A stretch of DNA of 64,000 nt from Liolophura sinensis. Lineage: Eukaryota > Mollusca > Polyplacophora > Chitonida > Chitonidae. The translations under genes were made by a program, and so were the position numbers. The notes beneath the pieces are model-generated. The model worked only from the letters and a program-made list of their open reading frames with translations, had not been told where the DNA came from and did no database searches. Where the stretch lies: assembly GCF_032854445.1 (NCBI RefSeq), contig NC_088302.1:11591338-11655337 (forward strand), written 5' to 3'. Shown here in pieces: positions 1 to 64,000 of the stretch. Every line of letters starts with the position of its first letter. Position 1 is the stretch's first letter.

Positions 1-50
1 AACTCACAAATGGGTGTTTAACCCCACTGCTCTACCAATCTAGCCATATA
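1..50 (-). repeat. tRNA-like head fragment (SINE or tRNA-related)
   Basis: Read on the minus strand, this stretch has an A-box-like TGGCTAGATTGG followed by TAGAGC, as in tRNA D-arms. The window edge cuts it before a B-box can be judged. It could be a tRNA gene or, more likely given the rest of the window, a tRNA-derived SINE head. Confidence 0.3.
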
Positions 51-563
51 TTCAGATAGGAACAGCTCGGTTGTTGGAGTCTGGGAATATGAAGTGAATG
101 ATTTTTCACAAATAATGAGGAAATATTTTTTGTGAGATGTAACAGAGCTACCGAGTGAAAGAGGAGTGTCCTGTCCCATTATACATCCTGTAATATAACA
201 GAGATACATGGTAGCACTGATACAAATAACTGATTTCATTTTCATGTGAGATTCCAGATATAACCATTGTGATACAGTGCTTTAAAAATAGATTAAATTT
301 GTTTTTAACATTGAGCATAGTTTACACTAGCTCCATGTTTCCGTTCTACACACGGCGGTTGCGTAACTTTGTGGCGGACGCAATCCACGGACCGTGACAT
401 TTACGCATGCACAAATTTCGAACGCTTTTCAGGTGTACTCTTTCTATAAATGAAGACTATAGCATATGATCAGTGAGTACGTTTTAATGTGATTCAACGA
501 TCCAAGTTCGGCGCATCTTTAGTCTAACTGAGGCTAACGCAAAGGTCACTCGTACATTTCCAG

Positions 564-1751
564 ATGACGTAGACGCCATGTACAAAATGTGTGCGTACGA
601 TTACGCCATGGCCGTGCCGTCGCCATGGTGTGCCGTGTTCACGAACTCTGACCTCCAGCTTTTGGAACTGAAGGAAGATGTGATCAGCGCTGAGATGTAC
701 GGTTACGAGGACGAGATCAACAAGAAGGAAACCTGCGTACTCATGAAGGACTTTGTGGATAGAATGTAAGTATTAGCGCTTTCTCTATTAAGGAGGATAT
801 TTGCCGATATTTATTTGTCTGTCTGTTACTCTGTTCGTCAGCATCTTCATCAAGGCTTTTGCATCACAGGCTTTAACTATGGGCTAAGGACAGCTATTCT
901 AAATTTTGGTGGTGATCCGGAACACGGATTCTGGAAGTTTTGAAACGATTCTTCACAATTAACCAGTAAGAAGAAACGCAGAGTATTGTCTCCGTGTCTG
1001 TATTATGGGAATCTTCCCATTAGCTGTGCCGGAGGTTTACACTGACTTGTTTTACAACCAAAAATCTAAATGCCCAGTTATAATTTGAGCCATTAGTCTT
1101 TTTTTGTATCAGTATATTTGAACGATAACTTTCTCATTTACATCTAAGATTTCTTATTCTCAAAGACCTATTTTTTTCAAAGTTTTCACTGAAATGGCTT
1201 TATAGCTTGCCATGTGGCTGTTCCACAGTCATATTCAGCCAGACTCTCAGACCAGATGGTAATCTCATTTGGCACCTCTTTTCTCCAGGAATGACCGACA
1301 AAGACAGGCCAACCTGATGCCCGCAGTCGTTGCCTACTTCGCCAAATCAGAAACCATTCTGCCATTTTTTACTAGCCTTGGACTGTTTGAGGACGAAGAA
1401 GATATTGAAATCGATGATGATAACTTGGCCTCGCTGGCCAACAGGAAATGGCGGACGAGTTTAATCAACCCTTTCATGTCAAACATCGCTGTGACGATGT
1501 ACACGTGTCAGGTGGCAGGCGGTGCACCCACCTACAGCGTTAAGGTAGCCGTCAATGAGGTTCCTGTCACCCTGCCCAAGTGCGATGCCACTTTCTGTTC
1601 AATGGACAATCTCATGGAAATGATAGAAGATTTTGCGGAAGAATGCAGTTTTGAAGAAATCTGTGACGGCGTCTCGGCCACTTCAGCCAGCGTGTCGTTC
1701 CTCGCGCTAATGGCTCTCATCAGTACTCTCTACGCATGTCTGTTCTCCTAA
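564..1751 (+). CDS. MINPP1-like histidine phosphatase, 3'-terminal two exons (5' partial)
   Basis: Multiple inositol polyphosphate phosphatases remove phosphates from inositol polyphosphates in the secretory pathway or at the cell surface. Two exons are seen, 564-765 and 1289-1751, joined AT|G across a GTAAGT donor and a CTCCAG acceptor. The first encodes the family block DAMYKMCAYD...SPWCAVF; the second encodes the C-terminal lobe (LMPAVVAYF...TILPF, KWRTSLINPF). At the position of the family HAE proton-donor motif this protein reads KSE, so the histidine is lost and the glutamate kept. The last about 22 residues are hydrophobic after a small-residue stretch, which suggests a GPI-anchor signal rather than the vertebrate ER-retention tail. 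The RHGxRxP exon must lie upstream of the window. It is convergent with its paralogue at 4035. Confidence 0.85.
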
Positions 1752-3570
1752 CTTCCTCCGTGGTGGCGAGGAAAGTGGATGAATTCATTAAAACTCTTCG
1801 TCTGATTTAGAAAAAAACTCTTGAAAAGTTGTTTATGATGCAAAGATTTCAGATACAAAAGTGTAAATTATTTTTTAAATATTATTACAGACAGGTCTTT
1901 TTCGTAAGCTACCATTAATGGTTTTTAAACAAAGAAAAGTACAAGAAGTTGTCGTCGTCTTGTAATACGAATTAACCCATGGAATATTTCGTAATTATGT
2001 GTGACGAGTTTGTGGATGTTAATGTAACATATGTGGAAAATATTAATTTAATTAAGAAAAAATGTCGCAAGTGTGATTTATAGTGAAATCAAAGTGTGTT
2101 GTTCACTTAACCTGACGAATCCGTCGTAATGTCGCTCGTCACTTGGCTGTAACATGGTTACAGTGTTGACAACCTAGACAAAACAGTTCCGGATAGATAA
2201 TCAGAAGTATATAATTATCAGATGTAATTATGATTAAAAAGCCTAGCAGTAGTGTGTAGTGTGATAGTTTCTCTAGCGAATAGACGTCGTCTTATATATA
2301 AAGGGTGGAAATTATATAGGTATATATGTTTACTTAACTATAGATGAAATTATAGAATGTATAACTGTCTATCGAAGTCATTGGTATTGAAATATTCCTT
2401 GTTAAAATTACTGTATATCTATCTCACTGGTAAATTACTGAGATAACACAAGGTCCGGCTGGTGTAGGGTCTGACAGATAGTTATTCTTTCGAAACGGGA
2501 GCAAACTTACTCGAAAAATGTGTACATAGGCCAAATCTCGTGTTCTGTGTGATTTTTTAAGCGCAGCGCATGCGCTCTATGGGAAGTACAGATGTGTTTG
2601 CTTTCCATAGCCGTGAATGCATCGTTTTCTTTAATTGTTCATTCATTATTTATGTCTATACATAATGAAATTCAGCATTTTCTCGTAACTACGAAGGGCG
2701 TCATGCCTTATCTGTAAAAAAAATTGATATCTAGTTCTTTAAATGTAAAGTCCATTGTTTAAAAATAATTAATCCATCTGTTTTAACTTCCGTAACAATC
2801 GTTTATGAGAGAACACACCAGTTGATACGAAACAATGGCTGCTAGCTGTTTTCCCAAGTTCAAAGCTATCAGCATGACGACCTTATGAGCCACGGCCCTA
2901 AACATCAGTTTTGTTTCCTAAGAACTGTGAAAATAATTATGTATGAGTCTCGTCGTTAAATTTAAAAAAAAAAAATAAAAGAACTTTTCTGTCAACAGTT
3001 GGATTTACAGTTTATTTTCGTTTCATTGCACTGGCGCGAAATTACGCCACAGTAATTTATATGATGTTTTCCGCTAGTCTTTTCCCCCTTGTGGACAAAG
3101 TTGACATTAACTACGTGACCTACAAACAGTTTTGTTCGCTCTCTTCTTGAAAACGATTTTCAAGGTATGTTTGAAATTGATAAGAATATGGCGGGAAAGT
3201 GTACATTTTAGAGTTGGTGAGGTCTAAACTGGGAGGCCTAAAATGACTTCCGGTATCTTCAGCCAACTCTTAATTGATGGCAGTCGGCATTTTCTCGCAA
3301 ATGAAATAACGTTTGGCTTCAAAGCGTCTGGCGGAAGTTATTGAAACAGCGAAATCAGTTGAATTCAGAAAAAATCCCTGTCCAGTCTTGCAGTAAGGAA
3401 GGCCAATACACATGTCGACTGTTAACAGCTTACATTTACTTGTACAAGCTCAGAAAAAAATGAATCTATTATAATGAAGCAAAGATGTGACTTTGTGAAC
3501 ATACCTTCCTGGCATATATTCCGGTTTGTTCCGTTTATTTGATATTACTCGAGTTAATAACTCATCTTCA
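1752..3570. other. 3' flank/3' UTR of the plus-strand MINPP1-like gene; no other gene seen
   Basis: AT-rich sequence without a credible coding exon. A possible polyadenylation hexamer AATAAA lies at 2974-2979 in an A-rich stretch, which would give a UTR of about 1.2 kb. It is not decisive, because AT-rich DNA yields such hexamers by chance. Confidence 0.35.
3534..3539 (-). terminator. possible polyadenylation signal of the minus-strand MINPP1-like gene
   Basis: TTTATT on the plus strand reads AATAAA on the minus strand, about 500 bases after the stop codon at 4035. Its position is plausible but there is no other support. Confidence 0.25.
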
Positions 3571-3572
3571 GG

Positions 3573-3750
3573 ATTGGGAAATCTAGGTTAGTAGGGAAAT
3601 GCAGCTTGAGTTGGGAAATCAGTGGAGTTCGGGTTGGGAAATCAGTATAGCTCGGGTTGAGAAATCAGTGGAGCTCGGGTTGGGAAATCAGTGGAGCTCG
3701 GGTCGGGAAATCAGTGGAGCTCGGGTTGGGAGATGTAGTTCAGTTGGGAA
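3573..3750. repeat. 23-bp minisatellite between the convergent MINPP1-like genes
   Basis: About seven imperfect copies of a 23-bp unit (GGGAAATCAGTGGAGCTCGG plus GTT) lie between the 3' ends of the two paralogues. The open frame across it is a by-product of the repeat. Confidence 0.85.
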
Positions 3751-4034
3751 AATACAGCCGATAGCCCATGATTATACACAGGATTATACTACCAGGCTAA
3801 TCTAAGAATATAATTTCATACTATACCTCCTTAAACGGTTGTTCTGAAATTTCATGACGAAAAATACAGGCTGAAAAAGGCTCCTTACGAACAAACATCA
3901 ATCCATTCAAGATGAATAATGAAGGGTTCTATACCACCCACCACTCACAAACATCGAAGATATACAAGGTTTAGCCTATCACACTATTCAACAGGCCACA
4001 GTAACCTGTAATTTTACACATACCAATTACTGAT

Positions 4035-7000
4035 TCAAATGACACAGCCAAGAATGATCGCAAATATGACGAGGTAGTTAACGCGACTGATATTTACGCC
4101 ACTGTTTTCACAAACAGCGTTAAAATCACAACTGTCAGCTGTTTCACCCACAGTGCTCATCACGGTATCCCAGTCATGGCTGGAAGACAGCCTCTCGTTG
4201 ATGAAGGTGAGCAACTCGAATTTTGAGTCTGTCCGCTCGTTGACGACAAGAGCGACATGCGCAGAGTAAGGATCCTTTAATGACAGCCGCCACTTCCGCT
4301 GATCTTGTTCCGCCATATTGCTGCTCCGCAAAGCATCCTGGCCATCGAATACTCCAAGCTGAGCCAGGAAGGAATTTATCACAGGACTGTGTGTAAATCT
4401 GAACACGCCCGCAGGATAGTTACCTGGTGATTCCTTTGACGGCATTCTGGCAATGAAAAGATTAAATGAGACAATTTCAGAGTGAGACATACTGTTATTT
4501 AGTCATGAGCCATAAAATGAACAAATGCCCAAACCGAGTTGATGTATATTTTTGAGGTAAATAGTTCTGAATGTGAAGAAAAAATAGAAAAAAAAAAACA
4601 GGCATCATGAGATTTCAGTGTCTTAGACGTACTTCAAAAGCCTTTATTTACAATGTAGATTTTAATCTGCTTCCAGTATCTTCCCTTGCTTCCCTTGTTT
4701 GTGTACCTATTTATAGTGCTACCTAACTAGAACGTCATGCTGAAGACAACAGGAGTGGTGTTCAGTCATGCTCACATGTCCTTGAGGCAATGTGTGCAGT
4801 TCTTACCTGAGGTACTTGGCAACATCTTTCAGTAAGTCACACGATTGGTCAGTATTGATTTGATACGCAGGACCCTCGAGGTAATAGTTCCGGAGATCTT
4901 CCAGGTACTCCATGGTAACCAAATTCTGGCGGGAAAACACAGCACACCAGGGGGAGTCGTCATACACCACGTGATCAAATACACACATCTTATACATGGC
5001 GTCGATGTGATCTGGGATTAGAAATAACGATTTATAAAAAACAGAACCAAAATTCGTTGTAAGTCAAATGTAAGGGAATACTCGATTTCTCCGTTTAAAT
5101 TATATCTTGATTTTCTCAAATAGCCTGTTATTCAACTGGGGGGTTAGCAAACCAGCGCGGCGCAATGACCCAGGAACCTCTCACCAATGCGGTCCGTGTG
5201 AGCTCAAGCCCAGCTCATGCTGGCTCCCTCTTCGGCCGTACGTGGGAAGGTCTGCAGCAACCTGCGGACAGTCGCGGGTTTCTCGGCTTCCTCCCACCAT
5301 AATGTAGGCTGCCGTAGTATAAGTGAAATATTCTTGAGAACGGCGTAAAACACTGATGAGATAAATAAATATTATTCAACTGTCACATATTTGCAACGCT
5401 CCCTGGAATGCAAAGCTATAGTGTCGTGCAATTACGAATTATACGCATCATCGATAGGTATTAACATCTGCACTGCCTTCAAGATAATTACTTAAAACAA
5501 ATCATCTTTTACTATCCAAAGGTTTCTTCAAAAAGCAATTCCAAAAACAGCTTTTTATCAAAGCAACCACCACTTTTCAGTAGGCTACGTGGCAACTAGA
5601 AAACGGCATTTTCAACTGCAGATCCACAAGGAACGTTCAGCTAAGTTTGTCATCTATTTTCTGTATGAATAAATTCTTAACGTTACATCTTAACGTGACA
5701 GTATATATTATATCTAACAATTTGTGCCATTCGGCGAGAAACACTATCACTGGTGCCAAAGCGATCTCTCTTAAAGCCTATACACGAAGTGTTCTTGAGG
5801 TCGGCGTAAAACACTAATGAAGTAAATGTATAAACTGATGCTTTCATTTTATGGCCATCTTTAAGAGATGAAGTAGGAATGAATACTTTGAGCCATCCAC
5901 GTTGAGCACAAAACAAAACACTGAATCTGCTCAACCGGATATATATGGACGGGTACTTTGTGTTGAACATTGCTAATGACTCAAAGGTGAAGCTATATCT
6001 ATGTGTCGATGGTCAGTAATTCCGAGAAGAAATGTTTATTTATGCGGACAACGACCGTGTCTGCAAACCAAGGAATCATTTGTTTGTGGAAGCCGATAGA
6101 GGACATCTCGCTACCTCGATCTGTACAAGCGAGGTAACGAAGTGAGGCAGCGAAGTGAGTCATCTCGCTGTCTCGCTGCCTCGCTTCGCTACCTCGCTGA
6201 ATAACATCGCTACCTCGCTGCCTCGCTGCCTCGCTCTGTATTGGAAAGGTTGAGGTAGCGAGATATCCTCTATCGGGTTCATATTTGTTAATGTAAAAAG
6301 ATGCGAAATCTAACTTACCGAAGGTCAAACTTCCTTTGGCAAATCCCAGAAAGGTTTCTATGGCGGGAATGGTAACCTGGTTTATGTGACCTTGGATAAA
6401 CTTTGTCCTCTCTGGCATTGGATTCTTTCGTGTCTGTACAACACCATGGAAACGTTATATTGGTAACGGTAAACCATTTTAGTGAAAAATAAATGAGAAT
6501 TCAGACGAGAAATGTAGAGTATAAAGGAATACAGCACAGAGAATAAATCAAGGGTAGCGATGACAGCGTGTTAGAGGGAAGGATATGTGACGAGAAAAAA
6601 ATCAGAAAAAGATGCAATAAGAACCGTTGAATAATTTCTCACCTGAGAAGCTTTGTGGCAATTTTTGTAAAACTGGAGTAAGGAATCTTGACCTTTAGGG
6701 TTATGGGAAACTTCAACTTCTGTAATATAAGGGATAGTAAAGTGAACAGATATAGAAGACCACAGCATGTAATTGGAAAATGGTTACACGTAACCGGTCA
6801 AATACGGTCTCTTGTCAGTTTACCTTATATATCATGAACAATAACTTTTAACAATTAGGCACACATTTCAGGTGATGACTGAAATCCCTTTTCCGGTAGT
6901 AAGAAACTTTTGCATCAGCGAGAACAGATAGGCCTATAGTACGCATCTTAAAACCCTACTTGTAACCATCTCTTATAACTAACATATGAAAAGATAAAGT

Positions 7001-8773
7001 AAGCTGCTAAATCATATGTATCATGCTGGGTTGGGATAAATAATATTTTCAGTTGTTTCGACTATCATATGTGACAAAAGCAGTTGGTCTATTGTTTCAT
7101 ACCGTACCTTCGTTTCCAAATAAACCATTTGCAAAAGCTTTAGCACTTAAAATATTTCTCTCCATGTAGCTAGACTGGAAAAGAAACTTGTCCTTATCGT
7201 ATGGTGCCTTCAGAAGATCAGGGAATAGATTCTGGTACTTCCGGGCTGAAACAACAACAACAACAGAAATCATACATTCTCCTACCTTTTCAAATTGCAG
7301 AAATTTTGCACAAAACAAATATGATGTACAAAATGATTCCAACTAAAGGAAAGCTGCATGTTTGTAGTTTTCTATATTTCTAGAATGCAGCAAAACTCCT
7401 TAAACAGAATCTACTATTTGGTAAAAAATCCATCAGAGCAAATCCAGTTGAATTTTTGCTATTTTCGAACAACCCAATTATTTACATTTACGGATGTGAA
7501 TATCCCAGGCCTACATAAATGGCTGCATGCACTCAGAAGACCGAAAGTAAAAGTAGTCTTAAAATTAAGTGCTTCTTCGGTCAGGACAGAGTCTGTTTCA
7601 GTCAAGTACCGGGAGGCCTCGTGTCAGAAAGCCTATATTATGTACAGTTATTGTTTCGGTGAAAATGTCGACAGCAGTGAACTGTTAAAACAATGTTGAA
7701 AGCGATGTTAAATTCAAGCAAGTAAACAGACGAAAAGGCAAGCCAATTTTGAACGCAACTTATTCTAGAGCCTAGAACTAAATATACCAACCGATCTCCT
7801 TCATTTCACGGACTCCAAACTGAGCCAGATCGTCTACATCCTCTTGTCGTATCCTCTGTTTCCATGACAACAGGTTCGACAAGTCTTCTGGGCACAACGA
7901 GGAGTTGCCTATGTGGTATCAAATAATCTATAAATATTAAAAAGCTGACATGATAAGACATTCACTGATTCAGAATAATCTATTATAAGGTTATTCAGGT
8001 TTGCGACAATTTTATGGATTAAAAATGCAATGGATGTCAAGACATACAGGACAGACAAAAGAAGTAGGCCTACACCACGTTATATCCGCCAAATTGTCCG
8101 AAAAATGTACCAGAATCAGGAAGTGAAGGTGAGGAAATCAGATAAACAGCGAGGCGAACACAGTTCATATACTTTATACTCTCAGGTACCCTTTTCAAAT
8201 TACACATTCCTTAGTCATAAACCGGTCGAGATTCAGATTACGGATCCTCTAAAACTATACGGTCTTGCAGTCACGATCCTTTGTCCCCCCGGGGGAAGAG
8301 ACAACACTTTGAAAGCATACTTTACATCAGGTTTGTATACAGTATACTGCGCAAGACCTAAAATTACCATGATCAAGTTATTCTTTTTGTCCGAATCTGA
8401 GAGTTCTATATTGCTCTTCTAAACGTGTTTTGAAGTTTGTTTGGAAGGCAGGATGATATCCCAATTGAAACTTTCTAGTTTCAATACCAGAAGTGATATT
8501 TTGTGACCATTATTGCCTCTAAAAATGCACTTTTTTGGTCGAATTTTTATGGAAAATAAGGCATATATTTTGTACAAATCTGATTAAAGGGATGTTTCGA
8601 CTTAAACTTAATATAGCCCATTATACTAAACACACCTGAGTCGCTGCTGTTTTTAATCCGCCCTTGTAATTCTGACAGGTACTTGACCATGTTGTTGTAA
8701 TCTGTTGCGGAAGGAAATCTGGACCCATGTCGGATCAGAAGGTAGAACAACCGAGGTTGGTTAGAATACCCCC
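4035..8773 (-). CDS. MINPP1-like gene body: exons 2-8
   Basis: This compact cluster carries the whole catalytic domain. Exon 2 holds RHGSRFP. Exons 3 and 4 hold the helical cap, including the stretch [14 protein letters not shown], equivalent to the family SS..R...SA.AF block. The small exon 5 (77 nt) holds [16 protein letters not shown]. Exon 6 ends in the residues that join to [10 protein letters not shown] in exon 7. Exon 8 has the altered HSP motif and the C-terminal hydrophobic tail. The introns contain a SINE (5139-5370) and a fold-back element (6093-6276). Confidence 0.85.
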
Positions 8774-11700
8774 CTGTAAAAAATGGCAGGATTTGTAAAG
8801 CCACACATCACGAAAGTACTCTCAGTATACTGTCAAAAAAGTGATGCCAGAATGTACTACAGTAGATTGTTCTGTTAAATACAACACACATATTCTATTA
8901 AGATTCCATAAAAGTAACAGAATATTATGTTATGGTTACAGAATACATTCTAGTATCACCCAGACAACAGACTTTCTCTCAAAATTAACAAATTATTATT
9001 TTTTTTAGTATACTTCACACATATATATGCTCGCACTAGTACACACCCTGCCACTAAATGGGCCCCAACTTATAGAATTCAAGACTTGGTCTGATGAATT
9101 AATTAGAATCGATGTTATGGTGAATTTAGGCTCAAATTTCACGCACATGAAAAGCACAATAGCACAAGGGGGATGTTCCACCATCAATGCATGCATGGTA
9201 CGCACCTTAATTTTACAGAATTCGTGACACTCTCTTATGAATATTTGAATCTAATTGGGGTAAATGATAAGGGTGGTATCTCAAAAAGTAGTGTATACGT
9301 ATTCCATTTATTTATTTATTTGATTGGTGTTTTACGCTGTATTCAAGAATATTTCACTTATATGACGGCGGCCAGCAATGTGGTAGGAGGAAACCGAGCA
9401 GAGGCCGCGGGAAACCCACTGGCTCTACCCGGTTTCTTCCCACCGTAATGCTGACCGCCGTCGTATAAATGTTAGTATAAATATTCTTGAATACAGCGTA
9501 AAACCAGTCGAATTAATAAATGAATATCTGTCAACAGGAAAGTTCCCGGTTAAACTAGCTTAATTCCGACCTGTTAGTTATCTGTACGGTTTCATACTGT
9601 GCTATTTATTGTGTACATGGTGCATCTAATTTACCCATAATGAGAATGGACTGATTCACTTGGCTTGAGTCGGGGAAACGGTGAACGGTAAACGCGACGT
9701 TAACTTAGTAGATATTTCGCAACATGTTTATAATTGGCCAGGCTATTTTGACATTTGCGTATATGGGCGACCCACGTCTCTCAAATACCACAAGTAGGCC
9801 AGCACTCACATGGTTTCATTACGTATTTATGAGAAATAGTATCATCTTTCATCCCTTTGCTTTAAGAGCACCGGTAGGCCTACGTAGCTATTTCCGGTGT
9901 TACACAAGCCTACATTCCACTTCCAAAATGTGGCATGAGTCAGTTTTCGCGCGCTTTGTTTTAGTTTCGGTTTGGAATCCAGCTTGTCAGCATACGGTAG
10001 CTTACAAATACATGTAACAGCGGTGAGCGAGTGCAGTTTATATGAACGTATGAACCTTACACGGTAGCATTTTGAAACAGTAGGCTTGTGACAGAGCTTG
10101 ACAAGAGAGTATAACTGCACACCCCACGTACATGTAGTTGTACATAACTGGTCATCTAGCTGGGTAAGTACTCCACAGCCCAGGCAAATACTACGGTTAA
10201 TTCACGATGAGCTTTTGAGTCTAAAAAAGGACAGATACAACGTACTCGAACGAGAAAGCGTGCTTGTTTGGATTTCGTGTGTTAATCTGTAGCCCTCAGT
10301 GATCTGCACGGATATCACATGGCTGGATCAGTCGTTACAACTTGTATTCTTGAAATTCGCATGATGTTTGCTTTGTAGTCATCAGTACCGGTATAGCTTG
10401 TTGGGATATTACATGGTTTGATTTGTAGGAGTACAAGTTACATGCTTGGATTTCACACGATTTATTTGTTTGATTGGTGTTTTACGCCGTACTCAAGAAT
10501 ATTTCACTTATACGACGGCGGCCAGCATGATGGTGGGAGGAAACCGGGCACAGCCCGGAGGAAACCCACGACCACCCGGAGGTTGCTGTCAGACCTTCCC
10601 ACTTACGGCCGGAGAGGAAGCCAGCATGAGGTGGACTGAACTCTCAGCGACCGCATTGGTGAGAGGCTTCTGGCGCTAACCAACTGAGCCACGGAGGCTC
10701 CGATTTCACATGATATGATTTGTAATCATCAGTGTGGCTTGCTTGAATATCACATGGTTTGATTTGTAGTCATCAGCATAGCTTTCTTGGATATCACATG
10801 GGTTGATCTATAGTAATTACAAGTTGGATGCTTGGATTTCACATGGTATGATTTGTAATCATCAATGTAGCTTGCTTGGATATCACATGATTTGATTTGT
10901 AGAAGTTACAAGCTATTTGCCTGGATTTCACATGATATGATTTGTAATCATCAGTGCAGCTTGCTTGGATATCACATGGTTTGATTTGTAGAAGTTACAA
11001 GCTATTTGCTTGGATTTCACATGATATGATTTGTAGTCATCAGTATGGCTCACTTGGACTTTGAGTGATATGATTAATGCATACAGACTGCCAGCTTGGA
11101 TTTCGAATGGCACAGTCACTAGCTATAACTTACTCGCTTGGATTTGTAAAGATATGATTTGGTGTCACAAGTTTCTTACTTGGATTTTACGTGATGTAAT
11201 TAGTTGCACTTTGCTGATTAGAATGATATGATTTGTGGGTTCTTGCTTTATTAATTACATGGTTACTCAGTGATAGGACACGCAAATATATGGTGTCAAT
11301 AAGCCTCACTTTGGGCTCGCCCGAACCCAATATAAATACATATATTTGCCTATCCTATCATTGAACTTATCATAACCATGTAAGAATTTTTATCCTGCAA
11401 AGACCCATCAGTTCATTACAGAAGGCTGATGCTTTAGTGATGGGACCATTACATTCACAGCCCAACCAAGGGAGATAACCTACTCAGCAGACACGTCGTC
11501 TGCAGGATTGGAGAATACGTCTGTATCCCACGTGACCATTGTTGTCCAGTAAAAAGCGGAGTATTTTGTCTGATGCGGGATAACAAAGGATACATTAAAC
11601 GTTTGGTTTCTATTTCTTAATACGGAGTATAAAACGTGGGCTAACATTCAGAAGTACAGAAAAAAGATCTTTAACTTTCTTCTTTGGGCGTAAAATGGAT

Positions 11701-14700
11701 ATAAATTCAAATGGTTAAATTTCAATGGTATGAGTTAAGTTCACAACATGCTTGTCAATAATCCAAATGGTAAGAATGGTCATAACTGCCTTGCTTAGAT
11801 TTCATACCATTTAATTTCATGTGACATAATTTTGTCATAATAATGAACTTATAACCTTTGTTGTTGTTTTTTTTTTCTTTCAGAAATTGTCCATTACTCA
11901 CAGCGAACGGCCTATTCCCAAAAATGGCTTCACCCGACATGCCTAAGGAAAAACGCACAGGGTGTGGTGAAAGTATTGTGCTGAATGGAGCACACAAATG
12001 TTCTGGTAAACAAGCCCCTAAGGATGACGACGACAAGCCCAAGGAAGTGTGCAAAGGATGTGGTAAAAGTTTTGTGCGGATTAGTAGGCACAAATGTACC
12101 GTTGAACAATCCCCTGAGGATGACAACGATAAGCCCAAGGAAGTATGCGAAGGGTGTGGTGAAAGTATTGTGGAGAATGGGGCACACAAATGTACTGGTA
12201 AACAAGCCCCTAAGGATGACGACGACAAGCCCAAGGAAGTGTGCAAAGGATGTGGTAAAAGTTTTGTGCGGATTAGTAGGCACAAATGTACCGTTGATCA
12301 ATCCCCCGAGAATGACGACGATAAGCCCAAGGAAGTATGCGAAGGGTGTGGTGAAAGTATTGTGGAGAATGGGGTACACAAATGTACTGGTAAACAAGCC
12401 CCTAAGGATGACGACGACAAGCCCAAGGAAGTGTGCAAAGGATGTGGTAAAAGTTTTGTGCGGATTAGTAGGCACAAATGTACCGTTGATCAATCCCCTG
12501 AGAATGACGACGATAAGCCCAAGGAAGTATGCGAAGGGTGTGGTGAAAGTTTTGTGGGGATCGGAGCACACAAATGTACCGGCGATCAATCCTCTAAGGA
12601 TGAGGACAAACCAAAGGAAGTGTGCAAAGGATGTGGTAAAAGTTTTATGCGGATTAGTAGGCACAAATGTACCGTTGATCAATCCCCTGAGAATGACGAC
12701 GATAAGCGCAAGGAAGTATGCAAAGGGTGTGGTAACATTTTTGCTCGGATTGGTAGACACAAGTGTACCGTTGATCAATCCCCTGAGGATGACCACGATA
12801 AGTCCAAGGAAGTGAGCAACAGATGTGGTAAAGGTTTTGTGCAGAATGGGACACACAAATGTTCTGGTAAACAAGCTCCTAAGGATAACGACGACAAGCC
12901 CAAGGAAGTATGCAAAGGATGTGGTAAAAGTTTTGCTCGGATTGGTAGACACAAATGTACCGGTAATCAATCCCCTGAGGATGACGAGGATAAGCCCAAC
13001 GAAGTATACGAAGGGTGTGGTGAAAGTATTGTAGAGAATAGGGCACACAAATGTACTGGTAAACAAGCTCCTAAGGATAACGACGACAAGCCCAAGGATG
13101 TATGCAAAAGATGTGGTAAAAGTTTTGCTCGGATTGGTAGACACAAATGTACCGTTGATCAATCCCCTGAGGATGACGACAAGCCCAAGGAAGTATGCGA
13201 AGGATGTGGTAAAAGTTTTGTGCGGATTAGTAGGCACAAATGTACCGTTGATCAATCCCCTGAGGATGACAACGATAAGTCCAAGGAAGTATGCGAAGGG
13301 TGTGGTGAAAGTATTGTGGAGAATGGGGTACACAAATGTACTGGTAAACAAGCCCCTAAGGATGACGACGACAAGCCCAAGGAAGTGTGCAAAGGATGTG
13401 GTAAAAGTTTTGTGCGGATTAGTAGGCACAAATGTACCGTTGATCAATCCCCTGAGAATGACGACGATAAGCCCAAGGAAGTATGCGAAGGGTGTGGTGA
13501 AAGTATTGTGGAGAATGGGGTACACAAATGTACTGGTAAACAAGCCCCTAAGGATGACGACGACAAGCCCAAGGAAGTGTGCAAAGGATGTGGTAAAAGT
13601 TTTGTGCGGATTAGTAGGCACAAATGTACCGTTGATCAATCCCCTGAGAATGACGACGATAAGCCCAAGGAAGTATGCGAAGGGTGTGGTGAAAGTATTG
13701 TGGAGAATGGGGCACACAAATGTACTGGTAAACAAGCCCCTAAGGACAACAACAAGCCCAAGGAAGTATGCAAAGGATGTGGTAAAAGTTTTGCTCGAAT
13801 TGGTAGACACAAATGTACCGGCGATCAATCCTCTAAGGATGAGGACAAACCAAAGGAAGTGTGCAAAGGATGTGGTGAAAGTTTTGCTCGGATTGGTAGA
13901 CACAAGTGTACCGGTAATCAATCCCCTGAGGATGACGACGATAAGCCCAACGAAGTATACGAAGGGTGTGGTGAAAGTATTGTAGAGAATGGGGCACACA
14001 AATATACTGGTAAACAAGCCCTTAAGGACAACGACAAGCCCAAGGAAGTATGCAAAAGATGTGGTAAAAGTTTTGCTCGGATTGGTAGACACAAATGTAC
14101 CGTTGATCAATCCCCTGAGGATGACGACAAGCCCAAGGAAGTATGCGAAGGGTGTGGTGAAAGTTTTGCGCAGATTGCTAGGCACAAATGTACCGTTGAT
14201 CAGTCCCCTGAGGATGACGACGATAAGCCCAAGGAAGTATGCGAAGGGTGTGGTAAAAGTTTTGTGCGTATTGGTAGACACAAATGTACCGGTGATCAGT
14301 CCCCTGAGGACAACGATAAGCCGTTGGAAGAATGCAAAGAGTGTGGTGGAAGTTTTGTGGCGATTGGAGCACACAAGTGTACCGGCGAACAATCCCCAAA
14401 TGACGCCAAGCCGATGGAAGAATGCAAAGGATGTGGTAAAGGTATTGAGTGGATTGGGGAACACAGGTGTACAGGTAACCAATTTCCTAAGTACGACGAC
14501 AAGCCTAAGGAAAAATGCACAGGATGTGGTGAAAATTTTACCTGTCTTGCAGAACACAGATGCAAAAGTGGAGAAGACTTCTCCTTCGCCGAACGCTGTG
14601 AAATATGTAAAAATATTACCCAGGGCAGTCACGAATGTAAACCGCCAGTCACGAGCCTACCAGAGGTGTCACGTGATCCGATCTACAATCTCAATCCTAA

Positions 14701-17543
14701 AGCTGCATTAGGCCGAATTATTGAGGAGGTCAAGTTAGACAAGGGAGATATCACAGACGGAGCAGGATTTATTAAGGATCTAATGCAAAACTTTGTAAAA
14801 GATCTAAATGAGCTTGACCCACATTTCCAGTGGAAACTCCTGACATCAGGGTCATATTATGAAAAGGTCAAGGTGAGTATTAATTTATACAATACGGAGC
14901 CGTGCAATAGTCTATGAAACTCAGTGGAATCTTTTTCTCGTAATTTTGCTATAACCTACTAAGACGAGAAGGTAATCAATTGGAAATGGCATTTTTTAAA
15001 AATTATTTGATTGAGGTTTTACGCCTTACAAAGAATATTTGACTAATACGACGACGGCCAGCATTATGGATGGAGGACTACGACCATCCACAGGTTGCTG
15101 AAAGACCTTTCCACGGAAATGACATTTCCTTTTCTTGCACGATGAATAATAATATAATGTATGTTGAATGTTAGAGATGTATATTCACTTCTCGACAAAT
15201 TAATATTTAAAATAAAAAGTTTGCAACTATACATGTACTAACACCATGTTTGTTTGGCTGAATTATATAGATAGGCAATATACGCTGGTTCAGTTTGATT
15301 CTGTGTACTTTCCACGCGCAGGTTTGCAAGCCAAATGAGTTCGATCTGATGATTGTCGCCACGCCCCCCTGTGAAGCTCACTATGCACCCTCCAGCCCAG
15401 ACTACTGTTCTGTTGAAATTGCTGAGCCTAAGCGATCGGCCATGTCGGAATTATTAACGGATGGGAAATGGTTGAGCCCCAAAGCTGTAAAAGCACACGT
15501 TTTGAGATTGCTTCCCAAAGCTCTGGAACAATTTCGTCTTTCCAAACGCTTTGGTAAGTTGTACTTTTTTTAAATATATGTAGTGTGAATAAATGTACCT
15601 TTCCATCCTTCAGAGACATGTATAACAGGTTTAGAAAGTCAATTAACTTAGTTACTGATTAAGTTATTTTGACTTGATTGGTGTAATTGTTCACGCATTA
15701 TATTTTCAGTGTGTGTAATGCTCTTCCTGATTTTTCTTCCACCACAGTTTGATAATGGTGATGATAATGGTACTGGTCTGGTAATACCACTACACAGTGC
15801 GTATGTGAAAATTATAATTGCTTCAAACACCAATCAAATAAATAATTAAATTATACTGCAACTGTCCATTACAGCTTCTGAAGTGGTACAAAGTACAAAA
15901 AGTCCAGCGCTTAATCTCCGATGCACACGAAAAGCTTACCACGGAGAAAGCGCCTATTCTGTTACTTACGACGTTGATTTGGTGCCAAGCATGGAACTTC
16001 CTACATTTCCCCCATTCGCAGCGCACAAGAAGAAATATCAGAACATGAAAACACACGTTGTTGCCAAGACTGCTACAGAAGGTAAGAACAAATCTCAGAA
16101 TGGAGTTTTTTTCAGTCCATGTGCAGAGAATAACACACATACCGCCAGACAGTCGAAAAACTTGTATTGGATAAGAATTAATATATAAATGAAAATCTTT
16201 TACATACAACTAATAAGGGTTCTTTTTGCGCGGCAACAGACAATATCTGACGTGTCCCGAGGATTGCCGATATTGGCCCATATATTACGCAATGCATTGT
16301 GGAGGACCTTGTGCGTATAGTAGTCCATGTACGCGATTCGAAAAGTAAACAATACATTCATTATGGATCTTAGTCTTAGTTCATTTTGCGCCAACAAAAT
16401 GTCAAAATGTCTTCTTGCATGACCGAAAACAAAACATTGTGACAACGTTTTAAGTTTTGATTTAAGTCAGAAATGGTATGTGGAATGGGTCCAAGGTGAC
16501 GAATGAGAGCTTTGGATTATTTACACGTGAGATATCGAAAGTTGTTGTTTCTCTGATACGGAAAAAATATGGGATAAATAAATCTATATCCCGATGGGGA
16601 CTGAAATATATATAATTGGAAAAAAAAAACATACTGCTAAAACACAGCAGGCAAAAAAATAATTTTATGGTGTTATTTTTTTTTTGTTACAGAAATGCAG
16701 TTTGAATGTAACAAGGACAAACTCTGGCGCGTCTCTTTCTCAAACATTGAAAAGAGCATAATTTTGCACGCTGACCGTGGTCAGATGACATGTCGCAAAC
16801 TGGTTTTCAGAGTCTTAAAGTACATTCTGGAGAAAGCCAAAGAGGAATACAACATACAGGACTTATGCTCGTATCATATTAAAACGTTCATGCTGTATCA
16901 GTACGACGAGTGGCCCGCAGATGAGAGTTGGTGCAATGCTAGGCTACGGACACGCCTCCACCATTGTATTTCACAACTTCAGAGGGTTCTGACGGACAAG
17001 AAATTATTTCACTACTTCTTAACGTCTGTCAACTTGGCAGAGAACCTGAAGGATAGAGATATTGACAGCTTTGTTCGAGTATTGGACGATTACATAAGAA
17101 ATATTTAGTATTTTTGCTCATTTGAAAGTGCCATATAAAACAAAGGGAAAATGCTTATTGTAACAGCTTGTGACTATACGTTAAGACTTTTTGTTCCACA
17201 GTATGTTTCTTAGATGTTTGTAAATATGCTTACTAAATTCATACCATGTAAATCATATTGCGCGCAATCGGTCTGGTTTTAAAGTGTGTGTATATTAAAT
17301 GTTATGACAGCACAGCATTCTGAGTAACTCTAGACAAGTGACATGTAATAAATTGCAATTAACACCACTGATTTTTACCTAAATCCACTGAAGCCATGGT
17401 GACAGGAGGCATAACACCACCACATTTGCTTCAATTTCGTATTAACATGAACAGTTAGAATAAAACCCTACATAAAGATATATAAGAGTATATATATACA
17501 TACATACATACATAGAGAGAAGAAACTGTACACTTTTATCCTT

Positions 17544-17579
<36 letters not shown>

Positions 17580-17595
17580 GACATATATACATATG

Positions 17596-17651
<56 letters not shown>

Positions 17652-20600
17652 TGTGTGTGTTTATGCATATATAACCTAATTGCATGTATATGTCACCATC
17701 CAATACCTTACTCTAACAAAACTGTAATATGTTCTTAACATATTATTTTATTATCCACTGTATTGGCAATTACCTGTTCAGTGATGTCGCCTGTTATGTG
17801 ATATAATACTCTACACAGTAATCCATTCATCGTTGTATATACTGTCAAATCTGTCCCAATGACACTAAAACTACATCATAAATGTTTTTTACCAAGCTTA
17901 TCTCATTAGAAATGTCCGTTAATTATGCTTTTCTGGGAGATTATACTGTATACATGTATACAGAGCTAAAACGTGCCTCACTTAGCACAATTCTCCTGTG
18001 GATGACTTAAATAAAGCAGAAATATTGAGATCGTCAAAAATAATTTCTTCGGAGTTAGTTTGCTTATTTATTATAAATAGGCATTAAGCTTGCCAGAAGA
18101 AACCATGCAGTATCTGTGTACATGTTATTTTGCCCACAACTTAGCGACACGGTTCACTGGGCTCGGGGGAACTTTGGTGTGTTCACCGAGTTCCGAGCAA
18201 GATCAACGATGATGTCATTTTTGAAAAATCCGACCGTTGACGGAAAATATGCATAATATGGAGTGGTAATTAACAGGTATAAAATACCACCAAAATGAAT
18301 TTTTTTAACAAAAATTCGGGTATATAATTTTCTTCATTTGACATAGAAACATAATCTTCCTTTTCATGTATCTTTTAATTATATTGTGGTATACATAAGC
18401 TCTTCCATATTTTAAGCCCGTAGACAAACGACATTTTGCATTTTATACTGAAAACTCCCCGACACAGTATGTAACATCGCCCTTTAAAGGAGAAGAAAAT
18501 TTTAAAAAATTACACTATACGCTGAAAAGAGCATAATTTTGCGATTTTCCTCCCCATACACGTAAAGCCTGAAAACGGCAAAGCTGGCATAAATCGCTGA
18601 GTCCATCGCGTCCTCTACATTATTATTATTATTTATTATCATTATCATTAAAAATGTTGGCGTGTGCCAGTCCCAAGTGGGACTGATTTACACCAAAACT
18701 GAGAGATTTACACATAATACTTAATCATTCAAATCAGTGCGAAACATTAGGATCTCCCTGTAGATATTATATAATCCGCAATAGCCTGGAAAATTTTCAA
18801 TCGGTGGTTATTAAAACTTACTAACCCTTCAACAGTAAGACGTTTTACACCCAGAGCCGTTACCCGTTGGTGTAAAACGAATCTATTATTAGTAAAATTA
18901 AAGCAATGGGGTAAATAATGAGATACAGTTTCCTCCATATGACAGTAATGACAAAGGCCATCAGAATGTAATCCAACCCTCTCGCATTGAGAGGACAGAC
19001 ACCTGAAAGAAGCCGAAAAAACAAAACTTCAGCCTTACGTTTAGACAGTTGCGCCAACCCCTAACCCACTGAAGGTTGCAGTTTGTAAGAAAACCTGCCA
19101 TCAACTGCAAAGTCCCTAATATCCTACCATATCATATAAAAATATTTGCTACATTTCGACAAAAACTCTTAAAGGTTAAGTTTAACAGGAAAGGAGACAT
19201 CAGGAGAATTCAGTGCTTCCTCATTCCCTTTCTCACCAACATGAGCTGAAACCCTGACTAGGCATACCTCCGTACCCACTGAAAATAAATAAGTGTAGCT
19301 AAGTCTATGATGTTTAGAATACCTCAGTTCAGGAACAAGAAAAGCCGCCGCACACTTGTGAACATCTGGAACACAAGAGGCATCCGTGAAAATCTGCAAG
19401 TAGCTGTCCCAAAAGGATTTAACATAATCATTAAAACAAAGAAAGCTCAGCTCTGGTAAGTCAGACTTTCTTATGCACTCCTTGGCATCCATACTAACAA
19501 CAGGAAGTTTTAATTCCCACGGGAGGATTTTAGGGATACAGTCATCCTGCACCATTGACAAATCAACTCCAGTTTCATCTACAATTTGACGAGCACGAAT
19601 GCTAAAGGGCAGGGATCAAGGATCTAGTAACTTAGAAGCTGGGCTATGCTTTGCCACAGATAACTTCACAGCATACTTAAATGTTCTCCACTTTCTTCTC
19701 AGAGACAGTGGCAACTCGTCACAAGCAACTTGGAGAACTCTGGAGGAAGTGCCTTTGATTGCACCTGTACGTAAAGCACTCTACTGGATTGAGTCTAATT
19801 TAGCAAGCACTGAATCTGAGGCAGATTCATACACTTCACAGCAATAATCAGCCGTAGACTGTATACTTAAAGATGGAGAAAATTTAAAGGGCATTTCATT
19901 TAATTTTAGGTCAATATAAGGAGTAATACGTCTTTTTGCAAAGATCATGGCTTCAGATTTAGTAGCCCAGAATCGAAAACCCGATTGCTCCCCCCCCCCC
20001 CCACCCAATCATAGATGTCTAGCAGAGCCTGCTGAATATAACGTTGAGCTGCTTTAAGGCTGCGTGAAGCATACCACAGAGCTTTGTCATCCGAAAAAAG
20101 CCGACCTTTGACTTTACTATTTAATACGAATGGTAAGTCATTAATCATTATATTAAATAAGGCTGGAGAAATCACTCCACCTTGAGGTGTACCATATTCA
20201 AGGCTAACCAATTAAGAGACAGCGTTACCTACCCGTTCCTTGATACACCTATTTGATAAGAAATTCCTTACCCAAGCAAGCGTCCCCCCGCCAATATCTA
20301 AGTTATGCAGCTTAATTAAGACACCCTTCCTCCACACCATGCCGTAAGCCTCTTCTACATCCAGGAAAGCTGCTAAAAGATATTCTTTATTATTAATAAC
20401 ATTTTTAATATCTGACTCCAGACAAGTAACAGGGTCAACTGTACAGCGTTTACGTCGAAATCCACTTTGGACAACTGAGAACAAATTATTCCTTACCAAA
20501 ACCATATTAGCCTAGAGTTTACAAGTTTTTCCATTAAATTTCATACAGTACTGGAAAGCGAAATTTGCAGGAACAACCAAAGCATTACCCCAACCTAGGG

Positions 20601-23600
20601 GCAACTTCATAGAGGACCATATATGATTATACAGCAAAAGGAGAATTCGCAAAGAGGGGTCTGGCAAATATCGAAACATCATATTGCATATACCATCATT
20701 AGATGTACCAAACTGTGCTTGGTACATCTAATGGCTTGCTTAAGCTCAGATAAAGTGTATTTCACATTTATAGAAAGGTCATCAAATAGTATGCTACTAA
20801 AATCAGCTGCACTTTCCACTTCTTCCTTGTGGAGAATAAATTAACTGTTATAATTTTCACTGCTGCGAACATAAGAGAATCTGTGGGCTAGGACATCTGC
20901 TTTGTCCTCATCATCCCAAAGCACATTACCATTTATCTTAAGGGAAGGAATCAGAGTAGCAGACCTGGATCCTTTAATAGCTCTACTTTTATTCCACACT
21001 TTCTTAATAGGTGTTCTCTCATTAATAGAGGAGCAATACTCACGGCAATGCAATTTTTGAGCAAATTTGATTACCTTTTGAGCCCTTGTCTTACTTAGTT
21101 TATATTGCTCAATATCACCAATTCTTAGCTATCTTCCTTTCCTTAATGGCCTCATCACATTCTACCGATCACCATAGAACCGACTTCTTGATGCATGGAC
21201 TGCCCGAGGAACGGAAATAGACTTAGAGGCAAGCAGTATTAATAGCTGTTCCAACATTAGTATAAAAGATGTCAACATCATCATCAACTAATTCTTCAGT
21301 AGACACATGGTTACACTGGACCCAAAAGGAATCCCAGTCAGCTTGCTTCAGTTTCCACCTGGGTGGACAAGACGTTGAGGTAGCACGAGCAGACCAAATA
21401 CAGCGTGCACTGGGAAGTGATCACTTGCACAAGGGGCCTCATTATCAACATACCAAACAAACCCAGGGCTACATATAGTTAAATCTAAACAAGTTGTGTT
21501 CGCTGAGTTTGCATTCAGTCTTCTGACTGATCCATCATTTTATATAACAAGGTCGTGAGCATTTATGGCATTATTTACTATAATACCATTGTGGTCAGTA
21601 TTTACACTTCCCCTCAGAACATTATGAGAGTTAAAATCTCCACACAAAACAAATGAGTTATCAACACAGTTCAAAAGAGACACAAAATCATTGGGGTCTA
21701 AGCGATCGCATGGGTTATAAAGATTGACAATACATATACATATGATCTTCCGGAACATAGTGACACAGAAAGGCACTGGCACTCAGTAGAGCTGAATGTC
21801 TGCCACGAACCTCTGAATACGCAATCCCATTCTTGATAAAAGTTATCAAAACCGCCTCTCCTACCAACCCGATCTTGTCTAGCTGAAGTATACCCTGGGA
21901 GCTTGAACTAATAGGGTTCCTTCAAGAATGTTTCCTGAAGACAGATTATATGAGAAGCATCTGTTAGATTAAACACGTAATTTTTAAATTCCTGCCCAAG
22001 AGAGAATAGACTTTGCATATTTTGGTGTAGCAAATAGAATGGCATTATAACAATGTAGAATGAGCTCAAGTCCATAATTAATCAGCCTTATTTTGACTAC
22101 ATTGTAGAACAGACATAAGATCATTTACTGAGGGAGCATTTCTATCAAGTCCATAATTAATCAGCCTTATTTTGACTACATTTTAGAACAGACATAAGAT
22201 CATTTACTGAGGGAGCATTTCTATCAAGTCCATAATTAATCAGCCTTATTTTGACTACATTTTAGAACTGACATAAGACCATTTACTGAGGGAGCATTTC
22301 TATCAAGTCCATAATTAATCAGCCTTATTTTGACTACATTTTAGAACAGACATAAGATCATTTACTGAGGGAGCATTTCTATCAAGTCCATAATTAATCA
22401 GCCTTATTTTGACTACATTTTAGAACAGACATAAGATCATTTACTGAGTGAGCATTTCTATCAAGTCCATAATTAATCAGCCTTATTTTGACTACATTTT
22501 AGAACAGACATAAGATCATTTACTGAGGGAGCATTTCTATCAAGTCCATAATTAATCAGCCTTATTTTGACTACATTTTAGAACTGACATAAGACCATTT
22601 ACTGAGGGAGCATTTCTATCAAGTCCATAATTAATCAGCCTTATTTTGACTACATTTTAGAACAGACATAAGATCATTTACCGAGGGAGCATTTCTATCA
22701 AGTCCATAATTAATCAGCCTTATTTTAACTACATTTTAGAACAGACATAAGATCATTTACCGAGGGAGCATTTCTATCAAGTCCATAATTAATCAGCCTT
22801 ATTTTGACTACATTTTAGAACAGACATAAGACCATTTACTGAGGGAGCATTTCTACCAAGACACTTGCTGGCAGACGCAACAATATGCTCTAAATGTTTA
22901 CCTTTTTTAATCTAATTTTAGAAACACAAATATAACCTCACTAAGAAAAGCAACAATTTTTCTCAGGAAATCATCTGTAAGATACCCCTCTGTCTCTGTA
23001 GGGGGTGTACTAGGTCGGGACTGAAGACGGATTGAGGACGGTTTGAGGACGGACTGAGGATGGGATCGACATTGCTGGGAAATGGATTGGATGCTGTCAG
23101 CTTCTGGCTCAGAGAAAAATTGGGGAGGGGGGTCTGAGGAACATGTGCGGGCATAGACGCTTCCAATTCAGCTCAACACGTAAAGCTTCAGGATATGACA
23201 GTTTGCGACTAACTTTAACATACTGGACCTTTTTTGCTTCCTTACGCGTCGGACAATCACCATAGCACTGTGGTCTCCTCCACAATTACAGCACTTAGGC
23301 TTATCCCGTTGTAGGCAGTGCTCAAAATCATAACATCCCTCCCCCTTCCGGGGCAACGTACACAGCGCCTATGAACTCTGCAATATGGTTGAAACGAATG
23401 CAATTATAGCAACGTAACACTGCGGGAATGTACTATATTGACAGCAAACAATTCATAACCAATTGCAATCTCATCAGGAACGATAGCAGTGTTAAAATAC
23501 ACTGGTCATCACAACTTCACAACGCGATAAGACATACATGTACCATGAACAACACCGCGGTTATAGCTCCTATTATTCTAGTAGCAATTAACATCCATAT

Positions 23601-26600
23601 CCACAATTTCAGAAATGCGTAGTAGCTGTTTCACTTGTTTACCAGAAGGACATTCAACACAAACACCACCCCCCCCCCCCCACACCCTCGTTTTACATTA
23701 CCAATGGCATTATGCAAACTAGCACCAAATTTAATGGGGTTCACATTACACAGAGATCTTTCACCTACAGGTTTCATGTAAACAAATAAATCTCTACCAT
23801 TACCAGGATCACCCTTTTGTGAACTTGATTTACACTTTTCGGACCATCAACATCGTTTGCAGGGTCAGACCTGGTACGTTTACAAGTACTGCGAGTCTTG
23901 ACCCCATTCACTTCCATAGCCTCAATCTCATTGTCCAAGCCTTCTGAATCCATACTTGGAAAAAAACTTGGTGTAAGAGGACACGAACCAGAGTACAAAG
24001 GATAAACGGCTAGCTTCTCTGGGGTGACTCAGAGTATGGGACACTGGACAACAGGAACCCTGTTAGTAGTGCTGAAGAAATGACAGCGCAAATACAATCA
24101 AAACATCTACACCCTATACTACACCTAAGAATAATATCTACAAGATTCAATCCTGCTCTAGAGGACAAACGTATTTTATACTATGCCCAGATTCAGAGAG
24201 GAAAAAACTGTCTAGCTATATACACAGACAAAAAGGCTTTACCACAGAAATAACCAGGGAAATAGATTTCCTGGCAAAAATAGAAACCAGCAAAGGCACA
24301 GCAGCACGAAAAACACGTCCACATCGCCCCGCAGCAATTGCGAATCTCCCTGCCTCGCGTCCTCCATCTTGAACACCCTGTAATTTATGTTGGGGGTGGG
24401 GTGGTACCTCTCAGCCAATGAAAGTCGCTAAAACTGTCGGCTTGTTCCAGTAAACTCGGAACGTACATCTAACATTCCGGTTTCCCGATCGTCAAGCGGA
24501 AAATGAACAGTACTGCTCGCTTCCTTTTGGGAAAAAGAGTTCTAGCGGAAATGTACGAACTGCACTTCGGCGGTTTCCGACGGCAATTCTCCTCCTAACA
24601 CGGAACACTTTAGGACTAGTTCTTAGGCAAAATGGAGTCGCCCACAGCGGATTTCGGCGCTGATTTTATTTATAATTTATCAACTTGAGGTACTTATTAG
24701 AATTTTTATGGCATGAACCTGCGAGGAATTGCATACTCTTTTCAGTGGTATTTGATTGATATTTAAATTTTCTTCTCCTTTAATCGATTTATAACACTGT
24801 CAGCATCAGCAAACCATGAACCAAAACTCCGATAGACCTAAAGAACTGTCCAGTTGAGACAGAAACAGATTGAATTTTTTTAGGATGTAAACTTATAGGA
24901 TGCTTTACAAATGAAATCTAGCACCATGCTTCGGAATAACTGAAGTGTCCTCGGAAGCAAAATCATCAGTGTTCCAATGCAATTTGCATGATGTGAGGTG
25001 AAAATGGGGTGACGTTGAATGAGGCGGATATGACGTCAGGTAATGCAGTTTTGCAGGAATGACGTTGCATGATACAGCGTTTTTTTATGTCAGCGCTGTG
25101 AGAGGTTGATTTGTTCTAGTGCACAAGGGAAACTTTCCCCCAAAACGTGAAAAATACACATTGATACCTTCACTTTAAAAACAAATCTGTTAAACTGACA
25201 AACCATTATGGTACATATCTGACGGATTTGTTCTGTTATCCGAAAAGAATACTTCTGTTTGTGTAACGGGGTGTTTTTTGCTCTCCAGAGCATAATGCTA
25301 TATTGCAGTAAGATAGTACATTCCAGTAACGCCAAGAAAACATAATATTCTGTTAACTTTAACAAATTAAGAGTGCTGTAAAATTATTACAGGCCTCAGT
25401 TAATTAGCAATGCATATTATATCTACAAAAACGTATAGGCTTTGTAACAGGCGACGAAGCAGACTATGAGCTGGGCCAAGAACGTTGTCACGGTGTCGAT
25501 AGCTCCATTAAAACGTCCAGTGGTGGTCGTGGTGTAAAGCAAGTGCATGTAAGGGTAAAGAGCATGTTCAGCAGGAAGGCGGAGGTCATATCTTTTGTGA
25601 TATAGCCACCGGGGAACACGTGGGTTTTAAATAGTTGATGCACTTTGGTTTCCGTGCAACAAGAACCATATATGGCGATCTATACATATTGTTGGTAGAT
25701 ACGCCTGTGATTGTAATTAAATGTAGTCCAATGTTGTTTTTATTCTGACATATGTATGTATGCCTTCACTCGAATATTTCATACTGATGGCTAACGTGAT
25801 TGAGAAATACTCCGGTGATGGCAAAGGCACGTGAGCATGTATATGTCTTTTTCATATTCCTTTTAACACACCCGAAGGCTGGCATCTGACACTTATATTT
25901 CATTTTGTAAATATAGTGTACTTAGCACAAATCCGAAGGAAGTCGGGAGACCACGGGATCAAACCCGAGTCGGGTCATACCAAAGACTTTACGAATGGTT
26001 CATGCTGCTGCCTCGCTTGGCGCACAACACTGAGAGGTTAGAGCAAGGAAACAGGACTGGTTGGTCCAGTGTCAGCATAATGTGACTGGTGTCATCTATA
26101 GTGTCTTCTTCATGATATTTCAGTGGCGGCAGCACTTTAGCGGCATAGCCTCACCCTGCCACAAGAAGACACAGTAAATGTACGTACACCTAATGACTAC
26201 ACGTCGCCATATGACTGAAAAAAGTTCGACGTTAAACCCCAAGCATACATACATACAAACTCAAAGCATAGAATAAAACCTTTTTGAACAGAATTCAGCT
26301 CAGGTTGGTTTCCCGTCTTATTCTGCATCCTGTTCTGCTTTTGGTTCTAACGACGGTTTATAATTCCAGAATCACACATTGAATGAAAAACATATTCTCT
26401 TTCTGTGTTCTGACAAGGATGGATCAGTGTTATTAGCTATTATGTCTTTAAAATCAGAAAATTAAGCCTTTACATCAACAGTTTGGAAAAAACCGTAACT
26501 GAGATAAATTGGCAAGAGGCTTACATGTGACCAGTCGTCAGCTGTCACACTGTCGTCGCTGCTTTGGCTTTACTCTCCACGTTACAGTCTGATAGTGACA

Positions 26601-28341
26601 AAAAAAAACAACTATTCAACCTTTAAGTATATTTATAACAGGGCGCAACTGTGCACTCTAGGAACCCTGGTCGTCTCATACGAAAGACCAATTACGTTTG
26701 GCAGCATTTTTTTCAATTTACAATCAACCCTGTTCATAGAGTGAACAGTTATGCTTGTTATAAGTACACCAAAAGGTAGCACAGTTTTTTTTATCAGGTG
26801 GAATACCTGCTGCCAAATCTAATTGTGACTAGCAGTGTTAATTTCGTTGTAATCAATTTCTGGATAAATTCAGTAACACTCAAGCAATCCCCATTATTGT
26901 GAAATACGTCATTCACATTCTTAACACAATTACTTAACCATTTACGATGCCTGATGTTATTTTTTACTTATAACGTTTTTCTCTGCTTTGGTGGAATCTA
27001 AGAATTTGAGGGAAGCTGTCAATGTACAAGGCAGGGGTCGAAACCACAAGTCAGGATATGTTCATTGTGATTTTATCTACATCTCCATACTTGGTACACC
27101 CAGAACACTATTTCTGATCTCTTTGTTATAAGCTTATTTATTTTCTTGTGCACAGTAAGGTTTATAAGGTGTGACATTAATACATGGTAATATACACGTC
27201 ATTTAATTACTGAAAAGCAAAAAAAGCATTTCTGATCTCCTTGGTAACTCATTCATGTGTTATAATTGTAATCGGTTTTCTAATTTTTTAATTCCGAATA
27301 AATGAAACCATTTCTCGATTTCTCATATTATTTATTTTTACACAGCAATATTTATTAGGATTTTGGAACAAATTCCAGTCATAACAAAGAATAATGTCTG
27401 AAAGCCCCCAGGCCGGTTTTTCTCAGGTGTTCAAGAAGGCAAGTTTGTCTGTATTTCGGCATAAATAAAAGGAAATATGACTATCAGACTGTTCGTTTTA
27501 TTCTAAACACTTTCGTTTATCCCTTCTCCATGTTACACGGGCATGAGGGACTACATACAATCGTAATCGTGCTTTCAACACCAGTCTCTGTGGACTGCAA
27601 CTTTGGCTGACAGATTGATTGGTGTTTAATGCGGACTTCAGAATATATCATTCGGTCATTTGGATGAAACCGGACTGCCCAAAGTTGGCTTAAACCACCG
27701 ACAAATCACCGACGTTCACCAGATACCTCACAAACTTCCTGACTCAAAGTCGCAGCCGAAACAGCGAGAGTTGGATTCGAACTTTCGACTTCATCGGTCA
27801 AGGGTCGGCGTTTCTACCATCTGGACCAGCGAGATCTCCACACAACTTTGAAGGGAGATTAATCTATCTGCGACAAATGCCAAATGTGTTGTACCTAAGG
27901 TAGTGCCTTGTACTGAGGAAAATCAAGTTTTGTGAAAGATGTCCGAATAATTTCACAATCTGTATATTTCAGTAATTAAACCTGTACATTAAATTTTTAT
28001 ATCTATGTCTATTATATATTGTATATACAGACACAAAATTAAGTACCAACCCTGTGTGAAACATTAATATAGGCGTACATATGATGACGGAACAACTTCT
28101 TTCCCGCACATGAATGCAGTATACGACATGAACGTGTCACTTTAATGGGTTTACCTTGTACATTCGATGTAGGTTCCGCCTCTTTGATGCTGTCATCGTA
28201 ACGTGTCTTGGCAGCGAAATAACGGTAAGGATTCAGTTCAGTGCTATAGCAACGCTGACCGGAAGTAGTCATCAGGCAAAACACCATCACCATGGCAATG
28301 ACCAATGGCTGCTTACGGGACTCCATCGTGAAAATCTTCAA
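4035..28341 (-). CDS. MINPP1-like histidine phosphatase, complete eight-exon gene
   Basis: Exons in order of transcription: 28341-28155, 8773-8636, 7908-7792, 7245-7108, 6719-6643, 6424-6319, 5011-4807, 4446-4035. All junctions are AG/GT and all phases agree; the sum is 1,380 nt, giving 459 aa plus stop. Exon 1 gives a signal peptide (hydrophobic core near residues 14-25) and the family motif AKTRYDD. Exon 2 carries the phosphohistidine loop RHGSRFP at residues 77-83. Later exons carry YKMC..D...SPWCAVF and the C-terminal lobe. The proton-donor motif HAE is replaced by HSP (residues 342-344), so activity is doubtful. The C-terminus ends in a hydrophobic segment consistent with GPI anchoring. 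An alternative start is Met6 (28326). Intron 1 is 19.4 kb and contains another gene in antisense. Known family role: inositol polyphosphate dephosphorylation. Confidence 0.88.
5139..5370 (+). mobile_element. tRNA-derived SINE, family A
   Basis: The copy has the family order: degenerate tRNA-like head (GGTTAGCAAACCAGCG), core with CACCAATGCGGTC, and a 3' part ending in GGCGTAAAACACTGATGAG and AATAAATAAAT. It lies in intron 7 of the minus-strand MINPP1-like gene, antisense to it. Confidence 0.85.
5788..5832 (+). mobile_element. SINE family A 3'-tail fragment
   Basis: Only the 3' tail is recognisable (GTTCTTGAGGTCGGCGTAAA then ACACTAATG). This is a short relic in the same intron as the copy at 5139. 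Confidence 0.6.
6093..6276. repeat. fold-back element with GCGAGGTA/GCGAGGCA internal repeats
   Basis: The arms 6093-6120 (CCGATAGAGGACATCTCGCT...) and about 6250-6276 are near-perfect inverted copies. The interior consists of tandem octamers and nonamers such as CTCGCTGCC and CTCGCTACC in both orientations. This looks like a MITE-like or hairpin-forming element in an intron. No transposase or clear target-site duplication was identified. Confidence 0.7.
8390..8580 (+). repeat. dispersed repeat of unknown type, copy 1 of 4
   Basis: Shares the ordered motifs GAGAGTTCTAT, GTTTTGAAGTTTGTTTGGAA, GATGATATCC and TGCCTCTAAAAATGCACTTT with copies near 33700, 42725 and 63530. All four are in the same orientation. 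No tRNA head or coding capacity was seen. Confidence 0.6.
9303..9530. mobile_element. inverted pair of SINE family A 3' halves
   Basis: The left part reads as a minus-strand SINE 3' end (ATTGGTGTTTTACGCTGTAT). The right part reads as a plus-strand 3' end (ATTCTTGAATACAGCGTAAA). They meet inside the GGAGGAAACC core, so the locus can form a long hairpin. It lies in intron 1 of the MINPP1-like gene. Confidence 0.75.
10300..11210. repeat. about 45/90-bp satellite array upstream of the cGLR gene
   Basis: Repeated units alternate CTTGGATATCACATGGTTTG and CTTGGATTTCACATGATATG, separated by GATTTGTAGTCATCAG or GATTTGTAGAAGTTACAAG. A half-unit is about 45 bp. The array is interrupted by the SINE at 10457-10701 and decays toward 11.2 kb. 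Confidence 0.8.
10457..10701 (-). mobile_element. full-length SINE family A inserted in the satellite array
   Basis: On the minus strand it begins GGAGCCTCCGTGGCTCAGTT (A-box GTGGCTCAGTTGG) and ends with GGCGTAAAACACCAATC and an AAATAAA tail. The flanks GATTTCACACGA and GATTTCACATGA form a probable duplication differing by one base, although the satellite itself repeats this sequence. Confidence 0.88.
11255..11385. repeat. imperfect hairpin / terminal-inverted-repeat element
   Basis: The arms TTACATGGTTAC..GTGATAGGACACGCAAATATATG and CATATATTTGCCTATCCTATC...CATAACCATGTAA are inverted copies around a loop with TTTGGGCTCGCCCGAACCCA. It is a small non-coding fold-back, possibly a MITE, about 0.5 kb upstream of the first recognisable cGLR exon. 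Confidence 0.6.
11924..17108 (+). CDS. cGAS-like receptor (cGLR) with giant N-terminal Cys/His repeat array
   Basis: Four coding exons are seen: 11883-14872 (start ATG at 11924, after an acceptor CTTTCAG at 11882), 15322-15553, 15875-16081 and 16693-17108. Phases agree and the coding sum is 3,804 nt (1,267 aa). Residues 14-907 are the finger array. Residues about 920-1267 are a cGAS/Mab-21 domain: GS motif 976-977 ([10 protein letters not shown]), catalytic E989 and D991 (NEFDLMIV), third acidic D1095 (YDVDLVP), [11 protein letters not shown] at 1140, then the C-terminal helical lobe with LCSYHIKTF. Family knowledge: such enzymes make cyclic dinucleotides that activate STING on sensing nucleic acid. 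The H-C-C-C zinc thumb of vertebrate cGAS is absent, as in many invertebrate cGLRs. Ligand and product are unknown. The gene is nested antisense in MINPP1-like intron 1, and a 5' non-coding exon is implied by the acceptor. Confidence 0.9.
11949..14640 (+). repeat. about 28 tandem 31-32-residue C-x2-C-x9-H-x-C repeats (coding)
   Basis: The unit is CxGCGxSxxxxxxHKC followed by an acidic linker ending DDDDKPKEV. Two types alternate over much of the array: type A ([19 protein letters not shown]) and type B ([19 protein letters not shown]). They form a 64-residue, 192-bp higher-order unit. Most units keep all four ligands. A few lose one: first Cys to Ser or Tyr in three units, last Cys to Tyr in one. 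The last units (from about 14330) diverge and a degenerate one ends at [11 protein letters not shown]. The spacing suggests small zinc-binding knuckles, but no exact named family was recognised. The nucleotide copies are nearly identical, so recent expansion or gene conversion is likely. Confidence 0.9.
14640..17108 (+). CDS. cGLR nucleotidyltransferase and Mab-21 C-terminal lobe (end of exon 1 plus exons 2-4)
   Basis: The enzyme core of the gene above. Exon 1 ends right after the activation-loop serine and the YYEKVK stretch. Exon 2 opens with the two catalytic acids. Exon 3 has the third acid. Exon 4 holds the whole helical lobe and the stop. Introns are 449, 321 and 611 bp; intron 1 contains a decayed SINE. 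The finger array lies entirely in one exon and the enzyme in the others plus its tail, so the two parts may have been joined by exon fusion (inference). Confidence 0.9.
15003..15120 (-). mobile_element. truncated SINE family A in cGLR intron 1
   Basis: Recognisable from ATTGAGGTTTTACGCC through GACGACGGCCAGCATTATGG to CCATCCACAGGTTGCTG. The tRNA-like head and several core bases are missing. Confidence 0.7.
17347..17352 (+). terminator. possible polyadenylation signal of the cGLR gene
   Basis: AATAAA about 240 bases after the stop codon, a usual distance for a 3' UTR. The next candidate is near 18010. Confidence 0.4.
17495..17655. repeat. compound microsatellite (ATAC)n, (TA)n, (TG)n
   Basis: Runs of CATA, then TATATA, then GTGTGT follow one another. 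From here to about 18600 I see only AT-rich non-coding sequence. Confidence 0.9.
18747..19057 (-). pseudogene. LINE ORF2 C-terminal Cys/His motif remnant
   Basis: Two frames together give the typical tail of this group: a leucine- and arginine-rich stretch, then [13 protein letters not shown] as part of a C-x2-C...H...C knuckle. Frameshifts separate the pieces. Confidence 0.7.
19169..19561 (-). pseudogene. LINE RNase H domain with internal deletion
   Basis: The first catalytic region is present ([11 protein letters not shown]) and so is the end of the domain ([12 protein letters not shown], for family PAHVG..GNE). The middle, with the second and third catalytic acids, is missing: the sequence passes directly from FSVGTE to [11 protein letters not shown]. 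RNase H presence separates this element from jockey and RTE/CR1 types. Confidence 0.75.
19945..20727 (-). pseudogene. LINE reverse transcriptase fragments
   Basis: Three frames carry the RT core: [13 protein letters not shown], then a stop codon, then [20 protein letters not shown], then FSDDKALW at the catalytic FADD box (Ala to Ser). A poly-G run on this strand (C12 at about 19990 on the plus strand) breaks the frame just after it. Confidence 0.88.
21540..22045 (-). pseudogene. LINE ORF2 start and APE-type endonuclease fragments
   Basis: ORF2 appears to begin with an ATG at about 22045. Motifs include LLHQNMQSL, the catalytic-glutamate box ICLQETFL and later LCGDFNSHN. Frame breaks separate them. 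Confidence 0.82.
22068..22857. repeat. 79-bp tandem array, exactly ten copies, inside the LINE
   Basis: Units start with AAGTCCATAATTAATCAGCC at 22068, 22147, 22226, 22305 and so on every 79 bp to 22857, differing by one to three bases. The period is not a multiple of three. The array sits between ORF1 and the putative ORF2 start. Confidence 0.95.
22963..24000 (-). pseudogene. LINE ORF1 (gag-like) remnants
   Basis: The N-terminal piece at 23774-23998 is an acidic and basic low-complexity segment. The piece at 23168-23356 contains a zinc-knuckle-like [12 protein letters not shown]-rich run near 23670 and stops break the frame. Its function in intact elements is RNA binding. Confidence 0.7.
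24375..25930. other. intronic sequence without recognised gene
   Basis: Part of MINPP1-like intron 1 upstream of the LINE. Open frames here are short, with no family motif. The part at 24390-24650 is GC-richer than its surroundings, but I see no defined element in it. Confidence 0.5.
25935..26262 (+). mobile_element. SINE family B (tRNA-derived, about 320 bp)
   Basis: Matches 50370-50685 along its length. Shared pieces include GGGATCAAACCCG, ATACCAAAGACTTTA, GCTTGGCG, GTTAGAGCAAGGAAACA, GCAGCACTTTAGCG and CACAAGAAGA. It ends TTAAACCCCAAGC followed by short ATAC repeats. Confidence 0.8.
26263..27605. other. intronic AT-rich sequence, no feature recognised
   Basis: No credible exon, RNA gene or ordered repeat was found; scattered short A/T runs only. 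Confidence 0.5.
27606..27845 (-). mobile_element. tRNA-derived SINE, family C
   Basis: On the minus strand the head has an A-box TGGTCCAGATGG and a strong B-box AGTTCGAATCCAA. The 3' end reads AAACACCAATCAATC, as in family A, but the core differs. The pol III promoter boxes are well kept. Confidence 0.75.
28155..28341 (-). CDS. MINPP1-like exon 1: signal peptide and N-terminus
   Basis: ATG at 28341, a hydrophobic signal core ([12 protein letters not shown]), then [14 protein letters not shown], which matches the region just before the catalytic loop in this family. The donor AAG|GTAAAC joins after one base of a codon. The next exon at 8773 supplies GG and continues [17 protein letters not shown] in frame. 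This phase match across 19.4 kb is the main reason for assigning the exon to the gene. Confidence 0.85.
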
Positions 28342-29184
28342 GAAAATTTTTTAAAAAGATTTTATTAAATTTATAAACATGCTGTGTGCCTAATTCGACC
28401 TTTCCGTCGCGACTTGGTGGATTTCCAATCTACATGATTCCCTTCATGCCAAATTATTGCCATGTAACAGCTGAAATATACTGCAGGAATCTCTCCTTGT
28501 CCCATGTATTTAGTCTTCGAAACTGTATATTTTCATACAGGTTTGGACACTTAAGCTGTCTATATATTTACATACAGGGTAGGACTGTTCTGTGAAACAA
28601 ATTAGTAAATTTCTTCACCTGAGTTTGGTATTTCCTCGCGCCTTTTAATATGCGGCATGTAGACCTACTACCTACTTCTGTTACAAGATCGTACAAGATA
28701 TCATGATCCAGGAGGATGGACCTGAAGAAATGCTAATTCTTTCAAATTTGAATAAAGTAACTTCCCATCAAACTATTGACTTGGAGCATATTTTAAAGTT
28801 TGGCAAATGTCTTTCAAACAAATTATCCTGTGGACAGCCGGACAAACGCATTGACAGACACACCATATTAACAATAAGCACAAACGTAAATAATCGCGAG
28901 ATTAGATAGAAACAGCTGCGCATATGCGGTGTTTCCGCGTTTTGAAACTGGCCAAGAAATGGCACTATAGCATTTGTATTGGACATACATATACCGATAC
29001 TGTTAAAATGTTACTGTTAAAAGACGCGCCACGCTGGCGTGCATGACGTAGTAGACTGTAGCATTAAATAGGTCTACAGCTGCAACAGACGTATAAAAGC
29101 ATATTGCATGACTAGAGGTGAACTAAGGGTATAGACGTCCTGTCGGTTGGAAATATAGACCACACACAGCTACATTGGGCATAG
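28342..29184. other. 5' flank of the minus-strand MINPP1-like gene
   Basis: No TATA box or other defined promoter element stands out. Small open frames on both strands have no family motif. Any promoter of the gene should lie in this stretch. Confidence 0.4.
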
Positions 29185-29194
29185 TATAAGAGAC

Positions 29195-29448
29195 GGGGGC
29201 CTCTGTGGCTCAGTTGGTTAGCGCGCTAGCGCAGCCTGATGACCCAGGAGTCTCTCACCAATGCGGTCGCCGCTCATGCCGGCTTCCTCTCCAGCCGTAG
29301 GAGGGAAGGTCTGGTAGCAACCTGCGGATGGTCGTGGGTTCCCCCCGGATCTGCCCGGTTTCCACCCACCATAATGCTGGCCGCCGTCGTGTAAGTGTAA
29401 TATTCTTGAGTACGGCGTAAAACACCAATCAAATAAATAAATAAATAA
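29195..29448 (+). mobile_element. full-length SINE family A with target-site duplication
   Basis: Begins GGGGGCCTCTGTGGCTCAGT with an A-box and ends GGCGTAAAACACCAATC plus (AAAT)n. Identical 10-mers TATAAGAGAC at 29185-29194 and 29449-29458 flank it, so the boundaries are firm. The intact duplication and well-kept head suggest a young insertion. Confidence 0.93.
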
Positions 29449-29458
29449 TATAAGAGAC

Positions 29459-30920
29459 AAGTTCGAGAGTTTGAGACAAGCAGAATAAAACTAGGCCTAT
29501 AGCCCTTTTCAGCTAAAGTGAGATTTTGAGGTAAAACTAGCTCCTTACAGTTTAACTGTGTGTGGTTCGTTAAGTTCTAGGTACAAATAAACCACCTCCT
29601 GAAAATTTTAACTGGCAGCGGATGGTTGTGGGGGGTGGGGAGGGTAGGGGAAGAGGGTCTCATCCGACCTTCCGGCATTTTTGTCAGCGCTTGCTGGATG
29701 AAAACTCGCCGGTCCCACCACAGTGAGTTATTTACGAAACATTTCGTGAAAGTCACGCTAGCTAGCTATCTATAGACTGTGGAAGTAGGCCTATAAAGCC
29801 ACACTAACACAAAAACAGTGATATATGCTCATAGAGCGAAGTTTGTATACATCTTTCAGGCTGCACAACTGTATCAGTTTAGTTTGTACTTACTGTTGGG
29901 TATGCAGCTTGGCTTATCCCAGTGTATAGCAATTGACAGCTTCTATACATACACTACACCTGCTATAAGGGTCAACTGCCAACTACTTCTCAACAAGACC
30001 GATGGCCCCAAACACGAGTAAACATCTGGACTGACACACATTCTTCTGTTTACAGAGGGTACACTACTGGTTAGGTATGACGAATAGCGGGATAGGCCCA
30101 CGATGCCCTAGACCTGCATCAACCAGGCATACCTTTCAACTTCATCCCGCGCATCGCTGTTTCACAGACATGATTGTAGACGTGAACGTGAAGATTTCAA
30201 ACCACGAATGTACAGAAGCATTATCTTATGCTTATGTTACAGTTGAAAGGCTTTCGTGTACAAGGTATCTCCGTCCTTTTTTATCTGGAATTTTCCATTG
30301 CTATGACGCGCTCAAATGACTTGATATCAGTTTTCGGATTTATTTCATGTATAAGCGAAAGCACAAGAAATAAGTTAGTTTCAAAAAAACTCTCACATTA
30401 ATAAGTGACTAAACAGGTTTTGTCCCGTTTAACCTGGAAATACCTGATTACCTAGGGTAAAATAATTGCTTAGGAGTGGCTTAAGGTACACGCGTGATGT
30501 TCAAACGCCAAATAGATTTTTGTGGCATATTTCTTTCTTTATTTCATGACATAAGTTTGAATTGACCAAGGAACCCTTTGGCTAATAGGACAATATCCGC
30601 ATAAAACACTTTTTGATCAGTATAACCGGCTTTTGTTGAGCGATCAGGAAATCCATAATTTATTGGAGGAATATTTGCTTAAGGATAGCTATGATTTTTC
30701 TATTTGTATTTTCTTTGCTTGAAGTTTAATACTTTTTTTTCAACATTTCTTGAGAATCAGAAGAAGGCTTTTCTCAACATTGACGTTTGTATCCTACTTC
30801 ACTGCAACTCGGACGCACCAAACTGACGACAGCTGACGGGACGCCCCACCCACGCAGTTTTGCAGATGTTGTATACATTGGCACCAGGCCAACCAATACT
30901 TGAACGCTGCTGAGAATCTG
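29459..30920. other. intergenic sequence without recognised gene
   Basis: No exon with family similarity and no RNA gene seen. A G-rich stretch lies near 29625-29655. Confidence 0.5.
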
Positions 30921-30924
30921 CAGA

Positions 30925-31200
30925 TTTCATTTGATCTGATGGTTGTTTCACGGCAAACTCATGAATTTTTCACTTCACACCGACGGCGATGTTTTATGTG
31001 TGGAGCAAACTGGAATGGCCGGGATGAACCATCGACTGAGTTACTCATGCCCACGTGTAACGTAAGCTTACAGGTAAGCACGCCATATTGGTGGAAGACA
31101 ACTTACGTTATCGATCGATTATTGTCCCCAGAAGCAGTGATAGCCGGGAGATCCACAAATTCTCTGACTGAACCCGGTCTTAAACCCGCGTGTCCAAGCG
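30925..31200 (-). mobile_element. diverged tRNA-derived SINE
   Basis: On the minus strand the head carries AAGACCGGGTTCAG, a weak B-box. The tail carries GAAAAATTCATGAGTTTGCC and TGAAACAACCATCAGATC, diverged forms of the family A 3' end. The core GACGGCGATG is also similar. Confidence 0.45.
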
Positions 31201-31639
31201 ATTGAAAGGCAAGCATGGTCTCTCCCCCAAGACAACCACAACAGGGTGTATCAATATTGCTAGTGCACTAGTCTTGAGCATGAAGACACAAAATGAGGTT
31301 AAACCCTGTGTCAAAAATTTTACTCATCCTCACACCTGCGTATATCCTGCTGTTTTGAATTGCATTCCGCATTTTCCAAATGAAACATATTCATATATTC
31401 ACCGCATAAGAACGCCATGAATTTTCCAGGGTTCTTTGATGCTGCAGTTTTTTTGTTGATACCACCAATACCACATGATTCCTTTCGTCAGAGGAGCCAT
31501 CTTAAACTAAAACTCAGATCTAGCAGTCGCTCGCTCCCTACCCTGACACTTCGGTAACCGTTTTAGGGAACCGATAATCCTGCCAGGGAATTGCAATCGA
31601 GTAGCTCTCACGTTATCAAGGTACCAAATTAAGATATTA

Positions 31640-32350
31640 CAAGGGGATATTTGGCTGTAGATGTTTTGTGTTATATAGGCGAGACTTGAAGGTGGACTGG
31701 AGACTAGTCGTTCTTTATAAACCATGGTTTCAAGTCCATCTAAGGTTTGGAGGACAAACTGTCCAACTTCACGTGGTATCATCGGTTCTACCGCGGCATA
31801 TAGCCTGTGTTTCCACGGACATGCGATTGCGATTACTTGACGCATTCGTTAGTGTTTCCACTGACTATACGCTAACAACTGCGATTCTACTACAGCGTCA
31901 ATCCACCTTGGGACGAGTTCCCACGCCCACCTCAGTACTAAATCCTCGTCCGATGATTTTAAAACGGGACATGTTCCATTCGCTCTGAGTTCACGCGTGA
32001 TTTAAAGAATCGGGCGGAGTTCGTGAAAAAGATGCAGCGTACTCATGTAATTCCCATTCTCGGAAGAGGAGTAATCGCAAATGCAATCTCATGTCCGTGA
32101 AAACACAGCCAGACATGGAGTTCATAGGAAATGTCGACCTTCAGATCTCTAGACAGATGGGCAATGATTCTCGTTATAAGGGTATAGCGGTTGCATCCCT
32201 TCATCTCTTCAGACCCTACTGCGGCGAACCGGAAGATCACCGACATTGTCAAGGTGATGACTTAATCGGTCGTTGGTTACAAGCCATGATTCGACCAGCA
32301 CTTGACCTATCCCGTTATGTTCAGTGAAATGTCAGGACAGTCGACGTGAA
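31640..32350. repeat. possible fold-back region with inverted 35-bp arms
   Basis: GTGTTTCCACGGACATGCGA continuing to ATTACT (31807-31837) is an imperfect inverted copy of 32070-32106 (AGTAATCGCAAATGCAATCT to AAACAC). Weaker similarity extends outward on both sides. Open frames here show no family motif. Confidence 0.4.
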
Positions 32351-32507
32351 GGTCAGACTGGACCCTACTCGAGGCTGTACCCCAGATCTCTCATTACAAT
32401 CAGGTGACTTACAGCGCGGCCTTACACAACCTGCACTTGGTATCGCCACATATTTTAGACTAACGCAATTTATATATTGATTAGATCTAAGATTATTTTA
32501 TATATAG

Positions 32508-32764
32508 TGCTGGGCTTTGTGGCCGAGGGGGTTAGCACGCCAGCGCGGCGCGGTACCTCCCACCAATGCGGTCGCTGTGAGTTTAAGTCCAGCTCTTGCT
32601 GGCTTCCTCTCCAGCTGTACGTTTGAAGTGCTGCCAACAACCTGCGGTCGTGGGTTTTCCCCGTTCTTTGCCCGCTTTCCTCCCATCATAATGCTGGCCG
32701 CCGTCGTATTAGTGAAATATTCTTGAGTGTGGCGTAAGAACGTAAGCAAAGAAATAAATAAATA
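32508..32764 (+). mobile_element. full-length SINE family A with target-site duplication
   Basis: The head GGCTTTGTGGCCGAGGGGGT, core and AATAAATAAATA tail are present. TTATATATAG flanks it on both sides (32498-32507 and 32765-32774, AT-rich so less decisive). The head differs from the 29195 copy, so this may be a subfamily. Confidence 0.88.
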
Positions 32765-32774
32765 TTATATATAG

Positions 32775-33680
32775 CTCTAAGGTAGCATGAATTCCTCAGA
32801 GAAAGCATTAGTAAAAGATTAAATATACGCGCCTATAGCATTCCTTACGTATTTCCGGCTACACTGTTGGCTGCTCCTCTTAACATGCATCTGTCTTAAT
32901 TTTTCTACTTCTTATGTCTTTTGTGGTTTTCACTGGAAGTTGTTGAGGCAATGAGTTTTGCGAATGACGTGGAACGCCCATCATACGGTTGACTGTTGAC
33001 ATGGCGCGACTTGCAAATGAGATTTGGCATCACCTGGGACTAATAATAATCTGTTACATTGTTCCCAGCTTTAACTACGCTCATACACTGTAATCCATCG
33101 ATCTCTTATCACGTGAAAGCAAGTGCCACCGAAAATACGCATTTACGCACTTGTGTCAGATTTGAAATTTTCGTCAAAAACCATGTTTATTCTTAGACAC
33201 ATGCACTTTTCATTGCTATAAAAATCGGATAGATCAAGTTCCTCAAAGACTTGTGTCGTACCTATTATTAATAATGTTGGTGTTTGGGAAAGAGAATATA
33301 GCTATCCCAGTCTTTCCACTACCCTTGCCACTAGTCGTGAAATAGTCTTGAGTATTGTGCTAACCATCAATAAAATCATACACCTGAAATTGGAATTGAA
33401 CTAATTACATAACCACTGGCTGCTGGTAAACCAGGATGACCAGGGTAATACATACATCCCAATGTGCACTGCCTTTACCAGATCTGTTCCCAAAACAGGA
33501 CACAGGACTTCTTTTTATCTCTATTTCATCAGTGCGCATCCATGCAGTATTCATAGTGAAACGATGCACACCTATAAAGAAATAATCTCTAGTAAATGTT
33601 TCATCATTATTCGTTTTCATTAAGTAGTACTTTGTAATAGAACATTTTGTATTTAAAATTCCAAATACCCTCTTTGACCT
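32775..33680. other. intergenic sequence; possible SINE 3' relic only
   Basis: A weak family A-like tail (GAAATAGTCTTGAGTATTGT, then ATCAATAAAAT) lies at about 33338-33378. Nothing else was recognised. Confidence 0.4.
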
Positions 33681-33689
33681 AAAATTTCA

Positions 33690-33890
33690 TCCACCATTAG
33701 ATTTCTCGTTATTCCTGAGCCCCAAATTCCTATTGCTTCTTAGAAAGGTGTTTTGAAGTCAGTTTGGAAAGTAGAATGATGTCCTACTGGAAAACATGTC
33801 AGTTTCAGAATTAAAACAATATCTTATTTCGCTTGCCTGTAAAAAAAATGCACTTTTTGGGTAAAATATAATTATTTAAACAGATTTGAT
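33690..33890 (+). repeat. dispersed repeat of unknown type, copy 2 of 4
   Basis: Contains TTAGAAAGGTGTTTTGAAGT, GTTTGGAAAGTAGAATGATG, CCTACTGGAAA and AAAATGCACTTTTTGGGTAA in the order seen in the other copies. Confidence 0.6.
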
Positions 33891-35568
33891 ATCTGTCATC
33901 ACGAAATTGTGCAATACATATACTGCAGCTGTTGGAAATAAACTACATGACTGGAATATGCCAAGACCATGAAATAAAGGAACATCCAACACAAAATATG
34001 GCATATCAATTTTCACTTTTACAATATAAAATTATAAGACACTGGACGATATTTAAGCACATTGTATAAATACTGTCACTTGAGATTTTGCCATAGACAA
34101 ATGCAAAGTTATAATTTTACATGCAATTACAAATGTTCAAAAAACTGAATATTTTGGATAATATGCCAGTCTTTAAAAACTGGTCTATACCCTTGTCTTG
34201 GGAAGAAACACATGGATTGTCTTTTTGCTTTTAAATTATGACATCTTGGTGAAATACATGACATATACCCTATAAATACTAAACTACAACTAATTTATTT
34301 GCAGTATACAATTTTACGATCAGCATCATCCAATAAAGTTAACAAACACTTATATCACAAAATTTCATACACCAAATGACAAGACTTATGATGACCAACT
34401 CACAAAGGAATGAAAGTTTTTCTCTTTGTTTAATGTTACTGTCAACACCTACTTCTTGACACATGCGTTACTAGATAATTCACTGGGCTTTAGAAGTGAT
34501 TCAAACAATGTCCAGCAAAGGATGTTAATAAGATCAATGGAGTCATTAAAAAGTTTTACTCTAAAATTCTCAAACTTTCAGATAAAGAAAGTTTTCCCAA
34601 GTGATGCAGATTCATTTGAAGAAATTTTGAAATATTTTAATACATCTGTGGCATTGTTATTAGAGGTAAACCTGACAAACATAAGTTTTTATGCATGCAA
34701 ATTGCGCAAAGTTTTTCACTCTTAACTACTTACTTACTTCCGTCAAAACATCAATAGCTTATATTTCCTCAAGTCTTCTTTAAAGACTTTCTGCCAAAAT
34801 TGTATCCTTTAACTTTGCTTGTAAGAAGTTGATCTCTTCTGGAAACCATTCAAAAATCCTACATGTTGGTATAATATTATTAGCAGACACATGAGTTATC
34901 TCACAAGATTACAGATTTATCCACACAGAGGGGCTGAAATTAGTGTTTGTTAATACTTCTATAATGATACCGAATGTCTTCAAATATCAGCTGAGAAGAC
35001 CAAGGTGTTAAAGCCTATTCCATGGCAACATTAGATTTAATTCACTGGTGTACTGTATAAACATATTAAATAGCTGAATGACATATTATAACTAATGCAA
35101 AGTCCACAAAATAGAAATGGAACATCATTACCATCTGTACCGTATCTCATATGTCCACAAAGCAAAACAAGAGCACAGTTTTCTCCAGGACAGCAAAACA
35201 ACACTGAATTTCAAAGACAAACTGTGATTTGGCACAATTTAATACAAAAAACATCCAGATTTGAGTTTAATCATTTTGAGTCCACCCTTCAACAAATTCA
35301 CTCTGTTTGGATATGAGAAGAGATAGTCTTAACAGCTTTTCAGCTTTCCACCCTGCACTGACCTGCAGCCATCTTGAATTCCTAAATTCAGGTTCCTCAG
35401 CATAGGGTGCAGAAAATATTCAACGATTGGCTGAAATTCTGCCACAGTCTGAATATTCATTGAGCACAAACTTCAGTTTGAGTAGAGGTTGCAGCCATAT
35501 CAGAAATTTTCTCAGTCCTCACAGGAGATTTTTTCTGATGTGACAATTTTCCTGAAGTATACATCCAA
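33891..35568. other. 3' flank of the ADAMTS gene
   Basis: AT-rich; holds the 3' UTR and flank of the minus-strand gene. A small plus-strand open frame at 34426-34725 has no recognised motif and AT-driven composition. No polyadenylation signal could be chosen with confidence. Confidence 0.4.
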
Positions 35569-38500
35569 TCAGTGACGACGTGAACCATATTTGCGATGAG
35601 GTTTCCTAGGCGCTTCTCTGTATACTTGAAAGTAGTCCACTCCACAGGTTTTACAGCACTTTCTTTGTACAAATGCTCTCTTACAATGGCCTCTTGTCTT
35701 TAAAGCTTCACAGAGACGGTATCCCATCTTGTTCAACACACACTCACTTACTAAAGCTGGAAAAATAATCATTAAAAAATAATCATTAAATAAAAGATTT
35801 GCATTACTTGTATTTATGGTTTTTGTATTTAACCATTCCCTTTTGAAGAACATCTTGAATGTTCATGTTCACAGGGCTTGAACGATCCCATTTTACAGCT
35901 TTACAGTACGTAGAATGGCAAAACATTAACATTCCCACACCTTAATGACTTCAAATTTCATGTTTTCTTTTCAGGCCTTTCCACATCTAAAATTCTAATT
36001 TTCCAAACTACTTCAAATAAATATTCTACAGTTAAAAAACACCAGTGCATCCAGCAATTTCAAAGATGCCGAAACAAAGATTTCTCCTGGAGAAAGTCAG
36101 CATACACCAGCCTAAGCTCAGGTTCGTTCTATGGACGGTGTATAGTTCAGTTCAGAGTACATGTGACAAGTTAGTTCGAAATTACAAGGCTTTTTCAGGC
36201 CAAATCAGCTGTAACCACAAAACCCCGGATTTTTCCATTTTGTAAAGGCCTGGAAAAGTCATTTTCAGATACCAGGCTTTTCAAGGCTTTGAAGGCCCAG
36301 TACACACTTTGATAATACTGACATTAAATTCAAAATTCCTGTACCAAGCAGTATTGTTTCTACCTTCACCAGACTCTCTCTATGAACTGTTCACACTGCG
36401 AAATCGAAAGCTGGTCTTATTATGTTTCCATGGCAACCTGATACATGATTTGTATAGCCTGAAACATTTCTGGACGAACATCACTACTAAAGAATAATGG
36501 TGTTTCATTATTTACAAACAGTTTTTTCAGGCCTAGAAACTATACCTGGGGTTGAACCCATCCCTCACATTCCAGCAGTTGGCAGAGCTTCTGCTTATTT
36601 GATTTATTTGATTGGTGTTTTTACGCTGTATTCAAAAGTATTTCACTTATCCGACGGTGGCCAGCATTAAGGTGGGAGGAAACCGGGCAGAACCTGGGGG
36701 AAACTCACGACCATCTGCAGGTTGCTGGTAGACCTTCCCATGTATGACCGGAGAGGAAAGCAGAGCTTCTATGTTTATTCAAGTATATTCTGAAGACATG
36801 TGCTGACTGATAAAATGATATTTTTTGTGAAGCCCTGAAATTGACCAATCCAACTGACCAATGTAGTTTGTTTTTACAATCAACTTAAAAATGTTCATGA
36901 ACTGTACTGAACGTTGATCTTTAATACGCAAAAAGGCTGAGGAATTTGGGCTCCTGTCATATGTGACTTAAAAAACCCATTATGGCCTGAAACTATTATT
37001 CTGATACCTCATGAAAAATGACTTTCCTTTGTATGAACTGGATGTGTGAATTCTAATCTGGTATCATTCAAACAATTTCAAGAACATTTTCACACTTGCT
37101 AATAGCTAGTTAAACTTTTGTCATTTCAAATTCACAAGGCCTATAATATTTATTCTCGGGATAAGTCATATGTACAACTACATTCAGACAGGATATTTGT
37201 ACTGATGCTGCATTGGATCAAAATGTGATATAACCAATTCTGTCAGAGCCGAAACAAGCATTTTTATTTTTCATTATCACAAAAAAAAACCCACATTTCT
37301 TCTCACCTGCTTCTTGTTTAGGGCATTCTGCATTTTGACAGATTTTTCGTGCTTCTGGTTTCTCTCTCTCATCACATCCCGAGTCTGTCCTTTGATTGGT
37401 CAGATTAACACATTGGATCATCCGCAGTTGCTCCCCCTGACCACAGGTTCGGGAACACTAATGAAAACAAGAAAGCTCTCTCAATGGCCAATGGTTTAAA
37501 AATATCAACAATCTAAATTTTATTTTATGAGGATCTTTGAAAGTGTGAAAACTCATCTTATGCTTATTTCTTTTTCAAACTTAAATTTTCTGTCCAGAAA
37601 CACTAAGAAGAATTCAGGTAGAGATGATGACATGGCAGGGATTTCATCTTATCTCACCATGCTCCATTCTCCAGGCACCCAGGTTTTACATGGTGTCACT
37701 TGGCATGGCCTGACATGGGCAGGCTTGTGTTGAGGGTCACAGCCATGGTGGGACGGGCAGTGTACATGCCTCTTCTCCAGTCCAATACCACAAGTCTCGG
37801 AGCACTGGGAACAAGGTAAACAGGTACATGTACTCAGGGACATGACTGACAACAACTGCATGAAGGGAAAGTTAACTCGCATTGGGCTCAGTCGTTCAAA
37901 AATGTATTAAGTACAATGTTAAACCCCAAGCGCTCATTCACTCACTCACTCAAAATGTATTAGCAGTTAAGACCAGTGTTAACTTTAGTCTGGACTGAAG
38001 TCTTTTCCCTCTGTCGTATATGTGGAATATTACTGGGTATGGGGTAAAACCCCAATCCCCAAAAAAAAAAAAAATAATAAAAAAATAAAGTCCTTTAGTT
38101 TTGTATTAGACAAAAACTGGGATTAAGCTTTCACGCGGGCTTAACTTTTAATACACATTTAAACAACAGGTCCCAGGCCTCTGTGACAGTACTAATTGAT
38201 AACCAAGCTTTCAGACATAGTAATCAAATCATGAGACATCAAAGTCAAATCATGAGACAACATAGTCAATCTATGAGTCATCATAATCAATTCATGAGAC
38301 ATCATAATCAAATAATGAGATACAATAATCGCAAAAAAGACAATAAAATCACCAGATAATAATAATAATAATATAATTATATAAACATGATCGGGAGACA
38401 GGATCAGGGCACATCAACATATGTCAAAGAAACAACAAAATTCTTGAATAAATTTGTGCTTTTATCCATCTTTAATCCTCTAAATCAGTTAATATTGTAA

Positions 38501-39289
38501 ATTATATTAATGTGGGCAAGACATAATACTGAACTCATTGACTTATCTAATTTGCAGTGAAACTAACAAAAACTTACTGAGTCCAGGCTGTTGACTTATC
38601 TAATTTGCAGTGAGACTAACAAAAGCTTACTGGGGTCCAGGCTGTTGACATTTATCTAATTTGCAGTGAGACTAACAAAAGCTTACTGGGGTCCAGGCTG
38701 TTGACTTATCTAATTTGCGGTGAGGCTAACAAAAACTTACTGGGGTCCAGGCTGTTGACTTATCTAATTTGCAGTGAGACTAACAAAAACTTACTGGGGT
38801 CCAGGCTGTTGACTTATCTAATTTGCAGTGAGACTAACAAAAGCTTACTGGGGTCCAGGCTGTTGACATTTATCTAATTTGCAGTGAGACTAACAAAAAG
38901 TTACTGGGCTTCAGGCTGTTGACTTGTCTAATTTGCAGTGAGGCTAACAAAAACTTACTGGGGTCCAGGCTGTTGACTCATCTAATTTGCAGTAAGACTA
39001 ACAAAAAGTTACTGGGGTCCAGGCTGTTGACTTCTAATTTACAGTGAGACTAACAAAAACTTACTGGGGTCCAGGCTGTTGACTTATCTAATTTGCAGTG
39101 AGGCTAACAAAAACTTACTGGGGTCCAGGCTGTTGCGCTCCACTCCTGACAGGCCCAAGTGTGGCAACTAACTCTGTTAGCAGGTTTCTCACTCTCCTCG
39201 CAGAGGCTGTTTTCTACTGGCTGATGACTGTCACTCTCCACACAGGTGACATTCCATGACTTCACTCCACCACCACAGTGTCTGGAACA
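35569..39289 (-). CDS. ADAMTS C-terminal block: TSR6-8 and PLAC domain
   Basis: Three exons each carry most of one thrombospondin type-1 repeat: [32 protein letters not shown] and [16 protein letters not shown], with Trp-bearing starts ([24 protein letters not shown]) at the end of the preceding exon. The last exon is a PLAC domain ([11 protein letters not shown]...GHCKRAF...CCKTC) followed by a short basic tail ending KYGSRRH. PLAC domains are six-cysteine modules near the C-termini of secreted matrix proteins. Confidence 0.88.
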
Positions 39290-42200
39290 CTGTGGAAAAA
39301 CAATACACACAGAACATACACTAAACTTCAGTTTTCAAACCTTTTCAAATTATACAATTAGAAAAGGCCAAAATTTGTTGCAGAAATTTGTAATAGTTTA
39401 ACCCCTGAGAGGCTGGTATTTATACTACATTCTTTTCAGTTTTGCCTACTTACATTAACTACTGCTCGAGGTATCTTATTACAGTTTTAAAGGCAAGATA
39501 CATCCTGACAAAAACAGACAGAGCATATCTATTCTATTATTACCTTGCTCCATTCTCCTGACAACCATATATACTGAACATGTTGTGGAGTTGTGGTTGT
39601 GGTTGTGGTTGTGGTAGTGGTTGAGGTAGTAGTAGTCCTAAGAGAGGTTCTTCTTCTTTTAGAGTTGTCCCGTAGAAGTTGATGAGAGTTATCTCCCCTG
39701 TTGCGCCTAGAGTTCTCTGCCCTTGGGTGGGCCAGTCCAGGCTTTCCTGCTATGTTGACTACCTCCTGATGCTTACTATAGGGGACTCCACTGAGTTTAG
39801 TTTCTGAGTTGATAGATGATATTATGCTAGGCTGATTATCAGCTAGATTTATATTATGCAAGTCACCACGTTCGTCTTCTTCTATTTCACCCTCAGAGAT
39901 GACTGGATCACTTTCATAACCACCTTCCTCTACTACGGGTGGAAAGTTTTCTGCGCTTAAGTTTTCCTCTGAACCTATATCATGATCAGCTGTCCCAATA
40001 AGCTTAATTTCAGATCCTTTATTAATTGTTAATGGCTTAGCTTTTTCTTTGCCTATACTTTCTTCGCTTTCAGCCTGTTCTATATTTTCTGCTTTAGTTG
40101 TTTCTATAATCTCAATATTTGCTGGTGCCTTTACATGTCCTTCTAAATCACCTGATGAGTTTCTTTCAGCTGTTTCCCTTATTTTCTCATTTTCAGGAAC
40201 AAGTACAGCTGGCACTGTTGGAAAAACGTATTTATCAGCTCTTGAAAATTCCGAGTGTCTTTTGGATGTTGGAGGACTGGTCATTTTTGCTGTGCTTGGT
40301 TGTGATGGAGGTGTTGTTGTGGTAGTACTTGTTGTTGTTGTCGTAGTACTAGGTTTTATTGTTGTTGTAGTACTCGTTGCTGTTGTTGTAATACTCTCCA
40401 TTGTAGTTGTAGATGGTTTCGGCATAGTTGGTTTCACAGTTGTTTCTGGACAAGTCACGTGCAGACAATGTCTCTCGGCAGGAGGTTCCATTTCCAGGTC
40501 ACATGACTGACCCCCATCGCAATAAACATTACGGTACTGCATCCCACCACCACAAGATCGTGTGCACTGGAAACAGAGACAAACATGCTCATGAGGAATG
40601 TGAGACATCCTGCAGATTCCTTCAGAATCTTGAAACGTCAACAAAATAAATTAAAACAAATGTTGCAGATCATGGCATTTAATCAAGTCACAGAAAGATC
40701 TCACTATATATACAAATTTAAGAAAAATGAAATTCTGATGAGACAAGGTCTGTAATTATCTCACAGGTCAAGGTCAGCATCTGGGACTCTGAGTATCTGT
40801 TCCTATAAAATATTTCAGAAATCAAGTGACTCAAAATATCTGTTCATGTCTCTTCCTTCATTCAATTAGTGTTTTGTACCAAACTTAAGGGGATATTCCT
40901 CTCAATGGAATTGGTAAGAGCTGACGAAATCTTTTATCACCTCAAGGTATGGGCAAAGTCAAAAGCATACAAAAAAATAGTTATTTATTTATCTATCCGA
41001 TTGGTATTTTAGGCGGTACTCAAGAATAATTCACTTATATGACGGTGGCCAGCATTATGGTGGGAAGAAACCGTACAGAGCCCAGGGGAAACCCACAACC
41101 ATCCGCAGGTTGCTGGCAGACCTTCCCATGTATGGCCATCCAGCATGGGTCATTACACTGCCCTAGCATGCTAACTAACTGAGCCACGGATACCCCCCAC
41201 AATACAGTTGTGGTGCATTAAAAGATGACAATGTATATTTCACAGAACTTCTGCAAAAAGTTGCACAGTTTGCTGTAAATCATGTAGTTTCATCGATTTT
41301 TTTCCCCACAAATAAACAAACTGTAGTACAGAATGGTGGTTGGCCACATCTTCAGTTATACGATTTACTACAAGTCACATAAACTATTATGTGATTTATT
41401 AACTAAACTAATGTTGATGGCAGTTAGTGAGAAATTCCACTAAATAGTATGTCCTTGCTTACCTGTGACCACAAGCCCGCCTCCCACTGACCACAGGTGA
41501 TGTTCCCACACTGCTGCTTGTGGGCTGGCTTAGTCGCCTTGTCACAACCAGCCTTAGGTTTGTCACACTCCACAGTCCGTTCATGATAGGCACAAGGGTT
41601 ACCATTACATGTCTGTCAAAGAGATTTTTTGCATCAACAAAATTCATATTTGCTCATTTGTTCCTCGATATTTGCTTATTTACTTAAGATTTTCAGAATC
41701 TAAAGGGTATAATAAGGGTTTATTAAAACCAGCCATTCTTGATTACTTGAATGCTTTAGAATTTGAGATTAATCATGCTGATAATATATTTGAAGAGTAA
41801 CAAAATGCTTGAATGATTAATACATAACATATATGAACTCAGCAAAAATAATCATAATTTTTTTTTGTAAAGAAGAACAAAAATTTCTTAAAATTTGAGA
41901 TTTGTCACCGAACGTTTTAAAATAAGTTTTTCACACCAACTCGTGTTGCACTTACATCTTGCCACTCTCCGACCACCCAGTTCCCATTCTCAGGGCACGG
42001 AGGTTTCTTTTTCCGGCATGGCTCCACAGATGTAGGTTTCTCCAGACCGTCACAAGCAGAATCCTCAAGTGCTATCTGCTCATCGGGTCCCAAGCTTCTG
42101 ACACAAATCACCGTGCGTCGGTGGAGTCCCTTGTTGCCACATGTTGCTGAACAGTGTTGCCATGGTCCCAGCCACCACCTGACCAATGAAATCATTCCTC

Positions 42201-45200
42201 TTATATCAATGTACAATGATGACTGTTCATAGCGGGGTTGTCACACCATTTAGCCACCACCTGACCAATGAAATCATTCCTCTTATATCAGTGTACAATG
42301 ATGACTGATCATAGCGGGGTTGTCACACCATTTAGAGACCACCTGACCAATGAAATCATTCCTCTTATATCAATGTATGATGATGACTGATCATAGCGGG
42401 GTTGTCACACCATTTAGAGACCACCTGACCAATGAAATCATTCCTCTTAGGAATGTTCATGAAAAAGATATCAATGTACAAGGATGACTGATCACAGCGG
42501 GATTTAGAGGCATTTACTACTTACCTCTTGTCCTACACTTTGGAAATACCTTCCACATCATTTTTTGGCCAGGTAAGAGTCCACTTATTTATTATTAACC
42601 AACTTCCATTTCCCACAGAAACAAATCTTTCTGTAATTACCAAATCAGGCTTAGGTTGCTATACAATAGTATTAATCAGTAAATATTAGTGACTGTATTT
42701 GATCTAAAATTTTATCCGTGATTGTTTCTCATTTTCAGAGTTCTATTGATCTTAGAAAAGATGTTTTGAGGTTTATTTGGTGAATTTTTCTGGAAAACAA
42801 AGTATTTATTGATCAGTTATAATTAATTAGTAACAACCCCAGTAATCTGCTTCTGTAATTATATTTGCACCTTCTCAGAAATGAATACTCCACAAATCTT
42901 AAAACTGGTTTTACTATATACCATGTGTCACTTTCACAAAACTTCTTAAGTCACATTTCTCATACCTTCCTTTTCATAAAAAACGTGTACTGTGCCATGA
43001 GGCAAAGTTACATATGAGAAAAGTTACAAAAAAATTGATTTACAAAGTTTCGTAAAAGTGGGCCCAGTGCATTTAAACATTTAATCGCTACTGTCAATCA
43101 TCATGTGTAGTACCCCATGAACCACTTTACCTGGCTGGACATTGGTGGTTGTTGCATGATCGTGATTGATCATCCTGCTTTGTGGTAGCATTACAGTAGC
43201 GATCGTCAACATGTCCAGCTTCTCTCTCCATACAGATCACATGGGACCTCTGTGAACCTTGAAATAAATCATGCAACCTTACACAGATCTGATCAACGTT
43301 TTATCGTTTCAGCCATATCACCTAAAGAGTTACGTTTTCTTCTTCACATCTTCATTGATTACTGTGCATATTGTCCTAAATTAAACCAGCGACATCTATT
43401 TATTTATTTATTTGATTGGTGTTTTACGCCGTACTCAAGAATATTTCACTTATACCAAGACAGCCAGCATTATGGTTGGATGAACCCGGGCAGAGCCTGG
43501 GAGAAACCCACAACCATCCACAGGTTGCTGGCAGACCCAGAGATTTCTATGACTTTGCCATAAAGCAATGCGATCCTGTCTTAAAGGGACACAAGTTGTT
43601 TGTGTTAATGTCTTAAACAGGAAACAATCATTTTGCAAAAGAAATTGTTGGAACAGTTTTAAAATTTAAGGAATGGAATACAACAACGCAACAGCATTAT
43701 TCTATTTTTGGTGACATACTTAAATACAAAAAAAATTTAAATGTTTTAATTAATGTCATTAAATCTAACCCCTCCCAGCTTTACCTCCTCCACACGACAC
43801 AGTACAATGTGACCAATCCGTGAACTCCCAGTAGAACTCCGGGTGTCGCTCATCCGTGGCATTTTCATTGGGTACTGTGTATTCAAACATTACGCCCGGA
43901 TTGTGGGACTGAAACAACAGCTGTAAATAAGAATAAATTTTTGGGTTCAAAAGAGCTCAGCAACATTTATTATCCTTGTGATATTAAAGTTTATTTTGTG
44001 TTTTACGGGCAAGCCAACAATAAAAATGCCATTAGAATAAACACAATTTTGAAAATCAACCATTAAATTTTGTCTGAACTTATTAAGATCTTCCTGTTAA
44101 ACACAGCCTTCCGATCATGTATATATATATATATATATATCTTTAACATGAACAACTGCTGGGACACTCCACATTTCCCAATAGAGTTTAGGCCACATCA
44201 CAAGTAAATTTTTAATTCACTGGCAGAATGAATCTTTTTTCAACATTGGAGGAGGGTATAGAAATAACAATAAAACTGAAAAACCATATAATTTGTTGGA
44301 ATTATTAAAAGATACATCTATCACAGGTAACAGGTAAAGCAAATGAATTACAATTTACATATAAAGATTACTTTGTCAGTTTGCTTGGGATGTGAGATTT
44401 TACACTATGAGAGACAAGAAAACATCCAAAACTGCTAAATTATGGAGCCAAAAAGATTGCAAAAACTACAGACAACAATGTAAACATTTTATTGAGCAAT
44501 CAACAGCTCCACTGTAAAGCTGGCAACAATCTAATGACTTTTGAAAACTGGCAAAGTTACATTAAAGGCAAAGAAATCAAGTATGTATTGGATGAAAAAC
44601 CATTAGAAAATTGTTCAGGAAAATACTTAACAAGTATTTGTTTTTTTACAATTTGTTTAGCCTAGTAAAATGCATCAAATATTATATTCTATAGTGGCCT
44701 TTTCTGACATCACATAGCGGTTTTGCTACATGTACTTAAACATACACACATTAAACTGTTACATTTCATCATTCAAAATACATATCATATAGATCTATGA
44801 ATCCATTCACTGATTGGAACCTGAAACTGAATTATTTCAGGTAAAAAGTATAGATGTGACATTATTGATGCCTTCTGGGTCACAACAGACCACTGTAGAA
44901 TCTGATTTTTTAAAGACAATTTTACTCGGTTAGAAAAATTCTAAAACAAGTAAATCCAACCATTTTCCTGGAAAGTTTTTAATGGCCTTTCATCTGATAT
45001 ATACTTCATTTTAGAGTGGTCTTTGCCTTTACGGAAATGAGCAAGCTAGCCTGAGTAGTTGTACCATGATATGTAGGGGTTCCTTGAGTGGCCCAGAGGC
45101 CTCGAAACTCTCCTTGTTTCCCACACGACGATACTGCACCACTGTCCCCGCCATCTCGTAATCCCCGCTCCACTGGATGAACCAGTTCCCGTTCAGCAAG

Positions 45201-48200
45201 TAGTCTCCCTTGTCACTCTTCAGGGCCAGGTAGTTTGTGGCCTCTGCGACTTCCTCTACACGTATATTTCTTGCTCCCTCAGGAATTACTGTGGCTTCCA
45301 CATAACCTGCGGGACAAAATCACACTGGCATGAAAGAAACACCCAGAAAATTCACTGCATTTATTGAAAGGATGTGAAATACACATGTATCAATTGCCAG
45401 AAAGTTTATTTTGAAAGCGTCCTTTACCAAAAATAAGTCATTTCACAAGGTTTCCTTGCTTAATGCAAGAAGAGATGGATACACCAAACAATACTCAGAC
45501 TGAGACAGATGTACAAAAGAAGGTGTAGATGCACACCTGACATTTCAAAGCTCTCACTCCCATTCGGACAGGTATAAAGCATCAGGTGTAATTCATTTTG
45601 ATACAATGATTAAGTTTGTTTTACATTAATAATAAGAGTCATGTTTATAGATAAAAAAAAACAGGTGAAAGTCAGAAAACATTATCATACAAATATTATA
45701 TTAAATATTGCCACCATCTCTTTCTATGGTGAAGCCTCTTTGAAACTTTCTTCAGTTTATTTGTAACAATTTTACGGTTTTATCAGCTAGATTCTAAGGC
45801 ACACAAGGCATTATGGGATTTTGCAAGGCTACAGAACCAACCATTTCCTTGCTTGTCCTTGAACTGTTGTTTGACAGTCAAGCAACTTGACCCGTCCCCG
45901 TGGCAGACTCCACACCGGTCATCCTCAGCATTGGAGTCCAGCCCCCAGTCACAACCCACATGCTGCAAACACACGCAGGATTGGCTGAATTATTTGATGA
46001 CATCACATGAAATTTAAATCATTTCACTGATATGTGTAACATAATTTTACAAAGAATTACCATAGCAACCTGAGTCATACACATAATAAAATACTAATAT
46101 ATTTTCTCCTTGTGAGAAATCATGAAAACTAGCAGTGCTAGAAGGGCAGCCATACTGATCTCAAGTATGCGGTACCAGATACTCAACAGCTTTTCTGATG
46201 ATGTAGGGAGTCACTTTTATGAACACTGTGGTAATGTCAGTGCTCTAATATATTCCAAACTTAAACACTATCCTTCATAATTCACAAATATGCATACCAT
46301 AGGTATATGTCACTTCCTGTTTGGAGCAACAGTGCACACTACATGTTTTCCTGACTGATGAAGATTTACAGACAAATCATCAAACTTGATCTCTTGGTGC
46401 ATCTTTGTAATGTGTTGTAAACTTTTTAAATGTTTCAAAAGAACATCTGCTTTCATGGAGCAGTACAGTTTTTACTGCATTTTCCTTCAAGTAATTCTTT
46501 TTTCCAGCACAATCAACTACATGTATTTAATACTGACCATTTTCTTCAACTCATCAAAGCTTCACAAATTTCCTGTATCAAATTAACTACTTTAGATGTT
46601 CTCACCCTACAACGTCCTCCGATACACATGTGACGTCCATTCAGAGAACATGGTGTTCCGTCCGTCACTATGTCCTTCAGAAGTACCGAGAAATAGTTGT
46701 CTTTGGGTTTACAGTGGAGCTGGCAGGGAGTGTCTGAAACACAGCCAGACTATTGGATAATATTAATCGTGTTTGTGTTTAGTGTAGGCATCAGCATCCA
46801 TGTTGCCGTTTTTACCGATTCTTTACCGATTTATAAACAAAGGGAGGGAGGGATGTATAGACAGATATGCTGACATGACAGCTTTATCAGTTAATTTTGT
46901 ATTCAAATCTGGTTTAAATTTAACTTAACATAAAGGCACTTACAGATTGGAAGATGTAGGGATGGATACACAGATTGAAATGCTGACTTCACCAACAAGT
47001 TTTATTTTTTTGTGTTTCATTTTAAATACTGTTAAATTTGGATTTGTGGTTTAGTAGCAATTCTGCAAACAGACGAGTACACAGATTAAAACCAACACTG
47101 AAAGGAGCAGGAGCCAAATTTCATGAAACCTAAAAAAACATTTTACTGTCACTTTTTCAGAAAACTGTTTCCAGAAATGCCACCGAAACAAGGCAATTTA
47201 CAGCTAAATCTCCCAAGAAATGATTCTCCAAGTTTTGTAAAAGTTGTCCCTGATTATAACATGGTGTAAAATTATAATAGTCCTTCCCCAACTCCTAAAC
47301 TCACTGGGTGCTGGTACCGGCTCCCACTCATAATACTTCTTCTTGTAAGGTTTGGAATTGAACTCTGCACACTGAAACTGTCTGAAGCTGGGCTTCCCAT
47401 CTGGACAGGGCTGAAACAATGTCAGACACCAATATAAAGGTCAGTAGAAAATGAAAAAACATAATGTGACATTACTGCTGACAGTTTTATTAAAGGAGAA
47501 GAAAACATAAAAATGATACCAAAATCAGATGAAAGAGCATCAAAACTTATATGCAAATATGATCTTTAATATTTTTTTTGGATTTTTTTTTCATGAGAAA
47601 AGGGTATTTGAAAATATTTTTGTATTGTGGGTATTTGGGACCAACTTTTCGTATATTTATCATTGTTGAATAACAATGTTCTCATTAAGGATGTGATGCT
47701 TGTCTAATAAACTTATTTTGAATGTAAATTTGTTGTTTATATCAAAACATATGCATTTAACCTAAATTATGATAATATTTATGAATATATTAAAAATATA
47801 AATATGATTCAAATTGAGGCTTAATACATTTGTTAAAAGAACAAATTCTAGTGTAAAAATATATATTAAACCTGTGTTACATTTTCATTTATGACATTAT
47901 TAAACAAAGACTATAAATACCTAAAGGTGGTCACCAATACCCACCATACAAAATTTATTTTCAAGTGTCTTTTTCTCCTTAAAGAAAATCAGAAAAAATA
48001 TTGAAGACCACATTTAGGAATAACTTTTCCCTCTCTTTCACTGTGTCATTTTTATGTCTTCTCCACCTTTCACAATCATTCCCCTAACAAGAATATTAAA
48101 AATTTTTTATTTATTTATTTTTTTAATTCCAGAATTTTATGAGAGATCACTGACCATTATGTGAGCAACTTGTAAATTTTCCACATAAAAAAGTCAATAA

Positions 48201-51200
48201 AGGCTAAGAAATAGTAACTGCCTTCACAAGTGGGCAATTTTCCATGAAAAAAAGTAAGACTTTAAAGAGTAAGTCAACTTCTGAGCCTAAGTAAATATTT
48301 TCTCTCTGAAGTTAACATCCATGAAAAAAAAGCCTTTTAAAGGCTTTAAAGAACATGAAACCTTTGTTGCTTTTGCCCCGCAGATTTGTGAGATGGCTTC
48401 TTGTGACAACTTCATCCACTGATGCTTAAGTATTTTAAGTATTAAAGTGCAATTTAACATAGCAAACAATTTTCAATTAATTTTCCCCTTACATTCTCAC
48501 ACTGAACAAAACTCAAGTGCCGTTAAGAATTTCAAAGACAAGCGCAACTGCCGATCTAACCACGCATACTGCATTTGACCTAGAAGTTCACCCATACAAG
48601 TTCACTTTTAGAGACCAATAAAAGGCAGTGAAATATTACCTTTGGTGCTGAAACCTACGTTATTCAAGTTGGATATTATCCTACCTTCCAAACAATCAAA
48701 AATACATCTTTATGAGATCAGCAAAACTCTCAGAATCAGGTATAAATTCAGTCATCAACAAAATTTGATGTCAACTTACGTCAGTGTTACAGATCCTATA
48801 TCGTTTTCGTTCCCCTATACAGTATTTGCCACCATTGGATGGCCTGCCATACAAAAAAAAAATCAGAAAATAATGTAGGCAAGACCTGGATTACTTTCAG
48901 GCGTTCCACTGTTTGATCATTCAGCTACAACTATTAAAGTTTAATACTTAATCACAATAAAGATGAAGGACAAAAAAATAATCTATTCACCTTCATAAAT
49001 AAATTTCTTTAATATGAATGACTGACACAAAATTTGAAAACATACCATGATCTCCTGGCATATTTTGTTTTCGCCATTTTGGAAATTCCACATAATTACA
49101 CCAAAAACATGACTCTTGTTCCACCTTTCTATGAGAGCCATCAGTGTATTATTACAAGGAGAATATGTTGCTTAGTTACACATTTCTATTTCAAAGTTTT
49201 TTAATTTATTTATTTATTTTTACAATTAGTTATTTATCTATAAAGCAAAACAAAGACTCAGCTCTCCCCAATGCTATGAACACACAAAACACAGAAAGTT
49301 ATACGAACCCAAGGTGGAGTGTTCATGCTGTAGACTCGTACTTACGGTGGGTTGTCACAGTGCCTCTGGGAGTAAGCCACCCCCGCTCCACAGCTCCGAG
49401 AACAGTCTGACCATCCACCCCACACACCCCACTCTCCATTTATGGCCTCAGGTCGGTCCCCAATCATCTGACATTTCCCGTTCATACACCACTGAATGCA
49501 CAAACACAATAGCCTTACATGTGATTGGATAATTTACAAGAAGTAATCGAACAATGAGATACAGTTAGGCTTCGTAGAGATGATCCAAATGCAAAGGATC
49601 ATCTTCATTCAGATTCTTTAGTGAAGCAGTTCTTCACAAAAAACATTCACTTGAAAACCCTGCACATCACAAAATGGGCACAACTCCTTAAATTGTAAAT
49701 TCTAAAGCAATGTAACTCATTTTCTATGGTTTAACTTTGCTTTGGTGTAAGGAAAAACTCTGTAATAATAAAACAATTTTGTAGATTGGAGCGATGACAC
49801 AAACTGGTTTACAGGCAAACATTGCTATGAAATATACCAAGGACAAATACAATGAAGGAGGTCTCATCAGAAAGACAGTACAAACTGCATATTAATGACT
49901 ATTTTTAAGATTTTTTAAGAATATTTTTCACTGAATTAAGAGCAGTGAAATTTTAGAATTTAAAGGCAATGCTTGTATTTGCCAAGACCACAGTACAGAT
50001 GTTGGTATACTTTCCCAGTACGTGTGCACTAACCTTGTTTTCTCCACACAGTGTCCCTTCTACAGCAGCCTCTAGTTTAGTGGAGCAGCCATTCTCCACA
50101 CGGCACCACAATGTGTCACATACGTTCTACAAGCAGAAACCATGGCAACAATGCTATCTTCATCAATGTTTTTTTTTTCAAACAAAATTCAAGCCAAAAT
50201 CCTATAATACTGACCAAATGATTTTGGTTCACACCTTTGCTTGAGGTTGTCATATCAGAGGCTCTAGACAACAAAATGCTTACATTAATTTCTTTGCTGA
50301 CACGATTTTCAAAATCCATTCAGATCAACTTAAATGTAACAGTCATTTTTAAAAGGGCTTCTTTAGGTTTCTAATGGTCTGAGCATCTGCCTCGCAGTTC
50401 TTAGGCCCTGGGATCAAACCCGGTTTGGGTTATACCAAAGACTTTAAAAATGGCACTTGCTGTTGCCTTGCTTGGCGAGATGTTAGAGCAAGGAAACATG
50501 ACCCAGTGTCAGTGTAATGTGGGGTATCATGTCAGGTGTTTTCAGCATGATGGTTCAGTGGCTGCAGCACTTTAGCGCCATGGACTCACCTTGCCACAAG
50601 AAGAAACAATGATACCTAATTGTCGTCATATGAATGAAAATTGTCCAAGTACAACATTAAATCCCCACACATACATTATTAAAAGTTACAGATTGGTATT
50701 AAACATGAAGAGTCATTAAAAACAATTAAGTCGAGAGTTCTTACTAAAACTGAAAAGTTATCATTACAAGAGGACAAGTTACCAGCCTGTTCATGATGTT
50801 GTTGTTGTAATGTTGCACACTTACTGATTTTGGACCTAAAACAAATGCTGTATAACAGTACCTCGATGCCATCACAGACTGTAGCCTTGGGCCCATACTG
50901 TAGCGTACATTGGTGATCCGCGTCATACATGGTCCCTGGGGGTAGCACGGGAAACTCAAAGTCGTGGGGGGAGGGCTCGTCATCCAGGCAGAACCCCCAG
51001 TTACGACTACAACAACAACATTGCTCGAAACAAAGTAAATATTTACAAAATGCATACCTGTTTTTTTTTTCTATTTAAGAATATCTTACCAGAATAATAG
51101 CAGTAACGATTATATGGATGGATCAGAAAATGCGTAGAACCCCGTGAAACTTGTGCCTAAGTGCCATCATACCTGACAAACCTCCAGACATAATTATAGG

Positions 51201-54200
51201 CCTACTCTGAGAGCAAATGTGTCTGTTTACACTAATGAAATCATAATATTCCGATGTTCTAAAAATAGCCTCCCCTACAATAATTGTGCAAAAAATGAAG
51301 GTTTTACGCCTCCAGCTAAAAGTGGATTTGAACCTACATTCCCACAGAAATAATCTATCAATCTGTCATGTTAGCAAAAGGGAATTTCCAAAAATTCCAC
51401 AAACTCAAGGTGTTCCTCAAGATGCAATTAACATTTTTTAGAATTACAGATATTCTTCAACATTGTGTTAAAATTTTCAAATCGACAAAGAAAGGTGATA
51501 ACTCAAAGAATTTTGTTTAAGATTAACTTATTACTTACTCTGTAAATCGTGTGATGGATTGTCTGCTGCATGGACTCCACACCAGGGGGACGCTGTCAGC
51601 CATGAGGTGTGGCGCCATCACGTGCTGACGTCCTGTATTCGGGGATTCACACTCGTTGTGAACCCCATCATGCCTCATCCCAAAACTGCAAAAAACATAG
51701 TTAATAGTTAATAAATAATAAGTTCACTATCAAAATAATTAACACATGCATGGATTCAACACAATCAAAACAATTCAGTTATTTGGATACTTGTATGTGA
51801 ACAAGTTCGGATATTCCAGCCCTTCATATATTTAAGGTGCGTATGTCCTTGGAATGCTGAACCTTAATGAAAACTTCACATGTTAGCTATATACAAGCTG
51901 TGGAAATATGCATCATTCTCTAGTGCTGCACTGCAGTGCGTGTGCACTACACTTTTGCTTTACTTTGCAAAACTATGATGTATTACAGAAAAAAAAAAGA
52001 AGAAACTGCTTGGACGGAGTATTTGTATACGTGTAGTGTATAATTCCACATATCTTTCAATTGACCTTTAAGTCAGAGTGAACAATTAACGTCTGAGAAT
52101 GTTGGAAAATGAGGAATCAGATCTATGAAGACTGCCTTGTGTCAGCCTGACATACTTGTGTCCCAGTTCGTGAGAGAGAGTGTAAGCCAGAGCAAGCCCC
52201 GTGTCCTGATTGATGTTACATGAGCGGTGGGGCTGACACATCCCGGCCACCTGCGCTAAGCCCAGGGTGCCACATGGCTGGTTCATACGAGAGCAGATGT
52301 TCTTTCTGACAAAAGAAAAAACAAAAGTTCAGTTTACTAATGAAAAACAATCTTGCCACCCGAATAAAACATAAATGTCAGGATCATCTTCATGAGTTCA
52401 TTAATAAACAACAGTTCTTTTTGAATCGAATGATTCTCCTTTTCTATGAATTAAAGCATCCTGAAATGACATGGTATATTCATCCCATGGTTTGACAAGT
52501 TTTCATATGTTATTTTAAACCCTTATATGAACAATGTCTTCAGTGAAAAATTTAATGGTGTATAAATGTTTTATAAGCAAAAGAAAATATAATATTCTAT
52601 GCGGGAATCAATTTATGGAGGCAGTTGTCTTACTGACATGCACAGTACTGAATAGAAACATTCGAACTAAACCATTTTTTTTTCTTTTAAAAAAGTTACA
52701 AAAATCAACATTTGCATTCCCACCTCGTCATCAAAATGGCGACATCATGATGATTGGGATGTGCCTCATCTTTTGGGTTGAGTTTTTTCTGCCACTTACA
52801 GAAACTGCTTAGAGTGTTATCAGCATGATGGGTAATCGTCAAACCTTCCTGAAACAGGGGAGATAATTCAGACACAGATCTGCTACCAAACAATGCTACT
52901 GTATTTCACTAAAAGAGTTCAGTATGTAAAAATGCACTTTCAGAAGCACATAAAGGCCTTAAAATAAGACTTTTGATGCAAACGCAATTTTGTCAACAAG
53001 TTAATCAAACTTCACAAAAGACTCAATCAGTGGCCCTGCAAAGACGGATGAATCAAGTGAGTGAGTGAGTGAGTGCTTGGGGTTTACGGTCGTACTCAAC
53101 AATTTTTCAGTCATATGACGACGACGTATGAATCTATCAACATGAAACAAAATGTGTCAGATGAGCAATGCTAAACTTGGTATTAGGTTTAGCCCATACA
53201 GTAAATACAGTATTTACTGATACATCCATGTGACTTACAGACAAGCTCTGTGTAATTCCTAAAACTTCAAGATCACCTTGGTTTTGTGTTTTGGGCATTT
53301 TTTTTTGTTGGTATCCTTCTAATTATTCCATGATATGGGGAGTCCATGCTGGGTTCAGATCTGCCTACTTTAGACATGTTAGTACCACTACCTCTTATTC
53401 AACCACAAAACCTAAGTCTTATATCATACATATTTGGAAACTTTCCAAGTAAAGATAACAGAAACAGTATTTCTTGATGCAAGCAATTAACAGAATGAAT
53501 ATATTGCAGATGTTTGTTATTTCAGATATGAAATTCCAACTCCTAGTGAGCTGAACAAAAAAGTCCTGCACGATTATTCAACCACCTTCAACAAGCATCC
53601 AATCACAATACAATGATACGTCATGTGATGCACATAAACAGCTGGGATTTTTTGATTGTGATGCAGTTACCACTCAAGTACAAGTGCCCGAAGTTGGTAA
53701 CTTAACCGCTCAACTGCAAAATTAAAGACCTGTGTTTCTGATTATATGATGTGAGCAAGGGAATACCTTGTGTCCAGAGGCAAGCGAAGATTTGCATTCA
53801 TTAAACATGTCTAGCCATATTTAAGAGGACCTCTGTGTTCAGTATGAGTATTAAAGTTCTTAAATTTATGTCCTCTACGCACAACAGAAACATCAAAAAT
53901 GCATTTCCTGTTAAAATGTTAAATGCAGACTATATAAAGTTTGTGTGAAAAACATCCACTAACTTACCTGATCCTCTTCCAATAAGATGATCTTCACCAG
54001 GACTATGTTGACAGCGTTACCTATGCTGGCGTCGTGAAACACACTCGACACCTGGCAAAACACAGAATGTTGTGGTCTTTGTAGAGAATCATATTACAAT
54101 TAAAACACATCGATTGTCAGAATGGCTATCTTCTAACTTGGAGACCTAAATTCCATGAATGAGTTTTGTAACTTCAAGACATGTTTGTCATGGCAGAGTG

Positions 54201-57200
54201 GGTAAACGACAATGCCCTTGAGGCTTTGTCTTGATGATCAGAATACACAGCGTTGTCCTACTTCAAACACTGAACCAATGGTGTTCTTCAAGTGCATTGC
54301 GACATGAAAAACCAAACTATCACAAAAAGGGCTATAACTCTGTACAGCAATGTGTTATGTTTGAAACAGGCTTCTGTTGTGGAGGTACAAACAAGAAATG
54401 AATGGATTTCAGAGCTCTAAGTGAGCATAGCCAAATATAGTTCAAGAGCCAGTCGTTCGCTATCTGAGAATTTCGCGTTTGATGACGAAAACGAATCTAC
54501 AGTGTAATGGCAGGATACTGAATATTGGATGACCAATTTCCTTATCTCTTCTATAAGGCATGGCGACAACAGAGTGACTGTTCATCCAGGAGAATTCCAC
54601 CAAACCTGATCAGAATAAGACCAAGAATTGTTTCATTTTATTCCATGGAAAATACGACATGACAATCCTAGTTTCAACTAACACAAAAGCATGTTCATCC
54701 AGGAAAATTCCCCCAAGCTTGGTCAGAATAAGATAAAGAATTGTTTCATTTTATTACAGGGAATATACGACATAGCAATCTCAGTTTTAATAAAAAAAAG
54801 CACAAAAGCAATAATATTTTTCTTTATTACTGTCACAAAGTGACCCAACAAAATAAAAGTATACAAAGTGCCTTTCCCTGCTGTTAGGTCAGAACAAGAG
54901 AGTCAACCTTGTAATGGTTGGACAGGTGTAGGCATACTGTGAGTGTAGTATGCAATAAGATACCAAACATTATGGCTGTCTATGCAAACAAAGTAAGTCA
55001 CTCTTATCCACAAACATTTTATTTTTACAAAAAAATGGTTATTGCATAGACAGAATTTTCGTCGTTATATTTGTGCACTTAATCACATCAAAAGCAACAA
55101 CCAGCTTACTTTGCTAGAAGAGAAAAATTTAAATATTACAAATTCATAACAACAAAATGTTGTGTTTTGTCAATGAAAAAGTTGGAACAGCTAGTATATG
55201 GCTTTTGATTGCTGACTTAGCAGCTTCCATATAACCCCAATTATAGCAGGAAAAATAACCTTTTCTGAATTTAATAACTACTTTCAAGAATATATATAAA
55301 AAGTTTTGAACGAGTAATAAAATGAACAGGGTAAATAAATATATGACCTCTCTACTAACCAATGTTCCATAAGGGAAACAACAAGTTCTAAAATATTTTT
55401 ATTTATGTCAATGCCCTGTCAAAGAACACAGGCTCCTAATTGTCCTGGAATGTTTTGTGTTTATTTATTTGTGTACTAACTTACCTGTTCTAGACAACAG
55501 GGCTAATTAACTTTAGGAATCCCAGACAAAGCAGTCAGTCAATGTGGCATTCTAAGCGGGATTGCGTGGAGACAAAGAGAATAATACTGTCTTAGATGAG
55601 ACACCTTAAGTGATCTGTAAATTTGGCCGGTGTCACTCGTCAGCTGAGATAGGTCGAGACTGTCCAACTTGAGTCATGATTTGGGTATTACGCACAGCAT
55701 CGCCTAAATTAACACTCGCCCGTCGTCGGCAGGTATTAGCAGCATCACAGAGAAAATGTTCAAGACACGTCACTTTACACACAGATAGAGCTATCTTTAC
55801 TGAAGACTCAAAGAGTGACTTTTACAGGTTTGCCGATAAAATCCTGAGCATAAATCACAAAATGACAGATAATTCACTTCACCTTAATTGGTGCAGGGAG
55901 AGAAATCTGACAAAGAGACAACTTAATTGGACAATTGCAGACACACCTTCACAGCTCCATTAAAAACAAGGTACTGTCTTCAGCTGGATCACCGTTGTAG
56001 TTTTACAAAAGAAAGTGGGAAACAATGTTGTTCACTTCAAACAAATAATTAAATGTGCCGTCTCTCACTACCCTGCTTTTCCTGCTGGTTCAGACATTTG
56101 TGGGGAAAGCATTATTGGTTGTGTTGTTGCTTTTTGTATGTATGAATATATGTACCTTCAAACTACACGATGCTTTACCTTGTTTCATATATATTGATGT
56201 ATTTTTTATTGGACTTTTTTTAAATTCAAGAATGTTTCCTATCTATTGTTTTCTCTGTGATGGCCTTGGGGAAGAACAGTTTCATTGTAAATTGACTGCG
56301 CTACCTTCAATAAGTAAAGATATTATATATTTAAAGAATAGTCAAGAGTGAAATATCACAACTCACACATTAGTTACTCTTTGGTAAGTGTTATTCTGAA
56401 ACTTTGATCAAATTGCACAAATGCTGCGTGTACTTGATTGTGTAATAAGTCTCAATAAAATAACTCTTTGTTTGATTTAGTGATAAAGTCCTCTTAGACC
56501 TTTTAAGAATTTCAAATGACAGATAAAAATGAAGAACATACAAAATTAACATAATTACTTTAATATTTGCAACAAACCTTAATGCAAAGTTTATAGAAAA
56601 CATACTGTATGTGCAGACTATTACACATGTACCTTAATATTTATAACAAAACGTAATGTAAAGCTAACACAAGTTTTCAAAAATATTAAATTTATTTATT
56701 TATTTGATTGCTGTTTTATGCCAAACTTAGGAATATTTCACTTATGCAACAGCTGCCAGCATTATGGTGCGAGGAAACCGAGCAGAGCCTGGAAAAAACC
56801 CATGACAATCTGCTGGTTGCTGGAGGACCTTCCTATGTATGGCATAAATGTTAAAGTACTTATGTATATTCTGCATGTTCTAAGTTTTTCCCGATGATTT
56901 GAACTTCTTCAAAGACCTATAAAGAAGCATTTATTGCTGGATATCCTCATTTAATCATTTTCATTGTTGCACCTGATGGCATACTTAATGGTCTTGAATT
57001 GAAAGTTACCCTTTTGATACTGTACACTTTTAAGTGAGTGAAATAGAACAAAAGAATATCTTATCTTTAATATATTCTTATAATCGTGCATGTCTCCTAA
57101 CACTTGACAGAACTATAAATCTGTGATTTAGCGGCATCATTTATTCCACTGCAAATTTATCACAAAAATTAACATTACAACAAAATGACGAATATGAATT

Positions 57201-57483
57201 GACTTTAGTTATCAGCGTGATCAGTATGCAAATGAGGCAGAAAACCTTTTTCTAAGTATGTCGCTCACCATGTTAATGATAGTCAACACATAAGTCTCCA
57301 GGTCAGAGTTGGCGTAGTATTTCACCATGATAGGGTCAATCACCACCAGGGTCTCCACGTGCTTCTCAATAGAGATGGAGCGCTTCTGTCGGCGATGCTC
57401 GCGCGTCTCTCCTTTACGTCCTGCAACGTTTCGCCGATGTCTCTCCCACCGCTCCCTCTTCCGAATCTCTTCCTCATAGTCAC
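35569..57483 (-). CDS. ADAMTS metalloprotease, ADAMTS7/12-like, 22 exons (5' partial)
   Basis: Exons: 57483-57269, 54051-53968, 52848-52724, 52305-52156, 51685-51539, 51006-50862, 50126-50034, 49491-49346, 48843-48780, 47410-47305, 46733-46606, 45962-45842, 45306-45065, 43920-43785, 43257-43131, 42178-41956, 41612-41463, 40566-39544, 39289-39119, 37804-37658, 37457-37307, 35756-35569. All phases agree (1,359 full codons plus stop). Domain order: propeptide end with furin site RRQKR, metalloprotease, disintegrin-like, TSR1, Cys-rich, spacer, TSR2-5, Thr-rich mucin segment, TSR6-8, PLAC. Eight TSRs, a mucin segment and PLAC are the hallmarks of ADAMTS7/12, which are secreted extracellular-matrix proteases; in those the mucin lies between TSR4 and TSR5, here after the fifth. 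Signal peptide and most of the propeptide were not found. Confidence 0.9.
36593..36759 (-). mobile_element. 5'-truncated SINE family A with target-site duplication
   Basis: The 3' part (TTTGATTGGTGTTTTTACGC) and core are present; the tRNA head is missing. GCAGAGCTTCT occurs at 36582-36592 and 36760-36770, giving firm boundaries and showing that the truncation happened at insertion. It lies in the last ADAMTS intron. Confidence 0.88.
37890..37955 (+). mobile_element. SINE family B 3'-tail fragment
   Basis: AAGTACAATGTTAAACCCCAA followed by CATTCACTCACTCACTC is the family B 3' end with a CACT-type tail. Just beyond, at 38000-38065, is a diverged family A-like tail (GGAATATTACTGGGTATGGG) ending in poly-A. 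Confidence 0.55.
38215..38335. repeat. short AT-rich minisatellite (about 21-bp unit)
   Basis: About six imperfect units of AATCAAATCATGAGACATCAT in an ADAMTS intron. A TAA microsatellite follows at 38355-38385. Confidence 0.8.
38539..39135. repeat. 52-56-bp minisatellite that copies the TSR6 exon end and its splice donor
   Basis: About eleven units start GTTGAC at 38590, 38644, 38700, 38754, 38808, 38862, 38918, 38972, 39026 and 39078, with the last merging into the exon at 39132. On the gene strand each unit contains ACAGCCTGGACCCCA|GTAAG, the true exon end and 5' splice site. A few units have GTAAC instead. The array lies just downstream of the real donor (39119/39118). Confidence 0.92.
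39544..43920 (-). CDS. ADAMTS central block: TSR2-5 and mucin-like segment
   Basis: TSR2 is split over two exons ([14 protein letters not shown], then [11 protein letters not shown]). TSR3 is [17 protein letters not shown]4 is unusual: after NWVVGEWQD it reads [16 protein letters not shown] and lacks the SxTCGxG loop. TSR5 ([16 protein letters not shown]) opens a 1,023-nt exon that continues into a mucin-like segment. That segment has two Thr-rich tracts, near its start and end, with an acidic centre between them. SSGDLEG in the centre resembles a glycosaminoglycan attachment site. The mucin domain of ADAMTS7/12 is also encoded by one large exon and carries chondroitin sulphate (family knowledge). 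Confidence 0.87.
40980..41205 (-). mobile_element. SINE family A, near full length
   Basis: Runs from a tail-side TATTTATTTATC through GACGGTGGCCAGCATTATGG and CCGCAGGTTGCTGGCAGACC to a head with TAACTAACTGAGCCACGG. It lies in the intron between the TSR5-mucin exon and the TSR4 exon. Confidence 0.85.
42160..42520. repeat. 82-bp minisatellite that copies the TSR3 exon start and its splice acceptor
   Basis: Four units, the boundary motif recurring at 42180, 42262, 42344 and 42426 (82-bp steps). On the gene strand each carries ATTTCATTGGTCAG|GTGGT, the real 3' splice site and first exon bases. The unit nearest the exon is the true site (exon start 42178). Confidence 0.9.
42700..42800 (+). repeat. 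dispersed repeat of unknown type, copy 3 of 4 (partial)
   Basis: CTAAAATTTTATCCGTGATT, CAGAGTTCTATTGATCTTAG and GATGTTTTGAGGTTTATTTG match the 5' half of the other copies. Confidence 0.5.
43396..43545 (-). mobile_element. truncated SINE family A
   Basis: The 3' tail and core are clear (TTTGATTGGTGTTTTACGCC, CCAGCATTATGGTTGGATGA); the head is missing. It lies in the intron within TSR2. Confidence 0.82.
45065..51006 (-). CDS. ADAMTS ancillary block: disintegrin-like, TSR1, Cys-rich and spacer
   Basis: The exon at 51006 begins RNWGFCLDD, closing the catalytic domain, and enters the disintegrin-like module ([13 protein letters not shown]). The 50126 exon has WCRVENGC; the 49491 exon has WCMNGKC then TSR1 ([20 protein letters not shown]); the 48843 exon completes it with YRICNTD. 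The Cys-rich module follows ([51 protein letters not shown]). The cysteine-free spacer ([17 protein letters not shown]...) ends in the exon at 45306-45065. The donor of that exon was placed at ATG|GTACAA because the next exon then reads [10 protein letters not shown] in frame. These modules mediate substrate and matrix binding in the family. Confidence 0.88.
50370..50685 (+). mobile_element. SINE family B, near full length
   Basis: tRNA-like head GGTCTGAGCATCTGCCTCGC with B-box-like GGGATCAAACCCGG, followed by the same core as 25935-26262 and a 3' end TTAAATCCCCACACATAC. It lies antisense in an ADAMTS intron. Confidence 0.8.
51539..57483 (-). CDS. ADAMTS propeptide end and metalloprotease exons
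   Basis: The first exon seen encodes a basic propeptide end with the furin-type site RRQKR, then the mature start [19 protein letters not shown]. The next exons give [27 protein letters not shown] and CGTLGLAQ. The zinc site forms across the 52156/51685 junction as HELGHNFGMRHDG (HExxHxxGxxHD), then the Met-turn HVMAPHLM. All three zinc histidines and the catalytic Glu are present, so the enzyme should be active. The 3.2 kb intron before 54051 and the DNA upstream of 57483 show no further propeptide exon that I can recognise. Confidence 0.9.
52905..53230 (+). repeat. dispersed repeat pair member, interrupted by a SINE tail
   Basis: AAATGCACTTTCAGAAGCAC, ATAAAGGCCTTAAAA, AGTGGCCCT and GATGAATCAAG recur with small changes at 58975-59240. 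In this copy a family B 3' tail on the minus strand (53060-53128; CGTCGTCATATGACTGAAAA) interrupts the shared sequence. Confidence 0.5.
54580..54810. repeat. 113-bp tandem duplication
   Basis: GTTCATCCAGGAGAATTCC at 54580 recurs at 54693 as GTTCATCCAGGAAAATTCC. The following sequence (AGAATTGTTTCATTTTATT, AATACGACAT) is also duplicated. Confidence 0.85.
56687..56850 (-). mobile_element. truncated SINE family A
   Basis: Diverged 3' part (TTTGATTGCTGTTTTATGCC) and core (CAGCATTATGGTGCGAGGAA); no head. It lies in the intron after the first ADAMTS exon seen. Confidence 0.78.
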
Positions 57484-57794
57484 CTGGGAGCAAAGTCATT
57501 TAATAAACTTAATGCCTACATTATCAAAAACGTGACTATGGCTACATTGGATGGCTAGCACGAAATGTGCGTGTACCTTCATTCCAAAAAGAGGTTAGCA
57601 ACCACTCAATTGCAAATATAAACATATTCATTTCCTCATGTCTTGAGATGTATATATATTCACATTACTTTTACATGAAAAACAGCAATCAAGTTTTTTA
57701 ATATTGCTGGATCAAATAAAAAAAAACAGCTTTGCACCCTGCTTAATATGTGCCTCTGGAACATTCTCACCTCATGAAGGTAAAAGACTACTGT

Positions 57795-58075
57795 AACCAA
57801 GGGGGGCCCACGGACACAAGAAAGCTACTGGTTTGAGTCTGCAGTCAAATATATGTAGCCTTTCACCAATATGGTCAGGAGTTCATATGCCGGTCCTTTT
57901 AGTTTTTTGTTTTAAATCGAATCAGAGGGTGTGTCAAGATCCTGTACCAAAGTGTGGCATCTTACTAGTTCATCAGGCCATTTTTTTTGTACCCACAATC
58001 CTAAATGATGTCGTTTAGGTTAAAAATTCTTCAGCATTGCATAAAACACTAATCAATAGTAATTAAATATATAGT
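57795..58075 (+). mobile_element. diverged SINE family A
   Basis: TTTCACCAATATGGTCAGGA corresponds to the core CACCAATGCGGTC, and GCATTGCATAAAACACTAAT to the 3' end. Head and middle are much altered. Confidence 0.55.
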
Positions 58076-58974
58076 TAAAGGAATAAATCATGATAAAAGC
58101 AGAGATATGATGTCTCTATGTTCTTACCAGTTTTACTCAGAAATTACAAAGAAACTCCCCAAAAGTATGAATCCCTCTTCATATCAGCTTATAAAAAATC
58201 AAAACCTGGGAAAGGATATTGATTCCATGCTATTCCACACGTAATGCTACATTTTCATTTCCGCCAAACTCTATACCGCTTTTATCTTGATGTAGTCAAA
58301 CACTGGTATCCAATAGCAACCAGTTCCAACATCCGAGGATACATTCACAGAAGAAACTCTTGATAAGTCTGATAAATAAGCATAAGGAGAAAATCATTTT
58401 TGTTTTGATAATAATAAACATGCCTGAGATCTTGACTCTTTTCACACGATTTTGACCTTTATGTTACTATCAGACTTTCCTGGATTTTACAGCCATGTTT
58501 ACTTGTCTTTTTGACACAGCTTCCTGTATAACTGTTCCCTTTGACACTTATCATCATGCAGGTCATTTTTCACTCTATCTGGGCCATGATAAAATCTTTC
58601 ACAAGGCAGAGAGAGATGAATGTGCACAAATATATCTGATATTTGACAAGAATTCCCCACAGAAAATGCTTAAATCTTAAGTCTATAAACTAGCATTTTT
58701 CCCAGAGGTCAGGCTATAACAGTTGCTCCCCTTAACTTTTGGCACCAGTTACTATTTATACCCTAATGTTTCAACCTCTTCAACCAGCTCTGCCATCAAC
58801 ACTTTGAAACATTCAGGGACAGCTATAGGTGGAAGAGGAAAAATTTGCACAATCTGATGAAGCCTGCATCTTTAATGACACAAACCATTTTTAGCATCAT
58901 TTGCATTATAACTGTATGCATCAATTCCACTGAAAAAAGTGCTTTAGTGGTTGAATAGGTTGAAGAGTTTCAGT

Positions 58975-59240
58975 ATTAACTGTAGCATATTTCACCTATG
59001 TAAAATGCCCTTTCCGAAGCACATAGAGGCCTTAAAACTGAAGCATTTGAACCCAATTAACACCTGTGTTTCTGATAAGAAATCTATCAAAATTTTCCAA
59101 AAAAACTCTTAAGTGGCCCTAGGAAGTGGACAAATCAAGTAAAATGTATCACTTTAAAAATGGTAAACCTTAGGTGAAATTCTGTACCTAACCATCCCTA
59201 ACCCATACTGCTTGATATATAATGCATGTCCATGTCTCAC
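58975..59240 (+). repeat. dispersed repeat pair member
   Basis: Second copy of the sequence at 52905-53230, here uninterrupted (GAAGCACATAGAGGCCTTAA, AGTGGCCCTAGGAAG, GACAAATCAAG). Confidence 0.5.
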
Positions 59241-60984
59241 TGTGATTACTGACTCTATCACACTTCCCCTATCTCATTTTCACCACACAAACTTCATTCT
59301 TGTTTCATACTCCTGCTTTTTCACTCAAATGCAATGTGATGACAAGAGATAATTAAAGACAGTAACTCTAATGACCTAACCAACAGGCATCACACATGGT
59401 CTGGAGTGGAACAGATATGGCAATTTTAGTTCATAATACAAAGGCTGAACAGAGTCTCTTTGGTATGTACATTCCCACTGAGAGCCGGAGCCTGTGCAAA
59501 GCGTTTACATGGACGTAACTACCACGGCAACCAGTACAGTAGGTATTACATCACCATTTTAGTTACGTGTGCGTAGCGCTATGTGCGCTTTGGAAAAGGG
59601 GCCCCTGTTTTTCATGTATCTTCGGTGTATTTGTAGCTGTACTGCATGAGCTACTTGGTTGTAAAGCTGTGCAGAAAAAAATGCTACCCATTTCTGTAGC
59701 TGTTGAGAATAACGAAGAAAAGTTAAGTGTTCATGTTTACTGAAAGCTTTATAGTGTCCATCAATGTACAGTATTCAATATACAGCTGACTGAGCAAAAT
59801 GGAGACCGGCATTAATAGAGCCAAAAATTGTACAAGTTTAACACACATGCTGGACAGAACTGACATTGAGAAAAAGAAAAAAGAAAAAAAACAGAAAAAT
59901 TGTGCCAAAAACTGGCATAGGAATCTAGCTTCCATAAATGCTGTTTTGCCAAACGTTGTCATAGGTTGCCAAAACGCCTCCTTTGACGTCAGCAATAAGT
60001 GTGTTATAGTGCGCAGATCTTCTGAGTGCTGACAGCTTCATGCATCATATAATGGTTAACTTGAAAACTAGGGAAAATATAAACAGGTGAAATAAACAAA
60101 AGTATAATTAAGTTACCACCTGCGCCTAAACGTCTAGAAATTAACCAGCCAAAACTGATCTTAAGTTTTATGTTTTGGGACTGCAGCTCTTTTTGAACAT
60201 TTATAAGTAACAAGATTAGCTTATCATAAATTTTACATACATGTACAACTTGTTCTTTCAAATATAAATTAACTAAATTAATTGTTAAAAAACTGCATTT
60301 TGTGTTATTTTATAATTTTTTAACCATATTTGACCTATGAATATTAAATAAACTACAGCACCAAAACACTCCATGAGAAATTTATGCTTTGACTTCAGAA
60401 CAATCTTCTGTGAACAATCGCGATTGAGTGAATGAAAACAGGCAGACTTGCCGCAGACATGCACCAACGCGCATTCTCATGTGGTGTTAATTTCTACTTG
60501 AACTGTAATCCGAACTCTTGTTTTAAGGGTTCTTGTAAACCTCTGCCTATTTCCACTTCTCTTTGATGGGTGGGTTGGAAAGAGATGGCACTTAATTTAG
60601 CGCTCCCCTGGGTCAGGCTGCTCTCTAAACCCTCTCTGCGTGATGGGTGGAGTCCATGAGCCTCTGAGGGCATCGCGCTCCAAGAATTAACGCACACCAA
60701 CTGATGACACCTGCCCAGTTCACGCAGCCTCTAATTTGTGTTTGCTTCCATCAGCTTGTATACATGTGGGTATATATGCCATGTGTATGCAGATCCAACC
60801 AGATCTTTTTCATTCTTGCCAGTTCAGCATACTTGAACCCAAGGCAATCACATTGGTGAGACGCTCCTGGGTCATAGTGCTGCACCATTCCGCAAGTGCC
60901 TCACTTAAGACAAAATGCTATGGGGCCAAAATAGACCACATATAAACAGTCATCCCTGCTCTGCATCACTCATGGATATTATAA

Positions 60985-61520
60985 ACAGTGATTGATTGAT
61001 ATATTGTTAGAGACTAAATTCAAGAATTTTTCACTGAAGACATACCACTGCAGTCTCTATATAGGGTGGAGGAATCCAGAGTGCCAGAAGTAATGCACCA
61101 ACCTTTGGCCAGTTATGCTAGCTGGCAAACTTTTCCACATCTGACACAAATCATATTTATGGAATTAAAGTGGTCTCTAGCACACTTACTACATATCTAT
61201 AACTGCACGAGAGAGCACCACCAATTGTTTAAGGTATCAAACTACTGAAAACAATCAGAGCAGACAGCAGGTTTGGTCATGAGCCCATACCATGTGTGAT
61301 GCTGGCCATTTGTTTATTTGAGTTGTACTTCGTACTCATGAATGTTTCACACATACAACAGCGACCAGCATTACTGTGGGAGCAAGGAAACCAAGGAAAC
61401 CAAGTAGAGTCAAGAGGAAACCCAGGAGCATCCACAGCATGCTGGAAGACCTGTCCTTGTAAAGGAAGACAACATGAGCTGTACTTGACTTCACAAAGAT
61501 CATACTGGTAATGGGTTCTT
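60985..61520 (-). mobile_element. two old SINE family A relics
   Basis: A 3' tail at 60985-61040 (TTGATTGATATATTGTTAGA, TTCAAGAATTTTTCACTG), and a longer diverged copy at 61308-61520 with ACAGCGACCAGCATTACTGT and CATCCACAGCATGCTGGAAG. Confidence 0.55.
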
Positions 61521-61594
61521 GAGTGATTGCGCTGGGCTAACACACTATAACTAAACCCTTAGTATAAGTACATGGTGGTACATGTAATTCACTG

Positions 61595-61595
<1 letters not shown>

Positions 61596-61668
<73 letters not shown>
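61596..61668. repeat. perfect (TA)n microsatellite, about 36 units
   Basis: Uninterrupted TA dinucleotides, likely highly variable in length. A shorter AT run lies at 44117-44140. Confidence 0.97.
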
Positions 61669-61673
<5 letters not shown>

Positions 61674-63028
61674 CTTTGGATAAAGGGTGTTGCACAGTTT
61701 GAGTTCCTTCAACTATGTCCCATTATTAGCCTTTACCACTGGCACCAACTGTTGTTCACAAAAGACAATATTTTTTCAAAATCTTCAATGGTTGCCATGG
61801 GTAACAGTCATGTACAAACACTTCTGCAGACACAGAAGCGCACTTAAAGCCTCTTTTTTCAAATAACTGAATTCAGGACTCTAGCCAAAAGTTTCCCTTG
61901 TAGGCTGACCCAAGCAGAGACCAGCTGAATCTTAACGAAGGAAACATAATTGCTTTTTCCTAGTTATGATGCCAATTCTAAAGCTGTCCTCATTTTTTGT
62001 CTTCCTGCAAGAAACAACGCCCCAAATATTAACAGATCCCGTTGAAACCATCACAGCAGAGAGGCCAATAAAAGTTTGTGCAACTGTAACCTTGTAAAAG
62101 ACTCCTCTAAAAATTGTTTATTTGTTAACAGAAAATGTCAAATGTTTTCGATGGCACCACACTATCAAATGAAACCAAGACATCAAGCATATAACGATCA
62201 AATTGTCTGTTCCTGGAATGTTGCCAAGACGTGATGCAGTTGCCAACTGAAGGTTTTACCCTTAACAGAGCTCCCCATGGTTCTGCCTGTTCTTGTCTGA
62301 ATGCTTTAACCCAAGAGCGTTCACACTCAGTCAGACTGTCAAAATGTATAACCAATCAACTCTACTGGTAAAATAAGCTCAGGCCTAATTCCCAAATAAC
62401 TTCACACAGTCACTTAGCTGTTTAGGCATGCAGTGAAAGACTGAGATGTGAAAATCTTAGAAATTACAGGCTCTTTTGCCTTTCATTATGTAAATGAGTT
62501 TAACGATTTTACAGAGGTTTTGCACAACAGAGATTTCTACAATGACACATATATGTAAATGAATCAATATACATAGCTCCAGTTTCACAAAGTGGTGCAC
62601 AACATATTTTCCTTGTACATTTGTTGTACAACATTTTGTAAGTCACTATTAGCGTACCATTGTCTTATATGTGCGATTATCCTACATGTACAACATCTTT
62701 TCAAAACTGTGCCCCGGTACATAAATGTGAGGTTTCAAAATATACTTCATGAGAGCAAGCAAGGTCGGCAGTCTACCCAAAGCACTCCACTTTCATCCAC
62801 TTTCCTTCACCCTAACAAATGACCACCATTAACACAATAATTAAATACATATGGTAGTAAAAATAAATAAAACAAGTAAAACCATTGAGTACTTCAGTGT
62901 TTCCAAACACATGCATATTCAGCAACAATATAAAACTATGGGTTTTCGGGATATACATTGATCTTATAAAAAAAAAACATCAAGCTGCACTGGTGAATCA
63001 TTCAAACCAAAAGGGCAATTAGGGCCCT

Positions 63029-63235
63029 CATTTTTGGCTCAGTTGGAAAGAGCGTTATGTTCATGCTAGAATCACGCTTTTGCTGGTTCGAAGGGAGGAC
63101 ATTTTTGAAGTACTTGGTGAAAGGTGAGACGTTCACTATGGTTGGTCCAGTTTCCTCTACCATTAAAACTCACTGAAAATGTAAGCAGTAATCGAATAAA
63201 ACAATCCATCAAACCAGAATTAAAGGCTATGTAGC
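63029..63235 (+). mobile_element. tRNA-derived SINE or tRNA-like element, family D
   Basis: A-box TTGGCTCAGTTGG, TAGAATCACGC and B-box-like GGTTCGAAGGG are spaced as in tRNA. A non-tRNA body follows (CAGTTTCCTCTACCATTAAA) ending CGAATAAAACAATCC. The B-box differs from consensus, so a functional tRNA is unlikely. Confidence 0.5.
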
Positions 63236-63504
63236 CTACAAAAAGTTTACCCTAAATTACAGATGTGGTTGCGAGAAAATCTGTTCTCAGAAATCGATGA
63301 TACAGAATGACGGTTAATCTATGGTTACAGTAATTAATGCAGTGGGCATACAGAGATCTCTAGGGTGAATTTACACGGATTTACGCCCACACACACTCAT
63401 GAATGCATAATGGATGACGCACAACCTGGGTTCCAGTGTAGGAAACTTCAGGTCCAAGCTGTTTACAGATTATGGATTGTTTTGCTGATATACCCTATAA
63501 ACTA

Positions 63505-63710
63505 ACCATAAATTTCGTCCGTGATTAACTTGCTAACATTTCTTGATTCTGAGAGTTCTATTGATTTTAGAAAGGTGATTTGAGATTTGCTTGGAAAGTG
63601 GGATGATATTCTACTGGGAAATTGTAAGTTTCAGCGCCGAAAATTTGCATTTATTTGCCTCTACAGAGGCATTTTGTGGGCAAAATTTTTAGGTGGTTTG
63701 GGGTATCATA
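63505..63710 (+). repeat. dispersed repeat of unknown type, copy 4 of 4
   Basis: The best-kept 5' half: GATTCTGAGAGTTCTATTGA, TTAGAAAGGTGATTTGAGAT, TTGGAAAGTGGGATGATATT and CTACTGGGAAA. It also keeps GGGCAAAATTTTTAGG near its end. Confidence 0.62.
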
Positions 63711-64000
63711 TTTTCTGCAATGTTAATTATAAGCTGCTTAAACTATCAGATTACACAAAAGCAGACAAGTGTTGAAGAGGAAACTGAGGCCTGGCAGCTC
63801 TTAAATTTAGATACAATTGGTCACAGAACGTGTATTAAAGGGATGAGCAGAAACCGTCATTATAAAGAATGATTTAAAACACAATGTAATAATTAATAGT
63901 AATAATGTAGCACAGTTCATGATGACCAAACACTCATACTGATATTGACCAAACTGTTTTGGTAAGATAACTAATGTATATTTGATTGATCTCCAGTCTA

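Follow-up and report, generated by a model that had tools for sequence, protein, structure and literature searches.

A gene of the mollusc Liolophura sinensis, in which a cGAS-type nucleotidyltransferase follows a long tandem array of small Cys2-His-Cys fingers, bears on the question of how animal cGAS-like receptors (cGLRs) beyond vertebrates and flies select their ligands and concentrate them. Here we describe this gene within a 64,000-nt window of NC_088302.1 (the whole stretch of DNA that was analysed; positions are those of the window), together with a paralog elsewhere in the genome. That array and enzyme are fused in one gene, and that the paralog has the same plan, is almost certain. 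The role of the array is proposed far more tentatively.

Gene structure

The four-exon gene occupies 11924-17108 on the forward strand (Table 1). Its coding sequence of 3804 nt specifies 1267 residues with a single terminal stop, and all introns are GT..AG; the frame therefore closes across the four exons, as the first-pass annotation of this locus had held. The array and the GS motif of the enzyme share the single open frame of exon 1, so the fusion is independent of any splice. This arrangement and its recurrence in the paralog uphold the earlier claim of a fusion at gene level, and eliminate the alternative of two separate genes misjoined. A processed copy or pseudogene was also rejected, both genes having introns, open frames and an enzyme dN/dS of 0.16-0.27. 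The splice-acceptor-like sequence TTTTTTTTTTCTTTCAG ends 40 nt upstream of the ATG; an upstream exon, probably non-coding, may thus lie 5' of exon 1, and the N-terminus of the 1267-residue protein is for this reason not certain.

Table 1. Features of the gene and its finger array, in window coordinates.
Feature	Positions	Strand	Description
Possible acceptor of 5' intron	11867..11883	+	Polypyrimidine tract and CAG; read from the sequence
Exon 1	11924..14872	+	Residues 1-983: start codon, entire finger array, first enzyme helix, GS motif
Damaged first finger unit	11954..12001	+	Residues 11-26, first Cys missing; read from translation
27 finger units, C-x2-C-x9-H-x-C	12050..14563	+	Residues 43-880, linkers of 14-16 residues; 24/27 with all four ligands
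Final shorter knuckle, C-x2-C-x7-H-x-C	14597..14638	+	Residues 892-905; kept in paralog as CETCKKITQGSHNC
GS motif, nucleotidyltransferase	14849..14854	+	G976-S977 in LLTSGSYYE; aligned with human cGAS and 8gjw
Exon 2	15322..15553	+	E989 and D991 in PNEFDLM, codons 15337-15345; aligned with human cGAS and 8gjw
Exon 3	15875..16081	+	D1095 in YDVDLVPS, codon 15976-15978
Exon 4	16693..17108	+	Mab-21_C helical domain (PF20266, E = 9e-22), stop codon

The enzyme part

The nucleotidyltransferase (NTase) C-terminal to the array is of the cGAS/cGLR type, with GS, E989/D991 and D1095 all present. Its best phmmer matches were the cGLR1 chain 8gjw (E = 4e-28, over residues 27-327 of the 342-residue query) and human cGAS (3e-25, residues 4-341), with Mab21L1 reaching only 3e-10. 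Two Pfam families scored above their cut-offs (PF03281, 8e-19; PF20266, 4e-21). The enzyme grouped with 8gjw in a tree of 21 rows, with a support of 94/93, marginally below the tool's mark of 95/80. Judged by homology that extends from the NTase core into the C-terminal helix bundle, it is a cGLR, nearer to the cGLRs and cGAS than to the developmental Mab21L proteins, and the original reading of a cGLR with its catalytic residues was borne out. Human cGAS carries a zinc thumb with His and Cys ligands, and the eight residues inserted there have no counterpart in the window enzyme (alignment). The thumb spans residues 390-405 of human cGAS (accessible text of PMC10855445).

The active-site motif given for cGLRs in the accessible text of PMC9980059 is h[QT]GS [X8-20] [DE]h[DE]h [X50-90] h[DE]h. 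Compared with it, the window enzyme has a complete set of catalytic residues and a first spacing of 11, with SGS for [QT]GS and a second spacing of 101 rather than 50-90. The solved cGLR1 8gjw departs from the motif alike (KSGS, spacing 97).

The finger array

A tandem repeat with a period of 96 bp and 27.4 copies was delimited at 11935-14539 (TRF). In the 1267-residue protein 24 segments fit C-x2-C-x9-H-x-C strictly, and a relaxed pattern finds 27 cores between residues 43 and 880. The array totals 29 finger-like segments, 25 of them with all four ligands, close to the approximately 28 units counted in the first-pass annotation. All 26 distances between units are 90, 93 or 96 nt, each a multiple of three, so the reading frame is kept through the array and a frame artefact was rejected as its source.

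The metal ligands are far better kept than their surroundings: the ligand columns have 4 altered cells out of 108, and the remaining columns of the core 98 out of 324 (Fisher p = 5e-10, for units that are not independent). The losses are confined to three cores: units 9, 11 and 21 each lack the first Cys, and unit 21 lacks the last Cys too. Core dN/dS is about 0.6, as against 0.16 for the enzyme (window versus paralog); outside its ligands the array appears to be under little amino-acid constraint and to change rapidly. Many unit pairs of equal length at offsets 2, 10 and 12 have a DNA identity of 0.95-1.00, a pattern that points to the addition of units in pairs and blocks.

The description of this region as an acidic N-terminus had to be abandoned. 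Fifteen of the 27 finger cores are basic (+3 to +6), nine are weakly acidic and three about neutral; charges sum to +55 over the 27 cores and to -66 over the 26 linkers, where most of the acidity lies, and residues 1-880 are near neutral overall (net charge -9.6).

Type and relatives of the finger

Classical C2H2 fingers (C-x2-C-x12-H-x3-H) adopt a beta-beta-alpha fold whose second half reads DNA, and retroviral-type CCHC zinc knuckles follow C-x2-C-x4-H-x4-C. The window finger shares the first half of C2H2 fingers (PF00096), C-x2-C-G-K-S-F; unlike them, its metal pairs lie three residues closer together, it ends in H-x-C rather than H-x3-H, and its model shows no more than one helical turn. 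By its spacing it is neither a classical C2H2 finger nor a retroviral CCHC knuckle, and resembles a shortened C2H2 finger. Where Cys2-His-Cys knuckles joined by acidic linkers had been annotated, the Cys2-His-Cys units and the acidity of the linkers hold, and the units are not knuckles of the retroviral type.

In profile searches, the zf-C2H2 family scored 18.6 bits against window exon 1, under its cut-off of 25.2; against the paralog array it scored 83.3 bits (E = 7e-24), above the cut-off, but as the sum of eight half-matches, in which the first halves of the fingers match profile positions 2-13 of 23. Among the best 25 of 26 families for the paralog array, zf-C2H2, zf-C2H2_4, Zn_ribbon_19 and Zn_ribbon_20 exceeded their own cut-offs; zf-CCHC was neither among these 25 nor among the families listed for window exon 1. 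A single NCBIfam match to the array, an unrelated enzyme, lay far under its cut-off.

AlphaFold models were built from alignments of 12 two-finger rows and of 15 of the 27 window units, with none from the paralog, and their confidence was low overall, at a mean pLDDT of 62 and 71. The basic-type finger was modelled as two strands followed by a single short helical turn (pLDDT approximately 80), and the second, acidic-type finger of the two-finger model reached only about 53. A PDB fold search with one finger returned 123 matches, none at E ≤ 0.001 (best 2.9), and a PDB sequence search with three fingers gave four (E = 0.16-7.9). In a search for relatives of the finger pair, the pattern matched 42 times among IMG/VR viral contigs and 111 times among contigs of prokaryote genomes; no match of either set was confirmed.

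A paralog with the same plan

Protein searches across the 609-Mb genome, which scored the best 29 and 71 first-pass candidates respectively, detected one paralog, on another contig. It has the same exon plan, with exons 2-4 of equal length and a nine-finger array. The two enzymes are identical in 300 of 376 columns (dN 0.11, dS 0.69), and their dN/dS of 0.16 (NG86) or 0.27 (YN00) indicates purifying selection on the enzyme part between the paralogs.

The paralog array is the more uniform of the two. All eight of its cores have all four ligands (24 of 27 in the window array), all eight fingers carry a charge of +3, and the linkers are neutral. Cores are 98% identical in DNA inside the paralog array and 82% inside that of the window, with 77% identity between the two arrays (the comparison covered 7 of 8 paralog and 26 of 27 window units). 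Paralog units are 96-100% identical in DNA, and their amplification or homogenisation is therefore recent. The two arrays were expanded separately, with the metal ligands mostly kept. Comparing ligand with other columns in the paralog array (0/32 versus 4/96, p = 0.57) is uninformative, as the array is nearly uniform.

Comparison with known receptors

With animal cGLRs, including human cGAS and 8gjw, the window protein shares the NTase and Mab-21_C domains, GS and the three acidic catalytic residues, and an alignment over nearly the full enzyme; it differs from them in carrying an array of some 28 Cys2-His-Cys units at its N-terminus and in having no zinc-thumb insertion. Zinc knuckles also occur alongside a cGAS-type sensor in the cGAS co-sensor ZCCHC3 (C-x2-C-x4-H-x4-C), but ZCCHC3 is a separate protein, whereas the window fingers are in the same chain as the enzyme. 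Vertebrate cGAS similarly has a long extension with many basic sites before the same kind of catalytic domain, although its N-terminus is not known to be a Cys/His tandem repeat. That N-terminus is disordered and positively charged (accessible text of PMC9417938).

Fused accessory domains on cGLRs are published as such. In the accessible text of the cGLR survey PMC9980059, 87% of 3,020 cGLRs stand alone and the remainder carry appended domains; the modules named there are TPR, ankyrin, death domain and multi-cGLR fusions, with predicted protein-interaction domains among them. The window protein likewise combines a cGLR core with an accessory module, which here is a zinc-finger-type array. Invertebrate cGLR N-termini range from fewer than 7 to 70 residues, compared with approximately 920 in the window protein, and several tested cGLR enzymes have no known ligand (both from the accessible text of PMC10855445). 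The word 'zinc' is absent from the main text of PMC9980059 and of PMC10732462, as far as the accessible portions extend; a literature phrase search for the finger spacing pattern gave no match, and no cGLR with a Cys2-His-Cys array is described among the literature matches listed. As far as could be searched, the finger-array cGLR is thus new as a layout, as had been proposed, among accessory-domain cGLRs that are already known.

Possible roles of the array

We tentatively favour a capture role, in which the array, stabilised by zinc, would act as a multivalent module with increased avidity for nucleic acid or a partner. Each intact unit would bind one zinc ion and form a small finger of shortened C2H2-like type, with flexible charged linkers between units; nucleic acid, or other array copies, would be captured with increased avidity, and the enzyme would be concentrated in an assembly or condensate. 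Its core, bound to RNA or DNA, would make a cyclic dinucleotide that is read by STING, so that zinc fingers would do the job of the disordered basic N-terminus of vertebrate cGAS. A precedent is cGAS itself, whose N-terminus makes DNA binding more multivalent and whose condensation with DNA is promoted by free zinc (accessible text of PMC9417938). The catalytic residues, the purifying selection on the enzyme, the kept ligands, the basic fingers, the C2H2-like first halves of the paralog fingers, the modelled fold of the basic-type finger and the paralog of the same plan favour capture, as do exons for the STING ligand-binding domain in the same genome (five matches over the cut-off, C12 21.31-21.37 Mb). 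Against it count the low-confidence models, the PDB fold search with no match at E ≤ 0.001, the loss of ligands in three cores, the low constraint outside the ligands and the absence of the second C2H2 half; nine weakly acidic fingers among 27, together with the acidic linkers, also speak against an array that simply binds nucleic acid from end to end.

The mix of basic and acidic fingers on acidic linkers would suit protein contacts, and a rather unlikely alternative is a protein-interaction scaffold, whose fingers would engage a partner such as ubiquitin chains, an immune adaptor or a viral protein and would recruit or regulate the enzyme with no nucleic-acid contact. Rapid change of the array apart from its ligands is in line with this, as are the predicted protein-interaction modules (ankyrin, TPR, death) of other cGLRs in the accessible text of PMC9980059. 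However, among the best 25 of 26 families for the paralog array, neither ubiquitin-binding fingers nor other named finger families that bind proteins exceed their cut-offs, and the paralog fingers are uniformly basic, although the ancestral-like copy could be either. The pairs and blocks of near-identical units, the recent amplification or homogenisation in the paralog, the copy numbers (27 versus 8 cores) and the core dN/dS of about 0.6 would all fit a selfish or neutral minisatellite expansion within the exon, in which a handful of ancestral fingers were important and the number of copies has drifted; the kept frame, the sparing of ligand cells in the window array and the retention of arrays by both paralogs make it improbable. 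Coupling of enzyme activity to metal or oxidant level, through about 25 zinc sites acting as buffer or switch, is more improbable still: the finger spacing is that of single sites, not of clustered cysteines as in metallothioneins, and no sequence feature is specific to metal sensing. This reading does draw on the 25 segments with all four ligands and on the effect of free zinc on cGAS assembly (accessible text of PMC9417938).

With capture as the preferred reading, it is conceivable, though doubtful, that a molluscan cGLR sub-lineage has shifted ligand capture to a finger array that lengthens and shortens through duplication of units; valency (9 versus approximately 28) would then be evolvable and possibly polymorphic. 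The paralogs, with similar enzymes and these different numbers of units, form a natural valency experiment, and the array can be removed, or swapped between them, with no guessing of domain borders. Should the array bind nucleic acid, it would be a second route to multivalent sensing besides the basic disordered tail; should it bind protein, it would point to a new cGLR partner.

Other sequences

Further observations concern the locus and the genome. A 908-residue antisense frame (11930-14656) was dismissed as without meaning and taken as a by-product, the 96-bp unit being stop-free in that frame. At C1:55418722, what looked like another copy in decay (E = 2e-5) was rejected as an unrelated minisatellite full of stops. 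A finger scan of 1.5 kb either side of 27 Mab-21_C matches missed both known arrays and is thus of little weight beside the genome-wide protein searches. The same genome also contains molluscan haemocyanin exons.

The cGLR gene joins a finger array to a nucleotidyltransferase

The window gene comprises four exons with GT-AG introns, and its spliced translation gives 1267 residues, internal stops being absent. The array and the GS motif share the single open frame of exon 1, so their join is independent of splice prediction, and the fusion proposed in the first-pass annotation is upheld at gene level; the catalytic residues that it named (E989, D991 and D1095, with the GS motif) are all present. 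An acceptor-like stretch terminates 40 nt 5' of the ATG, so the gene may have an extra 5' exon. The exact C-x2-C-x9-H-x-C motif occurs 24 times by pattern search, and a relaxed pattern yields 27 cores. A damaged N-terminal unit and a shorter last knuckle lie outside these, giving 29 segments in total, 25 of which have all four ligands. The enzyme starts ~20 residues C-terminal of the last knuckle.

Features of the window and of related loci (C1 to C12, contigs of assembly G000; C8 contains the window, at 11591338-11655337)
Feature	Location	Strand	Remarks
Exon 1, window gene	11924-14872	+	2949 nt; array and GS motif (G976-S977)
Exon 2, window gene	15322-15553	+	232 nt; E989, D991
Exon 3, window gene	15875-16081	+	207 nt; D1095
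Exon 4, window gene	16693-17108	+	416 nt
96-bp tandem repeat	11935-14539		tandem-repeat detection
44/89-bp minisatellite	10702-11058		5' of window gene
Reverse transcriptase fragment	20215-20511	-	RVT_1, E 5e-7; retroelement remnant 3' of window gene
Open frame	1263-1748	+	histidine phosphatase branch 2, E 6e-7
Open frame	4038-4502	-	resembles frame 1263-1748 by eye; no match in Pfam search
ADAMTS or ADAMTS-like exons	39532-45319	-	thrombospondin repeats (1/2 above cut-off) and ADAMTS spacer
Paralog	C7:43792204-43795186	-	exons 1017, 232, 207, 416 nt (window gene: 2949, 232, 207, 416)
STING ligand-binding-domain exon cluster	G000:C12:21312077-21371282		5 matches above cut-off; open frames
L029, cGLR-like open frame	G000:C6:11107767-11108057	-	616 aa
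Four other Mab-21 genes	G000:C6:11093356-11195606		closely similar family
Three other Mab-21 genes	C1:65504727-65545287		closely similar family
Molluscan haemocyanin gene	C8		eight consecutive beta-sandwich matches

Searched as one chain, the enzyme matches Mab-21 (8e-19) and Mab-21_C (4e-21), both above Pfam cut-offs. A PDB sequence search matched 42 distinct sequences; E-values are 4e-28 for the solved cGAS-like receptor 1 (cGLR1) chain 8gjw, 3e-25 and weaker for chains of human cGAS, and just 3e-10 for Mab21L1. By alignment, human cGAS has an 8-residue insertion at its zinc thumb, whereas the window enzyme is without those residues. Read literally against the motif of the 2023 cGLR survey (PMC9980059), the enzyme has SGS for [QT]GS and a spacing of 101 for 50-90; 8gjw deviates at the same two points. 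In a 21-row tree, which leaves deeper branching including human cGAS unsettled, the enzyme and its paralog group with 8gjw at a support of 94/93 (just missing the tool's mark of 95/80), apart from all 17 other included Mab-21 genes of this genome. Mab-21_C has 27 matches in the genome.

According to the survey's text, 87% of 3,020 cGLRs stand alone; as additions it names TPR, ankyrin, death domain and multi-cGLR fusions. The word 'zinc' is absent from its main text and from the main text of PMC10732462; a review gives invertebrate cGLR N-termini as fewer than 7 to 70 residues (PMC10855445). No zinc-finger-array cGLR was found among the literature matches listed. As far as could be searched, this architecture is new, though cGLRs with appended domains are already known.

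Two arrays with separate histories

All 13 matches of one genome-wide array search (assembly size, 609 Mb) fall inside two loci, the window gene and a paralog on C7. In a second search the strongest 13 of 35 fall inside the same loci; none of the other 22 is stronger than E 2e-5, and the top one among them turned out to be an unrelated minisatellite. The paralog protein (623 residues) has eight exact fingers plus the same short last knuckle. From that knuckle onward, the two proteins agree at 300 of 376 aligned positions, with dN 0.11 and dS 0.69 (NG86) or 0.125 and 0.455 (YN00); dN well under dS indicates that selection has maintained both enzymes. A longer minisatellite, related to that at 10702-11058, lies 5' of the paralog, so the duplication probably took in upstream DNA.

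Units of the paralog array are 96-100% identical to each other in DNA, and those of the window array repeat in pairs and blocks, at offsets of 2, 10 and 12. In core DNA, the paralog's units (7 of 8 compared) share 98% identity and those of the window array (26 of 27 compared) 82%, as against 77% between arrays, a pattern indicating that the two were amplified or homogenised separately after duplication.

Charge, constraint and possible roles of the array

The array had been described as acidic. This holds for the 26 linkers (net charge -66) and for nine weakly acidic fingers (-1 or -2), but the 27 cores sum to +55, 15 being basic (+3 to +6) and three at 0 or +1. Basic and acidic types alternate along parts of the array. 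In the paralog, all eight fingers are +3 and the linkers 0. In Pfam, what the array matches is the N-terminal half of a C2H2 finger. AlphaFold predicts a basic-type finger as strand, strand and one helical turn (pLDDT ~80); where two fingers were modelled together, the second, of acidic type, scores near 53, and linkers score low (whole-model means, 62 and 71). A PDB fold search with the finger model gave 0 of 123 matches at E <= 0.001; among 50 insignificant matches listed, most are C2H2 fingers by title.

Zinc fingers on flexible linkers before a nucleic-acid-triggered enzyme would, most simply, raise avidity, and we tentatively suggest that the array serves nucleic-acid capture or assembly. 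In vertebrate cGAS, the basic N-terminus is described as increasing DNA-binding valency, and condensation as being promoted by free zinc (PMC9417938); the paralog's basic fingers are consistent with a comparable capture role. The window array, with its acidic linkers and acidic fingers, would suit a scaffold for proteins, or an array that associates with itself by opposite charges; a scaffold is a somewhat doubtful reading overall.

Ligands are kept in the window cores at 24, 27, 27 and 26 of 27 (C, C, H, C), with 4 of 108 ligand cells changed versus 98 of 324 elsewhere in the core. The paralog keeps 8 of 8 at every position (0 of 32 versus 4 of 96, p 0.57), an array too uniform for the test. 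Outside the ligands, core dN/dS is ~0.6, whether units of the window array are compared with each other or with those of the paralog (enzyme, 0.16), and these residues are under little constraint. Ligand loss in window units 9, 11 and 21 counts against a functional reading; near-neutral expansion of the array is unlikely, and metal sensing more improbable still.

Genome context

The open frame L029 has an N-terminal tandem repeat unlike the window array, an 18-residue unit like SESPDANAPPSLPSQKRQ in ~9 copies (counted by eye). Taken with the window array, it suggests that N-terminal repeats may be a recurring feature of this species' cGLRs. The C12 exon cluster probably represents several STING genes; heterobranchs have been reported to be without STING (PMC9334734).
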